Assembly (NCBI GenBank): GCA_030145385.1
Contig: JAQYVU010000002.1
Location: 1-64,000, forward strand
Source: Desulfococcaceae bacterium
GTDB lineage: Bacteria > Desulfobacterota > Desulfobacteria > Desulfobacterales > Desulfosalsimonadaceae
DNA: 64,000 nucleotides
Direction: 5' to 3'
Positions within the stretch are counted from its first letter, which is position 1, and every line of letters starts with the position of its first letter. This document shows, one piece after another, positions 1-64,000 of the stretch. The position numbers and the translations under genes were made by a program. The notes under the pieces were generated by a model that was not told the DNA's origin, searched no databases, and was given only the letters and a program-made list of their open reading frames with translations.

Positions 1-887
1 TACTCGCCCAACAGCGGCGGACACATGCGAATACCTATACGATTGTTAACAAATTCGATATTGCAGATCGTCAATTGCCGGTTTTTGTCAAAAAGCAGTG
101 CAATCACTGCAAGGAACCGGCCTGTGCGTCCGCCTGTTTTGTCAAGGCGCTTAAAAAATCGGAAACCGGTGCGGTTGTATATGATGCATCTCTCTGCGTT
201 GGATGCCGTTACTGCATGATCGCATGCCCGTTTGATATCCCGGCCTATGAATATGACAATGCATTCACACCGGAAGTCACCAAATGTACCCTTTGCCAGC
301 CGAGAATCCTGAAAGGGCAGCTTCCCGCGTGTGTTGCCATCTGTCCCAAGGAAGCTTTGACATTCGGCAATCGGAAAGAATTGATTCAAATTGCCAGGCA
401 GCGCATTAAATCACACCCTGACAGGTATGTGGATCATATCTACGGTGAACATGAGATGGGCGGCTGCAACTGGCTGTATATTTCAAATGTGCCGTTTGCA
501 GATCTGAATATGCGGGAAGATTTAGGCATTACACCGGCACCGGCCATGACCAGCGGTGCTTTAGCCGCTGTTCCGGTTGTTGTCAGCCTCTGGGTTGTTT
601 TTATTACCGGCATCCATGCAATTTCAAAACGTAAAGAACAGATGGCTGAAAAAGACAAACAAAGTGCTGTCGACGTAGTTCTGAAAACAGAACAAGCCCG
701 TTTAAATGATACCGTTGAAAAACTCAAAGCAAAAGCTGCCGAGGAAAAAGAAGCAGCAGTAAAGCGGGAAGTCAAAAAAGCACTGGACGAAGTAGCAGAA
801 AAAGCTTTGGCTGCCGTGCCTGATTCGCCGGAATCGTCTTCGAACCTTTCCGAATCCCCACAAACCGGAGAGCAGGAGCAAGAATAA
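1..887 (+). CDS. hmcB: HmcB-like membrane-anchored ferredoxin subunit (5' partial)
   Basis: Iron-sulfur electron-transfer subunit of an Hmc-type complex, passing electrons between periplasmic cytochrome c and the membrane subunits. The frame is open to the window edge (first full codon at 3), so the gene starts upstream; no ATG begins the visible part. Visible cysteine groups fit a HybA/DmsB-type four-cluster ferredoxin: CNHC..C..C, CVGCRYC..C, CTLC..C..C. A single transmembrane helix follows (near 541-615). After it comes an unusual ~80-residue Ala/Glu/Lys-rich, coiled-coil-like tail. The stop abuts the ATG of the NrfD-like gene, indicating translational coupling. The hmcB name rests on gene order. 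Confidence 0.85.
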   Translation, partial: LAQQRRTHANTYTIVNKFDIADRQLPVFVKKQCNHCKEPACASACFVKALKKSETGAVVYDASLCVGCRYCMIACPFDIPAYEYDNAFTPEVTKCTLCQPRILKGQLPACVAICPKEALTFGNRKELIQIARQRIKSHPDRYVDHIYGEHEMGGCNWLYISNVPFADLNMREDLGITPAPAMTSGALAAVPVVVSLWVVFITGIHAISKRKEQMAEKDKQSAVDVVLKTEQARLNDTVEKLKAKAAEEKEAAVKREVKKALDEVAEKALAAVPDSPESSSNLSESPQTGEQEQE

Positions 888-2057
888 ATGTCACAACCTA
901 CACAACCTTTAAAAACGGTCTTAACCCCATTTAATATTATTTGCGGCATCATCTTACTGATCGGCGGCATCATTACGATTTTAAGATTTACCCAAGGGAT
1001 CGGTGCGGTAACCAACCTTGACGATAACAATCCCTGGGGTATCTGGATCGGATTCGACCTGTTATGCGGAGTGGCCCTGGCTGCCGGCGGTTACGTGACA
1101 TGCGCCACGTGTTACATCTTCGGCCTGAAAAGATTCAAATGCGCCGTCCGACCGGCGATCCTCACCGCATTTTTAGGATATGCGCTGGTCGTCCTGGCTC
1201 TTGGCTATGACGTGGGAAGACCCTGGCGACTTCCGTATCCGATTTTTCTCTCCCAGGGGACGTCATCGGTACTGTTCGAAGTGGGGTTATGTGTAATGCT
1301 TTATCTTTCCGTATTATTCTTCGAATTCATTCCCGCGGCATTTGAATGGCTGGACTGGAAACGCGCTCGTTATATTATCGGCAAAGTATCAATGGTGCTG
1401 GTCATTTTCGGCATTATTCTTTCCACACTGCACCAGTCATCTTTAGGCGCCCTGTTTTTAATTGCGCCATCAAAGCTTCATCCGTTATGGCACTCCGGCT
1501 ATATAGCGGTTTATTTTTTCATTTCCAGTATTTTTGCCGGCATGTCCATGGTTATTTTTGAACATATGGTGGTCGACCGGTTTCTTCATGACAGAATTGA
1601 CGAAGAGCACGATATTGAAAGCAATAATGTAGCGCTGGGTTTTGCCAAAGCCGCTGCATTTCTTATGGCCGGGTATTTAATGATTCAGGTAATGGGCATT
1701 GCCATCGACAATGACTGGAAATATCTTGGCACTCGATGGGGGCTGTGGTTTCTTTTTGAAATGATCGGTTTTGTCGGGCTGCCGGCGGTTGTCTATGCCA
1801 TTGGTGTCCGGGAACAAAATATAAAGCTGATCCAATGGACGTCTTTCTGGGTTGTGCTCGGAATTGTTTTAAACCGGCTGAACATTTCACTGGTGGCCTT
1901 CAACTGGCAGCTGCCCTTAAACCTAAGATATTTCCCCAGCTGGATGGAAATCATGACAACCGTTTTTATTGTGACCCTCGGCATTGTGATTTTTAAATTC
2001 ATTGCCATTCGGATGCCAATCCTACACGAGCATCCGGATTATCCGGACGATCATTAA
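888..2057 (+). CDS. hmcC: HmcC-like NrfD-family integral membrane subunit
   Basis: Polytopic membrane protein of the NrfD/PsrC/HybB family, expected to interact with menaquinone and partner the ferredoxin subunit. The 389-residue product has about ten hydrophobic stretches and begins directly after the hmcB stop. NrfD proteins usually carry no cofactor of their own. Length and position agree with HmcC of Desulfovibrio hmc operons. No anomaly seen. Confidence 0.88.
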   Translation: MSQPTQPLKTVLTPFNIICGIILLIGGIITILRFTQGIGAVTNLDDNNPWGIWIGFDLLCGVALAAGGYVTCATCYIFGLKRFKCAVRPAILTAFLGYALVVLALGYDVGRPWRLPYPIFLSQGTSSVLFEVGLCVMLYLSVLFFEFIPAAFEWLDWKRARYIIGKVSMVLVIFGIILSTLHQSSLGALFLIAPSKLHPLWHSGYIAVYFFISSIFAGMSMVIFEHMVVDRFLHDRIDEEHDIESNNVALGFAKAAAFLMAGYLMIQVMGIAIDNDWKYLGTRWGLWFLFEMIGFVGLPAVVYAIGVREQNIKLIQWTSFWVVLGIVLNRLNISLVAFNWQLPLNLRYFPSWMEIMTTVFIVTLGIVIFKFIAIRMPILHEHPDYPDDH

Positions 2058-2079
2058 TTTTAAAAAACAGGAAAGTAAC

Positions 2080-2223
2080 ATGGAACATGACATTCATACA
2101 CTACAGGATTTTATGACGCACACCAAGGGGATTGCGTATCTGTTGATAGCCGTCGCCTTAGTGGCGCTTCCGTTATTCTGGAGTTTTTTGACGGGCAGAG
2201 ACGACAAAAAAAAGACTTTTTAA
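2080..2223 (+). CDS. hmcD: HmcD-like small single-helix membrane protein
   Basis: A 47-residue protein with one transmembrane helix (about residues 18-38) and a basic C-terminus (DDKKKTF). The ATG at 2080 has a GGAAAG ribosome site nine bases upstream; the longer open frame from 2002 overlaps hmcC and is not needed. Its place between the NrfD-like and cytochrome-b-like subunits matches HmcD, a small membrane subunit of unclear function. Family assignment rests on position and topology, because the sequence is too short for clear homology. Confidence 0.7.
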   Translation: MEHDIHTLQDFMTHTKGIAYLLIAVALVALPLFWSFLTGRDDKKKTF

Positions 2224-2256
2224 AACGATACATAATATATTAAAATTAATAAGTTC

Positions 2257-2383
2257 TGATGGCAAAGAAAAAAGTCCCAAATTTAAGGCGCGCAAATCCT
2301 GAGTGATGATTGGTACTTGTCGTACCATGAAAAAACGAAGGATGTAGCGCAACACAGAAGTTGGACTTTTTGCGAAGCCATCA
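2257..2383. repeat. 127-base imperfect palindromic repeat, copy A
   Basis: Imperfect palindrome with termini TGATGGC and GCCATCA. The arms carry AAAAAGTCCNA and GGCGCGCAA / GCGCAAC blocks. It is closely related to copies at 28256-28383 and 29814-29940, and more distantly to 37214-37340 and 51999-52142. This copy begins 33 bases after the hmcD stop and ends 28 bases before hmcE. It codes for nothing obvious and looks like a non-autonomous, MITE-like or RNA-hairpin element. Confidence 0.85.
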
Positions 2384-2411
2384 ATTCCGCATCCCTTTTA
2401 AGGAGCATGCT

Positions 2412-3089
2412 ATGTATAATTTGCTGACCGGTCCCGGATTATGGCTGTCAATTGGAATATGCCTGGTTGGGCTGTTTGTCCGGGGCGTGCTTTACGTCAA
2501 AGGGTTGAACTGGCAGCTGGATCGCGTCGCTTATACCGCTCACCCAAAAGCGGGAATCAAAGGGGCTCTGCGGTCAATCTTCTTCTGGATCCTTCCCTTC
2601 GGCACCCGCAGCTGGCGAACCCAACCGTTTATGACCGTCCTCTTTTTCGTCTTTCACATCGGTGCTGTCTGCATCCCCCTGTTCCTTTACGCACACAACA
2701 TGATGTTCCAGGAAAAACTGGGATTTTCGTTTGTTTCAATGAATCAGACGGTTGCGGATATGATGAGCTGGGGAGTTATTATGAGTGCGATCTTCCTGGC
2801 CATTCGCCGCCTGGTTCTGCCGGAAGTCCGGATCCTCTCGACCCCATACGATTATCTGATCCTGTTTCTTTCAGCAGCGCCTTTTATTACCGGTCTTATC
2901 TGCCGCTATGAAATCGGCGATTATTCATTTTTTCTCATCGTTCATATTATCTTTGGAGAAATACTGCTGATCTCCATTCCGTTCACCAAGCTGTCTCATA
3001 TTTTGCTGTTCTTTTTATCCCGCGCGCAAATAGGCATGGATTTCGGAATTAAGCGTGGCGGGATGAAAGGCAAAGGCATGGCATGGTAA
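2412..3089 (+). CDS. hmcE: HmcE-like cytochrome b-type membrane subunit
   Basis: 225-residue membrane protein of the nitrate reductase gamma/HmcE/TmcC type, expected to bind heme b and exchange electrons with menaquinone. About five transmembrane helices with conserved histidines (for example VFHIGAV and VHIIFGE). The ATG at 2412 is preceded by AAGGAG seven bases away and is preferred over the in-frame ATG at 2361, which lies inside repeat copy A. Its paralogue in this window is the TmcC-like gene at 37343-38005. Confidence 0.87.
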   Translation: MYNLLTGPGLWLSIGICLVGLFVRGVLYVKGLNWQLDRVAYTAHPKAGIKGALRSIFFWILPFGTRSWRTQPFMTVLFFVFHIGAVCIPLFLYAHNMMFQEKLGFSFVSMNQTVADMMSWGVIMSAIFLAIRRLVLPEVRILSTPYDYLILFLSAAPFITGLICRYEIGDYSFFLIVHIIFGEILLISIPFTKLSHILLFFLSRAQIGMDFGIKRGGMKGKGMAW

Positions 3090-3096
3090 ATGCCGG

Positions 3097-3191
3097 CTTT
3101 CAAATAAGAGTTTGGGGTGTGTTATCGGTCGGGGATATACGAACCAGTATTATCCCCTCCCTGCTGCCTTCCCAAAACGCCTATCTGAAAG
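3097..3191 (+). ncRNA. Structured hairpin element, copy 1 (between hmcE and hmcF)
   Basis: 95 bases with self-complementary ends (CTTTCAAATAAGAGTTTGGG with CCCAAAACGCCTATCTGAAA) around a conserved core: GTTATCGGTCGGGGATATAC, a short variable loop, then AGTATTAT, CCCTCCCTGCTGCCTTCCC. A second copy at 5591-5694 has the same core but different, still complementary, outer arms. This looks like a structured RNA or hairpin DNA element in the hmc transcript. I do not recognise it as a known family. Confidence 0.6.
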
Positions 3192-3235
3192 AATGGAAAA
3201 GCACGACAAAGATTTCATTTTTGGAGAACTAAAAA

Positions 3236-4624
3236 ATGTCCGAAGGAACACTTTGCAATAAAATTCCGATTCAAACCGATGAAGCGTTAAAAATACTGCT
3301 ATCCGATACCGGCGGCAAACAATATTACCAGGAAATGAAATCTCTGGATGTCGACACCCGTCTGTTATGGGAGACCATCGGCAAAACCTGTAAATCCCGC
3401 ATCCATACCTGGCTTAAAATCTGTGCCCACTGCGGTATGTGCGCGGACAGCTGTTTTCTTTACCGGATTAATGACCAGGACCCCAAACAGGTACCTGCAT
3501 ATAAAATTCAATCTACTCTTGGTGAAATTATCCGGCGTAAAGGCAAAGTGGATAATGCCTTTATGATGATGGCAATGGAAACCGCCTGGGCAAAATGTAC
3601 CTGCTGCAACCGCTGCGGCCTGTATTGCCCGCATGGCATTGATGTGGGGATTATGATGGGCTATCTGCGCGGACTTCTCTACCAGCAGGGATTTGTTCCA
3701 TGGGAGCTTAAAATCGGTGCCGGCATGCACCGGGTCTATCATGCGCAAATGGATGTGACCGATGATGATTTTACCGAAACTTTCATATGGATGGCCGAAG
3801 AATATGAAGAAGACTATCCCGGCCTGACAGTACCGGTGGACAAAGTCGGAGCGGATATCATGTACACGGTCAATGCCCGCGAAGTCAAACATTACCCTGA
3901 AGACCTGGCTGAAGCCGCCATTTTATTTCATTTAGCCGGGGAAGACTGGACCGTTCCGAGCAAGGGCTGGGAACAGACCAGCCTGGCCATGTTTGCCGGA
4001 GACTGGGCAGCCTGTAAAATTCAGGTGGAATCCGTTTATGACGCGATGGAACGATTAAAACCCAAACGCATGATAGGGACCGAATGCGGCCATGCCCACC
4101 GGGCAACAGTTGTGGAAGGACCTTACTGGGCCGGCCGAAAAGATGGTTTACCGCCGGCGGAATCTATTCATTATGTGGAGTGGCTTGCTGAAGCACTGAG
4201 AACCGGTAAATTAAAGATCGACCCGAAAAAACGCATCAAGGAACCGGTCACACTCCAGGACTCCTGCAACTATGTCCGAAACCATGGTCTAAAGAACATT
4301 ACCCGGGAAATCATGAGTTATATCGTGGAACCGGGTTACTTTATCGATATGGCCCCCAACCGGGAACATAACTACTGCTGCGGCGGCGGCGGCGGTTTTA
4401 ACGGCATCGGACTCTATCGTGAACAACGCAATAAAGCACTGATCACCAAGCGGGACCAGATCCTCGATACCGGAGCAAAGCTGGTGATAGCCCCCTGCCA
4501 CAACTGCTGGGACGCTATCCGGGATTTGGAAGAGGAATACAGCATCGGCATTCGCTGGTCTTTTTTAAAACCTTTACTCATCGGGATGGTTGAAATTCCT
4601 GAACACCTTAAGCCGAAAGAATAG
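3236..4624 (+). CDS. hmcF: HmcF-like CCG-domain iron-sulfur (HdrD-like) protein
   Basis: Cytoplasmic iron-sulfur subunit of the Hmc complex, related to the catalytic HdrD subunit of heterodisulfide reductase. Two [4Fe-4S] motifs lie at C63/C66/C69/C73 and C121/C124/C127/C131. A C-terminal CCG-type motif (NYCCGGGGG, then APCHNC) suggests a site for a special [4Fe-4S] cluster that handles thiols or disulfides. The 462-residue length is what is expected for HmcF. Its in-window paralogue is TmcB at 35833-37164. The start has GGAG eight bases upstream. Confidence 0.9.
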
Positions 4625-4673
4625 GACGCGGTCGGCGTTTCAGCGACTGCTTACCCAAAAATGAGGTGATCAA

Positions 4674-5588
4674 ATGTTTAAAAAAATTTTATTTGCCACT
4701 TCCGCCACAGAGGCCTGTGACCATGCAGCCCGGGTCGCATTTGATATGGCGCAGCGATACAATGCCCATATTGATGTATTCCATGTTCTCGGAATCCCCA
4801 CGCGGGGCTACAGCCAGGTTGTTGTTGACGTGACTACCGGCGAGGAGGTCGCGCTCGATGACAATTACCGTGACCTGGTCAAAGAAGAAATCCGCACCTA
4901 CTATGATCATCAGATTGAAAAAACGGAAAACTGGTCCATTGATGTGGCAATCGGCCTGCCCCACCGTGAAATATTAAGGATCGCCCGTCTCATGAAACCG
5001 GATATTATTGTTATGGGCGGAAGCACCGGTGCATCCGGTTCCTATGCACATAAAAAGATTGTCACCGGTTCGACATTTCAACGGGTGGCCAAAGCCGCCC
5101 GCTGCCCGGTGCTGGTCATCAACCGGCCGGCCGCATCTTTCTGGGGCGGTTTTTCCAACGTGGTGTTTGCCACGGATTTTTCAGACGCTGCAGCCACTGC
5201 TTTTGACTTTTCGTTTAAACTGGCCCACACGCTGAACTGTGAATTTCACATATTTCATGCACTGGATATTACCCGCATCCAGATGAATAACCTCCACACC
5301 CAGGATTATATTGAAGACCAGATACGAAAAGCCAGTCAGCAGCTCCGCTTCAGATATGTTTCCCGAATGGAAAATTTCAAACAATACGCCATGGCAGTAT
5401 GGGAGGGAATCCCGTTTGTTGAAATTGTAAAATATGCCAGGGAAAAGCACGCTGACTTGATCGTCATGGCCCATAATACACATAAAACAGAGGATAATGA
5501 CTCGCCTCTCGGGAGTGTAGCAGAACAGGTCATCCTGAGAGCCAACTGTCCGGTCATCAGCATTAACAGGTCTGTCGGCAAAAAATAA
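4674..5588 (+). CDS. Tandem universal stress protein (two UspA domains)
   Basis: 304-residue cytoplasmic protein with two consecutive UspA folds (about 1-152 and 158-304). The first keeps a nucleotide-binding-like GGSTGASGS stretch and ends in CPVLVINRP; the second has IVMAHNTHK and CPVISINR. Start ATG 4674 follows GAGGTGATCAA. It lies between hmcF and the regulator genes on the same strand, suggesting co-expression with the redox complex under stress. Its molecular function is unknown. Confidence 0.88.
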   Translation: MFKKILFATSATEACDHAARVAFDMAQRYNAHIDVFHVLGIPTRGYSQVVVDVTTGEEVALDDNYRDLVKEEIRTYYDHQIEKTENWSIDVAIGLPHREILRIARLMKPDIIVMGGSTGASGSYAHKKIVTGSTFQRVAKAARCPVLVINRPAASFWGGFSNVVFATDFSDAAATAFDFSFKLAHTLNCEFHIFHALDITRIQMNNLHTQDYIEDQIRKASQQLRFRYVSRMENFKQYAMAVWEGIPFVEIVKYAREKHADLIVMAHNTHKTEDNDSPLGSVAEQVILRANCPVISINRSVGKK

Positions 5589-5590
5589 TA

Positions 5591-5694
5591 ATAGGCTTCC
5601 AGATAATTATTTTGGGTGCGTTATCGGTCGGGGATATACTCCAAGTATTATTCCCTCCCTGCTGCCTTCCCAAAATGATTATCTGGAAGCCTAT
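5591..5694 (+). ncRNA. Structured hairpin element, copy 2 (between usp and rrf1)
   Basis: 104 bases. The outer arms are 26 bases long with a single T/G mismatch: ATAGGCTTCCAGATAATTAT.. pairs with ..ATGATTATCTGGAAGCCTAT. The core GTTATCGGTCGGGGATATAC .. CCCTCCCTGCTGCCTTCCC is nearly identical to copy 1 at 3097-3191. Because the arms differ between copies but pair within each copy, base pairing appears to be what is kept. It starts two bases after the usp stop codon and ends about 60 bases before the rrf1 ATG. Confidence 0.62.
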
Positions 5695-5755
5695 TGACAA
5701 TCCATTGACAAATCGAAACATCGGCATAATTTTTTTTAACCCCAGGGGGTTCATA

Positions 5756-6109
5756 ATGAAGAAAAAAATATTAATTATTGAAGACGACCCTGCTGTTGTC
5801 GATTATCTGACAACTCTTTTTGAGGATAACGGTTATACCGCATGTTCGGCAATGTCCGCGCAAGACGGTTTTGAACTTGCTCAGAAAGAACGCCCGGACC
5901 TGATCACACTGGACCTGGAACTGCCGGATGAATGGGGGCCCCGTTTTTACCGAAAGCTGTCTTCGGACAAAGGACTAAAAAACACACCGGTTATCGTGAT
6001 CAGCGGCCTTTCCGGCAACAAATATGCTGTCAGCAAGGCTGTGGCAAGCCTTTCCAAACCTTTTGACAGGGATGAACTGTTAAAAATTGTTAAAGAAAAT
6101 ATAGATTAA
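5756..6109 (+). CDS. rrf1: Single-domain response regulator (Rrf1-like)
   Basis: 117-residue CheY-like receiver with no output domain. The acidic pair is E9/D10/D11, the phosphoacceptor is D53 in LITLDLELP, and the conserved lysine lies in SLSKPF. The ATG at 5756 has AGGGGG seven bases upstream; the upstream ATG at 5612 lies in the hairpin element and is rejected. It is followed one base later by the histidine kinase gene, so the two are surely coupled. The hmc operon of Desulfovibrio likewise ends in a receiver (rrf1) and an Rrf2 protein. Confidence 0.85.
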   Translation: MKKKILIIEDDPAVVDYLTTLFEDNGYTACSAMSAQDGFELAQKERPDLITLDLELPDEWGPRFYRKLSSDKGLKNTPVIVISGLSGNKYAVSKAVASLSKPFDRDELLKIVKENID

Positions 6110-6110
6110 A

Positions 6111-7604
6111 ATGTCCGGCATTATATTAATCATTGATCATGATATGGAACTTGCGCAAGCACTGGCTGTTTATCTTGAACGCCAGAAATTTGAAGTTCGT
6201 CTGGCCGATTCCGCCAAAAACGCTCTGGACATCATCAAGCACCTGAACCCCGCAATCATCCTTGCAGACCCCAATGGTCCGGCCTTCCCGGATTTTGACG
6301 TTTTACGACAGATCAAATCGCTTAAACCGCACAGCCGGCTGATCATCTATTCCATGCCGGATGTTCTCGAAAAGACCATGGATTTCTTTCAAACCGATGC
6401 CTCAGACTATATCAAAAAACCGGTCAGCAGCATTGAACTGGATCTTTGCCTGAAAAAAGCAAAAAAATGGCTGGCTATGGAAGAAAAACTTGAAAACAAT
6501 TCCAGGGAAATTAAAGACCTGAAAAACGCCCAGGCACTTTTACAGCAGCTCTTTGATGAAGTGCCCTGCTATATCACCGTTCAGGATAAAAATTACAGGA
6601 TCACGGCGACAAACCGCCTGTTTAAACGGGATTTTGGTCATGAAATCGGGGAATTTTGTTATAAGATTTATAAACACCGAAGCGCCCCCTGCACTGACTG
6701 CCCGGTTGCGGCAACATTTAAAGACGGACGGCGTCACCAGACGGAAGAGGTTGTGACATCAAAATCCGGTGAACAATATCATGTGCTGACATGGACAGCC
6801 CCCATACGAAATGAAGCCAACCAGATTACCCAGGTCATGGAAATGGCAACAAACATTACGCAAATCAGGCAATTACAGGACCACCTGACATCCCTGGGGC
6901 TGATGCTGGGGTCCATGTCCCATGGCATCAAGGGGATGCTGACCGCTCTTGACGGCGGGATTTACCTGATGGAAACCGGTATTAAACGCCAGGATCCGGA
7001 AAGGACCAGCCGGGCATTTGAGCAGGTGCGCGAAATGGTCGAGCGCATCCGTAAAATGGTTTTAGACATTCTTTATTTTACTAAATCCCGGAAACTTGAA
7101 TACCAGGAAATAGACCTACAGGAACTGGTCCGGTCAATTACTGAAATTATAAAACCCTCTGCATCGCGTCATGGCATTGAATTTGATATTTCAAGCCCCC
7201 CATTTCCCCTATGCATTGAGGTTGACCCGGACTGGTTTCGATCCGCGCTGGTCAATTTTCTGGAAAATGCCGTGGATGCCTGTTCGTCAGACACAGCCAA
7301 AGATCCGCATTACATCAAATTTAATATATATTTAAAAGGCAGTGATCATGTCTGTTTTGAAATCAGGGACAACGGCATGGGCATGGATCAGGAAACAAGA
7401 GAAAAAATGTTTACCCTGTTTTTTTCATCCAAGGGTTCGAAAGGTACCGGACTGGGGCTGTTTATCTCCAATCACGTGATCCGTCAGCATGGCGGCACCC
7501 TTGTGGTTGAATCCGAGGTGAAAACCGGATCCCGGTTTGAAATATGTATTCCCCAAACACGTGCGGCAATAAAAATTAATACAGAACTCCATCTGATCTC
7601 TTAA
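6111..7604 (+). CDS. Hybrid sensor kinase: receiver-PAS-HisKA-HATPase
   Basis: 497 residues. Receiver domain 1-118 with D53, then a linker and a PAS domain (about 145-250) with cysteines C183, C194 and C197. The phosphoacceptor helix has H271 in the unusual box SMSHGIKGML, and a HATPase ends with NAVDAC, DNGMGMD and GTGLGLF motifs. No transmembrane helix is present, so it is cytoplasmic. The ATG lies one base after the receiver-gene stop. It shares its PAS cysteine spacing and H-box with the kinase at 47130-48209. The cysteines could sense redox state or hold a metal; that is inference. Confidence 0.88.
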   Translation: MSGIILIIDHDMELAQALAVYLERQKFEVRLADSAKNALDIIKHLNPAIILADPNGPAFPDFDVLRQIKSLKPHSRLIIYSMPDVLEKTMDFFQTDASDYIKKPVSSIELDLCLKKAKKWLAMEEKLENNSREIKDLKNAQALLQQLFDEVPCYITVQDKNYRITATNRLFKRDFGHEIGEFCYKIYKHRSAPCTDCPVAATFKDGRRHQTEEVVTSKSGEQYHVLTWTAPIRNEANQITQVMEMATNITQIRQLQDHLTSLGLMLGSMSHGIKGMLTALDGGIYLMETGIKRQDPERTSRAFEQVREMVERIRKMVLDILYFTKSRKLEYQEIDLQELVRSITEIIKPSASRHGIEFDISSPPFPLCIEVDPDWFRSALVNFLENAVDACSSDTAKDPHYIKFNIYLKGSDHVCFEIRDNGMGMDQETREKMFTLFFSSKGSKGTGLGLFISNHVIRQHGGTLVVESEVKTGSRFEICIPQTRAAIKINTELHLIS

Positions 7605-7615
7605 GGCTACCGACA

Positions 7616-8074
7616 ATGAGACTGACCACCAAAAGCAGATATGGTACACGCATGATCCTCGATTTGGCCATGCATTCCGAAAACGGGCACATCCCCTTGA
7701 GTGAAATATCCAAACGGCAGAATATTTCCTTAAAGTATCTTGAAAAATTAATCCGAAAACTCAGAGATGCCGGCATTGTATCCAGCCGGCGCGGTCCAGC
7801 CGGCGGGCATATGCTGTGCCGTTCTCCAAACCGGATTACTGTGGGTGACATTGTACGGACTCTCGAAGACGGCTCGGCCATCACCGACTGCTCTGAAAAA
7901 GATGAAAAACTCTGCGGTATCTGCAACCAGGCCGGCGAATGTTTATCTCAATGGATCTGGATTGAAGCCAGCAAAGCAATGTTTGAACGGCTGGATCAGA
8001 TCACCATTTCCATGCTTTTGGATAACCGGCAAACGTTTATACAGGATGCGCGCACTTACATTACAAAACGCTGA
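7616..8074 (+). CDS. rrf2: Rrf2-family Fe-S transcription regulator
   Basis: 152-residue winged-helix regulator of the Rrf2/IscR family. Typical N-terminus MRLTTKSRYGTRMILDLA, a recognition region with SSRRGPAGGH, and a cysteine set C92, C100, C103, C109 able to hold an Fe-S cluster. The spacing differs slightly from IscR. It begins 11 bases after the kinase stop and closes the hmc operon, as in Desulfovibrio, where the family was named. It probably regulates this operon in response to redox or iron-sulfur status. Confidence 0.9.
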   Translation: MRLTTKSRYGTRMILDLAMHSENGHIPLSEISKRQNISLKYLEKLIRKLRDAGIVSSRRGPAGGHMLCRSPNRITVGDIVRTLEDGSAITDCSEKDEKLCGICNQAGECLSQWIWIEASKAMFERLDQITISMLLDNRQTFIQDARTYITKR

Positions 8075-8157
8075 CAAATTCCTATACAACGCAGAGAGAC
8101 GCACACTCCTGACAGCCATCATCTGAAGAAAAAAACCCTGCGCTGCGGCTATAAAAA

Positions 8158-9255
8158 TCAGATTGCCGCTAAAACAGCCCGTTCAGCACTGGACAATGCA
8201 CCTTCAAGGTAGCCGCCCAAATGATCTGCGGTTTCTGTGCCGGCAAAGTGAAAGGTATCATCCCAGATACTTGTTTTTCCGGAAGGCGGCAGGAACTCGG
8301 GATGATTGTGGGCAGCCCGCTGGTCATATTCAGTGGCTGTAAATTCTTCCCTTGCCCAATCATGATAATAAATTCGGACTGGCTGTCCGGCCTCCTGTCC
8401 GTATAGAATGGTAAGCTGGGCAAGGATGGCCTGGATCATGGTTTCTTTATTTTTGCGCCGCAATGCCGGGATGCCGACAAATCCGGTCAGCCCATAAAGC
8501 CTGTTTGACTCACTGGATCCGTCATGAATCTCCCCCAGGGGCCCACACAGACTGAACCCCTGGCCGGAAAGACCGATCTTTCGCCAATCCGCCTTATCAT
8601 AAAGGGCAAAGAATTTTGCCTGTCCTGCCATCCATGTGCTTGATTTTAACATTGCCTGGGTAAGATTGTGGGACAAATCAGGTGTAAACAAAATGGAGCC
8701 GGCGGCAAGCCGGGGCGGCAAAGCGAGAATGATTTTCGATGCCTTCAGCCGGCACTTGGGTTCCTGGTCATGACGCCCCACAATGACCCGAACACCATTG
8801 TCTATCCGTTGGATTTCGCAGACCGGATGATTCAGCCGGATGACATCTTTGGGAATCCGGGCGCAAAGCCCCTTGACAAGTGAGATCATACCACCGTTAA
8901 GACGCCATCCGGGCGGTTCCATTGGATACCCTTCAATGGTTTCAACATGGCCATCCCTGGCCTGGAATCGGCCCTGGCCTGTTTCAAACTGAGGGTATCC
9001 TTTAAGACCCATTGTCTGAACCAGCGTTTTTATCTTAGGGTTGATCATCGGCCAATACCAGGATGGTCCCAGATCAGCAAAAAAGCCTTGATGCTCCGGA
9101 CTTAAAATTCTGCCCCCCACACGGGATCGGGCTTCAAGCAAAACAAATGATTTTTTCTTTGCCGCCAGCAGAAAGGCGGCATAAATCCCGCTGAGCCCGC
9201 CCCCAATGATGATGGTATCAATTTTTTCCATATACATATCTGCAGTAGTCCTCAT
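8158..9255 (-). CDS. FAD-dependent amine oxidase-like flavoprotein
   Basis: About 365 residues. N-terminal FAD-binding Rossmann motif IIIGGGLSGIYAAFLLA, acidic end LLEARSRVGGR, and a C-terminal FAD motif FAGTETADHLGGYLEGAL, the layout of flavin monoamine oxidases and protoporphyrinogen oxidase-like enzymes. It is shorter than eukaryotic MAO and has no membrane anchor. The start could also be the ATG at 9237 or 9231; the first ATG has a weak site. It is convergent with the hmc/rrf operon and stands alone; the substrate is unknown. Confidence 0.82.
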   Translation of the reverse strand: MRTTADMYMEKIDTIIIGGGLSGIYAAFLLAAKKKSFVLLEARSRVGGRILSPEHQGFFADLGPSWYWPMINPKIKTLVQTMGLKGYPQFETGQGRFQARDGHVETIEGYPMEPPGWRLNGGMISLVKGLCARIPKDVIRLNHPVCEIQRIDNGVRVIVGRHDQEPKCRLKASKIILALPPRLAAGSILFTPDLSHNLTQAMLKSSTWMAGQAKFFALYDKADWRKIGLSGQGFSLCGPLGEIHDGSSESNRLYGLTGFVGIPALRRKNKETMIQAILAQLTILYGQEAGQPVRIYYHDWAREEFTATEYDQRAAHNHPEFLPPSGKTSIWDDTFHFAGTETADHLGGYLEGALSSAERAVLAAI

Positions 9256-9371
9256 TTTTTCAGATCTCGATCGAACCGTCAGGTCCTTTTCAAAAGCGTT
9301 ATGCGCCTGTAAAATTAAAAAATCAATATTTTCTACCTAAAATATGCAAGCATCCTTTGGCCGAAGATGTG

Positions 9372-9510
9372 ATATCGGGGGGATTCTATCGATTTAATCG
9401 CTTTTTTTATAATAAATCGTAATGGATGTCCCCCGATTTAAAAAAATGATCCGTAGGCCTCTGGATGAATATCGACCGGGGTCGACCGGGGTCGGACCAC
9501 ACTAAGTGAC
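9372..9510. repeat. REP-like hairpin cluster
   Basis: An imperfect inverted repeat spans 9372-9440: ATCGGGGGGATTCTATCGAT at the left, and GGATGTCCCCCGATTT at the right end. It is followed at 9488-9510 by GGGGTCGGACCACACTAAGT. The same two motifs recur at 18290, 19810, 21590-21660, 21890 and 22200, some in the opposite orientation. They are probably targets or relics of the REP-associated tyrosine transposase family represented at 18396-19058. Confidence 0.65.
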
Positions 9511-9554
9511 ATATATTATTATTTATAAGCATTGATTTAAGGCTTAAAACATGG

Positions 9555-9806
9555 CAATATTTTACTTTTCAGGCCCCAAAAGAGCAACATAGGAAAACCG
9601 AAAAAACAAATCGCTAAGGGCAAACAGGCATTATATTCCCGGCCACGTCGCCGAATTCTTGAAAATGGGCAGACTATTCAAATCCGGGAGAAAAGGGAAT
9701 CCTATACCCTTCTTTTTAACGGTGAAAAGTGCAATATAGCCCCTGAAAACACCCATTATTGGGAAGCGAAGGCTTGATATTAAAGAGACTATCGTGGTCC
9801 GACCCC
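9555..9806 (+). pseudogene. Coding-tail remnant of an unidentified mobile gene, copy 1
   Basis: An open stretch without a start reads ..KPKKQIAKGKQAL.., then RRRILENGQTIQIREKRESY, and ends NIAPENTHYWEAKA followed by TGA at 9776. A second copy of the last ~35 codons plus the following ~28 bases, ending GTGG(T/C)CCGACCCC, occurs at 12905-13036. Both look like the 3' end of an insertion-sequence gene that has been lost. The family is not recognised. Apart from this remnant and the REP-like cluster, I see no gene between 9256 and 9900. Confidence 0.5.
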
Positions 9807-9900
9807 AGATCCGACCTATTTATGAATAGGGCCACTGAGCATCAGGCGATTGATTTGATTTTCAAACCCGGCCGCGACCGGTGACAAACCAGGGAGATGA

Positions 9901-12897
9901 ATGTTGAGTATCTCGGATTTTATAGTTCCAAAGTGGAAACACAGTAAACCGCAAGTTCGTCTGAAAGCGGTTCAGGCGATGGACAAAAATTCAGCGGACT
10001 TGCTCGCAAAAATCGGTAAAATCGATACGGATTCGCGTGTAAGGCTTGCGGCGGTTGAAAAAATAACCGATATGGAATTGTTGAATGATATTTTTTTGAC
10101 CGACCCGGAAGATGTGGTCAGGCAATCCGTGGAAAAACGACTCAATCCGATGGTTCGGGATATGATAGCCGACACCCCTGATGCGGCTGCGCGCGGCAGG
10201 ATTCTGGACCGGCTGGACAATCAGGAGACGCTGATGTGGATCGCCGGGGAAATCAACAATCCGGATATTCGTCTTGAAATACTGGACCGGATCGACAAAC
10301 CGCGTCATCTGTGCGTGATCGCACAAAGCAACTGGGGTATGAAGGCAGGAATGACGGTCGTTGAAAAACTTTCCGACCCCGGACATCTCGAACAGGTGGC
10401 CCGCAAGGGGTCCAACAAAAAAATCAGGAAACTGGCGGAAACCAGGCGCCAGGCCATTCTTGCCGAGTTACATCCCCCCTCTGCTGATGAAATCAGAACA
10501 CAAGAACTCGAAGCACTTTGTCACAAAATGGAAAACCTGATCCAATCGGAACCATCGGATGGATGGGATGCCCAGGCCGCAGAGCTGGAACTGTCCTGGG
10601 AGGCTCTTGACCCGAAAAAGGACCATGAATTACGTTGGCGTTTTGACGCGGCCGGCGAGGCAATCGAACGAGAAAGCATTCGGCTAAAAAAAGAGCGCAC
10701 TGTGCGCGCGGAATGCGAACATCTTTGTGCGTCTATTGAAAAAATGCTGGCCCCGTTCGACGATGATGCAGACCGTTTCAGACAGCTTCAGGAAGACCGC
10801 CGGCAGATCGATCCCACCTGCGTACCGGAGGCGGTTTACCGAACATTTGCGGCGCGGTTTGGTGATGCCGTTGACGCTTATAAACACACACGCGACCGCG
10901 TGTTAAAGGACAGGGAGCTGCATCAGAACCATATCGAGCGTCTCCGGGACTGTTGCGTCAGGATCGAGCAACTGGCTGAAGCGGACGCTCCCGAGGTTGC
11001 CGGATCAAGCGCGCGGCCAGATCAGCGACCCAATCAGCAACCGGATCAACTGATCCAATCCTGTCAGAAAGACTGGCAGGAAGCCTGGTTTGAATCACCT
11101 GAAACCGCCCCCATAAAGCAGCGCTTTGATCGTGCTGTTAAAACCATTGAGCAGAAACAGGCGGCGCACAAAACAGCGGTCGAGCAAAAAAGCCGGGAAC
11201 TGCACGAACGGCTCATTATGCTCTGCGAATCAGTCGAAGAAGCGCAGGCGGCTATAAATCCGTTTGACGCAGAAGCGGATGTAAAAGCGGCCCAACAGGA
11301 ATGGAAAAAAAACAGCCCTCTGCTTCCCGAGGTCGGAAAGGAGCTGTCACCCCGGTTTCAGGACGCCTGCAATCTTTATTTTGAAAAACTGTCGGAATTC
11401 CGGACCAACCGGGACTGGGAAAGATGGGCAAATCTGAATCAGAAGAAAGCCCTTTGTGAAGTGGCCGAAAAACTGGCTGAAGAAGATCCATTGAGCACAA
11501 CGGCCGGAACAGCCAAAAAAATACGGGACATCCAGGCGCGCTGGAAGGAGATCGGTCCGGTATCCAGGAACCAATCAGATGAGATATGGAATCGGTTCAG
11601 AAAAGCGTGCGACCGGGTATTAATCCCCTGCATGGAACTAAAAACAGCGCTGTATAACGAAATAAGGGAACTGGCGGATTCAGAAAACTGGCAGGAGACA
11701 ACCTTGAAAATAAAGGCGGTGCAAAACCTCTGGAAAGAGATCGGACCGCTTCCCCGGGCAATGGAAAAAGATCTGCAACGCTCTTTTCAGGAAACCTGTG
11801 ATCGCTTTTTCACGCGGCAGAGGTCCTTTTATGAACAGCTGGATGAAGAGCGCCGGGAGAATTTAAAGCAGAAGCGCCGGCTCTGCGATGAAGCCGAAGC
11901 CTTGTCCGAATCAGCTGATTTTAAAAGTACCCTTTCCCGGATAAAAGAATTACAGGCCAGCTGGAAAGAGATCGGACCGATTCCCAGGAGTAAGTCAGAC
12001 GCCCTGTGGAAGCGTTTTCGTTCGGCCTGTGATCGTTTTTTTAACCATCTGGACGAGGAAAGGCTTACCAACCTCCGGAAAAAAGAATTGCTTTGCAAGC
12101 AGGTCGAGACGCTTGTCGAATCCATGCCAGACAACACAGAGGACACGGTGGACGCGGAAGACACGGTGAACCCGGATTCAGAGGATAAGGAGAAAATCTC
12201 TAAAATCCGCCGCCGTATCATTGATCTGCAAAAGGAATGGAAAACCATCGGACCGGTTCCAAAAGAATCTGACACTGCGATATGGGATCGTTTTCGAAAA
12301 CCGTGCGACGCGTTTTTCGACCGTTTCGAGGATCATTTCGCCGCAGTACAGAATCAGCTGTCTCAGAATCAGACATTGAAAGAAGAACTGCTGGCCGAGG
12401 CCTTGCAGTTATCCGAATCCACGGAGTGGAAATCCACCAGGACAAGATTGATCGAGCTTCAGGCTGAATGGAAACAAATCGGACCCGCGCCCAGAAAAAG
12501 CAACCAGAAACTCTGGAATGATTTTCGTGCCGCGTGCGACACCTTCTTCAACCGAAGCAAACGGTTTTACGAGGACATGGACCAGCAGCGGACCAGCAAC
12601 CTTAAACAAAAATCAGACATTTGCCTGCACATGGAACTTCTGGCAAAGGTGGTTCTGGACAAATCCGGGATCCAATACGACCCGAACGTTCCCATGGCCG
12701 AGCAGCTCAATATCGCCCTCGACTATAAGGATGAAATCTTCGTGGCCGGTGATTCCCGGGCAACCCGGGAAAAGGCTTCCAGAAAGGTCCAATATCTCCA
12801 GGAACGCTGGAAAGCCATCGGCCCTGTGCCCAAAAAAGATGACAAGGATATCTGGGAGCGTTATCGCAGGGCCTCAAAGATATGCAGTGGGTTTTAA
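9901..12897 (+). CDS. DUF349 repeat protein
   Basis: 998-residue, highly charged, helical cytoplasmic protein. The N-terminus (1-180) reads like degenerate HEAT repeats (VRLKAVQAM, VRLAAVEKI, IRLEILDRI). From about 530 onward there are at least six DUF349 units with the signature W-K-x-I-G-P-x-P-R .. W-x-x-F-R-x-A-C-D-x-F-F. The last unit ends RRASKICSGF and stop instead of the expected RRACDxFF, next to a mobile remnant, so the C-terminus may be truncated or altered. The ATG has AGGGAG five bases upstream. The function of DUF349 is unknown. Confidence 0.85.
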   Translation: MLSISDFIVPKWKHSKPQVRLKAVQAMDKNSADLLAKIGKIDTDSRVRLAAVEKITDMELLNDIFLTDPEDVVRQSVEKRLNPMVRDMIADTPDAAARGRILDRLDNQETLMWIAGEINNPDIRLEILDRIDKPRHLCVIAQSNWGMKAGMTVVEKLSDPGHLEQVARKGSNKKIRKLAETRRQAILAELHPPSADEIRTQELEALCHKMENLIQSEPSDGWDAQAAELELSWEALDPKKDHELRWRFDAAGEAIERESIRLKKERTVRAECEHLCASIEKMLAPFDDDADRFRQLQEDRRQIDPTCVPEAVYRTFAARFGDAVDAYKHTRDRVLKDRELHQNHIERLRDCCVRIEQLAEADAPEVAGSSARPDQRPNQQPDQLIQSCQKDWQEAWFESPETAPIKQRFDRAVKTIEQKQAAHKTAVEQKSRELHERLIMLCESVEEAQAAINPFDAEADVKAAQQEWKKNSPLLPEVGKELSPRFQDACNLYFEKLSEFRTNRDWERWANLNQKKALCEVAEKLAEEDPLSTTAGTAKKIRDIQARWKEIGPVSRNQSDEIWNRFRKACDRVLIPCMELKTALYNEIRELADSENWQETTLKIKAVQNLWKEIGPLPRAMEKDLQRSFQETCDRFFTRQRSFYEQLDEERRENLKQKRRLCDEAEALSESADFKSTLSRIKELQASWKEIGPIPRSKSDALWKRFRSACDRFFNHLDEERLTNLRKKELLCKQVETLVESMPDNTEDTVDAEDTVNPDSEDKEKISKIRRRIIDLQKEWKTIGPVPKESDTAIWDRFRKPCDAFFDRFEDHFAAVQNQLSQNQTLKEELLAEALQLSESTEWKSTRTRLIELQAEWKQIGPAPRKSNQKLWNDFRAACDTFFNRSKRFYEDMDQQRTSNLKQKSDICLHMELLAKVVLDKSGIQYDPNVPMAEQLNIALDYKDEIFVAGDSRATREKASRKVQYLQERWKAIGPVPKKDDKDIWERYRRASKICSGF

Positions 12898-12904
12898 TTC
12901 TCTT

Positions 12905-13036
12905 CCGGGACATCCGGGAGGAAAGAGCATCCTATAATCCCCTTTTTGACGGTAAAAACTGCGATATAGCCCCTGAAAAAACCCAATATTATAAAGAGAA
13001 GGCTTGACATTAAGGAGATTAGTGTGGCCCGACCCC
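12905..13036 (+). pseudogene. Coding-tail remnant of an unidentified mobile gene, copy 2
   Basis: Reads FRDIREERASYNPLFDGKN then CDIAPEKTQYYKEKA and TGA, clearly homologous to the tail ending at 9776, and continues with the matching 3' flank ATTAAGGAGATTAGTGTGGC and CCGACCCC. The two copies lie in the same orientation on either side of the DUF349 gene. The remnant starts directly after that gene's aberrant stop. Confidence 0.55.
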
Positions 13037-13106
13037 GGAGCCGAAAAATAAATATTATTTTAAATAATGTCCTTTCAGAAAATGGACACGCCTCAAGGGA
13101 TGACAC

Positions 13107-13967
13107 ATGATTTCCTGGTACTTTCCCGCATTGCTCGCACTGCTGCTGATTGGGATTCAACGCTTTTTTTATAAGGTCGCAGCAGAAAAAAAGTATCCCA
13201 CAGAATGGGTAACCTTTTCATTTATGGCCACCGTCACGCTGTTGAGCACGGTGGCATACTTTTCTCAGGATCACAATGAACCCGACATCGGCTTCCTGTT
13301 GGTCGTGGCCCTTATTAACAGTGCATCGTTTCTTGTGGCCACGGTATCACACATTGAAGCGCTTAAATATGTCCCGGCAAACATCACCTACAGCATCATC
13401 CGTTTAAACGTGGTGGTAGTAGCAGTTTTTTCAATTTTTTATTTCAAGGAACAGGTTTCCCTGCTGCAGATTCTGGGCCTGGTTGTTGCCGTTGTCGCCA
13501 TGATTTTGCTGACAACACAAATGGGAACAGACACACCAGCATCGAAACGGCGACGGCAGGGAGCGGTGTTTATTTTTCTGGCATTGCTGGGTGGTGCCAC
13601 GGCAAGCATTTCATCCAAATTTGCGGCAATGTATTCGGATAAATTTGCCTTTATGGCCATGTCGTATCTAATGGGGATGATCGGGTCTCTGGGAATAAAC
13701 AAGGCCTTGTCCTATGAAAAGGCCAGGCAGAATCGATCGGGTGCGATGGGCCTTGGTTTTCTCATGGGCGGATTTAATTTTGCAGGATTCTATTCATTTT
13801 TATATGCGTTAGAACGTGGTCCCCTATCCCTGATTGCAGCCATTGTTGGAATGCATTTCGTAATCGCCATTGTACTTTCTGCAGTTATTTACCATGAGAA
13901 AATAAAACCGGTTGGTTTCGTGGGGATTCTCCTGACAGTGATATCAATTATCTTGATACGAATTTGA
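13107..13967 (+). CDS. EamA/DMT-superfamily transporter
   Basis: 286-residue inner-membrane protein with about ten hydrophobic helices arranged as two five-helix EamA repeats separated by a short basic loop (ASKRRRQG, near 150). Proteins of this drug/metabolite transporter superfamily export or exchange amino acids, nucleotide sugars and other small molecules. The substrate cannot be read from sequence. Start ATG 13107 follows a weak site. It is monocistronic and lies between mobile remnants. Confidence 0.85.
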   Translation: MISWYFPALLALLLIGIQRFFYKVAAEKKYPTEWVTFSFMATVTLLSTVAYFSQDHNEPDIGFLLVVALINSASFLVATVSHIEALKYVPANITYSIIRLNVVVVAVFSIFYFKEQVSLLQILGLVVAVVAMILLTTQMGTDTPASKRRRQGAVFIFLALLGGATASISSKFAAMYSDKFAFMAMSYLMGMIGSLGINKALSYEKARQNRSGAMGLGFLMGGFNFAGFYSFLYALERGPLSLIAAIVGMHFVIAIVLSAVIYHEKIKPVGFVGILLTVISIILIRI

Positions 13968-14271
13968 TTGTCAACCATAGGAATAAAAGCGGCATCACAC
14001 ACTGTTCATGTAACAAGACTCAAGACCAAATTTGCCCCCTGTATTCGGTGTTGAGAGCTGGCGGAAGTAATTCACAAATTAAAACTTTTTTCTTTGCCAT
14101 CTGCTTATGACTTTTTAATGGCAAAGCTTCTTTGCCCGCTATGAAAAGTTGAGGACATACTTTCAAAGAAAATGTACAATAATAATTATTTGGTGAAGGC
14201 TGTCACGCAGTCTAAAAACTCACGCACTTTTTTACAAAAACAAAAATGAATAAATGCTTTGTTACGACTTC
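13968..14271. other. Intergenic stretch with REP-like fragment, no gene
   Basis: 304 bases between the EamA gene and higA. The only recognisable item is AACAAGACTCAAGACCAAAT at about 14009, followed by TTGCCCCC. The same phrase occurs at about 21789 as AAGACTCAAGACCAGACTTG followed by ACCCC, so it belongs to the dispersed REP-like set. No convincing promoter or open frame was seen. Confidence 0.5.
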
Positions 14272-14586
14272 CTATAGATTGGCATGCAGTATTTTTTCAG
14301 GTAGAGGGCGAACACGCTTCCAGTCGCTAGATGTATGCTCTGCTCGCCAAAGATCAAAATTTTTCTGCAAGTTAAGCCATAATTCCGGCGTCGTACCGAA
14401 AGCCCTGGAAAGTCGTAAAGCCATATCCGGTGTTACAGCCCCTTTTTCATTCAGAATTTTTGACAGGGTTTTTCTGGATACACCGAGCTTTGAAGCCATA
14501 TCTGTTACCGATATTTCTAAGGGCAAAAGATAATCCTGCTTTAATATGCAACCAGGGTGTGTTGGTTGTCGTTTCATTCTCTTCAT
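14272..14586 (-). CDS. higA: HigA-family antitoxin
   Basis: 104-residue HTH protein (MKRMKRQPTHPG.., SVTDMASKLGVSRKTLSKIL, then ALRLSRAFGTTPELWLNLQ), a typical HigA/VapI antitoxin that would bind its toxin and repress its own promoter. The ATG at 14586 is preferred over the upstream in-frame ATG at 14640, because the extra 18 codons overlap the toxin gene. It lies 13 bases downstream of the broken higB, in the usual higB-higA order. Confidence 0.87.
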   Translation of the reverse strand: MKRMKRQPTHPGCILKQDYLLPLEISVTDMASKLGVSRKTLSKILNEKGAVTPDMALRLSRAFGTTPELWLNLQKNFDLWRAEHTSSDWKRVRPLPEKILHANL

Positions 14587-14599
14587 GACGTTAGTTCCC

Positions 14600-14878
14600 T
14601 TAATGGTAATCATCGTAGTTAACGATATAGGCATCACCATTTATAAATTTAAAAAATATCCGCCAATTGCCGGAAACTCTCACTGAAAATTGGCCTTTAA
14701 GGTTTCCGGTCAATTTATGCAGATATGCCCCGGGATAATTCATATCAATAATGTCACTGGCGGCATCGAGTCGGTCTAAAATTCAAGCTATTTTTTCAGC
14801 ATGTTCTGGCTGGATTCCCTTTTTCTTTCCGGTATAAAAGAACGCTTCAAGCCCTTTATGTTTGAATGATTTAATCAT
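14600..14878 (-). pseudogene. higB: higB toxin gene with in-frame stop
   Basis: RelE/HigB-type ribonuclease toxin gene. Translation from 14878 gives MIKSFKHKGLEAFFYTGKKK, then GIQPEHAEKIA, then TGA at 14785-14783. The same frame continues ILDRLDAASDII .. LTGNLKGQFSVRVSGNWRIF .. YIVNYDDYH to a natural TAA, 93 codons in all, the family's length. At the TGA position an Arg codon (CGA) would be usual, so a single C-to-T change explains it. The toxin is almost certainly dead while the antitoxin is intact. Confidence 0.85.
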
Positions 14879-14923
14879 ACCGGAAAAATGTAACCCATGA
14901 GGTTGCAAATGTCAAGATTTTGA

Positions 14924-15037
14924 ATTGGGGATGAATATCTGCGATACTTGTTTGACAATATTGTGTTTGCAAAGACTGAAACGGATTATAAAGCGCTCCT
15001 GCCGCAAAATCTCACCCAGGAAAAAATCATTGCCTAA
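14924..15037 (+). pseudogene. IS66-family transposase C-terminal remnant
   Basis: A short open stretch ends GDEYLRYLFDNIVFAKTETD then YKALLPQNL.. and TAA at 15035. This resembles the C-terminal element of IS66 TnpC transposases, where YLR-LFE-LP-AKT--DYEALLP is usual. No upstream transposase sequence remains in frame (a stop lies at 14921). It is a decayed insertion sequence. Confidence 0.5.
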
Positions 15038-15091
15038 ACTTATCGGTGTGCTTGATTAAGTGGGATCTGGATCTGGTAGGATCTGGGATCT

Positions 15092-15138
15092 GGGGACACC
15101 TTACTTAACTATTGACTCTATCCTGATTTGTCCCCTTG
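15092..15138 (+). repeat. REP-like unit, forward copy
   Basis: GGGGACACCTTACTTAACTA followed by TTGAC .. ATCCTGATTTGTCCCC. An inverted, slightly diverged copy lies at 19068-19113, immediately upstream of the transposase gene, and a shorter copy at 25744-25772. Just before it are direct GGATCTGG repeats (15062-15092). The rest of 15040-15469 holds no gene I can support. Confidence 0.55.
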
Positions 15139-15469
15139 CACCCGGGCACTCGCCCCCTGTCTTGTACCCGGGGCGGCTCTACCCCCCTATACCCCTGAAA
15201 ACAAGGCATTTCCAGATTGACACACAAGCCGATTCATGCCATAGATATCATTGCTAACAGCAAAATCCTTTTTTTTATTTTATGTCAACGCAAAAGAACA
15301 CATCGTCCCATCGCCCATGATTTTCGTGGAAACATTTTCCTGCATTCAACTTAAATAGGGAGTCCTGGAATGAATCTTACGCTTAAGCGCTTTTCCAAAT
15401 TTTCATTAAAGAACAAAACCGGCCCTGTCTGCATGCTCGTCTTCACCCTTATGCTTCCGGAGGTTCATA

Positions 15470-17362
15470 ATGATAAAAAAGAGTAAAATTATTTCTGCGG
15501 TTCTGTTTTCGACGTTCATCTGTGTACTGATGCTCTCTTCCTCGGCTGCCGCTCAGGGAGCGGACCCTCAATCTGCGAATATCCAGCAGACCATTAAAAG
15601 CAGTATTGAGGATTTGGGTTATGTAGTGGATTTTGACGGAGATGTCGACTCCTGGCAAAATGAAACTTTCTGGGGCTATAAGGCCAGCGCTGTTAACGGC
15701 TATCTTTTCATAACGGTATTTAATTTTTATAACGAGCAAGGTGCAATTGATACAATGGGAAGCTGGTGTTCGGCGTCATTCAGCTCCACCACGCTGCATG
15801 GTTACCCTGCCTGTTATAACCTTAATTATGCTACGCTTTTAGACTTATCAACTGAAGCGGTCTATAATTGGCGGGCCGGACATCTTTTTTTCTCTATTTC
15901 TCTCAGCCCTCCGGAAGAGTTAACTCAGTCCGCTGAAACTGTCTATGCGAATGCCCAAAAATACGGCCTCTTAAACGATGGAACGGCAGGTCAGGACGCG
16001 GACGGTGACGGCGTCTCTGATGACGAAGACCAATGCCCGAATACCAGCGCAGGGGTAGCTGTTGATGCGAACGGCTGCCCCGTTGCTCAGACAATGAATA
16101 TAACGATCTCCACAGACAAAACCGCTTATGCGCCGGGTGATACTGCCGTGATCAGCGGGATGGTGTCAGATGTAAATGGCGCTTTGACCGGTGTTGCCGT
16201 TTCAGTTGATGTCAGCGGTACCAAACTTTCAGCCACCACTGATGCATCCGGTAATTACCATGTCAGCTTTCCAGTCCCCGCCGGCGGCAGCCAGGTTTCA
16301 TACCCGGCAACGGCAACGGCTTCACATGCCGGCTACCCGAATGCCAGCGCTGCCACCACCTTAAGTATTCAGGATGCGCTGATTGTTGAATTAAACGCGG
16401 ATGCCGACCATTACCTGATTGGCGATACCGTTTACATTACAATTGTTGTTAAAGACACCCAAGACAGCGGCGTGGCTTCGGCCGATCTGGATATTACCGC
16501 CACAAGACTGGCTTCCGGAAATACCAAAAATCTGACGGCAATTACGGATGGATCAGGGGAAAGGCTCTGGAGTTTTACCTGGGGACAGGATGACAGCGGA
16601 AATACCATTGCCGAAGGAAAACTTCAAATCGATGTTATCGCGTCTAAAAACGGTTATGCAAACGGCAATGCGTCCAAAACACTGTCCGGCTGCGGCGATC
16701 TTGATAAAAGCGATATAGAGGACTGCCTGGATTGTCCTGAGGATTGTCAGTGCACTGATAAAGAAATCTGTGACCCCTCCGGCCGATATAAAAATTCGGA
16801 AACTTTTTGCAGTCCTAAGGTAGCCTATGTATTCATTTCCAAAGGATTGGGGTGGTATCATGAGTGGTGGGTTTCCGATGACATCAAATGGATACGGCGG
16901 TATTACAAATCCCTGGGATATACCGTTCCACCGAATATATATGTGTCCCACATCGATGGAATTGCAAAATATTTGTCACGTCCTTCAACAAAGGCAATCG
17001 CCTACGCCGGGCATGGCGAAGACCCCGGCGGCACCCCAACCATCGAAGTTTCAGCGGCAACATCAGGGGCGTATCCGATCAAAAGCGCGATTGATGCGAC
17101 GAGTAAAAATCCGGGCGGTTTTTTATATATCTGCCAATTTGAAACATACGCGGCCAAATGGGTTGACAGTAAAGATAAAATAGAAAAAATTGCCCAGGGT
17201 CAGATCGATCATCCAAACCTGGAATATGCGTACCTGTTTTCCTGTTATTCACTGGATAATAACAGCCTCAGGAATTATTTGCTGAAAAGCGGCGGTACTT
17301 TCTGGGGTTATAAAGGGAAACTGCCGGGCAACGGAACTTTGACGAAATCCATCAAACCTTAG
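15470..17362 (+). CDS. Secreted multidomain protein with caspase-like C-terminal domain
   Basis: 630 residues. A signal peptide (about 1-27, ending SSSAAAQG) is followed by an N-terminal domain. A calcium-binding thrombospondin-3-like loop (DADGDGVSDDEDQCPNTSAG, about 180-200) comes next, then two Ig/carboxypeptidase-regulatory-like domains (about 208-405) and a cysteine-rich segment (about 406-445). The C-terminal domain carries IAYAGHG (H515) and YLFSCYS (C592), the His/Cys pair layout of caspase-fold peptidases (C14/C25/CHAT). It is probably exported and may be a protease. It is followed directly by another secreted protein gene. Confidence 0.65.
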   Translation: MIKKSKIISAVLFSTFICVLMLSSSAAAQGADPQSANIQQTIKSSIEDLGYVVDFDGDVDSWQNETFWGYKASAVNGYLFITVFNFYNEQGAIDTMGSWCSASFSSTTLHGYPACYNLNYATLLDLSTEAVYNWRAGHLFFSISLSPPEELTQSAETVYANAQKYGLLNDGTAGQDADGDGVSDDEDQCPNTSAGVAVDANGCPVAQTMNITISTDKTAYAPGDTAVISGMVSDVNGALTGVAVSVDVSGTKLSATTDASGNYHVSFPVPAGGSQVSYPATATASHAGYPNASAATTLSIQDALIVELNADADHYLIGDTVYITIVVKDTQDSGVASADLDITATRLASGNTKNLTAITDGSGERLWSFTWGQDDSGNTIAEGKLQIDVIASKNGYANGNASKTLSGCGDLDKSDIEDCLDCPEDCQCTDKEICDPSGRYKNSETFCSPKVAYVFISKGLGWYHEWWVSDDIKWIRRYYKSLGYTVPPNIYVSHIDGIAKYLSRPSTKAIAYAGHGEDPGGTPTIEVSAATSGAYPIKSAIDATSKNPGGFLYICQFETYAAKWVDSKDKIEKIAQGQIDHPNLEYAYLFSCYSLDNNSLRNYLLKSGGTFWGYKGKLPGNGTLTKSIKP

Positions 17363-17370
17363 GGGTGATT

Positions 17371-18243
17371 ATGAAAAATATATTCTGTTATAAAAATTTA
17401 TCAGTGACGTTATTTTGCCTGCTTGCCGCATTTACGCTGCTTTTCCTGACCCCGGGCCGGGGAACAAGTGCAGAAACAACTGAAACAGCCGAAACTGCCA
17501 TCACGGATAGTTTAATCACCGCCGGCATCGACGTCACCTCTGTCAGTGTTTCCGGCACCAATGTGGCCATCGGGTATCGGCAATCGATTTCGGAATTTAC
17601 CGGCATCGATGGAATGCTGACGAAAATCGCAACCATTCTGGCTACGGTATCGGATACACTGACCGGCAGCTATCAGGTAGAGATTCATCAAACCTTTGAT
17701 GATGGACAGATCATGGAAGTAATCGGCCAGTCTGAAGATGGGCAGCCCTATCTTGACGGCAGTATTTCTTCAGCCGTTTTTCAAGAAAAGCTGGAATTAA
17801 ATCCGCAAACCAGGGGGCCGATGTTGACCGAGGGTACCTGTAACCCGGGGCAAGGCGACAACTGCCAGAACAACCCGGCATGTGAATGTTACCCGGGAGA
17901 GACATGCGATCCGGGCAACCCGGCAGCTGATGAAAAAGGTTGCGTTGCTGCGGCAGCACCTCCCAATTCCCATTTGTCCGGCACTCAATATGTTTGTGAC
18001 ACGGGCTATGAATGGAACAGTGATCTTAGCGCCTGTGTTCCAGAAATCACCTGTCCGGCAAACGCGTTCAAATTTCAGGAAGAATGTCATTGTGATGACG
18101 GCTATGAGTGGAATGCAGATAAAACACAATGTGTTATTCCTCAGGTAAGCAGCGGTGATGGTGATGATGGTGGTGGCGATGATGATGATAGTAATGACAG
18201 CAGCGCCAGCTGTTTTATTTCATCCGCCTTGAAAAATCACTAA
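17371..18243 (+). CDS. Secreted cysteine-rich protein
   Basis: 290 residues with a signal peptide (about 1-33, ending GRGTSA), a ~100-residue region without recognised domain, and a cysteine-rich part with EGF-like units (CNPGQGDNC..C.C, CDTGYEWNSDLSACV, CHCDDGYEWNADKTQCV). It ends in a Gly/Asp/Ser-rich stretch and SASCFISSALKNH. Proteins of this group often end in a Gly/Ser-rich linker plus a CFI-S/T-A motif and hydrophobic segment; here the segment is missing, so the end may be shortened. The ATG at 17371 has AGGGG five bases upstream. It is coupled to the preceding gene. Confidence 0.7.
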   Translation: MKNIFCYKNLSVTLFCLLAAFTLLFLTPGRGTSAETTETAETAITDSLITAGIDVTSVSVSGTNVAIGYRQSISEFTGIDGMLTKIATILATVSDTLTGSYQVEIHQTFDDGQIMEVIGQSEDGQPYLDGSISSAVFQEKLELNPQTRGPMLTEGTCNPGQGDNCQNNPACECYPGETCDPGNPAADEKGCVAAAAPPNSHLSGTQYVCDTGYEWNSDLSACVPEITCPANAFKFQEECHCDDGYEWNADKTQCVIPQVSSGDGDDGGGDDDDSNDSSASCFISSALKNH

Positions 18244-18321
18244 CCGAATTATTATCACATCCCTGGGCAGCCCCATAGCATCACAAACAGGGTCGGTCCA
18301 AACTAAATATTTATAAAAATC

Positions 18322-18370
18322 AAATAAGGCCAATGGATAATATCATATTATCCATCGGCCTTATTATTTC
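18322..18370. terminator. Strong palindromic terminator, probably bidirectional
   Basis: Stem-loop AAATAAGGCC-AAT-GGATAATAT-C-ATATTATCC-ATC-GGCCTTATTATTT. The arms are almost perfectly complementary and a T-rich tail follows on each strand. It lies between the convergent secreted-protein gene (ends 18243, +) and transposase gene (ends 18396, -), so it can serve both. A GGGTCGGTCCA REP-like motif is at 18290-18300. Confidence 0.8.
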
Positions 18371-18395
18371 CTGTGGAATTATGGAAACGCCATAC

Positions 18396-19058
18396 TTATT
18401 TCTGTTTTTTTGGCCCGGGTTTCTGAGGCCTCAACCGCCGGTTCAAAAGAAGTTCCACTTTTTCAATAAATGAGGCCTCCCCCAAAGGACGTCCGGTTCG
18501 TTCATGCTTCCTGAACACTTCCATTTCCGCTGCCTGCGCATCAACAGCTAAAAATTGTTTCCAACTCTTGTTGACCATCTCACCCAACGGCTTTGTTTTG
18601 ACAAGGACATCATCTTTGCCTTTTATATGCGCGCCAGCACTGCTCCAGGGCCACTTTTCCGGTTTTTTAACCAAACCTGCCCGGACCGGATTTAATTCCA
18701 CATATCTTGCGCATGTCAAAAGATATTGTTCGTCCATGATAAATGACGAAAACCTGCCTTGCCACAAATGGCCCCGCCATCCCTCACGAAAATTAATACG
18801 TCTTGTATACCTTCGATGCGCCTCTCCAACAGCAAGATTTAAAGCCTCTTTTGCCGATGGTACTGCGATAAGGTGAATATGGTTCGGCATGAGACAATAC
18901 GCCCAGATCTCCACCTGATAACTGTCGCACCATTCCGACATTAATGCCAGGTAGGTCCTGTAATCCTCATCATTAAAAAATGTCTGCTGCCGCCGGTTCC
19001 CCCTCTGCGTCACATGGTGGGGAATTCCCGGCACCACTGCGCGTGCCATTCGTGCCAT
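18396..19058 (-). mobile_element. REP-associated tyrosine transposase (RAYT, Y1/HUH family)
   Basis: 220-residue TnpA_REP-type protein related to IS200/IS605 transposases. HUH motif H60-I-H62 in LMPNHIHLI, catalytic tyrosine candidate Y119 in CARYVELNPVRAGLV, N-terminus ARAVVPGIPHHVTQRGNRRQ. Such proteins nick single-stranded REP hairpins and are usually single-copy. The gene looks intact. REP-like units flank it closely (19068-19113 upstream, 18290-18311 downstream), and related motifs are scattered over 9.3-25.8 kb. Confidence 0.9.
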
Positions 19059-19067
19059 TTTTATTTA

Positions 19068-19113
19068 ATGACAAATAGGATTTTCTTTGACAATAATTAA
19101 GTAAGGTGTCTCC
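19068..19113 (-). repeat. REP-like unit, inverted copy next to transposase
   Basis: On the minus strand this reads GGAGACACCTTACTTAATTA then TTGTC .. ATCCTATTTGTC, matching the unit at 15092-15138 with few differences. It ends ten bases before the transposase start codon, where REP partners of such transposases usually lie. Confidence 0.55.
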
Positions 19114-19250
19114 AAATCCCGATCTTGTCCCTTGATTTCGGTATATTCAAGTGAATGTGATTGTAAAATTTTTGACTTGATTATTGGAATTAATAACAAT
19201 ATAATCGTATTATAAAAAGTGCTAAATAAAATATTACAATGAGGTTTATT

Positions 19251-19502
19251 ATGAACACTATAACAGCTAATCAATTGAAAACGAAAGGCATATCCGCAAT
19301 TGAAAGTAGCCTTGATAATGATAATGAATTAGTGATTACCGTTCGCGGTAAAAAAAAATTTGTTGTTATGGATATGCAGCATTATAACTATCTTCGAGAG
19401 TGTGAACTCGATGCAGCTTTGCATGAAACAGAAGCTGATTATCAAGCAGGAAAATTTGTTACGGAAAGTGTTGAAAAACATATTAAAAGAGTAACGAAAT
19501 GA
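19251..19502 (+). CDS. Phd/YefM-family antitoxin
   Basis: 83-residue antitoxin of the Phd/YefM type. The N-terminal DNA-binding part MNTITANQLKTKGISAIESS, then VITVRGKKKFVVMDMQHYNY, resembles the usual pattern of this family; a C-terminal toxin-binding tail follows. The ATG at 19251 is chosen over 19239 because GAGG lies six bases before it. It overlaps the toxin gene by four bases (ATGA), a standard coupling. Confidence 0.85.
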   Translation: MNTITANQLKTKGISAIESSLDNDNELVITVRGKKKFVVMDMQHYNYLRECELDAALHETEADYQAGKFVTESVEKHIKRVTK

Positions 19503-19774
19503 CATATAAGGTTATATACACAGATAGTTACATTAAAAGAGCAACAAAATTTTTAAAAAAACATCCAGACCTCATATCTCAATACGGAAAAACGCTCAAA
19601 ATACTGGAAAGAAATCCTGAACACCCTTCTTTAAGGTTGCATCAATTAAAAGGCAGGTTAAAAAAATTACATTCAGTCTCAATCAATATATCTTACCGAA
19701 TTACCTTAGAATTCTATTTCAAAGACAAAGAAATTATTCTTGTAAATGTTGGACATCATGATGATATTTATTAA
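19499..19774 (+). CDS. YafQ/RelE-family mRNA interferase toxin
   Basis: 91 residues. MTYKVIYTDSYIKRATKFLK, LRLHQLKGRLKKLHSVSINI and YRITLEFYF.. ILVNVGHHDDIY match RelE-superfamily toxins of the YafQ/ParE type. The typical C-terminal H-x-x-I/VY motif is present (HDDIY). It overlaps the antitoxin gene and looks intact. AT-rich compared with the energy-metabolism genes. Confidence 0.85.
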   Translation: MTYKVIYTDSYIKRATKFLKKHPDLISQYGKTLKILERNPEHPSLRLHQLKGRLKKLHSVSINISYRITLEFYFKDKEIILVNVGHHDDIY

Positions 19775-19799
19775 CACAGATCGGGTGTCATAAAAGATT

Positions 19800-19860
19800 T
19801 TGGCAAGCAATCGGGGGACATTTCATGGATTAAGTAAGAATGCCCCTTGATTTTTTTGAA
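19800..19860. repeat. REP-like fragment
   Basis: GCAATCGGGGGACATTTCAT and ATTAAGTAAGAATGCCCCTT between the toxin and symporter genes. These match the CGGGGGACA and TTAAGTAAG.. words of the dispersed REP-like units. Confidence 0.5.
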
Positions 19861-19993
19861 GATAACAATAAGTGAATTGTTCTTTTATTCAATCGGTTAT
19901 AAATAAATCACAAATCAAGATGTGATTCCATTCTCTTATAGTATAATCCGCTATTACATAAAATCATAATCACCTAACTCAACCGGGGTTCAA

Positions 19994-21520
19994 ATGTCGA
20001 ACGAAGAAAATTTCACATCCTACCGCCCCCAATGGCGCACTGGAATAGGTTTTTTATTCGCTGCCATTGGGTCCGCAGTCGGCCTGGGTAATATCTGGCG
20101 GTTTCCATATATTGCCTACAAAAATGGCGGCGGTGCTTTTTTAATTCCGTATCTGGTAGCCCTTATCACTGCCGGTATCCCAATTCTCATGCTTGAATTT
20201 GCTCTGGGACATCAGAAAAGAGCGTCCGCACCCAAAGCCTTTTCGTTGATTAGCCGCAAATGGGAATGGGTCGGTTGGTGGTCGGTCATTTTTATCATGT
20301 TTGGTATTATGGCGTATTATACAGTAGTGATCGGCTGGTGTTTTAATTATCTTTGTTTTTCATTTGCTCAGTCATGGGGCAGCGACCCCAATACCTATTT
20401 TTTCAATGATTTTCTGCACACCTCATCCGGAGTCTGGGATATAACCGCTCTGAATCCGATAATTCTTGCTGCAGTTGCCCTGATCTGGTTCATTAACTGG
20501 GCGATTACCTATCAGGGCCTGGAAAACGGCATTGAGCGAGCAGTAAAATTCATGATGCCTGTGTTATTTGTTATTACTGCAATTATCGTGGTCTGGTCAG
20601 TATTTCTTGAAGGCGCGGGTGAAGGCATCCGATTATATCTAACACCGGACTTTTCAAAAATTGCCAATGTGGATGTATGGGTGGCTGCCTACGGACAAAT
20701 ATTTTTCTCTTTGTCCCTCGGATTCGGTATTATGATTGCGTATGCTTCGTATCTGCCCAAAGGAGCCAACATATTAAAAAGCAGTATCATTGTTGCCTGT
20801 ACCAATAGTTTTTATGAGATGTTCGCAGGTTTTGGGGTCTTTGCCGTTTTAGGGTATATGGCATTCAAACAGAATATTCCGATCCAGGAAACGGTTACCA
20901 GCGGCATCGGCCTTGCTTTTGTCGCCTATCCCAAGGCCATTTCCATGCTGCCGTTTGGAACTATTTTCGGGATTCTGTTCTTTTTCCTGCTGTGTATTGC
21001 AGGAATTTCCTCTTCGATTTCTATCATCGAAGCATTCACCGCCGCCTTAAATGATAAATTCGCATTACCTCGCAATAAAATGATCACATGGCTGTGCATT
21101 CTCGGATTTGCAGAATCAATTCTTTTTACGACTGATGCCGGACTCTACTGGCTGGATATTGTGGATCACTTTATCAACCATTACGGCCTGATTTCCGTGG
21201 GGATTTTGGAAGCCGTCATTGTGGGCTGGCTGTATAAAACAGATACGCTTAAAGCACATATTCTGAAACAGCTGGGAGAATCCGGTACCCGACACCGGGC
21301 TGTCAGCAAGGCGATCCTGCAGGTATGGGTAATCTGCATTCGCTATATTACTCCGGCAGCTCTTGGGATTGCAATTATCAACAGCCTGATTACTGAATTT
21401 TCAAAACCCTATGAAGGATATCCGGTTTCCGGCATTATCGTACTGGGTGTGGGGTGGCTGCTGGTAACGCATGTTGCGGCTGTTCTTGTTTCGGGGCTGC
21501 CGTGGAAAAGAAACCGGTAA
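19994..21520 (+). CDS. Neurotransmitter:sodium symporter (NSS/SNF) family transporter
   Basis: 508-residue inner-membrane protein with about twelve helices. TM1 has the diagnostic unwound region AAIGSAVGLGNIWRFPYIAY followed by KNGGGAFLIPY, the sodium and substrate site of LeuT-type carriers. Bacterial members import amino acids with sodium. Start ATG 19994 follows GGGG with suitable spacing. It is monocistronic, and REP-like elements lie on both sides. Confidence 0.93.
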   Translation: MSNEENFTSYRPQWRTGIGFLFAAIGSAVGLGNIWRFPYIAYKNGGGAFLIPYLVALITAGIPILMLEFALGHQKRASAPKAFSLISRKWEWVGWWSVIFIMFGIMAYYTVVIGWCFNYLCFSFAQSWGSDPNTYFFNDFLHTSSGVWDITALNPIILAAVALIWFINWAITYQGLENGIERAVKFMMPVLFVITAIIVVWSVFLEGAGEGIRLYLTPDFSKIANVDVWVAAYGQIFFSLSLGFGIMIAYASYLPKGANILKSSIIVACTNSFYEMFAGFGVFAVLGYMAFKQNIPIQETVTSGIGLAFVAYPKAISMLPFGTIFGILFFFLLCIAGISSSISIIEAFTAALNDKFALPRNKMITWLCILGFAESILFTTDAGLYWLDIVDHFINHYGLISVGILEAVIVGWLYKTDTLKAHILKQLGESGTRHRAVSKAILQVWVICIRYITPAALGIAIINSLITEFSKPYEGYPVSGIIVLGVGWLLVTHVAAVLVSGLPWKRNR

Positions 21521-21589
21521 ATGTATAATCCATGATGTGACAGAATAAAAATGAAGCGATTTTTAAGGCGGGCAGAATAACGCGATTTC

Positions 21590-21902
21590 GGGTCGGACCA
21601 AGCTAAATCGGGGGACACCATACCTATTTCATTAACAAATAAGTATGTCCCCCGATTTCATCGCAACATTTCAGAATTATATCGTTATTCAAATTAGTCC
21701 TTTTATAAAGAAAAAATTTTTGATATATGTCTCATTTCGCAATGAGGTGTGTGATAGGGAAATACAATTGATTGGGACGAAATTATTAACAAGACTCAAG
21801 ACCAGACTTGACCCCTTTACTATAATCAATAATCAAGGTTTGCCCCAGGCTTTTAATGGGTGACCCCAGTGCCTAATAAATAGGTATGGTGTCCCCCGAT
21901 TT
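21590..21902. repeat. REP-like cassette bounded by perfect 25-base inverted repeats
   Basis: 21605-21629 and 21878-21902 are perfect reverse complements, with core AAATCGGGGGACACCATACC. The left copy also forms a hairpin with TGTCCCCCGATTT at 21645-21658 and is preceded by GGGTCGGACCA (21590-21600). The 248 bases inside hold no convincing gene. This looks like a BIME-like or MITE-like unit mobilised by a REP transposase. Confidence 0.65.
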
Positions 21903-22001
21903 ATGAAACCTGTTCAATTTGAAGCATTGTATTATAGGGTTTATGCATATAATCACTAATCAAGATGTGACCCCGTTTTTCGGTTTGATGAGGGAGCATT
22001 G

Positions 22002-22163
22002 ATGAAAGTCTGGTCTCTGGAACACGTAGTAGCCGCGTGCGGCGATGCGTCAATAAAAGATCCAAAGGGTGGGCTGATTCAGTGCTCTACTCTACCCAGA
22101 TCTCAAGGTGTCCCCGGATCTAAGATTGTGATTTATCGCCGGAAGGCCTGTTTTGGGGGTTAA
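22002..22163 (+). pseudogene. Orphan 5' gene fragment, MurF-like N-terminus
   Basis: A well-placed ribosome site (GAGGGAG) precedes ATG 22002. The first ~30 codons, MKVWSLEHVVAACGDASIKD then PKGGLIQCST, resemble the N-terminus of MurF-type ligases (W-T/S-L-E-x-V..A..G, then STDSR). After that the frame runs into REP-like sequence (AAGGTGTCCCCGGATC) and stops at 22163. Probably the start of a gene whose remainder was lost. The rest of 21903-22453 holds only REP-like pieces, such as GGATGTCCCCCGATT near 22201. Confidence 0.3.
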
Positions 22164-22453
22164 GGGATTTCTATATTTTTTTCTTGACAATACTTACCAT
22201 GGATGTCCCCCGATTCCGTATGCACTCAAACTCCGACAATGTAGTAGTTCTCATTATCTATCATATAAATAACTCTTTTCATTGGATTTTTTTTGTGATA
22301 AGTATTTCTCGATTAAATGAAGGGTTATGGAAATTTTGATTATACCGCAATTGGCAATTGCAAGCTTAATCAATAATCAAGGTGACCCCATTTACTTCTT
22401 AATAACTTGGACTTTAAAACTTAACATGAGTTAATTTAGAAAGGAATAAATAT

Positions 22454-25400
22454 ATGATTTCTGGGACTAATAGAAGCACTCTCAATGATATCGTATTACA
22501 AGTTCAAGATGGTAGAGTCGTATTATTTATTGGCGCTGGTGCATCATGTTCTGCAGGTGGGCCTACTGGTAAAAAATTAACTCAAATGGTTAAAGATAAT
22601 TTTGAGAATATTGATCAGTCCTTAGAAGACTTTATTGAAGTATGTCAAGATGTAATTGACACACCACCATATTGCCGTAATGATTTAGAAGGTTTTATTA
22701 AATCAAAATTAGACCTGCTCCACCCTTCAAAAGCACATCAAGAATTGGTTAAATATAATTGGGCTTCAATTCTAACTACTAATTTTGATGATTTGATTGA
22801 GGTTTCATATAGATTAGGAACTAAAAGGCTAAAGCCTTGTCAAGTAATTGACAAAGAAAAGTTTTCTGTTACCCCATCAGATCGAAGTAAATTGTACTTA
22901 TTCAAAATTATGGGATCAATGAATGCCGCAGAAAATGACTCAGGAAGTATGGTATTATCGCGATCCGATTACAATAGAGCATTACTGAGAAGAAGAGAAT
23001 ACTTCAAAATTTTGGCAGATTTTGTGAAAAACGGCTCTTTGGTTTTCATTGGTTATAGCTTTGGTGACAGAATAGTTTTTGATGTGATTGATGAACTCAT
23101 CGATATTTATGGGCGAGACAGGCTTCCGTGGAGCTACGCTTTATTTCAAAATTTGGATGAGATGGATAACAAAAAACAAGCAATGTTTTCGAGTAGAAAA
23201 ATAATTCCTGTTGAGTGTAGCTTTGAAGCTTTTTTCCAATTTTTAAGTCAAAATTATAACCAAGCTAAAACAAGAACTTATTCTAAACAAAGAGTTTTAA
23301 GATGTAAAAACAAAGAATTAATTATTAATGATCAAGAATATCGACAATATACTGAGGTTTTCAATATTTTACATGAAGACAATGTTACGCAAGATCCAGG
23401 GGAAAAAGAAAAATTTTATATGGGAGCAAATAAAAGCTGGGGCGCATTTAAAAAAAATTGGGATTTTCAACGTGATTTATATATTTCACCAGAATATTCT
23501 ATAAATCATAATGAATGTTTAAAAGATAGAATCTTTAATGAATTAAACAAAGTTGATATAGATAAAAATAAAGTAATACTGCTAAAAGGGATGGCCGGAA
23601 CTGGAAAAACTACAACTTTAAAAAGAATAGCTTTTGATATTTATAAGAGCGGTGAAGCTGCTGTTATAATGATGAATCAAAACAAAACTACTTTTGACTA
23701 TAAGTTGATTTCAACTTTTATTGAAAACCTTATTAAAGAAAGCAATAAAGGCATTGATGAAGCTAAAAAAAGAACTAATTTAAAATTAGTAATTATCATT
23801 GATAATGCAGCAGCATTAATCCGTCATGTCAATCGATTAAAAGATTACTTAGGGTCAAGAGGACGATCTGTTTTAATAATAGCAGCAGAAAGAACTGGTG
23901 AATGGGATTTAATCTGGAATACTTTCCCTTTTAAAATTTCTAAAAAAAATATTTATACTTTCAACGAAAAATTAAGCAAAAATGAAAAAACGAATATTGT
24001 TAATCATTTCTTTGATCTTGGCTTTATACCTTCAAACGGGTCATTTTGGGATGATATAATCGATTCAAATTATGAAAATTCTTACTTCGCAACAATATAT
24101 TCCTTAGTTCATCCTTCCCGAAAACCGTTGGATGAAATCATAAAAGATCAATATCAAAAACTTACAGACTTGACCCAAAAAGCATATAAACATATATGCT
24201 GCTTTCACCAATTTGACATACCAATTAATCTTGAATTATTAGTGCGATCCTTGAAGTGTTCTTATTCGAAATTTGAAAAGGAAGTAATCTTAAAAGATGC
24301 ATCTAAAGTCATTTTTGATGAAAAAGATGAAATCGGAAATATTTTTTATATGACTCATAATCGTATCATTGCCAAAAAGACAATGGATTTTTTCCATGGA
24401 GACCCAGAATTACAAAAAGAAATTTTTATAGAAATTTTGAATGAAGCTATTTTAAGTAATAGAGTTGAAAGAGAAATTTGTGAAAAACTTTTAATTAACT
24501 ACATTGGACCTAATTCAAAAACCCAATTTTTTACAAAAAATCAACAACGACAAATCTTTAGATGTGTATGTCATAATAATCCTATTAGGAGCCTTTATCA
24601 TCATTGGGGGATTCTAGAATCTGACGATAATGCGTTGCCTGAAGCTGAAAAATTATTGAGTGCTGCTCTTGAGATGCCAAACGATACGATAGATTCTTAT
24701 AGAGGAGAATCAGATCAGAATATTCTTACATCTCTTGGAAGTGTTTATTCTCAACAAGGTTTAGCGTTTGTAAAAAAAAACCTACTTGAAAAAGCCACAG
24801 AATATTTTCAAAAGGCTGAATTCTGTTTCTCTGATGCCAAACATGGTGATTTCCCAAATGTTTATGCATATCATAGCCATGCATATATGTGGTTTCAGCA
24901 AGGAAAAAGTATTAAAGATGAAGCATTACGAATTAGCTATTTTACTAAAAGTATTGAGATATTAGCTTTAGCAAAGGATAATATAAATCAAGAAGACCTC
25001 CAATTAGTTTATGAACTTGAAAATTCGCTTTGGAATGAAATCGGAGATAAAGAAAATATCGAAAAAAACCTTTTAATCTTAAGAGACCGATTTCAAAGTG
25101 CCCAAGGCTACTATCTTAGTACTCAATTTTTATATAATCAAGCTCATCAATCTGAAGGAGAAGAGAGACAAAAAACCACTAAACTTGCGTTACGAAAAAT
25201 TGAAAAAGGTCTCAATTTTTTTCCAAATGATGAACATTGCCTTCGGTTAAAATGTAAGCTTTTAAAAGAGGTGGCTACTACAAATCTAAAGGACTTTTAT
25301 GATTGTTTATTAAAATGGAAAAGTGTTTCAACACTGCCTAGTGCCTGGTTATTATATGAATTGGGGAGGTCTTCATTTATACTAGGATATTATGAACTCT

Positions 25401-25699
25401 CTGAAAAATATTTTCGTGAACTTGAATCAGGTGTAGGGATGGGACATAGATTAAGGTCCCATGGTCGGCATGCAATTTTAGATAATAAAAACAACAAAAA
25501 AGTTTACGAGGGTACAGTTCAAAAAATTCAATCTTTTCGTGAAGGTTATATCCGTTGCAATTCCTTAAGGGACTTAAAATACGACATTCCGTTTAGGCCA
25601 GTTAGCGCAAGTTTCACCCCTTCACCGAATGATATGGTTCAATTTTTTATTAAATTCAACTATCGTGGGGCCTTAGCTGACCAAATAAAAAAGTTATAA
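22454..25699 (+). CDS. SIR2-STAND-TPR protein, probable anti-phage NADase (Avs5-like)
   Basis: 1081 residues. The SIR2-like domain (about 10-265) has GAGAS at 27-31, TTNFDD at 108-113 and VFIGYSFGD near 198-206. A STAND-type P-loop NTPase follows, with Walker A GMAGTGKT (379-386) and Walker B LVIIIDN (D450). Then come a winged/helical region and a helical TPR-like sensor part (about 730-1040). Such proteins sense a phage component through the C-terminus and deplete NAD through SIR2. The usual KxHGS histidine is Met here (KIMGSM, M153). Low GC and flanking REP-like repeats suggest horizontal transfer. AAGGA precedes the start; no partner gene is adjacent. Confidence 0.82.
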   Translation: MISGTNRSTLNDIVLQVQDGRVVLFIGAGASCSAGGPTGKKLTQMVKDNFENIDQSLEDFIEVCQDVIDTPPYCRNDLEGFIKSKLDLLHPSKAHQELVKYNWASILTTNFDDLIEVSYRLGTKRLKPCQVIDKEKFSVTPSDRSKLYLFKIMGSMNAAENDSGSMVLSRSDYNRALLRRREYFKILADFVKNGSLVFIGYSFGDRIVFDVIDELIDIYGRDRLPWSYALFQNLDEMDNKKQAMFSSRKIIPVECSFEAFFQFLSQNYNQAKTRTYSKQRVLRCKNKELIINDQEYRQYTEVFNILHEDNVTQDPGEKEKFYMGANKSWGAFKKNWDFQRDLYISPEYSINHNECLKDRIFNELNKVDIDKNKVILLKGMAGTGKTTTLKRIAFDIYKSGEAAVIMMNQNKTTFDYKLISTFIENLIKESNKGIDEAKKRTNLKLVIIIDNAAALIRHVNRLKDYLGSRGRSVLIIAAERTGEWDLIWNTFPFKISKKNIYTFNEKLSKNEKTNIVNHFFDLGFIPSNGSFWDDIIDSNYENSYFATIYSLVHPSRKPLDEIIKDQYQKLTDLTQKAYKHICCFHQFDIPINLELLVRSLKCSYSKFEKEVILKDASKVIFDEKDEIGNIFYMTHNRIIAKKTMDFFHGDPELQKEIFIEILNEAILSNRVEREICEKLLINYIGPNSKTQFFTKNQQRQIFRCVCHNNPIRSLYHHWGILESDDNALPEAEKLLSAALEMPNDTIDSYRGESDQNILTSLGSVYSQQGLAFVKKNLLEKATEYFQKAEFCFSDAKHGDFPNVYAYHSHAYMWFQQGKSIKDEALRISYFTKSIEILALAKDNINQEDLQLVYELENSLWNEIGDKENIEKNLLILRDRFQSAQGYYLSTQFLYNQAHQSEGEERQKTTKLALRKIEKGLNFFPNDEHCLRLKCKLLKEVATTNLKDFYDCLLKWKSVSTLPSAWLLYELGRSSFILGYYELSEKYFRELESGVGMGHRLRSHGRHAILDNKNNKKVYEGTVQKIQSFREGYIRCNSLRDLKYDIPFRPVSASFTPSPNDMVQFFIKFNYRGALADQIKKL

Positions 25700-25743
25700 T
25701 AACTTGTATCACTTGTTTAGAAAATAGCAGCAACAATATAGTT

Positions 25744-25772
25744 CCGTGGACACTATACTTAATTATTGAACA
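25744..25772 (+). repeat. REP-like unit, third copy
   Basis: GTGGACACTATACTTAATTA then TTGAAC, related to the units at 15092 and 19113. With the cassette at 21590-21902 it brackets the SIR2-STAND gene. Confidence 0.45.
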
Positions 25773-25832
25773 GTGGGATCAAATTTTGATTTTTGATTAT
25801 GCTTACCAATAGAATTAATAATAGAAAAATAC

Positions 25833-26022
25833 GTGGTGCGCCTTCCTCCCATTGCCACGCAGCCGAGGCAATTTTTTTCATCGGAAAAAGGGAGCACGCT
25901 GTCTGAGCGCAGCAAGTTCGTGATCCCGCCGGTGAAAAGAATTGGCGAGGGAAGCCGAAGGCCAAGTTGCAGGGTGGGCTTTTTTGGTTCTTTTTTGCCC
26001 ACCAAAAAAGAACATGAAAAAA
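25833..26022. repeat. Intergenic repeat with GGGAGCACGCTG..TTTTTTGG core
   Basis: About 190 bases with a palindromic character (GGGCTTTTTTGGTTCTTTTT near 25976; CACCAAAAAAGAAC near 26000) and the words GGGAGCACGCTGTCTGAGCG and GGCGAGGGAAGCCGAAGGCC. From memory this combination recurs between genes of several proteobacteria, so I call it a repeat. Overlapping open frames of 65-100 codons on both strands look like by-products. The gap 25700-26142 holds no supported gene. Confidence 0.5.
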
Positions 26023-26109
26023 CAAATTGAACATCGTATATTGAATTAAAGCCGGATTGAATCAATTTTATATTGGATTTTCGAATGCCGGGAAATGCAG
26101 GAATTATGC

Positions 26110-26133
26110 GTTCCCACGGAGGACCGTGGGAAC
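26110..26133. repeat. Short perfect hairpin GTTCCCACGG-loop
   Basis: GTTCCCACGG-AGGA-CCGTGGGAAC is a perfect 10-base stem with a 4-base loop, followed by GAGAAAA. This type of hairpin is commonly dispersed in proteobacterial genomes. It lies ten bases after the minus-strand MoaD-like gene and could act as a 3' stabiliser. Confidence 0.55.
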
Positions 26134-26142
26134 GAGAAAATG

Positions 26143-26382
26143 CTATCCACCGGCAATGGGTTGAAAAATTTTGATCAGGGCACCGTCTTTGAGAGGAGAT
26201 TTTTTCTTCAAAACCCTGCCATCCATGCTGACGATTCCCAATCGTTTCGGCGCAAGATTTAAATAAACCAAAAGATCATCAATAGATGCTTCATCCGCGA
26301 TAGTGACCTCAAGGCCGCTCAAATGATCATACCCGTCAAAAGAGCGGCCCAGTGTTCCATATAATTTAACAGTCAATTTCAA
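26143..26382 (-). CDS. MoaD/ThiS-like sulfur carrier protein
   Basis: 79 residues with a ubiquitin-like beta-grasp pattern and the C-terminal diglycine IKIFQPIAGG needed for thiocarboxylate formation. MoaD-type carriers supply sulfur to the pterin dithiolene of molybdenum and tungsten cofactors. It lies 33 bases downstream of the aldehyde:ferredoxin oxidoreductase gene on the same strand, so it probably serves that enzyme's tungstopterin cofactor. Confidence 0.85.
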   Translation of the reverse strand: MKLTVKLYGTLGRSFDGYDHLSGLEVTIADEASIDDLLVYLNLAPKRLGIVSMDGRVLKKKSPLKDGALIKIFQPIAGG

Positions 26383-26415
26383 TTACATCCTCAACGACAC
26401 ATCCTCAATGACACA

Positions 26416-28149
26416 TCATTTTTCAAAAAAGTTAAATGTCGTATCCATTTCCTGATCCGAAATAACAACTACTTTGTTATGCGGGGGGAGCGGTTCTTCA
26501 TAAAACATTTTCGGCAGGCGATCATGCTCTTTTGTGAACCCGGCTTTTCTGTTAAATTCAACTTCTATTTGAAGGACTTTTTTTCCAATATTATTCCAAT
26601 CTTCTTCGGAAAACGGTTTTCCTGATTTTGCCGCTACCATTTTACAGACATTTCCAACACCGTCAGGTGCTCCAAATCCGGTCTGGGCAAAGTCGCAGAT
26701 TCCCACTGTATCAACGAGAATCATATGTATCTGGGCATTCCTGGATGCCTCTACCTGGCCTTTAGAAGAGAATCGATCCAATGTACCGCCAAATTCTTCG
26801 AGGTTGGCGTCAACCACCCAGCCTGCCGTATGATCACCGCCCATGGGACTTGTCGCATACGTCACGGCCATGCCATTGAGCACCCTGGGATCATAAGCGG
26901 CTATGCTCTGGCCTTTCACCACCGGAACCCTGTCGTGATTAAAATGCTTGCCCACCTGCTCGGGGCCGTGCCCGATAAGTTTTCCGAACTCCGTGCCTCT
27001 GGCAACTTCTTCAACCATTTCAATGGCAGCTTTGGCATCACCAAATTCACGGTACCCGGCATCCATCGCAACGGCAATTGCCACTCCGGTGCTAATCGTA
27101 TCCAGCCCGATATCATCACAAAGAAAATCAAGTTGTGCAATGGTATCAAGATCATTATTACCCAGCATCCCTCCCATTGACCAGATGGTCTCATACTCGA
27201 GAGAGGAGGTGACGTATTTTCCCTGCTCATCCACATATTCATTGGAACAGTTGATGATGCACTGGGCACATCCTTTATGTCTTTGTATCCCGCCACGGCG
27301 TTTAATAATCCGGGCCATGGTTTCGCCGCTTAATTTATCCGCATCTTCAAACTGGCCTTCTCTGGCATTCCGGGTGGGAAATGCGCCGGCTGCATTAATA
27401 GGTTCAACCAATACGGCTGAGCCGAGTTCAGCCAGTGCTTCGGTAAATTCATCTGCCAGAATTGCCTTGGCAAATATCTTGGCGCTGTCTTTAAACGTTT
27501 TGATGTCAGCAATGGGTTCGGCATTTTGGGCATTTTTTTCAACAACAATCGCTTTTAATCCCTTGGACCCCATGACGGCACCGAGTCCGCCACGTCCGGC
27601 AGCACGACAGGGTCGGCCGTCCCTGTCTGTGGCCTGGATGGATGCCGCAGACAATTGAAGCTCGCCGGCAGGACCGATGCAGAGCATGCTTGTATTGTCT
27701 CCATGGGCATCATTGAGAACGGTCACCAGCTCATATGTCCTTTTGCCCCAAAATGCGGCTGCATCCAGCAAGGCGGCATTACCCGCCTGGTCTATTTTTA
27801 AGATAAAAAAATGATCTTTTTCAGGTTGTCCTTCAATAATGATGGCTGAAATGCCAATATGCCCGAGGTCTGCGGCAATCGTTCCACCCACATTGCTTTC
27901 CTTGATGCCGCCGGTCAAAGGGCTTTTTGCCCCTACGGACAGCCGGGAGGAATTAACAAGGGATGAACCACTCAAATATCCGGGCGCAAAAATCAATTTA
28001 TTTTCAGACCCGAGGGGATCACACATTGGCGGCACTTCTCGGTTAATATAAAAAGATGTCAGCCCGCGCCCTCCCATTCCGGTGAAAGCGGGTTCGATAT
28101 CTTCAGTGAGGATCGTTCCTGTATTCATATCGATCCTTATAATTTTCAT
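26416..28149 (-). CDS. Aldehyde:ferredoxin oxidoreductase (tungsten type)
   Basis: 577 residues of the AOR family, oxidising aldehydes to carboxylic acids with ferredoxin as acceptor. N-terminal pterin-binding half with GGRGLTSFY, SRLSVGAKSPLTGG and AAGRGGLGAVMGSKGLK; [4Fe-4S] ligands in CAQCIINC and a later VGICDF; DDIGLDTISTG pterin motif. The ATG at 28149 is chosen because AGAGAGG precedes it by six bases; the longer frame to 28200 lacks this. The aminotransferase and decarboxylase upstream suggest that its aldehydes derive from amines. Confidence 0.92.
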   Translation of the reverse strand: MKIIRIDMNTGTILTEDIEPAFTGMGGRGLTSFYINREVPPMCDPLGSENKLIFAPGYLSGSSLVNSSRLSVGAKSPLTGGIKESNVGGTIAADLGHIGISAIIIEGQPEKDHFFILKIDQAGNAALLDAAAFWGKRTYELVTVLNDAHGDNTSMLCIGPAGELQLSAASIQATDRDGRPCRAAGRGGLGAVMGSKGLKAIVVEKNAQNAEPIADIKTFKDSAKIFAKAILADEFTEALAELGSAVLVEPINAAGAFPTRNAREGQFEDADKLSGETMARIIKRRGGIQRHKGCAQCIINCSNEYVDEQGKYVTSSLEYETIWSMGGMLGNNDLDTIAQLDFLCDDIGLDTISTGVAIAVAMDAGYREFGDAKAAIEMVEEVARGTEFGKLIGHGPEQVGKHFNHDRVPVVKGQSIAAYDPRVLNGMAVTYATSPMGGDHTAGWVVDANLEEFGGTLDRFSSKGQVEASRNAQIHMILVDTVGICDFAQTGFGAPDGVGNVCKMVAAKSGKPFSEEDWNNIGKKVLQIEVEFNRKAGFTKEHDRLPKMFYEEPLPPHNKVVVISDQEMDTTFNFFEK

Positions 28150-28255
28150 GGTATTCCTCTCTGGTAAATACTTTCCTTGTTTATGCGAAAATCCCGACAA
28201 TCGCTCTACTTAGGAAAAAATATCCAATTTGATGGACTCATAGAAAGTCGGTTTT

Positions 28256-28383
28256 AGACGGCAAAGTACAAAAGCTCCAAATTCAAGGCGCGCAAATCCT
28301 GAGCAATGATTAGTAGTTAGCCTACTTTGAAGCCGCGAAGGATGCAGCGCAACAAAGAATTTGGACTTTTTACGAAGCCGTCA
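28256..28383. repeat. Palindromic repeat, copy B (supplies the aminotransferase stop)
   Basis: 128 bases, closely similar to copy C at 29814-29940 and copy A at 2257-2383. On the minus strand the element begins TGACGGC, and its first three bases are the TGA stop of the aminotransferase gene. It fills most of the gap between that gene and the oxidoreductase gene. Confidence 0.85.
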
Positions 28384-29778
28384 TATTTCATCCATTGTCG
28401 CGATGATACTCTCTTTAAGAATATCTACAATCTGATCAGCGCCTGCTTTATCAATAATCAACGGCGGGGATAATATACATAAATTTTCATACGGCCGGAC
28501 TATCAGTCCTTTTGCCTGACAAAATTCATCCACCCGCTGCGCTACAGCGATATTCTCATCCTCATTATCTGAAACCACGCATTCCACACATGCCATTAAA
28601 CAAACACCGCGAACATCACCGACAATGGAAAATTCCTTTAAGGTTTCCAGGCGTTTCATGAAATAAGCGCCCACTTCCCGGACATGTTCATTTATTTTAT
28701 CCCGCTTCATAATCTCAAGATATTTTAAGGCAGCCGCACACGTCACCGGATGTCCGGAATAGGTAAATCCATTGGTATAATAGGAGTTCTCACTGGCAGC
28801 GTCTCCGCTGATTTGCTTAACCAGCTTTTCTGAAATAATAGCCGCACCCAACGGCTGATAACCGGATGAGATGCCTTTTGCCACGGTAATAATATCCGGA
28901 ACAATGCCGAAAACGTCTTCAGATGCAAAATAATGCCCCAGCCGTCCAAAAGCGGTCACCACCTCATCGGAAATATACAGCACGTTGTATTCTCTGCAAA
29001 CATCCAATGTCTTTTTATGATATCCCGGTGGCGGGACAATCACACCGCCCGAGCCCATGACCGGTTCGGCAATAAAACACCCGACCTTATCCGGGCCGAT
29101 CTCTAAAATTTTATCCCTTAATTCGCTGACCTTCAGATCACAAAAATCCTCTATGCTCATTGCCTCCGGTTTTTTATAGGGATTGGGATCAGAGGTGGAA
29201 TGAATAATATCGGTCACATAATCGAAATAGCTTCTGTCACATTTTTTACCATTTAAGGAAGCCGTTAAATAGGTGCTGCCATGATAGGCATTCTCACGAT
29301 AAATAATGTGTTTTTTTTCAGGTTGGCCCAGACAATTAAAATAATAATGAACAAAGCGGATCGCTGATTCAACCGCTGTTGAACCGCTGTTTGTAAACTG
29401 GAAACAGTTCAGATCACCGGGCGTTAATTTGCTAAGTTCAGATGCCAATTGGATAGAGGGAGGACTTGTCATGGCACCGAATGGCGTATAATACGCCAGC
29501 TGAACACACTGGTCTGAAATAGCTTTTGCCATTTCTTCGTTTCCATACCCCAGGTTCACACACCACATACCGGAGATCGAATCAATATATCGGTTTCCCT
29601 CATTATCAAAAACATGAATCCCTTTACCGGATTCAATAATCATAGACTCCGCATCACTGCCCAAATCCGACCACGGATGGATAATGTGCTTTTTATCTTT
29701 TTGTGCAAGATTCATATCATTTGCTTTAATATTCATATTTTCTTCTTTAAAATTCATATCTTCTTCTTTAAGATTCAT
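28381..29778 (-). CDS. Class III (omega) aminotransferase
   Basis: 465-residue PLP enzyme of the BioA/omega-amino acid transaminase family. It transfers the amino group from a primary amine or omega-amino acid to a keto acid. Visible motifs: WSDLGSDAESMIIESGKGIH, FTNSGSTAVESAIR, ISDEVVTAFGR (Asp), and ITVAKGISSGYQPLGA with the PLP lysine. The first 28 residues are four tandem seven-residue repeats each starting with Met, so the true start is ambiguous. The first ATG has AAAGG six bases upstream. Palindromic repeats B and C flank the gene. Confidence 0.9.
   Translation of the reverse strand: MNLKEEDMNFKEENMNIKANDMNLAQKDKKHIIHPWSDLGSDAESMIIESGKGIHVFDNEGNRYIDSISGMWCVNLGYGNEEMAKAISDQCVQLAYYTPFGAMTSPPSIQLASELSKLTPGDLNCFQFTNSGSTAVESAIRFVHYYFNCLGQPEKKHIIYRENAYHGSTYLTASLNGKKCDRSYFDYVTDIIHSTSDPNPYKKPEAMSIEDFCDLKVSELRDKILEIGPDKVGCFIAEPVMGSGGVIVPPPGYHKKTLDVCREYNVLYISDEVVTAFGRLGHYFASEDVFGIVPDIITVAKGISSGYQPLGAAIISEKLVKQISGDAASENSYYTNGFTYSGHPVTCAAALKYLEIMKRDKINEHVREVGAYFMKRLETLKEFSIVGDVRGVCLMACVECVVSDNEDENIAVAQRVDEFCQAKGLIVRPYENLCILSPPLIIDKAGADQIVDILKESIIATMDEI
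29695..29778 (-). repeat. Four tandem 21-base repeats at the aminotransferase 5' end
   Basis: Units read MNLKEED, MNFKEEN, MNIKAND and MNLAQKD. Each starts with ATG preceded by A/G-rich sequence (AAAGAAGAAGAT ATG), so several units could act as starts. The copies differ by a few bases, consistent with slippage followed by drift. Confidence 0.8.
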
Positions 29779-29813
29779 AACAACCTTTGGCTAACTCGTA
29801 AAAAATCGATTTC

Positions 29814-29940
29814 TGATGGCAAAGAAAAAAGCTCCAAATTCGAGGCGCGCAAAGCCTGAGTGATGATTTGTACTTAGCGTACCATGAAGAAGCGAAGGAT
29901 GCAGCGCAACAAAGAATTTGGACTTTTTACGAAGCCATCA
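29814..29940. repeat. Palindromic repeat, copy C
   Basis: 127 bases with termini TGATGGC / GCCATCA and arms GAAAAAAGCTCCAAATTCGA.. / ..CAAAGAATTTGGACTTTTTA. Its minus-strand start lies one base after the decarboxylase TAA stop. With copy B it flanks the aminotransferase gene in the same orientation. Confidence 0.87.
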
Positions 29941-29941
29941 T

Positions 29942-31150
29942 TTAAAGTAACAAGTTTTCCGAGACCTGCCCCCGCATACAGTGATTAGACATCATGGAAG
30001 ACGCATATCCGCCCGCATTGATAAAAACAAGGGGATCGCCTTCCGTTATCTGATCCGGCATGGGAAAATTATCTTTCCAAACATCGAGCGACTCGTTGAT
30101 ATTGCCCACAACCGTAACGGGTTTCATCTTGTCTGTCTTTTGCTCGAGAACCACCGGCTCACAGGGCAGCCCGTAAAACGACGGTTCGATGGCAAGATTA
30201 AACCCGCCGTTCACCCCGATAAAATCCGTTGCCCGTTTTTTCTCTACTGTATTGACCTCTAAAACCAGAATGCCGCTGTCTTTGACGATGTAATCTCCGG
30301 GTTCAACACAAATGGTCAGGCCTTTATCGCCAAAATGGGATTTTATAACAGCCGCCCAGGCATCCAGATCCAGATGCGCATCATCTGCGTCATGGGGAAC
30401 ACCCAGTCCGCCGCCCAGATTAACGAACTTTAAATCTTTGACTTTGTCCGTAAACCAGTGTGTGGCATCTAAAATTTCATTTAATATGGATAATTGATTG
30501 TTCAGATAACCGCATCCGGTATGAAAATGGATGGTATCCACGATCAAGTGATTTTCTTGGGCAAGCCGCAACGCTTCGTCAAACTGTTCACGATAAATAC
30601 CAAACTTAGTGGTTTTATCTCCGCTGTATCTGAGCGTTTCATTATCCCGGTAACCGATACCCATGGCCGGGTTGACACGGATGCCGATTTTGCGATTAGA
30701 ACAGAACTGACCCAGTCGCCGGATGGTGCTCAAGGAATCACAGTTTAACGCCACATCCGGATTATCGGCCAGCAGTCTCAGCTCATCATTGGTCATTGCG
30801 TGAGCCGTATAGGAAATTTCACTGCGTTCAAAACCGCAGGAAAAAGCATGCAATAATTCAGCCGGAGAACATATATCCGCACCACACAAGCAATTATTTT
30901 TAATATACGTCAGGACAGGGGCAAACCGGTTGGCTTTGATTGCATAATAAATTTTATAAGCATCCAGCTGACTCAGGGCATTATGCAGCCGCTCGATATT
31001 TGCAGCAATCCGGCGTCCGCTATAGAAAAAAGCAGGAGTGTTCGTTAAACCGATTAAATCGGTTACTGACTTTCCTGAAAAAAACAACTGCCCGTCTTTA
31101 TAACCGAGGTCGTCCCTTTCCCACCACAAACGGTTGTTTTGTGGGATCAT
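29942..31150 (-). CDS. PLP-dependent fold-III decarboxylase (LysA/carboxynorspermidine decarboxylase-like)
   Basis: 402 residues of the alanine-racemase-fold decarboxylases. PLP lysine K72 in YYAIKANRF; HFHTGCGY and GGGLGVP phosphate-binding segments; EPGDYIV; C-terminal AGGYASSMMSNH. Family members decarboxylate diaminopimelate, carboxynorspermidine or basic amino acids. At the position of the usual ICES substrate-contact motif the sequence is INES (N352), so the catalytic Cys from the partner subunit is absent. The ATG at 31150 overlaps the SET gene stop (ATGA). The substrate is unknown. Confidence 0.82.
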   Translation of the reverse strand: MIPQNNRLWWERDDLGYKDGQLFFSGKSVTDLIGLTNTPAFFYSGRRIAANIERLHNALSQLDAYKIYYAIKANRFAPVLTYIKNNCLCGADICSPAELLHAFSCGFERSEISYTAHAMTNDELRLLADNPDVALNCDSLSTIRRLGQFCSNRKIGIRVNPAMGIGYRDNETLRYSGDKTTKFGIYREQFDEALRLAQENHLIVDTIHFHTGCGYLNNQLSILNEILDATHWFTDKVKDLKFVNLGGGLGVPHDADDAHLDLDAWAAVIKSHFGDKGLTICVEPGDYIVKDSGILVLEVNTVEKKRATDFIGVNGGFNLAIEPSFYGLPCEPVVLEQKTDKMKPVTVVGNINESLDVWKDNFPMPDQITEGDPLVFINAGGYASSMMSNHCMRGQVSENLLL

Positions 31151-31617
31151 CCACACTTCCTTTCCAGGTCGCGAAGATATTTTCTGCCTGAATCATTGAT
31201 CGATTCTTTTCGACCGGTCACCCATCTCCGACAGTTTATCGCACCGCATGCACAGGGAAACTGCCTGAATAAGATATCTTCGGTTGAGGCATAATCCATT
31301 GTCAACGCCTCTCCTTTTTGAATATCCTGCAACGCCCAGATTTCAAGTTTGTTCATATCTAAACACACAAGCGGATCACACGAATGCAGCAAGAGCCCTG
31401 AAAAGTGCGGGTCGTAGAGATGCAGGTGGGGGGTAATCTGAAGGGTATGCTGGAGAATGTACGGCACCGTAATCCCCGTCATTCTGGCAACCATCTCCCC
31501 TTTTTTAAACCGGCGTTCTACATAAATGCCGTTTCCTTGCGTTTCGCAATGGTTAATTGTGAAATCATCAATAACTGGATAGTTTTTGCCGCTTTCCAAT
31601 TCGTAAGGATAGATCAT
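31147..31617 (-). CDS. SET-domain lysine methyltransferase-like protein
   Basis: 156 residues. GNGIYVERRFKKGEMVARM is the N-terminal SET motif; LHSC (78-80 HSC) and the catalytic-type tyrosine Y109 in KGEALTMDY follow. A post-SET cysteine set C122-x-C124-x4-C129 (FPCACGAINC) could bind zinc with HSC Cys80. SET enzymes methylate lysine with S-adenosylmethionine. The gene overlaps the decarboxylase gene by four bases and lies downstream of metK, which makes SAM. The target could be a protein or the small molecule made by the neighbours. Confidence 0.8.
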   Translation of the reverse strand: MIYPYELESGKNYPVIDDFTINHCETQGNGIYVERRFKKGEMVARMTGITVPYILQHTLQITPHLHLYDPHFSGLLLHSCDPLVCLDMNKLEIWALQDIQKGEALTMDYASTEDILFRQFPCACGAINCRRWVTGRKESINDSGRKYLRDLERKCG

Positions 31618-31680
31618 TGTGTCCTCTTTTTTGGTTATATGTAATAATTAGTCTCTGAACGAAAACCCTGAAATTAAATT

Positions 31681-31765
31681 GTCATTACGAGGAGTGAGGA
31701 ACGAACGACGAAGTAATCCCCTGTCGATAAGGAGATTGCTTCGGTCGTACCTCCCTCGCAATGAC
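31681..31765. repeat. Intergenic inverted repeat, GTCATTACGAGG type
   Basis: Left arm GTCATTACGAGGAGTGAGGA.. GAAGTAATC and right arm GATTGCTTCGGTCGTACCTC then CCTCGCAATGAC are imperfect complements. This GTCATTGCGAG..GAAGCAATC type is a widespread intergenic repeat in many bacteria. It lies upstream of the SET gene. Confidence 0.7.
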
Positions 31766-31911
31766 AGTATATGTTCAACTTTTGGACTTTCCGTTCAACC
31801 ACTAGTTAGTTAAAATAAAAACTTACCTTTTAAAAAAGAAAAAATATGGCTGATTCCGTGGTGAATCGCCCGGTGTCCCGTCAATGATGAAATGATGTAA
31901 GATTGCGCAGT

Positions 31912-31994
31912 ATTTTTTTGGGTCTGCAAGGCGCGACTTGATGAGCATAGCGGGCTACGTGATTCAAGTCGGAACAAAGCAGACGCAAAAAAAG
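31912..31994. repeat. Diverged palindromic repeat downstream of metK
   Basis: Arms TTTTTTTGGGTCTGC..GGCGCGACTTGAT and ATTCAAGTCGG..GCAGACGCAAAAAAA are complementary. The GGCGCG / AACAAAG words and layout recall copies A-E of the 127-base family. It may terminate metK transcription. The rest of 31618-32031 has no gene. Confidence 0.55.
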
Positions 31995-32031
31995 ACAAGC
32001 AATATACATTAGTTCAGAGTTGACGTGACAC

Positions 32032-33231
32032 TTAAGCTGCTTTCACTATTTTAGCTGCTTTTTGCAGAGCCTCGACTTTATCGGCCTGTTCCCACGGAAA
32101 CATGTCTCTTCCAAAATGACCATATGCAGCGGTCTGGCGATAGGACCAGTTTTCCGGTTGGGTCAGGTTCAGGCTTTCGATGAGTGCCGCCGGACGAAAA
32201 TCGAAAATGTCACTGTCTTTGACGATCATCTCAATGATTGACTCATCGATAAGTGCTGTCCCGTAAGTATCGACATTGATGGATACGGGTTTTGAAACAC
32301 CAATGGCATAGGCGACCTGAATTTCACATTTTTCAGCCAGGCCTGCTGCAACGATATTTTTTGCCGCATAGCGGGCATAATAGGCAGCCGAGCGATCCAC
32401 CTTGGACGGGTCTTTTCCTGAAAAAGCGCCGCCGCCATGGCTCCCGACACCGCCGTAGGTGTCCACGATAATTTTTCTTCCGGTCAGCCCGGCATCCGCA
32501 TAGGGTCCGCCAAGGTAAAATGTGCCGGTCGGATTAATAAAGTATTCGGTATCTTTTTTCAGAAGTCCGGTAGCTTGAAATTCATTATTGATTACTTCGA
32601 TCAGGTCTTTGCGAATTTTTTCCAGGGGCACCTCATCGGTCTGGTGAGAAATCACCACGGATTTGATAAATTCCGGACGGCCGTTATTATATCCGACAGA
32701 TACCTGGGCCTTGGAATCGGGTCTGAGATATGAAATTTCTTTTGATTGGCGCATGTTCTCAAGGGTCTTGAGAATCCTGTGACTATAGGCGATCGGCGCG
32801 GGCATCATTTCCGGTGTTTCAGATGTTGCATACCCGAACATCATTCCCTGGTCTCCGGCGCCCTGCTCATCATAGAGTCCTTCGCCCTGGGTGACTCCCT
32901 GGGATATATCCGGTGACTGGCCGTGGATTCTGCTGACATACTCAAAATTGTCACCGCAAAACAAAAGACGTTCATCATCATAGCCGATTTCATTGACCAC
33001 CTGGCGGGCAATTTTTTCCGGATTAATGTCTTGCCATCCATTGCATGTAATCTCGCCCACATTGGCGACCAGATTATATCCTGCCATGGTCTCGCAGGCC
33101 ACACGACCTTGGGGATCTTTTTCAAGGCATGCGTCAACGATTGCGTCTGAAATCTGGTCGCAGATTTTATCCGGATGGCCGCTGCCCACAGACTCTGATG
33201 TAAATACATGCTTGCTGCTGATCTTACTCAT
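32032..33231 (-). CDS. metK: S-adenosylmethionine synthetase
   Basis: 399 residues; makes SAM from methionine and ATP in the cytoplasm. Family motifs: SESVGSGHPDKICDQISDAI, GDQGMMFGYA, GGGAFSGKDPSKVDRSAAY. The ATG at 33231 follows AAGGAG by six bases; the TTG at 33237 overlaps that site. Although an essential housekeeping gene, it heads a region with a SET methyltransferase gene 400 bases downstream. No SAM riboswitch is visible in its short leader. Confidence 0.96.
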   Translation of the reverse strand: MSKISSKHVFTSESVGSGHPDKICDQISDAIVDACLEKDPQGRVACETMAGYNLVANVGEITCNGWQDINPEKIARQVVNEIGYDDERLLFCGDNFEYVSRIHGQSPDISQGVTQGEGLYDEQGAGDQGMMFGYATSETPEMMPAPIAYSHRILKTLENMRQSKEISYLRPDSKAQVSVGYNNGRPEFIKSVVISHQTDEVPLEKIRKDLIEVINNEFQATGLLKKDTEYFINPTGTFYLGGPYADAGLTGRKIIVDTYGGVGSHGGGAFSGKDPSKVDRSAAYYARYAAKNIVAAGLAEKCEIQVAYAIGVSKPVSINVDTYGTALIDESIIEMIVKDSDIFDFRPAALIESLNLTQPENWSYRQTAAYGHFGRDMFPWEQADKVEALQKAAKIVKAA

Positions 33232-33261
33232 AATCAACTCCTTTGAAAATTCTATTTATTG

Positions 33262-33398
33262 CCCGTCCATAAATGCCTAATTTGCCCGATATCTGCGTTA
33301 TGCTCAAATTTTTATCCTCGGAATATAAACCATATGCCTGTGGTAAAATTTTTCACATGCCTTGATCTCGACCAAATTTATCTATTTCTGGATGGACA
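33262..33398. repeat. Diverged palindromic repeat upstream of metK
   Basis: Termini GTCCATAAAT / ATTTCTGGATGGAC, with inner arms AAATTTTTATCCTCGG and GGTAAAATTTTTCACATGCC. The layout parallels the repeat at 37214-37340 (outer stem, TTTTTCACC / GAAAAA inner stem). It lies where the metK promoter should be. Confidence 0.45.
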
Positions 33399-33603
33399 CT
33401 AACTAAAGAAATATATCCACTCAAAACCGGTTCAGTTCAACTTTGAGCAAGGTAATTAAGATTTAAAATTCAAAACAAGATTTATGGTAATTGCCATATT
33501 CATGCCACATATTCGTCAATCTTGTTAAGTTTTTGATATTGATTGGAATAATATTCTAATAAAGAAAGAATAAGGAGTGTGTGGGCGTGGGTTTTTATTG
33601 CGG

Positions 33604-33620
33604 TGTATATTTTTTATACA
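33604..33620. promoter_or_regulatory. Palindromic operator 1
   Basis: TGTATA-TTTTT-TATACA, a perfect six-base dyad with a 5-base spacer. The identical architecture recurs at 33781-33797, 177 bases downstream, and both sites lie in the leader of the sigma-54 activator gene. They are probably Fis-type HTH binding sites, perhaps for that protein itself. Confidence 0.6.
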
Positions 33621-33654
33621 GTTTCTTCTATTGTGTTTTATTTTATGTAAACTA

Positions 33655-33683
33655 TTGACACAGTGCGTTATGTTTAGGATATA
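33655..33683 (+). promoter_or_regulatory. Probable sigma-70-type promoter
   Basis: A consensus -35 TTGACA at 33655-33660 and a GATATA -10-like hexamer 17 bases later (33678-33683). It lies between the two palindromic operators and about 140 bases before the activator ATG, so it could be repressed or activated by a factor bound at both sites. Confidence 0.5.
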
Positions 33684-33780
33684 AAGTAAAAATATTTATT
33701 TACAAATATTATATAATAATCATACAATGTTTCACTCAAAGCAGCTGGTCGGTTAAGAATGAAAGTCCCGGTTTTGGATT

Positions 33781-33797
33781 TGTATACTTTTTATACA
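33781..33797. promoter_or_regulatory. Palindromic operator 2
   Basis: TGTATA-CTTTT-TATACA, same arms and spacer length as operator 1. It ends 28 bases before the ATG of the sigma-54 activator. Confidence 0.6.
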
Positions 33798-33825
33798 CAC
33801 GTCATTGCCAGGGGAAAAAACAGAG

Positions 33826-35199
33826 ATGAATTTGAATATGAATCGTTTAAAAATTCTGGTCGTGGAAATCGGCCAGGTTGTTTTCAACCAGGTCAGGCGT
33901 ATTTACAGTGATCAGCCGACCCGGATTTTCCTTGCTAAAAGTCTTGGGCATGCCTTTGAAAAATTTGAAGAAATGACTTTTGATATCCTTATTATCAATG
34001 GCTCGGCCCTCAGGCACAACATCTACCACTCAATCGACCTTTTAGAAACCATATCCGATAATTGTTCGATTACCCAAATCATCATCCTGGCGGAAAAAAA
34101 AGATCTTACAGCGGCATCCTCTGCGTTGAAAACCGGCTCATGCCAATATTCAAGACTGCCGATCGACGACAACGAACTCAAGATGTTAATTGACGCCGCG
34201 GTGTACAACAGACCTGAATTTGGAATGAACAATCTGTTAAAAGATGATATCAAAAAAATATCATTCCATGACATGGTCGGCACTTCCGGACTGATGAAGG
34301 AAGTTTTCAGACAAGTCCGTCAGGCCGCCATGACAGATATTCCCGTATTAATCAGTGGTGAAACCGGTACGGGAAAGGATCTGGTTGCCAATGCCATACA
34401 CCAGATCAGTGCGAGACAGGAATATCCGTTTATCCCGATCCACCTTGGGTCGCTGCCATCCGAACTGGTCTCGAGCGAACTTTTCGGACATGAAAAAGGT
34501 GCTTTTACCGGCGCATGGAAGCGTCACAAAGGGTCTTTTGAAAAAGCGAAAAAAGGGACAATCTTTCTTGATGAAGTCGGAACCATTGACCAGAAAAATC
34601 AGGTAGCGCTTTTACGCGTTTTGGAAACACAGTCTTTTAACAGAATCGGTGGAACGGTTAATGTTAAAACCAATGTCCGGGTGGTTGCCGCAACCAATGA
34701 AAATCTCGCTGTTGCGGTAGCAAAAAACAAATTCCGGGAAGATCTTTTTTACAGGCTCGATGTTTTTTCGATCATCATCCCCCCTGTAAGAAAAAGACCC
34801 GGAGATATTTCCCTGCTGGTGGATTACTATCTCAAGCGGTTCAATGACGCTTACCAGAAAAACATCATGGGGCTTTCACCGGAATGTATTTCCATCATGG
34901 AATCTTATGAATGGCCGGGAAATGTCCGGGAAATTAAGAACATCATCCACCGGGCAGTGGTGATGTGCGCCGAAAAGGTGCTTTTGCCGAAACATCTCCC
35001 CAAAAGACTTTTAGAAGGCAGCGGAAACAGTCATCCGGTAGATATAAAAGTCGGGGACTCGATTGAAGAGGCAGAGATCAAGCTGATTACGGAGACCTTA
35101 AACGTTACCATGAACAACAAAAGCCATACCGCCAGGATATTGGGTATCAGCCGCAAGGCTTTGTATAATAAGATAGAAAAATATAACCTGATGCTTTAA
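33826..35199 (+). CDS. Sigma-54-dependent activator with degenerate receiver
   Basis: 457 residues. A receiver-like domain (1-125) lacks the phosphoacceptor: LIINGS has N58 where Asp is expected, and the acidic pocket is reduced to E14. The AAA+ domain has Walker A GETGTGKD (178-185), the sigma-54 contact motif GAFTGA (225-230) and FLDEVG. A C-terminal Fis-type HTH follows (HTARILGISRKALYNKIEKY). It should drive -24/-12 promoters, but without phosphorylation control. The ATG at 33826 is preferred to TTG 33805. It is convergent with the tmc genes, which may be targets. Confidence 0.88.
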   Translation: MNLNMNRLKILVVEIGQVVFNQVRRIYSDQPTRIFLAKSLGHAFEKFEEMTFDILIINGSALRHNIYHSIDLLETISDNCSITQIIILAEKKDLTAASSALKTGSCQYSRLPIDDNELKMLIDAAVYNRPEFGMNNLLKDDIKKISFHDMVGTSGLMKEVFRQVRQAAMTDIPVLISGETGTGKDLVANAIHQISARQEYPFIPIHLGSLPSELVSSELFGHEKGAFTGAWKRHKGSFEKAKKGTIFLDEVGTIDQKNQVALLRVLETQSFNRIGGTVNVKTNVRVVAATNENLAVAVAKNKFREDLFYRLDVFSIIIPPVRKRPGDISLLVDYYLKRFNDAYQKNIMGLSPECISIMESYEWPGNVREIKNIIHRAVVMCAEKVLLPKHLPKRLLEGSGNSHPVDIKVGDSIEEAEIKLITETLNVTMNNKSHTARILGISRKALYNKIEKYNLML

Positions 35200-35271
35200 T
35201 TCAGATGGTTCTTCCAACAGTTTTCACTATCAAAATCCAGCACACTTTTTGAACAAAATGTTTGCTTTCAC

Positions 35272-35661
35272 CTATCTTTTCCGGTGACATTCGCCGCACA
35301 TGACAGGACCTGTCTTTTGCTTCAGGTGACACCCACCGCACTGCAGATGATACACCCGGATCAGATCCGCCATGGAATCCTTCATTTTTGAACAATGACA
35401 TTCCGAGCATTCCATGCCGATGGAGTCATCATCATCCAGCCGTTTCCCGTCTTCAAACATATGATGGCACGCATTGCATTCTTCAATTGCCGCATTTTCA
35501 TTATGCGTGTCATGAAAAAAAACAACCGGCGGGCGGGTCTGATTTTCAAAGGCGCTGTCATTGACGGTTTCAATATCTTCCTGTGAAAATGCAGCAAACG
35601 CTCCAACCAGCAGAAATAAAATGGAAAAAACTGAATAAAATAAAATTTTAGTTTGTTTCAT
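35272..35661 (-). CDS. tmcA: Tetraheme cytochrome c3-like protein (TmcA-like)
   Basis: 129 residues with a signal peptide (1-26) and four CxxCH heme sites at 62-66, 85-89, 108-112 and 122-126, plus extra histidines for bis-His ligation. This is the composition of class III (c3) cytochromes. As the first partner of TmcBCD it would accept periplasmic electrons, such as those from hydrogenases or formate dehydrogenases. The ATG at 35661 is chosen because the signal peptide begins there (MKQTKILF). The tmcA name rests on the neighbouring tmcBCD genes. Confidence 0.85.
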   Translation of the reverse strand: MKQTKILFYSVFSILFLLVGAFAAFSQEDIETVNDSAFENQTRPPVVFFHDTHNENAAIEECNACHHMFEDGKRLDDDDSIGMECSECHCSKMKDSMADLIRVYHLQCGGCHLKQKTGPVMCGECHRKR

Positions 35662-35724
35662 TGATGATATTTTCCGGAAAAATTCAATTGCCAGGCAGAA
35701 GTTATGCTTTTGCTTTGTCATTTT

Positions 35725-35830
35725 TTTCCTTGATCACCATTCGATGCTGGACGTTCCATGTTCAATGTTCATTTTTTTCTGCCTTCTGCCTCCAGCCTTC
35801 TACCTTCTGCCTTCCACCTATCCACCTTCC
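35725..35830. repeat. Low-complexity CCTTCTGCCTTCT-type repeat
   Basis: Pyrimidine-rich near-tandem words (CTGCCTTCTGCCTCCAGCCT, TCTACCTTCTGCCTTCCACC) preceded by TGCTGGACGTTCCATGTTCA. It fills the gap between tmcB and tmcA and has no coding potential I trust. Similar low-complexity tracts occur between genes in related genomes, from memory. Confidence 0.55.
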
Positions 35831-35832
35831 CA

Positions 35833-37164
35833 TCATTCTTTATCCATACACTCATAGATTACATCCCCCAAAAACTTAATCTCCATGCCCAGGCCATAAT
35901 GTTTCACAATATCTTCAAGCCCGCCAAAACAATTATGGCACGGCGCGATAATTGTTTTGGCACCCCGGGCCTTGGCATCGGCCAGCTGGTCAGCCTTGAC
36001 ACGGTTACTCACAACCCGCTTATTTGTATACGGCGGACCGCAGTTGATCACACCGCCGCCTGCACCGCAGCAGTAGTTGTGCTCCCGGTTCGGGTGCATT
36101 TCGACAAACCGGGAGCACGTTTCGTTGATCACGTAGCGCGCCATTTCATGGAGTCCGCCGCCGCGAACCACATTGCAGGGATCATGCAGCGTGACCGGCG
36201 CGTCATATTTCTGATTAACCTTCAGCTTCCGGTCTTTAAACAGCTCATAGTAAAATTCAATGGCATGCATCACCGGCAATGGCGACATTTTCCAGCCCAG
36301 ATGACGATTCCCGACATCATGAACGGAGCGGTATGCGTGACCGCATTCGCCCATGACAATGCGTTTTGTTTTCAAACGCATGGCGGTTTCAAAATGCACT
36401 TTTTTTAAGCGTGCCACCATTTCTTCATCCCCGGTATACATGCACATATCACTGTTGTCCCATCCGGGGGTGGCCGGCATTGTCCAGTCCATGCCGGCGG
36501 CATTCATGATCACGGCCGCCTGGTAAATCATCTGAGCGCGGAATTTCGGTTCCGGCCCGATCACGGAGTAAAAGATATCCGCCCCCTGCTTTTCAAGGGG
36601 AATCCGCAAATCCGGAATTTCATCCCGCGCCTCGTCTTCCTGCCAGTGAAGGGTATCGATCCATTCATCGTCTTTCACCCACATCTGGTTCATAGTGGCA
36701 GCATGGCTGTGGGCCGTGTCCTGAATATACTGCGGAACAACCCCCAGTTTATGGCATATCCGGCGCAGAAACAGCATCAGGTACGCTACGTCAATTCCAA
36801 AGGGGCAATACATCACGCACCGTCTGCATAAATTACACTCGGTAAACGCAATTTCAGCGGTTTTTTTGATAAAATCAATGGAAACGCGCCCTTTTTTCCT
36901 GATAATTTTATCAAGTGTTTGTTTAACCTTTCCGGCCGGAGAGAATTTCGGGTCATGATCATGGGATAAGTAGAAGTGGCAGGCGTCGCTGCAAAGCCCG
37001 CAATGGACACAGGTTTCCGTATATACTTTCAGACGGGCCCCGCCCTCTTCTTCAAGATGCCGGCGAATCACCCGGCTCACCTGATCCGGGGTCAGTCTTT
37101 GCGCCCCTTTATCGATACCTTCATCCGGGATGGTTGAAATATTTTGAACCGACCGTTTTGTCAT
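35833..37164 (-). CDS. tmcB: TmcB, CCG-domain iron-sulfur (HdrD-like) subunit
   Basis: 443-residue cytoplasmic protein and a clear paralogue of HmcF in this window. Two [4Fe-4S] motifs (CVHCGLC..C and CNLCRRC..C), GECGHAYRS, then NYCCGAGGG and APCHNC forming one CCG domain. In the Tmc complex this subunit receives electrons from the membrane subunit and may reduce a cytoplasmic thiol or redox partner. It lies downstream of tmcC with a palindromic repeat (copy D) between them. Confidence 0.9.
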   Translation of the reverse strand: MTKRSVQNISTIPDEGIDKGAQRLTPDQVSRVIRRHLEEEGGARLKVYTETCVHCGLCSDACHFYLSHDHDPKFSPAGKVKQTLDKIIRKKGRVSIDFIKKTAEIAFTECNLCRRCVMYCPFGIDVAYLMLFLRRICHKLGVVPQYIQDTAHSHAATMNQMWVKDDEWIDTLHWQEDEARDEIPDLRIPLEKQGADIFYSVIGPEPKFRAQMIYQAAVIMNAAGMDWTMPATPGWDNSDMCMYTGDEEMVARLKKVHFETAMRLKTKRIVMGECGHAYRSVHDVGNRHLGWKMSPLPVMHAIEFYYELFKDRKLKVNQKYDAPVTLHDPCNVVRGGGLHEMARYVINETCSRFVEMHPNREHNYCCGAGGGVINCGPPYTNKRVVSNRVKADQLADAKARGAKTIIAPCHNCFGGLEDIVKHYGLGMEIKFLGDVIYECMDKE

Positions 37165-37213
37165 TTGTCCTTATCCTTTGGCGGTTAAATTGATGGACTC
37201 GAAAAAAGTAGCA

Positions 37214-37340
37214 TGATGGCTAAGTTAAAAATTCCATATACAAGGCGCAATGGTTTTTCACCCAAGATAATACATTTAGTATATCGAGGGGTTGAAAAAT
37301 CACTGCAACGCCGTAGATGGGACTTTTAACGACGCCAGCA
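37214..37340. repeat. Palindromic repeat, copy D (second subtype)
   Basis: 127 bases with termini TGATGGC / GCCAGCA. Inner arms TGGTTTTTCACCC and GGGGTTGAAAAATCA, and a central AT-rich dyad around TTAGTATAT. Its minus-strand start lies two bases after the tmcC stop. Most similar to copy E (51999-52142). Confidence 0.82.
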
Positions 37341-37342
37341 AA

Positions 37343-38005
37343 TTACCAGTCTTTTGCATGCCTTACCGCACCGAATTCCGACCCCATATATCCCCGTGTA
37401 AACGGGAAAAAAAGCATATGACTCAGTCTTGTAAACGGAATAATCATCAGCATGATTTCCCCGGAAATAATATGAACGATCATGACTACCTGAAATGCGG
37501 CCCATTGATGATATGACCACAGTCCTGATATAAACGGAACGGCAACGGCTGCAAGAATCAGGTAATCAGATAAGGATGTCAGGTATCGGACTTCCGGAAG
37601 AAAAATCCGGCGCCCCAAAAAAAACAGACAGGAACCGATCACACTCCACGACATGATTTCCGCCGCCATATCCGGAAGCCGCCACCATGAAATATCCCAG
37701 GATTCTTTGAACAGTATGACATGCGCACTTAAAAAAATCGGAACAGCAAAAAGGCAGACATGGAATAAAAACGCAACTATTGTCATTGCCGGATGTTTTC
37801 GCATACTGACGCCGGCAAACGGTAAAATCCAGTGAACAATTGAGCGCAGTGCAAAAAAGATACTGATATAACTAAAGATCAATCCATCTTTTTTTTTGGC
37901 CAGCCGCCACATGGAAATCAGGCGAAAAAAACTTCCGGCCAGAAATACAGTAAATGCAACCCCCACCATAGGGCCCCTGAGAAAACTGTATATTTCATGG
38001 ATCAT
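37343..38005 (-). CDS. tmcC: TmcC, cytochrome b-type membrane subunit
   Basis: 220 residues with about five transmembrane helices and conserved histidines (FLFHVCLFA, VHIISGEIML), of the nitrate reductase gamma/HmcE family. It probably carries heme b and links quinone to TmcA and TmcB. It ends in RLSHMLFFPFTRGYMGSEFG.., very like HmcE (KLSHILLFFLSRAQIGMDFG). It starts 13 bases after the tmcD stop, indicating one transcript. Confidence 0.88.
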   Translation of the reverse strand: MIHEIYSFLRGPMVGVAFTVFLAGSFFRLISMWRLAKKKDGLIFSYISIFFALRSIVHWILPFAGVSMRKHPAMTIVAFLFHVCLFAVPIFLSAHVILFKESWDISWWRLPDMAAEIMSWSVIGSCLFFLGRRIFLPEVRYLTSLSDYLILAAVAVPFISGLWSYHQWAAFQVVMIVHIISGEIMLMIIPFTRLSHMLFFPFTRGYMGSEFGAVRHAKDW

Positions 38006-38018
38006 CTGAGTTTACCTT

Positions 38019-39320
38019 TTAAACCAAAAGCGCTGACAATTTAAATACATAGCGGCAATATTGGCCTTCATTTTCTCCGCCAATACCTTTGACGAGCAGC
38101 TTGTCACTGTCCGGGCTGAAAACAGGCGCCCAGGCTGCGGTAAAATCAATTTTTAAAGGTTTGCCGTCAATAAAAATAAAAAAGCGCCCGTTTTTCTCGA
38201 CTTTTGCCGCAATATGCCGACTGTCCGGACTGAAAACAGGTGCCCAGGCCATATCAAAGGTTTCATCCCAGCGCTTTCCATCTGCGGCAATGAGCCATTT
38301 GCGGGCGGCCCGGGCCGAGCAGGCGACTCTGTTGCCATCCGGACTAATCACCAAATCCGTCACCAGGTTATTAAATGTCAGGGACCATGGTTTGCCGTTA
38401 ACGGCGATGGTCCGCTGCCCATATTCAGGGGCAACAATGGCGGCAATATTTTTACCGTCAGCACTGTATTGGTGATGCCATAGCTGCAAAAACCGCTCAT
38501 CCCAGATTATTTCACCGTTACGGGCCAAAGCCCATCCCCCGGGCTCCCGCACCGGCGCGGTAACCGAACCGTCTGCCGGGTTGAACTGAGGTTTCCACAC
38601 CGATGAAAAATTGTTATCCCAGGGCCGGCCGTCCACAACAATCGTGTAATCAAAGAGTGTTCTTCTTGCTTCTGCCGCCAGATGCCGACCGTCCGGGGAA
38701 AAATTCATTTCCCAGACATTTAAAAAATTATTGTCCCAGGTTTCTCCATTGACTGCCGCAGTATAGCATCCTTGCTGAAATTTGAAGATATCGCCGGAAT
38801 TAAAAGGAATCGACTGAACCACGGCTGCGGTATTGTTACCATCATCGCTGACTGTCAGGTTAGTTAAGAATGAATATGCCTGTTCCCAGGCAGCGCCGTC
38901 AGTGACAGCAAAATATTTGTTTTCACTGACAGCCGCCACAATGATATGTTTTCCGTTTTTGCTGAAACGGGTATCCCACACGAAATCATACCGATTTTCC
39001 CAGGGTTGCCCGCCAACTGCCACGGTCCACATGCTGTCTTGTGAAACAAGAGCGACTGTCGAATTGTCCGGACCGAATCGCAAATACCAGATTTTATCAA
39101 AATAGTTTTCCCACAACCCACCGTTTTCACAAACAGAAAATTCGGAATCGCCTGTTTTAACAATGGCGGCAAGCATCTCGCCATCCGGGCTGGCATACGG
39201 CTCTTCGACCCATTCAAATGCATTTTGCCACTGACTTAAATCCGCAATGGCCTTTTTCCCGACATTCCAGTCCCATTGTGAATGATTCATTTCCGGCTCC
39301 AGATTCCAGGTAAGTTGCAT
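38019..39320 (-). CDS. tmcD: TmcD, tryptophan-rich beta-propeller-like protein
   Basis: 433 residues without signal peptide or membrane helix. At least eight repeats of ~45 residues contain FSPDGRHLAA-like strands and a tryptophan signature such as GxPWDNNFxxVW, giving a WD40/TolB-type propeller. It corresponds by position and Trp richness to TmcD of Desulfovibrio. Its role is unknown, perhaps scaffold of the cytoplasmic TmcB. Here it is first in the operon (D-C-B-A), the reverse of Desulfovibrio order as I remember it. Confidence 0.8.
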   Translation of the reverse strand: MQLTWNLEPEMNHSQWDWNVGKKAIADLSQWQNAFEWVEEPYASPDGEMLAAIVKTGDSEFSVCENGGLWENYFDKIWYLRFGPDNSTVALVSQDSMWTVAVGGQPWENRYDFVWDTRFSKNGKHIIVAAVSENKYFAVTDGAAWEQAYSFLTNLTVSDDGNNTAAVVQSIPFNSGDIFKFQQGCYTAAVNGETWDNNFLNVWEMNFSPDGRHLAAEARRTLFDYTIVVDGRPWDNNFSSVWKPQFNPADGSVTAPVREPGGWALARNGEIIWDERFLQLWHHQYSADGKNIAAIVAPEYGQRTIAVNGKPWSLTFNNLVTDLVISPDGNRVACSARAARKWLIAADGKRWDETFDMAWAPVFSPDSRHIAAKVEKNGRFFIFIDGKPLKIDFTAAWAPVFSPDSDKLLVKGIGGENEGQYCRYVFKLSALLV

Positions 39321-39412
39321 CGAACAAAAATTCTTTATTTAAAATAGCATATTCTCATAATTTTTTTTAGAAAAAACTTGGCAGGTCAGAAGAATCTTTT
39401 ATTGCTGAATAA

Positions 39413-40522
39413 CTATTTATTTTTGGCATGGGCCTCTAATGCTTTCCGATTGGCAGAAGCGGCCTTTTTTTTACGGGCAGATAATTTGGTGACAAGTTTC
39501 AACGCTTTTTTTGCCGTAGATGCCGCATTATCATAATTGCACGCTTCTAATACTGATTTTTTCGCGTCCGTCAGAATCGATTTTCCGATTGTCGTACGGG
39601 CAATCACGGATGTCCACCCATCCTCGGCCCCCACGCCCCCGAATGAGATATCCGCCATTTCCGCCGCATAATCCCTGCAGAAATAGCATGCGAACCGCTT
39701 CATGAATTCAAGCTCATCCAAAATAATCCGGATATTTTTCCCATCCTTTAAATGAATCATCAGGTCTTCTTTGATATTGATTTTTTTTACATTCTCCCAG
39801 TCAAATCCCCCGATTGCGGAAAGCTGTTTCCGCTGTTTTTCAGCAAACACGAAATTGCCGGAACAAAACAGCCCGAAACAATATTTTATGGTTTCGGACG
39901 GCACCAGACAAAGCGCCTGCATACGCCTGACCGTTTCAATCTGGCATGGCGTTCCCACAAAAACCAGCCGTTTTACCCCCTTTTTAATCACCGCGCCAAA
40001 AGCTTCAATTGTGGAATATGTCAGATATTGATCACTGTAATTTTTCATACCATGGGATGTGTCGAAAAAAAAGCCAGCCGCATTTATTATTTCATCCCGG
40101 GTCAATGCCAGATGGGGTTCCCGCCGGAACCGGCCCGTCGGCCGGGTAACAATAGCGCCGTCGATTAAATTGTCATCAAACAATTTTAAAATCAGCCCGG
40201 TGACCACGCCGCCGTCGGTAGCTTGCCGATGCACCTGCGGATCAGTCGCCCGGGCAACTGTCAGTTCCAGAATCCTCCCGATGGGCGGTTTCCAGTCCAC
40301 ATTCTGTCTTGTTTCATCAGTCAGGTCATCGATTTCAGGGCAGATGGCATGGCATATACCGCATTCAATGCACCTGGTTACATCTTTATACCTTGGCCGT
40401 CCATTATCATCGAGCTCCAGAGCGCCATAGTTCACTGCACTGCAAAACGTTACACAGCCGCCGCACCGATGACAAAGTCCGGGTTTTTGAACTTCTTTGA
40501 CAAGATCTTCAAATGTCTTCAT
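39413..40522 (-). CDS. FrhB-like F420-hydrogenase beta-subunit family iron-sulfur flavoprotein
   Basis: 369 residues. N-terminal two-cluster ferredoxin (CHRCGGC..C, CIECGIC..CP), then the FrhB/FdhB domain with TGLILKLFDDNLIDGAIV, VFVGTPCQIETVRR, CFGLFCSGNF and CYFCRDYAAEMADISFGGVG. Family members carry FAD and reduce F420 or other partners, including ferredoxin or NAD(P) in bacteria. It lies downstream of hdrA on the same strand and probably provides an electron entry or exit to the Hdr complex. Confidence 0.88.
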   Translation of the reverse strand: MKTFEDLVKEVQKPGLCHRCGGCVTFCSAVNYGALELDDNGRPRYKDVTRCIECGICHAICPEIDDLTDETRQNVDWKPPIGRILELTVARATDPQVHRQATDGGVVTGLILKLFDDNLIDGAIVTRPTGRFRREPHLALTRDEIINAAGFFFDTSHGMKNYSDQYLTYSTIEAFGAVIKKGVKRLVFVGTPCQIETVRRMQALCLVPSETIKYCFGLFCSGNFVFAEKQRKQLSAIGGFDWENVKKINIKEDLMIHLKDGKNIRIILDELEFMKRFACYFCRDYAAEMADISFGGVGAEDGWTSVIARTTIGKSILTDAKKSVLEACNYDNAASTAKKALKLVTKLSARKKKAASANRKALEAHAKNK

Positions 40523-40563
40523 AACCCCTCCGGGATTTCCGCTTTCACCGCATCTACGGCGTC

Positions 40564-40604
40564 AAATGCTGTTTCGCATCGCTGACTATAGCGAAACAGC
40601 ATTT
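40564..40604. repeat. Perfect 14-base stem hairpin between hdrA and the FrhB-like gene
   Basis: AAATGCTGTTTCGC and GCGAAACAGCATTT are perfect complements separated by 13 bases. A T-run follows on the + strand only, so for the minus-strand operon it is more likely an internal processing or stability element than a terminator. Confidence 0.65.
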
Positions 40605-40651
40605 TTCTTGTATATGCGGCAAACCTGAAAATCCTTCATCGCAATTAATGC

Positions 40652-43600
40652 TCAATTCACCAGGCACGTTTCAATCATATTCAAAATCTGTGAAGTTTCA
40701 AACCCTTTTAAGAAAATAGCGCCGGAACGGCAGGAAGCGCAACAAAGACCGCACCCCTTGCATAACGTTTGCTCAATCTTTGCTTTGCCGGTCTTGTCAT
40801 TGAATTTCGGTGCGCCATAAGGGCAGATGGCAATGCATATGCCGCACGCACTGCAGATCCGATCTTCCACATATGCGACCATGCCGCTGACCGAAACACT
40901 TTTTGAAGACAGAACCGTCACTGCCCGGGAGGCGGCAGCCTGGGCCTGGGCAATCGATTCGTCAATCGGTTTCGGTGCATGGGCCAGCCCGCACACGAAA
41001 ACGCCTTCGGTTGCAAAGTCACTGGGCCTTAACTTAACATGGGCTTCTTCAAAAAATCCGCTGGCGCTGACCGGCACTTTATATAACTGGGCCAGCGGAT
41101 TATCCTTTTCACCAACGATTGCCGAAGCCAGCACCAGCAGATCCGTGTTGATTTCCATTTTACGTTTAAATACACAATCAACAAAGCCAACGTTCAGATC
41201 GCCGTTTTTCTCCCGTACTTCAAATTTTTGGTCAAAATCATACCGAATAAAGTGAATCCCTTTTTCGCGGGCCCCGCGGTACAAATCCTCCCGCAATCCA
41301 TAGGGTCTCATATCCCGATACAGAATATAGACTTCACAGTTAATATTTAACGCTTTTATACTAAGCGCATTTTTGATTGACTGGGTACAGCAGACCTTGG
41401 AACAATAAGACCGTTCAGGAATCCGGGAACCGACACACTGGACAAAAACAATATTTTCCTTACTTTTAAACAAAGATTCATCCGCAAGCCGACATTCTAG
41501 TTCCATATTGGTAATTACCCGGGGATCTATGCCATATCGATACCCTTCCGGCTTAGACTCTGATGCGCCCGAGGCAATAATCGTCACCCCGTGTTCGAAA
41601 ACCTGTTCCCCATGATCCGATGCCACAGTGGTTTTAAAGCTGCCGATAAATCCTTCCACCTCTTTAATTGAAGCATTTAACACAACCTCGATGTTTTCAT
41701 CAGAGTTCACGTCATCCATCAGACCGGACACGTATTGCCGGATATTCTCATTTTTCCATGTTTTTCGCAGCAGCCGCGCCTGCCCGCCGAGTTTATCCGA
41801 CTTCTCGATCAAATATGTTTTAAATTTCTGAATCGCCAGCGTTTTTGCCGTCACCATTCCGGATACGCCGCCGCCGATAACCAGTGCGGCCGATTTGATA
41901 TTTAACACCGGATCTGCCAGCGGCTCATGCATCATCACCTTTGACACCGCCATTTTCAACAGATCCTTGGCTTTGCCGGTCGCTTTATCCTTATCTTCCT
42001 TGTGTACCCAGGAACACTGATTGCGGATGTTGGCCATTTCAAACAGATATTTATTCAGACCGCTGTTGATTAATGTCTCCTGGAATAAAGATTCATGGGT
42101 TTTAGGGGTGCATGCCGCCACCACCACCCGGTTGAGCTGGTGCTCCTTTATAATTTGAGCCATCTTATGCTGGGTGTCCTGGGAGCAACTGAACAGATTC
42201 TCTTCCGCGTAAACAACCCCCGGCAGTCCTCGGGCATAATCGACCAGGGCCGGCACATCAATGTATCCGGCAATGTTTGTTCCGCAGCAGCAGATAAACA
42301 CGCCGATATTGGGCGGGATGCCGCGGATATCAGTTTCCAAAGGAATTTTTCGGGTGCGGGTCTGCGTCCATCTGGCAGTGCTCAGCCGGCTTCCGGCCAC
42401 CCCGGCCGCCGCACTGGCATCAATAATCGAAGCAGGAATATCTTTGGGTGCGGCAAAAGCGCCGCACACATAAACTCCCGGCCGAGAGGTCTCAACCGGC
42501 CGGAAGCTTCCTGTTCGCGCATATTTGTATTGATCAAGACGTATATTTAACCGGTTGGCAAGTTCAACCACAGACTTGTCAACTGTCAGGCCGACCGACA
42601 GCACCACCATGTCAAATTCTTCTTTAATCCGCCGGCCTTCTTCATCCACATAACGGACCACATGCATCTGGTTTTCATTGACAGGATCAATGCCCGGGAT
42701 CCGAGATTTGATAAACCTTACCCCCAGCTGATCTCTGGCATGGTTATAGTACTGTTCAAAATTTTTCCCGCATGTGCGGATATCTATATAAAAAATTGCA
42801 GCATCCAGATTTTTTCCCTTGCTGTGCTCTTTGGCTAAAATTGCTTCCTTGATGGCATAGGTGCAGCAGACGCTTGAACAGTATCCATGGCCGTTTTGAT
42901 GAACATCTCTTGACCCGACACATTGAAGCCAGGCGATTTTTTGGGGTTCCTTATTATCCAAAGGCCTGACCAGATGTCCGCCATAAGGACCCGATGCAGC
43001 GAGAATCCGCTCAAATTCAAGGCTGGTGACGATATTCGGGGATTTTTGGAACCCGTACATATCATAGGCAGCCGGATCATAGGCGCAGCTACCGGCTGAA
43101 AGGACAAGGGCCCCCACATCAATCATCTTTTCCGTCAGGTGATCCTCAAAATTAATCGCTTCTGCCGGACAAAACTTTTGGCAGGCCTTGCATTTTGATT
43201 TTATCAGATACATACAATGGTTGGCATCAATGGCATATTTTAAAGGAACCGCCTGGGCATAGGGAATGTATATTGCTTTTCGCTTATTCAATCCCTGATT
43301 ATATTCATTTGAAATTTTACGGGGACATTTTTCAGCACACAGTCCGCAGGCAATACATTTATCCACATCAACATAGCGCGGATGCTGATTCAGTTTGACC
43401 GTGAAATTGCCTTCCTCGCCGGAGACTGCCGATACTTCAGACAGGGTGAGCAGTTCAATATTGATATGTCGGCCGACCTCGACCAATTTGGGCGAAATAA
43501 TTCACATGGCACAGTCGTTTGTCGGAAACGTCTTGTCCAGCTGAGACATCATCCCCCCGATTGAGGGGGACCGTTCCACCAGATAAACGTAATAGCCCGA

Positions 43601-43681
43601 ATCCGCAAGATCAAGGGCTGCCTGCATACCGGCAATACCCCCGCCGACAACCATCACGGAGCCTGTTTTTTTCTCTGACAT
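40652..43681 (-). CDS. hdrA: HdrA-like flavoprotein with selenocysteine (in-frame UGA), two modules
   Basis: 1009 residues if UGA at 43504-43502 is read as Sec60. The codons before it give [14 protein letters not shown] .. TFPTNDCAM, those after it [12 protein letters not shown]: exactly the HdrA sequence NDCSM-C-ILSPK with Cys replaced. Ferredoxin motifs CIACGLC..C and C..CKACQKFC come first. A second HdrA-like module starts near [10 protein letters not shown], with its own FAD site [10 protein letters not shown] and a C-terminal pair of [4Fe-4S] motifs. HdrA is the flavin subunit that can bifurcate electrons to ferredoxin. The ATG at 43681 follows GAGGG. A bSECIS-like hairpin lies downstream of the UGA. 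Confidence 0.9.
43470..43504 (-). promoter_or_regulatory. UGA selenocysteine codon and bSECIS-like hairpin
   Basis: On the coding strand UGA (43504-43502) is followed after 22 bases by UGGUCG-AGGU-CGGCCG: a six-base stem (U-G, G-C, G-C, U-G, C-G, G-C), extendable by one U-A pair, with an AGGU apical loop. Bacterial SECIS elements require a small hairpin at this distance with a GU/GGU loop for SelB. Confidence 0.75.
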
Positions 43682-43753
43682 GTTTTTTCCCTCAGTCATA
43701 AATGATGATGGCTGCATAAAAAATCCATATTATTTGTATCACTGAATTCTTCG

Positions 43754-44647
43754 TCACTGCAAAGCAGGCGATTCTTCCTCAGTCATAAATAAATATATGC
43801 CGCTGAGATCCAGCTGGTTTTTTTCAATACCAAGCTTTTCTGCATCGATCCCCATGGAAAGACCCAGCAGCTGCGGATAGAGGATCGGTGCCAAAGGTTT
43901 GCTGTCATTTTGATTTTCACAAACCTGTTTCTGAATTAAATCCATCTGAATATGGGTAAACGGACAGGCAGTACAAAGGTAGTCTGCGCCTGCCTCACGG
44001 GCATCGATGACTTTACGGGTCATCATTTCAATGGCCAGTTCATCATTGATCCCCGTCAGCGGCGCACCGCAGCAATCTGTTTTCTTTGCCCATGCCACGC
44101 TGTGTGCGCCTGTTACCTCAACTAAGTGATCAAAAAGTTGAGGGGAAACCGGATTGTCGAACTGTGTCACCAAACTGGGGCGCAATGCATGGCAGCCGTA
44201 GCTGGCGGCAATGGAAATATTCTGAAATGGATTTGTGATCTTTGCTTTTAGGGCTTCAATTCCGACATCATTATGCAAAACACCCAGTAAATGTTTTATA
44301 TGAAGGGTTCCCTGATATATCAGGCCATCTTTGGAAAGGATTTTCCGGATTTTTTTGTTCAGATTTTCATCATGAGCCAAAAGATATTGTGCCATTTTCA
44401 GGTTGCCGTAACAGCATTTACACATGACCATCATATCAACACCCGACAGTTCTGCTAATGCCAGGTTTCTGGCTGCTGATGCGACAAACGCCTCTTGATT
44501 CTGATTCCTTACCGGATACCCGCAGCAGTTGAATTCCTGAATCCCGTAAAGACGGATTCCCAGATTCTGAAAAACCGCAATAGTGGCATCCGCATACTGG
44601 CTCACACGTGCCGGGATATTACAGCCGACAAAAAGTGTATAGGTCAT
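43754..44647 (-). CDS. hdrB: HdrB-like heterodisulfide reductase subunit B
   Basis: 297 residues. Two cysteine-rich CCG-type regions: the first is FVGCNIPAR .. EFNCCGYPV .. CKCCYGN, the second SYGCHALRPS .. KTDCCGAPL .. CTACPFTHIQM. HdrB holds the noncubane clusters that cleave a disulfide, such as a DsrC-type or unknown thiol pair in sulfate reducers. The ATG at 44647 gives the normal N-terminus MTYTLFVGC; the TTG at 44701 does not. It lies between the hdrC-fusion and hdrA genes. Confidence 0.9.
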   Translation of the reverse strand: MTYTLFVGCNIPARVSQYADATIAVFQNLGIRLYGIQEFNCCGYPVRNQNQEAFVASAARNLALAELSGVDMMVMCKCCYGNLKMAQYLLAHDENLNKKIRKILSKDGLIYQGTLHIKHLLGVLHNDVGIEALKAKITNPFQNISIAASYGCHALRPSLVTQFDNPVSPQLFDHLVEVTGAHSVAWAKKTDCCGAPLTGINDELAIEMMTRKVIDAREAGADYLCTACPFTHIQMDLIQKQVCENQNDSKPLAPILYPQLLGLSMGIDAEKLGIEKNQLDLSGIYLFMTEEESPALQ

Positions 44648-44750
44648 GGAATTAAGGTATCCTCTGGTTTGTGCCCGAACCAAAACCGCCAATTTCCCCA
44701 ATTTCCGGTTTGTATTTGGGTTGGCCTCAAATTATAATCCTTGAAATACG

Positions 44751-46613
44751 CTATGTATTCCTCCGGTTAAAATTATCGCCCGCCTTGAACTTGAAAAAAT
44801 TTTCAGGTTTTTGCTCAGGCACTAATTTGTTTGCTGCATAATTTTTCAAACTGTATAAATGATCACAAACCAATACATTTTGGGGGCAGTGTTCCTGACA
44901 CTGGTAACACGTCAGGCAATACCAGATCATTGCGGATTGGGATGCCGGGTCAATCAGGTTCAACCCCAGGCTGCACATAATCTGATGGGGCAGCATGCCG
45001 AGAGTTTCTTCAGGTTTTTCATAGCTCGCTACCACCGGACAGATGAGTGTACAGTTTCGGCAATCAAAGCAGGCTGCAAAATCACCTGCACAGACCGGTT
45101 TTTCGGTCCTGCCGGACTGGATTGTCTTTCCAAACACCAGGGGCGCTTCGTCTTTAATGACCTGATTCCCGTTTGAGCAAACAGCGTTTAAAGCTTCCAT
45201 TATGGGTTGCGCATAAACGGGCGTTGCATGGATTGGCCTTTTGTAAATCCCGGGACGGGATTCCCGCTGGATTCCTCTGACAAATGAAAATGGTGACAAA
45301 ATACTCGATTCCGGCACATGGGATTGAATCAGATCTTCCCTGACATTTACCCACAGATCCTTGAGACCTATGCCGGACGGGCAGTCGACAGTACATCGTT
45401 CGCAGCTGGTGCAGACATATATTCCCTGGCAAATGGCGTCTAATTCCTTTTGATTTATTCTCCGTTTCCGCATCAGATTTTTCAACGCCCTCATTTTCTC
45501 TGACGGGAGTATGTATTCATTGCCGATCACCTCGGACATCATTGCCGCGGAACAGCTTTGCGTGCAGACACCGCAATGGGTACAGGCATCAAGCTCCATT
45601 GCGTTGATGGTGGCAAGGTTTTCAGGAGCGGATATGTCATCATTCCTGACAGCACTGACAAACATGCTGACCGGCACTGAAACCATGTGAAACATCTTGG
45701 TGAACGGCAATAGTGCCAATCCCAGAAAACAGCTGACAATATGAATATACCAGAATAAGGTCACCCCCCCGTTCTGATCCAGCCATACGGCAAACGGCTG
45801 AACAATTTGGGCAATGCCATACCCCAAAAAACCCCATTGATTCGAAACATGACAGGACATGCAGTAGGTGTCATTGACTTCATCACCCAGGGATAGAAGT
45901 TCGGCATCTACAGGAGCCGCTATCGTGGAGGAGACCAGCGCATAATTTTCAACCCAGAAGCCTTCCAGCGCAGTGATCTCTTCTTCATCATACAACCCGG
46001 CATAATCAGAGAGCATGCGTTCAAATTCTGAATGGGACGTCATTGTCAGACCCTCAAGAAAGATTCCTGAGAATATGATAAATGCCACGATAAAAATAGC
46101 GTACGCATCCATCCGGGTTGTCTTTATTCGGGTTGTTTTTATGCGCAGCTGCTTTTTAAAAAACCGCCGGCTAAGGGCAAGAAACAGGCCAATTACAACC
46201 ATTGCCCCGAAAAAGCTGCGTAAGAATAAAAAAGGATTGATCGTGGAATAATAATCAGGAAAAAGCCGCTGGGTTATCATATCATCCAGCGCATGCATAA
46301 AAAGCAGGAGCATAAACCCGTAAAATATCAATATGTGTGCCAGCCATCGGAAAAACCCGGCTTTCACAAATATCCGCCGCTGAAAAACAACGTCTGAAAT
46401 AAACGACTGAAATAATTTGAGGACTTTTAAGCTGAATAAGACCCGAAAAATTGCTTTGAACGCAGCGCTTATCCTGCTGGCAACCGAAGATTTTTTGCCA
46501 TAAACTCCGACTTTAAGCACAAACCAGCTGCCGATCCTGTACCCCAGCCCCACGATGCAAATGAAAAGCGAGCTGTACAACAATATGTTAAACGCAAACA
46601 TATGATTGGACAT
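44751..46613 (-). CDS. Membrane cytochrome b / HdrC fusion with one heme c site
   Basis: 620 residues. The N-terminal half has about six transmembrane helices (residues 6-30, 90-110, 130-150, 170-190, 284-320 region), HdrE/NarI-like. An extracytoplasmic loop carries one heme c motif CMSCH at 251-255. The cytoplasmic part has a ferredoxin pair (CTHCGVC..C at 344-354, CTSCERC..C) and then an HdrC-like pair (CFDCRNC..C, CLTCYQC..CP). This would join quinone or periplasmic cytochrome directly to HdrB/HdrA. Related to DsrM/QmoC/HdrE architectures but not identical to any I recall. Confidence 0.82.
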   Translation of the reverse strand: MSNHMFAFNILLYSSLFICIVGLGYRIGSWFVLKVGVYGKKSSVASRISAAFKAIFRVLFSLKVLKLFQSFISDVVFQRRIFVKAGFFRWLAHILIFYGFMLLLFMHALDDMITQRLFPDYYSTINPFLFLRSFFGAMVVIGLFLALSRRFFKKQLRIKTTRIKTTRMDAYAIFIVAFIIFSGIFLEGLTMTSHSEFERMLSDYAGLYDEEEITALEGFWVENYALVSSTIAAPVDAELLSLGDEVNDTYCMSCHVSNQWGFLGYGIAQIVQPFAVWLDQNGGVTLFWYIHIVSCFLGLALLPFTKMFHMVSVPVSMFVSAVRNDDISAPENLATINAMELDACTHCGVCTQSCSAAMMSEVIGNEYILPSEKMRALKNLMRKRRINQKELDAICQGIYVCTSCERCTVDCPSGIGLKDLWVNVREDLIQSHVPESSILSPFSFVRGIQRESRPGIYKRPIHATPVYAQPIMEALNAVCSNGNQVIKDEAPLVFGKTIQSGRTEKPVCAGDFAACFDCRNCTLICPVVASYEKPEETLGMLPHQIMCSLGLNLIDPASQSAMIWYCLTCYQCQEHCPQNVLVCDHLYSLKNYAANKLVPEQKPENFFKFKAGDNFNRRNT

Positions 46614-46650
46614 ATTATTGCTCCCGCTTTTAAAAAAATGGCTTTAATCG

Positions 46651-47103
46651 TTATTCACTGTATTTTTCTTCCAGGTCTTTTTTCCACCCCGGTCTTTTTT
46701 TCCGGGACTTTGCTTTTTCAATGGCCTGCGAAATGATATCCATCAACAGCTCTTTATCGACCGGTTTTTCAACAAACACATCCGGCGTGAAATATTTATC
46801 ATCCCGATATTGCTCATACTTGACGCCGAGTTCCCCACTCATTCCGGAAATTCCGACAATCGGAATAAATTCGGAATCCGGATCACTGCGCACGGCCTTG
46901 CAGACTTCATAGCCCGAGAACAGAGTTTCCATCATGACATCCAGCAGAATCACATCCGGGTGCTGATTTTTTATCAGTTCAATTCCCGCTTTGCCGTTGT
47001 CAGCGGTAAACACTTCAAAATCATTTCTTTTAAGAAATGTTTCCATTGTGAACAAATAATCCCTGTCATCATCTACCACAATCACCTTCAGTCCTTTTTC
47101 CAT
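46651..47103 (-). CDS. Single-domain response regulator
   Basis: 150-residue CheY-like receiver. Acidic pocket VVDDDRDY, phosphoacceptor in PDVILLDVMM, lysine in FVEKPVDKE, then a basic C-terminal tail (KSRKKRPGWKKDLEEKYSE) that might contact nucleic acid or a partner. It lies between the kinase gene and the Hdr genes on the same strand, so is likely paired with that kinase. Confidence 0.87.
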   Translation of the reverse strand: MEKGLKVIVVDDDRDYLFTMETFLKRNDFEVFTADNGKAGIELIKNQHPDVILLDVMMETLFSGYEVCKAVRSDPDSEFIPIVGISGMSGELGVKYEQYRDDKYFTPDVFVEKPVDKELLMDIISQAIEKAKSRKKRPGWKKDLEEKYSE

Positions 47104-47129
47104 AATACCTCCTTGCTTAGTTAAATGTA

Positions 47130-48209
47130 TTATGAATCATCCCTGAGCTTAAAAATTATCCTGAATAAAGCCCCCTGCCCTGTCGACGAATCAATTTCAA
47201 TCCGGCCACCGTGTTTATTGACTATTTTATCAACAACCGACAGCCCGAGTCCGGTTCCTTTGCTTCCTTTTGTTGAAAAAAATTCTTCAAAAATATTTTT
47301 TTTGGTATTTTCATCCATTCCCATGCCATTGTCTTCCACTTCAAACATAAAATGCCCGTCATCGTAAAATCCGGTTCGCACAATGACAGAATGAGATTTA
47401 ACGGACAGGTCATTCATACATGCTTCCATCGCATTCCATATCAGATTATTTAACATGCGCTTGATGCTTGCCGCATCAACCAGGACAAAGGGTAATGTCT
47501 TTTCCGGTTCAAAGATAAGACGGATGTCCAAAGACAATGAGCGGTCTTTAAATAAGTTGATCGTATCTTCGGCTAATTTGTTGGGATGTGCATGCTGGTA
47601 ATTCAAAGGCCGGTCTTTAGAAGAGAAAAGAATATTCTGGGCCACATCCGTAATATCAAAGATATTTTTTTTGACAATATTCCAGCCCTTTCCGGCAAGA
47701 ACCATATCATTGTCTTTGATCCCTTCATCCACCACATAGGCTCCGCCCTGCAGGCCTTCGAGAATGTTTTTAATGGCATGGGACAAAAAGGCAATGGATT
47801 GGCCGAGTACACTCAATTCTTTCCGGGTCTTTTTAAGAGCGGTGATATTGGTTAATAGTTCGATGACCGCTTCAACATTTCCCTGTTGATCCTTCATGGC
47901 AGAAGACTGGACAAATACCTGGCATATTTCTCCACTCAATAACTGGACCGTTTCTTCGCTGAAATGTTCCAGCCCGTCATCAAATGTCTTAAGCACAGGA
48001 CAGTCTTCACACCGAAACGAAACGCTTTTATAAACACGATGGCAAAGTTTGCCCTCTCCATCGCCAAAGTCATTTTTAAAAGCCTGATTTGTATAAAGGA
48101 TTCTCAAGCCGGAATCCTGAATGGAAATATAGCAGGGGATGGAATCAAGCATCCGGTGAACATCGTATGATCTTATGGGCATATCTTTTCCTGTCATGGC
48201 AAATGACAT
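47130..48209 (-). CDS. PAS-domain histidine kinase
   Basis: 359 residues, cytoplasmic. The PAS domain (about 20-125) has C56, C67 and C70 at exactly the spacing seen in the kinase at 6111-7604, and a shared PCYI start. H144 lies in the box FLSHAIKNILEGLQGGAYVV. The HATPase has NLIWNAMEAC, DNGMGMD and GTGLGLS motifs. It has no receiver of its own; the adjacent response regulator is the probable partner. It presumably controls the Hdr/Tmc genes. Confidence 0.88.
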   Translation of the reverse strand: MSFAMTGKDMPIRSYDVHRMLDSIPCYISIQDSGLRILYTNQAFKNDFGDGEGKLCHRVYKSVSFRCEDCPVLKTFDDGLEHFSEETVQLLSGEICQVFVQSSAMKDQQGNVEAVIELLTNITALKKTRKELSVLGQSIAFLSHAIKNILEGLQGGAYVVDEGIKDNDMVLAGKGWNIVKKNIFDITDVAQNILFSSKDRPLNYQHAHPNKLAEDTINLFKDRSLSLDIRLIFEPEKTLPFVLVDAASIKRMLNNLIWNAMEACMNDLSVKSHSVIVRTGFYDDGHFMFEVEDNGMGMDENTKKNIFEEFFSTKGSKGTGLGLSVVDKIVNKHGGRIEIDSSTGQGALFRIIFKLRDDS

Positions 48210-48251
48210 AAGCCCCCCAAAAAATCAAAATTTCGCCTTTATTCAAGCATG

Positions 48252-48596
48252 TTAACTGCTGCCTGAAATACCTGCTGCGCTTAATTTTACGGCCAGATCA
48301 TAACTCGTGGCCTGCCAGATGATCAGCGGTATCCCGAAATCCTCCGCCCGTTGCCGTGTTTCATCGTCCGGCACAATCCCGTTTGTCAGAACCACCGCCG
48401 CCATTTCACGCATTTGGGCAACATTCATTACATTCTGATGCCCCTGAACAGTCAGCCAGATACACCCGATGGGCGCGTTTCCCATCACGTCACTTAACAA
48501 ATCACCGCAATAACCACCGGCAACATTCCGATCCGCACCGTTTGCCCCTGCAACAATCTGCAGCCCCAGCTGTTTGATTAACTCCTTTACTTTCAT
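48252..48596 (-). CDS. DRTGG-domain protein
   Basis: 114 residues resembling the stand-alone DRTGG domain (MKVKELIKQLGLQIVAGANG, then GGYCGDLLSDVMGNAPIG, AAVVLTNGIVPDDETRQRAE). In several anaerobes such proteins accompany kinase and hydrogenase/Hdr genes and may bind nucleotide or ligand as regulators. First gene of the minus-strand run. Start ATG 48596; a close ribosome site (GAAAGGA) lies upstream. Confidence 0.8.
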   Translation of the reverse strand: MKVKELIKQLGLQIVAGANGADRNVAGGYCGDLLSDVMGNAPIGCIWLTVQGHQNVMNVAQMREMAAVVLTNGIVPDDETRQRAEDFGIPLIIWQATSYDLAVKLSAAGISGSS

Positions 48597-49263
48597 CGTT
48601 AATCAGTCCTTTCTGTCTATATATCCGTCAACTCATTCAGACCACGCACAACAGGCCAAAAACTATCATGATAAAATTAATTACTGAAAAAGATAATTGA
48701 ACGGTCAAATCAAAATTTTCTATTCAAAAGATTTGAAACGCATTTTTTGAAATTTAATAAATTGTATGCCGTATAGAGTGTGTTACCGAAAGTGATTCCG
48801 GTCAGATGCGAAAAGAACATGATGGACAGAGAAGTATTTGCAGCCGGCACGTATAAAATGTTTTTAATGCCATTGCTCCTGTTTGAAATTCCACCCTGCC
48901 TGCCTGAAATTCCAATTGGATATGAAAAATACCGTCTTAAAAGTGGTGTCGTCAAAACTTTGTTTTTACGATTTTATTGTATGAAATTTATCATTAAATT
49001 TCAATATATAATTAACCGTTGACGATTCGAAAAATAAATTTCGCGGCTGCCCGAAAATTGCCAGGCTTTTGGCAACCAACCCACTAATGACTTTTCAATT
49101 GGTCAACGCCATATATTTTTATTGCATGAAAAATCAAATAAATGGTATCAGGTTGGCATAATTTTGATATAAATGGTTTCGCAGAAACAGCGAAGAATTT
49201 ATCCCGGGAAGCCAATAAACCGGCTTTTAACGTAATGAAACTTTTTAAGATTCGAATTCCATA
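48597..49263. other. Intergenic region without supported gene
   Basis: 667 AT-rich bases between the divergent DRTGG gene and waaA. Short open frames on both strands (for example 48780-49022 +, 48710-48955 -) have no ribosome site or recognisable sequence and overlap each other. It should carry the divergent promoters. I could not identify a convincing sigma-54 pair or a terminator. Confidence 0.5.
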
Positions 49264-50544
49264 ATGATTCAACCCAAGATTTTACGCGCTCTGCGGCTTT
49301 ATGACATGGTCTGGCGATTATGTATTCCGTTACTAAAACTAAATTCGCGCCTGAAAGATGGTTATGCCAGTCGATGCAGCGGTGACGGTTTAAAACATAC
49401 GGATATCTGGATCCAGGCAGCTTCCGCCGGCGAAGCGTACCTGGCTTTGTCAATAATTGAAAACATGAGTCCCGTTACCCCGATTCATGTTCTGATTACG
49501 ACCAACACCCGGCAGGGGCTCGATATTATAACCAATTCGCTTGATGCCGCCACCCACAGCAATCAAGTGACAGCAAGATGCGCGTATATCCCATTTGACC
49601 GCCCATCGGTCATGGACAAAGTCGTTCAACGCATTTGCCCGAAACTGATGATCCTGCTGGAAACGGAATTATGGCCGGGTCTTCTTTTTGCACTGAAAAA
49701 AAATAAAGTCAGAAGCATTCTCATCAACGGGAGAGTGACCCCCAAAAGCCTGCAGCACTATATGATCTGGCCTTTGCTCTGGAAAACACTAAGCCCGGAC
49801 AAAATTCTTGCCATATCTGACGATGATGCCGACCGTTTTGCCACCCTGTTTGGGCAGAAAAAAGTTCAAACAATGTCCAATATAAAATTTGATCGTTTAA
49901 AAACAACGATTAATAAAACGGACAACCCTTTAACAGCGTTCCTGCCGTATGCCGCCCCCTTTCTGGTCCTGGGTTCTGTTCGCCAGCCGGAAGAATATCA
50001 GGTGGAAAGCATTATCCGGAAAGTCCAATTCAGTCTGCCGAAAACCATTATCGGGCTTTTCCCGCGCCACATGCACCGTATCAAGCACTGGGCGCAGACG
50101 CTTGACCGTCTCAATGCCAGATGGATACTCCGGTCCGAATTAAACCGCGAACCGGTTGCAGAAGGCACGATCATTTTGTGGGATACGTTTGGAGAATTAA
50201 ATCCGGCATATGCCCTTGCCAAAGCGGTATTTGTCGGCGGCAGCCTTGTGCCCTTGGGTGGCCAGAACTTTTTAGAGCCCATGATATTCGGGATTACCCC
50301 GATTATCGGCCCGTCATGGGAAAATTTTGCCTGGGCGGGCAATGGTATTTTTGACCAGAGACTTGCGGTCAAAGCAGATAACTGGCAATCTGTTGCTTCC
50401 GGGCTGATACGCCAGCTTCAACAGACAAGCTCCGCTGACTCCCATCAGGCAGCTGCTATCCGCTACTTAGAAGCAAGAAAGGGCGGAACGCTTCAGGCAT
50501 GTGATCTCATAGCGGATTTACTAAATCCTAAATCAGGTAAATGA
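49264..50544 (+). CDS. waaA: 3-deoxy-D-manno-octulosonic acid (Kdo) transferase
   Basis: 426-residue GT-B glycosyltransferase that adds Kdo to lipid A precursor at the inner membrane. Motifs: HTDIWIQAASAGEAYLALS, LETELWPGLLFALK, INGRVTPKS, NIKFDR, and C-terminal GGSLVPLGGQNFLEPMIFG. The N-terminal part contains the membrane-proximal helix. The following gene makes the CMP-Kdo donor, and the opposite strand holds lipid A genes, so function fits well. Confidence 0.94.
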   Translation: MIQPKILRALRLYDMVWRLCIPLLKLNSRLKDGYASRCSGDGLKHTDIWIQAASAGEAYLALSIIENMSPVTPIHVLITTNTRQGLDIITNSLDAATHSNQVTARCAYIPFDRPSVMDKVVQRICPKLMILLETELWPGLLFALKKNKVRSILINGRVTPKSLQHYMIWPLLWKTLSPDKILAISDDDADRFATLFGQKKVQTMSNIKFDRLKTTINKTDNPLTAFLPYAAPFLVLGSVRQPEEYQVESIIRKVQFSLPKTIIGLFPRHMHRIKHWAQTLDRLNARWILRSELNREPVAEGTIILWDTFGELNPAYALAKAVFVGGSLVPLGGQNFLEPMIFGITPIIGPSWENFAWAGNGIFDQRLAVKADNWQSVASGLIRQLQQTSSADSHQAAAIRYLEARKGGTLQACDLIADLLNPKSGK

Positions 50545-50570
50545 TTACTGTAAATTAAGGTTAATTAAAT

Positions 50571-51335
50571 ATGACTGACCACCCAAAATGTTACGGCATC
50601 ATCCCCGCCAGATATGCTTCCAGCCGTTTTCCTGGCAAACCGCTTGCCGAGATTCACGGGATGCCCATGTTCTGGCACGTCTACCAGCGGGCAAGCCAAT
50701 GCACGGAACTTGAAGCTGTCGCCCTGGCAACCGATGACCAGCGGATTGAAAATGCCGCAAAAAAATTAAACGTTCCGGTGATAATGACCCGTACCAACCA
50801 TCCCAGCGGCACGGACCGTGTTTTGGAAGCAGCCGTTAAAATGGGCATCCCGGATGACTCTGTTGTTGTCAATATCCAGGGGGATGAACCGGCCATGCAG
50901 CCGAAAATGATATCTCAATTAATTGCTCCGTTTGCAAATTCCGCAACATGCGTTTCAACCCTGGCCCGGAGGATTGATTACCGCGTGGCTGAAAATCCGG
51001 ATCAGGTAAAGGTGGTTATAGACAGAAACAAAAATGCCATTTACTTTTCGCGCTCTGTTGTCCCGTATCCCCGGGAAGGAGCGACAGATGAGTTTTTAGG
51101 ACATATCGGTATTTATGCTTTTCGCTTAAATATTTTAAAACAATTTGTGTCGCTCCCGGTCGGAGCGGTGGAGGCCGTTGAAAAACTGGAGCAGCTTCGC
51201 CTTTTGGAAAACCGGATATTGATTCACGTTGTTGAAACCGAGCTGAAGAGCTTCGGCGTTGACAGGCCGGAAGATATTGCTAAAGTCAGCAGCATGATTG
51301 ATATGAAACCATCGGCTGGATCTAAAAAAAGTTGA
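50571..51335 (+). CDS. kdsB: 3-deoxy-manno-octulosonate cytidylyltransferase
   Basis: 254 residues; activates Kdo with CTP to CMP-Kdo. Family motifs: [57 protein letters not shown] and HIGIYAFR. Start ATG 50571 is 26 bases after the waaA stop. Length and motifs are complete. Confidence 0.95.
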
Positions 51336-51413
51336 CTTAACAGGCAAATAATACCATAAGAGAGCCTGTCTATCGAAAAAAATGTGACATAACCAATAGT
51401 TAAGGAAAACACT

Positions 51414-52001
51414 ATGCCGGAGAACGTTTCAAGCCGAATTCACGACTTTTTCAATAACAAGAAAATCAGAAAAACCTTTCTTAAACTGCGGGCGCCGCTT
51501 GGAATATTGCTTTTCATCCTGATACTCTCCCAGTTAAAGCCCTCCTGGTTTTTACCGGGTCTTTTGGTTTCGATTCTCGGACAGGCACTTCAGATATGGT
51601 GTATGTCCACCATTAAAACCAAAAAAAAGCTTACTGTTACCGGCCCATATATGTTTGTCCGAAACCCCATGTACCTCGGCCGGTTTTTTCTCATTTTCGG
51701 GATTTTGATGATGACCGGCAATCCATGGCTTTTGATCCTGCTCACAATCGTATATTATTATTATATGGTGAACCGGGTCAATCGTGAGGAAAAGATTCTT
51801 GCAGAGCTTTTTGGAAAGGATTATGAAGATTTCTGCAGAGATGTTCACCCGTATCTGCCGGGCTTTAAACGTTTTGATCCCACCAAACTCCGGTCATTTA
51901 ATAAAGAAAGTTTTGAACAAAACAACGTATTGACAAATATCGCCTTGCCGATTATCTGTTATTTTGTTTTGTATATCTTCACCTTTGTCTGGCAGATTTA
52001 A
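51414..52001 (+). CDS. Isoprenylcysteine carboxyl methyltransferase-like membrane protein
   Basis: 195 residues with about five hydrophobic helices. The ICMT/PEMT-family signature TGPYMFVRNPMYLGRFFLIF is present, then NREEKILAELFGKDYEDFCR. Such bacterial enzymes methylate lipids or small acceptors with SAM; the acceptor here is unknown. It may belong to the waaA-kdsB transcript. Its TAA stop overlaps the end of palindromic repeat E. Confidence 0.82.
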   Translation: MPENVSSRIHDFFNNKKIRKTFLKLRAPLGILLFILILSQLKPSWFLPGLLVSILGQALQIWCMSTIKTKKKLTVTGPYMFVRNPMYLGRFFLIFGILMMTGNPWLLILLTIVYYYYMVNRVNREEKILAELFGKDYEDFCRDVHPYLPGFKRFDPTKLRSFNKESFEQNNVLTNIALPIICYFVLYIFTFVWQI

Positions 52002-52142
52002 TGGCGTCGTCTAAAGTTCCATCTACTGCGTTGTAGCGGTTTTTCGGGCACTCAATATACGACTTGTATTATTTCGGGCCTGAAAAATCGCTACGCCTTG
52101 CCAAATTTTATGTGATTGGTGAAACTTTTAACTTTGCCATTA
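51999..52142. repeat. Palindromic repeat, copy E (second subtype, stop-overlapping)
   Basis: 144 bases with termini TAATGGC / GCCATTA. Inner arms GCGGTTTTTCGGGC and GCCTGAAAAATCGC, and a central dyad near AATATACGACTTGTATTATT. Its first three bases are the TAA stop of the methyltransferase gene. It lies between convergent genes, so it may act as a bidirectional terminator. Confidence 0.82.
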
Positions 52143-52183
52143 TCGACTTTTACCTTATTATCTTTGATGGTTTCAGTACCGGA

Positions 52184-52870
52184 TCAACGCCTTCGATCAG
52201 TTTTGGTGCCCAGCGGATACCCTTTTAAAAACCACAGAAACCGTTTTTTATTTAACGATTCCAGATGAGCCCTTCTACTGTTGTCAAGAGAATCGGGCTT
52301 TTTCTTGCCCCAGTTTTTATATACTCCTGACATATCAATATCTTTCATTATTTTATGCAAAGGATGAGGGGTATTTTCCAAATTCAGGCTGGACTGGAAA
52401 TCCAGCAGCGCCGGCTCGCCGTCATCAGTTACCAGAATATTTCTCTGATTTCGAATATCCAGGTGAACCATATTTCGCTGATGCATCATCTGCACCAGAT
52501 GTTCAAACTTGTAGAAAAATTCATCATCAATCAATTCAGAAGCCGTTTCTTTTAATGTCGTACCAGGCTGAAACCGGTAACAAACCGCATAAACATCAAG
52601 AAGAAATGATTCTGCTGAAATTCCCGGGATACCTTTGAGCTTCTGCAATGCCATAAATTCTCTTTTGACCATAAAGCGCCCCCAGGTTTTCCGGATAAAG
52701 GGCGGACAAGGTAAAAAATCTTTAACCACCCATATTTTTCGACCGCGTTGGAACTGATAAAGATCCGCATTCCCCCAGCGTCCTTTGGCAAGAATACTAA
52801 ACTCTACGGTTGCCAGATCCTTTCTCGTAAACGGTTTTTCCATCTTTCCTGCCCTTCTCATTCTTAACAT
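52184..52870 (-). CDS. Small protein kinase-like / LPS kinase-like protein
   Basis: About 228 residues with a protein-kinase-like catalytic core: VHLDIRNQRNILV (HxDxxxxN) and ALLDFQSSL (DFQ in place of DFG), plus a preceding WVVKDF lysine. Kdo/heptose kinases (KdkA/WaaP/InaA) have this minimal layout. As the last gene of the lipid A operon, directly after lpxK, it may phosphorylate the LPS inner core. The start is ambiguous (52870, 52861 or 52843); an AGGA precedes 52843 closely. Confidence 0.72.
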   Translation of the reverse strand: MLRMRRAGKMEKPFTRKDLATVEFSILAKGRWGNADLYQFQRGRKIWVVKDFLPCPPFIRKTWGRFMVKREFMALQKLKGIPGISAESFLLDVYAVCYRFQPGTTLKETASELIDDEFFYKFEHLVQMMHQRNMVHLDIRNQRNILVTDDGEPALLDFQSSLNLENTPHPLHKIMKDIDMSGVYKNWGKKKPDSLDNSRRAHLESLNKKRFLWFLKGYPLGTKTDRRR

Positions 52871-52875
52871 CTAAA

Positions 52876-54009
52876 TTAGTGCAATATATTCGAAATTTTA
52901 TCTTTGATGAATTCTGAAAACTTTATTTCATCCTGTTTAAAAGCAACCCTGATTCCGACAACAATAATATCTATGGAGCTTTGAATTTTGCCGTCGATTT
53001 TAACATAATCTTTTTCCGTGGTCACCAGAAAATCTGCCGAACATTTTTGTGCTTTACCGGCGATCAAACGAAAATCTTTTTCCGTGTATTGGTGGTGGTC
53101 CTTAAACCCAATCGCACCAGATACCTCTCCTGCCATTTCCGCCACAGTTGCCTGGAACTCCTTATTTCTCGCAATGCCTGAAAACACGAACACGTTAGAT
53201 TTTTTCAATAAATCAGAGTGTTGGGATGTATTGACAGACGAAATCCCATCCGCACTTTTCTCCGTGCCGTTAAAAACCCCGCACACATACGGCTCATGAA
53301 ATGATTTAAATACCGGTTTTTCGGGCGCCATTTCGGTCAGACGATCAAAACTGCACTTTGAGTTGTCATCGCACCGGGTTAAAACAAACAGGTCGCTGCG
53401 AGAAATTCCGGAAACCGGTTCCCGAAGCATACCCCTTGGTAAAAGATACCCGTTGCCAAAAAGGGATTTATCATCCACCAGGACAATATTAACGTCCCGC
53501 CTCAGTCGACGGTGTTGAAACGCATCGTCAAAAACAATAACATCCGGCGAAAATTTCTCCACCGCTTTCATGCCGATCCGGAAACGATCAGCCCCGACCA
53601 GAACAGGAATCCCTTTTAGCTTTTGAGCCATCATAAATGGCTCATCACCGGCAATATCAGATCCTAATAAAACATTCTGCCTGTCACTGACGACGCCGCC
53701 CTTATTCTCGGCCTGCCCTTTATATCCCCTGCTGATAACAACCGGCTTATACCCGGCATCCCTCAACAGTTGTGCCAGATAAACTGTCATCGGGGTTTTA
53801 CCGGTTCCGCCGACAGTTAAATTACCAATGGATATCACACAACAGGGAAGCTTTCCGGATTGGAGAATTCCATGATCATATAAAATCGCCCGAAGGCGAA
53901 CAGCAAAACCATAAAGCGTCGACAGCATTATCAGCAAAAACTGCAACAATGGGCCGGCTGTCTTTTCTCCGGTCATTACTGCATGGACTTTCTGCGTTAT
54001 TTTGTTCAT
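52876..54009 (-). CDS. lpxK: Tetraacyldisaccharide 4'-kinase
   Basis: 377 residues; phosphorylates the lipid A disaccharide at the 4' position at the inner membrane. N-terminal membrane helix, P-loop in ISIGNLTVGGTGKTPMTVYL, VISRGYKG, VGDEPFMMA-like segment (AGDEPFMMAQKL) and VIVFDDAFQHRRLRRDVNIV. It lies between lptG and the small kinase gene. Confidence 0.94.
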   Translation of the reverse strand: MNKITQKVHAVMTGEKTAGPLLQFLLIMLSTLYGFAVRLRAILYDHGILQSGKLPCCVISIGNLTVGGTGKTPMTVYLAQLLRDAGYKPVVISRGYKGQAENKGGVVSDRQNVLLGSDIAGDEPFMMAQKLKGIPVLVGADRFRIGMKAVEKFSPDVIVFDDAFQHRRLRRDVNIVLVDDKSLFGNGYLLPRGMLREPVSGISRSDLFVLTRCDDNSKCSFDRLTEMAPEKPVFKSFHEPYVCGVFNGTEKSADGISSVNTSQHSDLLKKSNVFVFSGIARNKEFQATVAEMAGEVSGAIGFKDHHQYTEKDFRLIAGKAQKCSADFLVTTEKDYVKIDGKIQSSIDIIVVGIRVAFKQDEIKFSEFIKDKISNILH

Positions 54010-54031
54010 TCACCGTCACCTGACACAGTTT

Positions 54032-55108
54032 TTATTCCAAATTATAGACCACAAGACCCGCAGCACAGAAAAAAATCAGATTGGCAATCCAGGCGGCAAA
54101 CATTGGCGGAAGAACGGTTCCATACCCGAGGGACAGACAAAAACTATAAAAAGACCAATAAATAAAAATTGTTAAGATTCCATACGCAAAACTGATAACC
54201 ATTCCTTCTTTTGTTGAGCCCCTTAGGGCCAGCCCTGCGCCAAACATGGAAATAATAAAACAAATAAACGGAAAAGCGGTTTTTGCATAAAAATCTACCC
54301 GATACTTGGCTGCATCATACCCTTCGCTTTCAACTTTTTGAATATATTGGTAAAGATCCATAAAGGGCATTTCCTCGGATTCCTTTGCCACTCTGACTAA
54401 ATCCGCCGGCAGCAGTTCTATTTGACAGATTTTTTCATCATGGAACATCACCTGTTGTTCTTCATAAGAAGAATCCAGGTGCTGCTGAATCAGGCAATCA
54501 AAAAAAACCCAGTTGCCATCGATATATTTCCCTGTCCGGGCATTAATACGGCTCGTTAAACTGAAATCTTTGTTAAAATAAGCAATACTGATCCCTGAAA
54601 TCTTCTGATCAGCCGGATTATAATAAGCAATATGTGTAATGGATTGATTGCCCCGAATCCATATATTTTTCCCCCGGGAAGTCGTCACCTTGGCCCCATC
54701 CTTCAATGCTTCAATCCGGTTTGACTTAACCACACTGATCGGGACAACAACTTCGGAAAAAATAAACAAAAGAACGGTTAAACATATTCCTATAACGGCA
54801 ATCGGTAACAGAAGATAATGCAAACTGATGCCGCCGCTCTTTAATGCCAGGATTTCATTGTTTTTGGCCATTAAACCCAAGGCTGCCAGCACACCTAAAA
54901 GAACGGCAATCGGGGTAATCTGAGACACAATCAGCGGAATTTTATAAAGAAAGAAAGCGGCAATCAAAGACGGTGCAATTTCGGCTTCAATGAATTTATC
55001 GATTCTTCCAAAAAAATCGATGGACAGATAAATGACAATCACCACCCCGAGAACAATACCGAAGTATTTAAAAAAAAGCCGGCTGATGTACCTATGAATT
55101 ACTGACAT
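54032..55108 (-). CDS. lptG: LPS export permease LptG
   Basis: 358-residue YjgP/YjgQ-family inner-membrane protein with three N-terminal and three C-terminal helices and a periplasmic beta-jellyroll. It forms the LPS extractor with LptF and LptB. The ATG at 55108 gives the usual N-terminus MSVIHRYISRLFFKYF; the ATG at 55138 adds ten residues. ALKSGGISLHYLLLP is the conserved coupling region. Confidence 0.9.
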   Translation of the reverse strand: MSVIHRYISRLFFKYFGIVLGVVIVIYLSIDFFGRIDKFIEAEIAPSLIAAFFLYKIPLIVSQITPIAVLLGVLAALGLMAKNNEILALKSGGISLHYLLLPIAVIGICLTVLLFIFSEVVVPISVVKSNRIEALKDGAKVTTSRGKNIWIRGNQSITHIAYYNPADQKISGISIAYFNKDFSLTSRINARTGKYIDGNWVFFDCLIQQHLDSSYEEQQVMFHDEKICQIELLPADLVRVAKESEEMPFMDLYQYIQKVESEGYDAAKYRVDFYAKTAFPFICFIISMFGAGLALRGSTKEGMVISFAYGILTIFIYWSFYSFCLSLGYGTVLPPMFAAWIANLIFFCAAGLVVYNLE

Positions 55109-55202
55109 TATAAAATTGATGACCCGGTAAAAAATCAAATTCAGATGGCAAAAAAAAAGCCATCAACGACCGCTATTTTAAAAAAGACAAATCAATGCAC
55201 GT

Positions 55203-56393
55203 TCAATTGGAAAACCGGACGCGAAAAAGATTCTGCACAATCTTTATTATTAACTGATTTATCCGGTTAAAGATCTCAACAGGTCGGTCATTGGCGGCTT
55301 TAATCAATAGAAAAAGCCCCAATCCGCCCATAATAAAATTCGGCATCCACATTCCCAAAACCGGTGAAATGTTTCCGGCTTCACTAAAAACCAATCCGGC
55401 AGACAGCAATAGATAATACATCAAAAATGCAATCAAACCGATACCGAGCCCGGCGGATTTCCGGGTCGATGAGGACTGGACTCCCAGGGGAACTGCCAGG
55501 ATTCCCAAAGCAACACAGGCAAAAGGAATTGAAAATTTTTTATGAAATTCCACCCACACGGAATAATATTTTTTTGTTTTTGTCTTTTCGGTCTTCAAAA
55601 ATGCCACCAGTTCCGTCAGGTGCATTTCCTTTTCGTTACGTTTTTTTTTTCTCATATTTTTGACCGCATTCTTTAAATCCAGCTGCAGATCGTATGTGTC
55701 AAATCGGGTGGAGTGAACTGCGCGGCTTTTCAGATTAACCTGGTTGATCACGCCATTGTACAGGCTTAATATAAAAGAAAGTTTGTCTTCACCATTAAAA
55801 ATTCTGCCTTTGGGGGAAATAATGGTCGTGGAAAAGCCTTCGTTGCGCTGGTCTTCAATATAGATATCGCCCAGAGAATTATCCTTAAAATCAATTTTAT
55901 TGACATAAAACATTACCCCGTCAAAGCTGTCATTGAATTGACGTTCCTTTAATCCGACATTAAAATTCGACTGCACCACATTCAACGCCATTTGCTTATA
56001 GGCCTCCTGTCCCCAGGGGATACCGTATATCGCCATATATGCGGTCAGCAGGGCATTTAATATGCTGAATAGTATCACCGGTGAAAGCAAATGATAGATA
56101 CTGATCCCGCTTGCTTTAAGCGCCACGATTTCATTGTCATTGGAAAGACGCAGAAACGTTAACAGCACACTCATCATTACCGACATGGGGATAATATAGG
56201 CAAGAAAATACGGCATGGAATATGCCAGCATTAAAAAAAAAGCCATAAAGCTGACCTGATAGTTAACAATCACATTTGTAATTTCAAGAATCTGCCGCAT
56301 TAGAAAAACAAAAATAAAGAACAGCAGATTCATGGTATATGGGGGGATCATTTCTTTGAAAATATAGCGATTAACTGCCGTATTCAATTTCAT
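55203..56393 (-). CDS. lptF: LPS export permease LptF
   Basis: 396-residue paralogue of LptG with the same six-helix plus jellyroll plan: NRYIFKEMIPPYTMNLLFF, IVALKASGISIYHLLSPV, and C-terminal helices after FHKKFSIPFACVALGILAVP. It starts five bases after the msbA stop. LptB is not in the window. Confidence 0.92.
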   Translation of the reverse strand: MKLNTAVNRYIFKEMIPPYTMNLLFFIFVFLMRQILEITNVIVNYQVSFMAFFLMLAYSMPYFLAYIIPMSVMMSVLLTFLRLSNDNEIVALKASGISIYHLLSPVILFSILNALLTAYMAIYGIPWGQEAYKQMALNVVQSNFNVGLKERQFNDSFDGVMFYVNKIDFKDNSLGDIYIEDQRNEGFSTTIISPKGRIFNGEDKLSFILSLYNGVINQVNLKSRAVHSTRFDTYDLQLDLKNAVKNMRKKKRNEKEMHLTELVAFLKTEKTKTKKYYSVWVEFHKKFSIPFACVALGILAVPLGVQSSSTRKSAGLGIGLIAFLMYYLLLSAGLVFSEAGNISPVLGMWMPNFIMGGLGLFLLIKAANDRPVEIFNRINQLIIKIVQNLFRVRFSN

Positions 56394-56398
56394 GATAA

Positions 56399-58186
56399 TT
56401 ATACTGTAACTTTCACGGAAACATCACCATCTGCATCATTGTTATCTGAAAACTGCATCTGATGAAGATTATAATACTCTCCTTTTCGCTGCAGCAGGAC
56501 TTCGTGTTTGCCTTCTTCAACAATTTGACCGTCCACAAGCACGACAATGCGGTTTGCATATGAAATTGTTGAAAGCCTGTGCGCAATAACAAAGGATGTC
56601 CGCCCTTTCATCAGGTTTTCAAGTGCTTTTTGAACCAGCCGTTCCGACTCCGTATCCAGTGATGCGGTTGCTTCATCTAAAATAAGAATCGGGGCATTTT
56701 TCAACAGCGCCCGGGCAATGCACATTCTCTGTTTTTCTCCGCCGGAAAGCCGGCTTCCCAGTTCGCCGATGACCGTATCAAATCCATTGGGCAAACTTTT
56801 AACGAATTTATATATATATGCGGCTTTTGCCGCTTCTATTATCTCCTGATCCGTGGCATCCGGCTTTCCATAGGAAATATTTTTTCTGATGGTATCATTA
56901 AACAGAATCGGTTCCTGAGTGACAATGGCTACCTGCTTCCGAAGGTCTGAAACAGCAATATCCCGGATATCCGTCCCATTAATTTTCACAAAACCTTGGG
57001 TGACATCAAAAAACCTGGGTATCAAATTCACTAAAGAAGTCTTGCCGCCGCCGCTCATTCCCACCAGCGCCAGAATTTCACCGGGTTTCACATCAAGATC
57101 AATATTCTTTAAAACCATTTCACGGCTGTCATAGGAAAAGGAAACATTTTCAAAACAAATCCGATGAGACCCGGTTTTAATCTGTTTTGGCGATTCAGGG
57201 TCCAGAATATCTGATCGGGTTTCCAGGATATCAAATACGCGATCTGATGCGGCAAATCCCTGCTGTAAAACGTTGTTCAGTTTGGTCATTTTTTTTATCG
57301 GCGGATACAGCAGCATGACCGCCGTCATAAAGGAAAGAAAATCACCGGGTGTTTGAGCACCTTTAATGACAGCAAATCCGCCGTACCAGAGCACAAGTGA
57401 AATCCCGACACCTCCGAAAACTTCCATCACCGGGGACGTCAGCGCCTTTGCCCGTATGGATTTTACCTCAAACCGGAAAACCATATGATTCTTTTTCGAA
57501 AAAGATTTTTTCTCATACGACTCCATGCCAAAGGCTTTGACAATCTTATTGCCGGCAAAGGTTTCATGCAAAAATGCATTCATGTCCGCCATGCTCTCCT
57601 GGCTGCTGGTGGAAAATCGCCGCACCCGCCGGCCCAGTTCCACAACCGGAAAATACGCCAGCGGCATAACGACAAACGCCAGAATCGCCAGTTTCCAGTC
57701 TCTGTAAAAAATTACGCCGGTAAGCCCGATAACTGTAAAACAATCCCTTAATGCGCCGGTCACTGCCTTGGATACCATATTTTTAATAATCGTCACATCA
57801 TTGGTAATCCGGGACATCAGAACACCGGTACGTTCTTTGTGAAAAAAGGCAAGCGGCAGATCCGTTATTTTGTCGTAAAGAGCATCTCTGAGCTTTTTAA
57901 TAATATTTTCGCCCACATACTGCAGCAGAAACTCCTGGCCGTACATTGCCAGGCCCCTGAAAAAGTATAACACAATCACGATAAACGGGATCAGCTTGAG
58001 AAGAAAAGCATTTTTACTGATAAAGATATCATCAATCACCGGTTTGACAATAAAAGCGGTGGCCGAAGTTGTTGCTGCCACCACCACCATACAGATCATT
58101 GATAAAAACAGTTGAAACCAGCTGCCTTTAATATACGCGATCAGTTTTTTCTGGCGGGGCTGAATTTTAATTTTCATATTCATCAT
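56399..58186 (-). CDS. msbA: Lipid A export ATP-binding/permease MsbA
   Basis: 595-residue ABC half-transporter with six transmembrane helices followed by an ATPase: Walker A GMSGGGKTSL, signature LSGGEKQRMCIARALL, Walker B PILILDEATASLD, and IAHRLSTI. It flips lipid A-core across the inner membrane as a homodimer. Its place between lpxB and lptF in the lipid A operon supports msbA over other exporters. Confidence 0.93.
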   Translation of the reverse strand: MMNMKIKIQPRQKKLIAYIKGSWFQLFLSMICMVVVAATTSATAFIVKPVIDDIFISKNAFLLKLIPFIVIVLYFFRGLAMYGQEFLLQYVGENIIKKLRDALYDKITDLPLAFFHKERTGVLMSRITNDVTIIKNMVSKAVTGALRDCFTVIGLTGVIFYRDWKLAILAFVVMPLAYFPVVELGRRVRRFSTSSQESMADMNAFLHETFAGNKIVKAFGMESYEKKSFSKKNHMVFRFEVKSIRAKALTSPVMEVFGGVGISLVLWYGGFAVIKGAQTPGDFLSFMTAVMLLYPPIKKMTKLNNVLQQGFAASDRVFDILETRSDILDPESPKQIKTGSHRICFENVSFSYDSREMVLKNIDLDVKPGEILALVGMSGGGKTSLVNLIPRFFDVTQGFVKINGTDIRDIAVSDLRKQVAIVTQEPILFNDTIRKNISYGKPDATDQEIIEAAKAAYIYKFVKSLPNGFDTVIGELGSRLSGGEKQRMCIARALLKNAPILILDEATASLDTESERLVQKALENLMKGRTSFVIAHRLSTISYANRIVVLVDGQIVEEGKHEVLLQRKGEYYNLHQMQFSDNNDADGDVSVKVTV

Positions 58187-58319
58187 TCAAAGAATTAACA
58201 CCATAAATACAGAACAAATTTTAAATGCGGAATTTTTATGTATTTTTTAAAATTCCGCTCAACAAATATCCGCTGATGATTAAGCGGACTTGGAATTGAT
58301 GATAAAAACCATCGGATAA

Positions 58320-59480
58320 TTAACGGGGTGTTGAAGCATTCGACTTTAACAGGGATAAACCGATATCCGCTGTCTTCTCAGATGCGCCGGGTTCTCCCAT
58401 CATTGATTTAACAAACGACAGTTTTTCTTTAATACGTTTTAATTCCAATGGACTATTCAGCATATCGCCCACCGTCCGGGCAATGTTTCCCGGAGTTGCC
58501 GCTTCCTGAATCAGTTCCGGTACAACGCGCTCATTTGCAACGATATTCACCAGACCGATATGATCAACATTAACCAATGCTCGGCCCAGCATATAACTAA
58601 CAGGCGAAATTCTATATATGATTACCAAAGGAATACCGTGCATTGCCGTTTCCAAAGTCACCGTGCCGGATACGGCAATAACCATAGTGCTCTTTGCAAA
58701 GATCTCTAAGATATCACCGGAAACTATTTCAATACGGCATGTTTTCTTATACGGATTGGCAAATGACTCTACCCACTCTTTGCTGATCGATGGTGCAACA
58801 GAAAGCAGAAACTTCATATTCTTAAATCGTTGCTGTAAAATACTGGCTGAAGCCAGCATATACGGAAGATTCCGCTTAATTTCACTGACCCGGGATCCCG
58901 GAAGCATCCCAATCACAGGCGTGGGATTCGCGACCTTATCTGATTCTTTCTCTATCGGAGAATAAGAATCAAGTAATGGATTACCGACAAATGTTGCCGG
59001 AATATTGTGCCGCGTATAATAGTCTTTCTCAAACGGCAGAATGACCGCCATATGATCCACAAGCCGCTTGATCTTGCTGATACGCCCGGAACGCCAGGCC
59101 CATATCTGCGGACTGACATAATATAAAACCGGAACCCCCTGTTTTTTGGCAATGGAGGCGATATGAAGGTTAAAGTCCGGAAAATCAATCAGAATAATCA
59201 ATTCCGGGGAAAGTCTCCGTAGATTCTTTTTTATTATTGAAACAGCATCCAGAACTTTGGGCAATTTAGCAAAAACCTCGGTAATGCCCACCACCGAAAG
59301 CTCTTTGGCATCAACCAGCGTGTTGACGCCGGCTGCTCTTAAAGCATCTCCGCCGATACCGCAGAAAAAAAGAGAGGGATCCTTTTTTTTCATTGCGCGA
59401 ACCAGATGAGCACCGTGAGCATCACCGGAGGTTTCTCCGGCAATAATCATCACACATTTTTGAGATGATGGCTCTTTCAT
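58320..59480 (-). CDS. lpxB: Lipid-A-disaccharide synthase
   Basis: 386-residue GT-B enzyme joining 2,3-diacylglucosamine-1-P and its UDP form. Motifs: IIAGETSGDAHGAHLVRAM, FFCGIGGDALRAAG, YYVSPQIWAWRSGR, LPGSRVSEIKRNLP and AVSGTVTLETAMHGIPLVII. Its start overlaps the stop of the upstream oxidoreductase gene by four bases, so the two are co-translated. Confidence 0.95.
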   Translation of the reverse strand: MKEPSSQKCVMIIAGETSGDAHGAHLVRAMKKKDPSLFFCGIGGDALRAAGVNTLVDAKELSVVGITEVFAKLPKVLDAVSIIKKNLRRLSPELIILIDFPDFNLHIASIAKKQGVPVLYYVSPQIWAWRSGRISKIKRLVDHMAVILPFEKDYYTRHNIPATFVGNPLLDSYSPIEKESDKVANPTPVIGMLPGSRVSEIKRNLPYMLASASILQQRFKNMKFLLSVAPSISKEWVESFANPYKKTCRIEIVSGDILEIFAKSTMVIAVSGTVTLETAMHGIPLVIIYRISPVSYMLGRALVNVDHIGLVNIVANERVVPELIQEAATPGNIARTVGDMLNSPLELKRIKEKLSFVKSMMGEPGASEKTADIGLSLLKSNASTPR

Positions 59481-60442
59481 GGATTTTGCCCTGAATAGAT
59501 CCTGCTTGATTTTTGAATCTGTTGCGTAATATTCAATGCCATTTTCAATGCGTCTCTGCCCATCGGACCCGTTACTTCAGGAGGGGTTCGGGTTTCAACG
59601 GCATGGATAAAAGACCGTATTTCATCTTCAAGTGCATCTCCATCCGTAAAACATTTTTCTTCCAGATGCATTCCGGGAATGGGACAGTTATTATCCTCTT
59701 TCCCGGGCCGGACATGGATAATCGAACGATTGGCAAAATCTACGGAAATATACCCGTCCTTTTGGAATAAACGGATTTTTCGCTCATTCTTATTTGAAAT
59801 CCGGCTGGCGGTGACATTGGCGACTGCGCCGTTATCAAATTCTATGTGAGCATTGGCGATGTCGATGTTGTCCGAAACAACCGAAGCCCCCATGGCATTG
59901 CAGTATTTGATTCCTGAACGGACAAAGTTTAATATAATATCAATATCATGAATCATAAGGTCCAGCACAACACTCACATCGGTCCCGCGTTCTTTGTAAA
60001 TACCCAACCGGTTGGATTCAATAAAGATCGGGTGGTCGACAACATGCTGGACCGCTGTTACTGCGGGATTAAAACGCTCCAGTTGCCCGACCTGAAACAC
60101 TAGTTTTTTCCTGTCCGCAATCTCAATCAATTCATCTGCTTCTTCAACTGTTGTTGTAATGGGTTTTTCAATCAGAACATCGATACCATGTTCTAAAAAT
60201 GCTTTTCCAAGCTCAAAATGCAACGGCGTTGGAACGGCAATGCTGACCGCATCCACGCGGCCAAACAAATCCCTGTAATCAAAAAAAGCCTTTGCTCCGA
60301 CATTGCCGGCGATGTCCTCAGCCTGAGCTTTGTTACTGTCAACAACACCGACCAGTTCGATATTATCCATTTTTGAGTATTTTTCAGCATGGAATTTGCC
60401 AAGATATCCAACACCGACCACTGCGGCCCGAACTTTTTTCAT
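59477..60442 (-). CDS. Gfo/Idh/MocA-family oxidoreductase
   Basis: 321-residue NAD(P)-dependent sugar oxidoreductase with Rossmann motif AAVVGVGYLGKFHAEKYSKM, GVVDSNK, and the family signature EKPITTTVEEADELI. In lipid A operons of deltaproteobacteria a member of this family commonly sits between lpxI and lpxB; it could act on a UDP-sugar, but the substrate is unknown. The ATG at 60442 (MKKVRAAVVG) is preferred over the ATG at 60451, which lies too close to AAGGA. Confidence 0.85.
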   Translation of the reverse strand: MKKVRAAVVGVGYLGKFHAEKYSKMDNIELVGVVDSNKAQAEDIAGNVGAKAFFDYRDLFGRVDAVSIAVPTPLHFELGKAFLEHGIDVLIEKPITTTVEEADELIEIADRKKLVFQVGQLERFNPAVTAVQHVVDHPIFIESNRLGIYKERGTDVSVVLDLMIHDIDIILNFVRSGIKYCNAMGASVVSDNIDIANAHIEFDNGAVANVTASRISNKNERKIRLFQKDGYISVDFANRSIIHVRPGKEDNNCPIPGMHLEEKCFTDGDALEDEIRSFIHAVETRTPPEVTGPMGRDALKMALNITQQIQKSSRIYSGQNP

Positions 60443-60525
60443 CAGATGCATTTCCTTAAAATAAAATAAATTTATTCTGCGTAAATAAAAATCAATTCAT
60501 CGATACCTGAAAAATATAATGCTGG

Positions 60526-61344
60526 CTACTCATCTTTTCCCATTGCCATGATCGTAATTCCCCACTGATTTGCAAGACAGATCATTTCCTCCTTGTCAAA
60601 AACCAGTGACCGCCTCGCTTCAATCAGAAGCACTGTCGCACCGGCTTCATGCATTGATTTGACAGTCTGGGCACCGACAGCAGGCACATCAAATCGAAAG
60701 TCCTGCATGGGTTTGCACACCTTTACAACAACAGCATTTCCATTACAAAAGCCTCCGCCCCGGCAGATAGTACTGTCCGTCCCGTCGATGGCCTCAACAG
60801 CCATCACGGTACCATTGGAAACCACAACGCACTGACCGATATCGAGTCGGCCGATTTCCTTGGCCATTTTCCAGCCCAGCTCAATATCCGCCCGTTCCGC
60901 CTTCGTGGGTTTCCGCTTTGTCCAGCACCCCTCGTCTGCAAGGAGTTCCGGAAGAAGAAACGTTGAAGACCGAATTCGAATACCTTCATCTTCAAGCACT
61001 TTTGCAAAGGCTCTTAAAATTTTGTCATCATGGGTGCTATGGCGCATATTGGCGATCAGTGAAATAGCCTTCATATCCGGCCGGATATCAAGAATCGCTC
61101 CGGGTTTTTTAATCGCCCCGATCATGACCGCTTCTTTGATCCGGTTTTTCTTAAAAAACCGGATCAGCCGTTTGATCTGGCCGATATGAATAATCTCAAG
61201 GGATTCAACATAGTCCGATAAAACCGAGTCAGTCTCATTATGGTAGCCGACGGCAAAAACACTGAACCCTCGATCGGCCGCTTTTTTTGAGAAAATAATC
61301 GGAAAAGATCCACTTCCGGCAATTAACCCGATCCGCTTATTCAT
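60526..61344 (-). CDS. lpxI: UDP-2,3-diacylglucosamine pyrophosphatase LpxI
   Basis: 272 residues of the LpxI (DUF1009) family, which replaces LpxH in many deltaproteobacteria and alphaproteobacteria and cleaves UDP-diacylglucosamine to lipid X. Visible family segments: IGLIAGSGSFPIIFSKKA, GAIKKPGAILDIRPDMKAIS, THDDKILRAFAKVLEDEGI, VVVSNGTVMAVEAIDGTDST and FDVPAVGAQTV. Its place between lpxA and lpxB completes the pathway order. Confidence 0.93.
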   Translation of the reverse strand: MNKRIGLIAGSGSFPIIFSKKAADRGFSVFAVGYHNETDSVLSDYVESLEIIHIGQIKRLIRFFKKNRIKEAVMIGAIKKPGAILDIRPDMKAISLIANMRHSTHDDKILRAFAKVLEDEGIRIRSSTFLLPELLADEGCWTKRKPTKAERADIELGWKMAKEIGRLDIGQCVVVSNGTVMAVEAIDGTDSTICRGGGFCNGNAVVVKVCKPMQDFRFDVPAVGAQTVKSMHEAGATVLLIEARRSLVFDKEEMICLANQWGITIMAMGKDE

Positions 61345-61390
61345 TGTAAAAATGATCTATCATAAATATTACGACCTAATTTCGACAACA

Positions 61391-62161
61391 TTATCTTGTA
61401 ATCCCACGTTCGGTGGATTTGATAAAATTAACCAGCGCAAGAACTTCAGGAATATTTTCAACTTCCGCCAATACCCGTTCCACTGACTCATTGACTGTCA
61501 GCCCAATACGGAAAATGGTTCGATAGGCCTTTTTCAGCTGGGATAATGTATTGCTGGAAAACTCATGTCGTTTTAACCCGACTTTGTTCAATCCGTGCAA
61601 AGTCGCCCGGTCGCCTGCGGCCATAACATACGGTGGAATATCCTTTACAACTGCCGATTTTCCGCCGATGTAGGCGTAGTCGCCGATTCTGACAAACTGA
61701 TGAATGGCGACCAATCCGCCGATAATCACATAATCGCCGATGGTAATATGACCGGCCAAAGTCGCATTATTGGCCAGAATAACGCCTTTACCGGTCTTAC
61801 AGTCGTGGGCCACATGGGTGTAGGCCATTAAAAAATTATCTTCACCGACTTCTGTCACCCCGCCCCCGAACTCGGTTCCGCGATTTAATGTGGCGAATTC
61901 ACGAATCACCGTATTGCGGCCGATCTTCAAATACGTTTTTTCCCCTTTGAACTTGACCGCCTGGGGGGCTGCCCCGATAGAGGCATATTGAAATATCTGG
62001 CAGTTAGGTGCAATGTCAACATACGGGTCAATCGTAACATGCGGCCCGATAAAAGTCCCGGAACCAATGGATACATTCCCGTTAACAATCGAATAAGGCC
62101 CGATTTCAACATTGGAATCAATCTCTGCACTGGGATCAATTATTGCGGTTGGATGTATCAT
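61391..62161 (-). CDS. lpxA: Acyl-ACP--UDP-N-acetylglucosamine O-acyltransferase
   Basis: 256-residue left-handed beta-helix protein with hexapeptide repeats (IHPTAIIDPSAEIDSNVEIG). Catalytic-type histidine in YTHVAHDCKTG, and GLNKVGLKRHEFS at the C-terminal helical domain. It transfers a 3-hydroxyacyl chain to UDP-GlcNAc, the first lipid A step. It overlaps fabZ by four bases. Confidence 0.95.
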   Translation of the reverse strand: MIHPTAIIDPSAEIDSNVEIGPYSIVNGNVSIGSGTFIGPHVTIDPYVDIAPNCQIFQYASIGAAPQAVKFKGEKTYLKIGRNTVIREFATLNRGTEFGGGVTEVGEDNFLMAYTHVAHDCKTGKGVILANNATLAGHITIGDYVIIGGLVAIHQFVRIGDYAYIGGKSAVVKDIPPYVMAAGDRATLHGLNKVGLKRHEFSSNTLSQLKKAYRTIFRIGLTVNESVERVLAEVENIPEVLALVNFIKSTERGITR

Positions 62162-62601
62162 TCTTTTCCTCCGATCAAAGCCATAATTTTTGCTTCTGCT
62201 ACGCGATTATTATCTACAAAAGCCTTAGCACTCATTTTCACAACTCTGGTTCGCTGCTTTTCTATTGTCACCTCAAAAATCAACTGATCTCCCGGAATAA
62301 CAGGCGCCCTGAACCGGGCCCGGTCCACACCTGAAAAACAAACCTGAGAATGGGTTTCCGGAGGCAGACTTTCTGCCAGCAGCAACCCACCGGCCTGTAC
62401 AATCCCCTCAAGGATTAAAACACCGGGCATGATGGGTTTGTCGGGAAAATGCCCCTGAAAAAAGGGTTCATTGATTGTCACATTTTTTAATGCACAAATT
62501 TTCACACCCGGTTCCAGTTCCAGAACCCGGTCGACAAGAACAAACGGGTATCGGTGCGGCAGCAGGTTTAAAATTCTTTCAATATCATAGCCTTGTTTCA
62601 T
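62158..62601 (-). CDS. fabZ: 3-hydroxyacyl-ACP dehydratase FabZ
   Basis: 147-residue hot-dog-fold enzyme. IERILNLLPHRYPFVLVDRV and NEPFFQGHFPDKPIMPGVLI are the diagnostic motifs, with the catalytic His in GHFP. It dehydrates 3-hydroxyacyl-ACP, competing with LpxA and LpxD for the same substrates, which explains its place in the operon. Confidence 0.96.
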   Translation of the reverse strand: MKQGYDIERILNLLPHRYPFVLVDRVLELEPGVKICALKNVTINEPFFQGHFPDKPIMPGVLILEGIVQAGGLLLAESLPPETHSQVCFSGVDRARFRAPVIPGDQLIFEVTIEKQRTRVVKMSAKAFVDNNRVAEAKIMALIGGKE

Positions 62602-62651
62602 TCGTAGTCCTATAAACCTAATAGATGATCGGAATAATCAAGTGTATGGTA

Positions 62652-63677
62652 TTATTTATTTGAAAAAGAATCCAGGCGCTTTTCGATATCTTTAATTTTT
62701 CTTTTCAATTCCGGCAGTCGGGGAATCAGCTGGCTGACACGAAGCCATAATTTATGAGGCATTTCAGGAGTCCCGGAAACCACTTTGCCATTGGGAACGG
62801 ATCGGGTGACACCTGCCTGCGGCCCGACTGTCGCATAATCACCAACGCAAATATGTCCTCCAATGCCTGCCTGGCCGGCCAGTATGACATTTTTTCCGAT
62901 TGTCGCACTCCCGGCGATCCCCACCTGTGCGACGATGAGTGTATTTTCTCCGATCACCACATTATGAGCGATTTGAACATGGTTATCCGTCTTCACCCCA
63001 CTTTTAATCCATGTTTTGCCAAAAGTGGCCCTGTCAATGGTGTTACAGGCACCGATTTCAACATCATCATCAATCTGAACAATACCCAGCTGCGGAATCT
63101 TATAATGCTTTTCCCCGTCCGGAACAAATCCGAATCCGTCACTGCCGATCACCGTACCGGCGTGAACGATCACCCGATTACCGATGGTGCAACGCTCCAG
63201 AATCGTTACATTCGGATATATTTCAACATCATCTCCGATGCATGCCCCATTACCGATAACCACATGAGGGTGTATAGTCACCCGGCAGCCGATGGTCACA
63301 TTGTCCTGAATCACGGCAAGCGGTGCCAGACTGACATCTTTGCCAAAAGAGACATTCCGCCCAATCGATGCCTGGGGGCTGATATTTTCCGCAGAACGGG
63401 AAGCGGGAAAACACAGATTCATAATCTTTGCAAATGCCAGGCGCGGATTATCAGACATGATAAGATTGGTTGCCACTTCCTGCTGAAAATTCTGAGGCAC
63501 AATTACCGCACCGGCGTTTGTCTCGGGGACTCGTTTTAAAATTTTAGGCGAATCCGCAAAAGAGATGTCATCGATGCCGGCTTCATCAAACGGAGCAATT
63601 CCACGTACAATCTTTTGGGGGTCACCCTGGATTTGCCCGCCAATCACCGTAATTAATTCGGCTAAAGATATCTCCAC
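62652..63677 (-). CDS. lpxD: UDP-3-O-acylglucosamine N-acyltransferase
   Basis: 341 residues. An N-terminal uridine-binding domain (1-100, with ISFADSPKILKRV) precedes a left-handed beta-helix of hexapeptide repeats (VSFGKDVSLAPLAVIQDNVT, VKTDNHVQIAHNVVIGENTL) with catalytic-type H in QIAHNV. A C-terminal helix follows (PELKRKIKDIEKRLD). It adds the second 3-hydroxyacyl chain in lipid A synthesis. Confidence 0.95.
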   Translation of the reverse strand: MEISLAELITVIGGQIQGDPQKIVRGIAPFDEAGIDDISFADSPKILKRVPETNAGAVIVPQNFQQEVATNLIMSDNPRLAFAKIMNLCFPASRSAENISPQASIGRNVSFGKDVSLAPLAVIQDNVTIGCRVTIHPHVVIGNGACIGDDVEIYPNVTILERCTIGNRVIVHAGTVIGSDGFGFVPDGEKHYKIPQLGIVQIDDDVEIGACNTIDRATFGKTWIKSGVKTDNHVQIAHNVVIGENTLIVAQVGIAGSATIGKNVILAGQAGIGGHICVGDYATVGPQAGVTRSVPNGKVVSGTPEMPHKLWLRVSQLIPRLPELKRKIKDIEKRLDSFSNK

Positions 63678-63741
63678 ACCCGACTCCTTAAAATGCTAAA
63701 TCATAGATCCGACGCAGCAATGCTGATGAAAAAAATTCAAG

Positions 63742-64000
63742 TTAATTGGAACCATTTGGCTGAGCATTGTACTTTTCAATTAATAAATCCGTCATATCAA
63801 TGGTACTCGGGTAATAAATGGCCGCACTTTTTTCAATAATCAGCAAATACCCTTCTTTTTTCCCTATTTTTTCAGCCAGTTCAAATATATCGTTTTTTAA
63901 TTTTTCAACCTCTGTTGCCTCAAGTTCCCTGAATTCCATTTGAAATTTTTTCTGCAACGATTGAAAATCATACTTTTTAATTTCAAGTTCCCGCTGTTGC
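63742..64000 (-). CDS. skp: Skp/OmpH-family periplasmic chaperone (5' partial)
   Basis: C-terminal 85 residues only; the frame is open to the window end (QQRELEIKKYDFQSLQKKFQ at the edge), so the start and signal peptide lie beyond 64000. The coiled-coil-like charged helices and the C-terminal KEGYLLIIEKSAAIYYPSTI, resembling the Skp pattern K-x-Y-x-V/L-V-x-x-x-x-A-V-L-Y, support OmpH/Skp, which carries outer-membrane proteins to BamA. It lies upstream of lpxD, as in many proteobacteria. Confidence 0.82.
   Translation of the reverse strand, partial: QQRELEIKKYDFQSLQKKFQMEFRELEATEVEKLKNDIFELAEKIGKKEGYLLIIEKSAAIYYPSTIDMTDLLIEKYNAQPNGSN

Follow-up and report, generated by a model that had tools for sequence, protein, structure and literature searches.

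Results and discussion

The locus and the domains of the encoded protein

The DNA analysed, called the window throughout, is a stretch of 64,000 nucleotides (forward strand, positions 1 to 64,000) from contig JAQYVU010000002.1 of the Desulfococcaceae bacterium assembly GCA_030145385.1. On its plus strand, an open reading frame with an ATG start (22454–25699) encodes a protein of 1081 amino acids. This 3.2-kb gene has a GC content of 0.313 and a GC3 of 0.222, compared with 0.42–0.49 in the neighbours tested, and is the lowest-GC 3.2-kb stretch in the window (window mean 0.44, sd 0.037), in keeping with a first-pass annotation which had noted a GC content markedly below that of the surroundings. 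The same annotation had described a SIR2-like domain, a Walker A/B STAND-type NTPase and helical repeats in one protein, and Pfam searches, sequence motifs and AF2 modelling agree on this layout. Specifically, the putative effector is a SIR2 domain (PF13289; 22475–23239, +, residues 8–262) which was aligned with the PDB NADases KomC and ThsA and in which SIR2_2 is matched at residues 105–237 with an E value of 1.4e-20, far over the Pfam cut-off. It is followed by an nSTAND_NTPase5 domain (PF25199; 23519–23923, +, residues about 356–490), matched at residues 358–486 with an E value of 2.5e-18, again far over the cut-off, with the Walker A motif GMAGTGKT at residues 379–386 and the Walker B motif VIIID at 446–450. 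The putative sensor consists of TPR-type helical repeats (24554–25453, +, residues about 701–1000), assigned from the AF2 model and from TPR Pfam matches in relatives. Most of residues 760–960 reached a pLDDT above 70 and formed confident helical repeats, the sole well-predicted part; the models of the whole protein (pLDDT 42.5, 3-sequence input) and of the C-terminus (51.9) were too poor and were therefore left unused outside these residues. Two features had been missed by the first-pass annotation, namely a C-terminal cold-shock-like domain and the replacement of the SIR2 active-site histidine by methionine.

The last 70 residues of the protein (25487–25696, +, residues 1012–1081) were assigned to a cold-shock-like OB domain by hhalign, in which a profile of the clade matched the C-terminal domain of distant family members with 97.4% probability. 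The C-terminal profile of this wider family in turn matches CspA, CspB and UNR at E values of about 1e-6, and PF00313 is matched by 3 of 12 aligned family members (best E 1.6e-8). The C-terminal segment of the window protein on its own gave no significant Pfam match in a single-sequence search, and the C-termini of its orthologues gave weak CSD/CSDE1 matches only. RNA binding in stress responses is common among cold-shock domains.

A variant SIR2 active site

The SIR2 motifs described for Avs5 are GAGxS, TTNxD and HG or NG (PMC12931631). The window protein keeps the first two, as GAGAS and as TTNFDD (22775–22792, +, residues 108–113), the latter being an intact NAD-site motif that is invariant across the intact members of its clade. 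The catalytic histidine of the HG motif, a hallmark of SIR2 NADase effectors, is absent; Met153, which aligned with His146 of KomC in a PDB sequence alignment, stands there instead, followed by Gly154 (22910–22915, +). This Met-Gly pair is present in 4/4 intact orthologues with the window protein counted among them (the alignment shows five such rows, as overlapping loci include the window more than once), and no conserved substitute histidine lies near Met153 in these four proteins. The other SIR2 rows of the alignment carry HG (n = 30), NG (n = 1) or QG (n = 1), with other residues in two poorly matching rows.

In Avs5, HG and NG are about equally frequent, and N153H keeps partial function while N153A and N153Q abolish defence (PMC12931631); in DSR2, the H171A substitution lowers activity (PMC10981675). 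Our search of the literature on SIR2 defence proteins found no report of activity with methionine in place of the catalytic histidine. Methionine at this position predicts weak or no canonical hydrolysis, and since all intact orthologues carry MG and the Avs5 and DSR2 mutants behave as they do, NAD hydrolysis is not to be assumed. The protein had at first been called a probable NADase: the SIR2 fold and most of the NAD-pocket motifs stand, but with methionine for the catalytic histidine in all four intact orthologues the activity itself is doubtful.

A single-gene accessory island

Left of the gene, five congeners are similar to the window up to 21508–21542, just past a conserved transporter gene; on the right, 91% synteny with one congener (G005) starts at 25786, 87 nt past the stop codon. 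The accessory segment between these breakpoints (21543–25786) has the SIR2-STAND gene as its sole long open reading frame, and a check of small ORFs found no partner gene inside it, only small overlapping or unremarkable frames. The gene is missing in 10/10 other genomes of the genus, one of which has a SIR2-only similarity. The initial description of a solitary accessory gene is thus borne out by the loss of synteny on either side of one long ORF.

REP-like elements had been described on both sides of the gene. On the left, a 26-nt arm (21604–21629, +) forms a perfect inverted repeat with a second copy (21878–21903, −), whereas on the right only a degenerate motif was found, GTGGACACTATAC (25746–25758, +), with 2 mismatches. 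The underlying 13-mer, GGGGACACCATAC, has five like copies in the window (15092, 19101, 21611, 21884 and 25746) against 0.94 expected, and 0 shuffles reached 5. Copies lie around a REP-associated tyrosine transposase gene (18396–19058), and the motif is possibly the REP family of this transposase. Only 4 copies of the exact 17-nt REP core occur in the genome at one mismatch, and it is therefore no abundant genome-wide repeat. A low-GC stretch at 19239–19774 encodes a Phd/YefM-like antitoxin and YafQ/RelE-like toxin pair, with matches under the Pfam cut-offs. None of the five loci scanned with Rfam gave a match at the gathering score.

Beyond the same breakpoint, congener G005 instead carries (locus L061 on contig C663, 4859–10773) an integron integrase (460 bits), a gene resembling lexA and a series of minus-strand ORFs that includes a gene for a CAP12/Pycsar TIR protein (6322–7146). 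This region is possibly an integron cassette array with defence cargo. The genome of the window itself has integron integrases that exceed the TIGR02249 cut-off, three in all (contigs C61, C127 and C109) and none of them in the window.

Orthologues and horizontal movement

A profile search of genome contigs gave no matches with a single-sequence query and recovered loci L019–L021 with a two-row alignment as the query. Full-length orthologues share 60% (L029), 57% (L019) and 54% (L020) identity with the window protein. The first, in genome G477 from another class of the phylum, lies next to a DUF4258/MqsA-like pair (11833–12335) in the purD–purE interval, and the gene was not found in the sampled congeners of G477. 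The second lies near a DUF3800 gene in a MAG labelled Planctomycetota and the third adjoins genes that we read as IS21-type in a MAG labelled Omnitrophota; the contigs of these two MAGs are 7–10 kb long, so their phylum labels carry a binning risk. A fifth copy (44% identity), in genome G288 with methylmalonyl-CoA mutase and etf genes as neighbours, is disrupted and split over two contig ends within its SIR2 part (L018/L031 and L004/L030), likely by an insertion.

The five copies form one clade in the tree (support 100/100), within which the G477 copy is closer to the Planctomycetota MAG copy than to that of the window (90/92). No genomic context is shared among the five. A different context for each copy, together with the pairing of the G477 and Planctomycetota copies, is as expected for horizontal transfer. 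Homologues in a conserved, core-genome context had been named at the outset as what would speak against a defence gene, and every orthologue was found at a different site. Scans of viral contigs and phages found no member of this MG clade in phage or viral records.

The wider SIR2-nSTAND5-TPR-cold-shock family

We defined a wider family by the order SIR2_2, nSTAND_NTPase5, TPR array and C-terminal cold-shock domain, to which the window protein belongs. Both SIR2_2 and nSTAND5 are matched by 12/12 full-length members, and significant TPR Pfam matches were obtained in eight of the twelve. Three members are plasmid-borne, in Klebsiella (conjugative), Acinetobacter (mobilizable) and Vibrio (typed non-mobilizable), and further members sit in prophages. 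One relative (L092) lies between a phage gpA gene and a portal gene, beside Abi_2; the P2 gpA–gpQ locus is a defence hotspot, and STAND proteins with SIR2 effectors occur in the P4 hotspot (Rousset et al., PMC9122126). The window protein shares only 17–22% identity with the plasmid and prophage relatives, and its clade only 17–21% with the eight other aligned members, so the argument from context holds by family and not by close kin. The view of the gene as an accessory, mobile SIR2-STAND gene is supported, and its wider family occurs in defence-type settings (plasmids, prophages and the P2 hotspot). We know of no member of exactly this family that has been assayed.

In two members, L033 and L035 (genomes G708 and G244), the Walker A lysine is lost (GYG[VI]TT), while the SIR2 domain has GAGIG and keeps HG; the P-loop of this sub-lineage is reminiscent of the degenerate P-loop of SAMD9.

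Comparison with known systems

The protein had first been proposed to represent a new Avs5-like lineage, and it does share with Avs5 an N-terminal SIR2 domain with GAGxS and TTNxD, a central STAND NTPase, C-terminal helical repeats and a single-gene organisation (PMC12931631). That it is an AVAST type 5 protein with a SIR2 NADase effector is nevertheless very improbable. This effector-STAND-repeat layout and SIR2 fold are common to both, and one of the orthologues has a match to the Avs5 model of PADLOC (E 3.6e-7), but that match covers SIR2 alone; the window protein gave no match to the model at E ≤ 1, and a six-frame scan of the genome with it matched only model positions 98–215, its SIR2 part. 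The NTPase of Avs5 is reported as nSTAND3 and its SIR2 motif as HG or NG (PMC12931631), whereas the window protein has nSTAND5 (PF25199, 66.7 bits; PF20720, the nSTAND3 family, scores 20.4 bits, under its 27.2 cut-off), MG and an additional cold-shock domain. BLASTP found no significant similarity between the window protein and L074, a protein from the same order that does match the Avs5 model (E 6.6e-81); L074 too lacks a PF20720 match, so the NTPase family label alone is not decisive. Membership of Avs5 was rejected on the SIR2-only model match, the different NTPase family, the additional cold-shock domain and the missing BLASTP similarity to L074 taken together, and the Avs5-like label was dropped.

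Similarity to DSR1/DSR2 and ThsA is limited to the homologous SIR2 domain, ThsA being the best PADLOC match (E 6.9e-22). The SIR2-STAND genes of the P2 and P4 hotspots (PMC9122126) have SIR2, STAND and repeats in common with the window gene, and L092 lies in the same gpA–gpQ locus, but the window gene is chromosomal and outside any recognised prophage.

The closest published architecture is the core of SAMD9/SAMD9L, a family found in animals and some bacteria and antiviral in animals, in which a SIR2-like domain, a STAND-like P-loop and TPR precede an OB fold at the C-terminus that most resembles cold-shock proteins (PMC5445408). The window protein has this full core order when set against the published description; the likeness is one of architecture, compared by description. 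It differs in having no AlbA_2/tRNase domain N-terminal of SIR2, which starts near residue 8 (AlbA is also lost in some members of the SAMD9 family; PMC5445408), and in its Walker A motif, where the GGT/S signature of SAMD9 has a glycine and GTGKT keeps the lysine.

Proposed function

Based on genomic context and architecture we infer an anti-phage role, and we propose that the gene probably encodes a single-gene, STAND-type abortive receptor with a variant SIR2 effector, and that this gene travels by itself as cargo. That the window protein senses infection, forms oligomers and acts on NAD is likewise proposed. The TPR array and cold-shock-like domain would sense an infection cue, either a phage protein or RNA/ssDNA via the cold-shock fold. 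The nSTAND5 NTPase would then drive oligomerisation, and the clustered N-terminal SIR2 domains would act on NAD+, halting the infected cell. Given the clade-wide change from histidine to methionine, the SIR2 step might be that of a Met-variant NADase (cf. the NG variant of Avs5) or involve altered NAD chemistry or binding. A bolder, tentative possibility is that the clade represents bacterial proteins with a SAMD9 core whose SIR2 domain, with methionine for histidine, uses NAD+ unlike the known SIR2 NADases and is triggered via a nucleic-acid-sensing cold-shock-like domain; it may then be a Met-variant hydrolase, carry out other NAD chemistry or gate oligomerisation by NAD or ADP-ribose.

The SIR2 domain could instead be catalytically dead and now serve as a regulatory module for NAD/ADP-ribose binding or oligomerisation, with defence or toxicity arising at a different step or through a partner encoded elsewhere. 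The uniform HG-to-MG change with no replacement histidine nearby argues for this, as does the SIR2-like domain of SAMD9, which is not its known catalytic effector (PMC12331169). We consider it rather unlikely: SIR2 is among the best-conserved parts of the orthologues (58–66% identity to the window protein) with GAGAS and TTNFDD kept, no other effector domain was recognised and no neighbouring gene is common to the orthologues. It is improbable that the protein is a house-keeping or stress-signalling STAND regulator unconnected with phage, to which the frequent RNA binding of cold-shock domains in stress responses would point, as the gene is rare, patchy, horizontally spread, low in GC and at another locus in each genome, and its relatives occur on prophages and plasmids, one of them at a known defence hotspot.

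If the proposed abortive receptor is right, the protein would offer a compact bacterial counterpart to the SAMD9 core architecture, so that sensing, switching and the role of SIR2 become testable in a laboratory strain, and a naturally occurring case for asking whether immunity can do without the catalytic histidine of SIR2. Defence catalogues, as represented by the PADLOC models tested, recognise this SIR2-STAND lineage mainly via its SIR2 domain.
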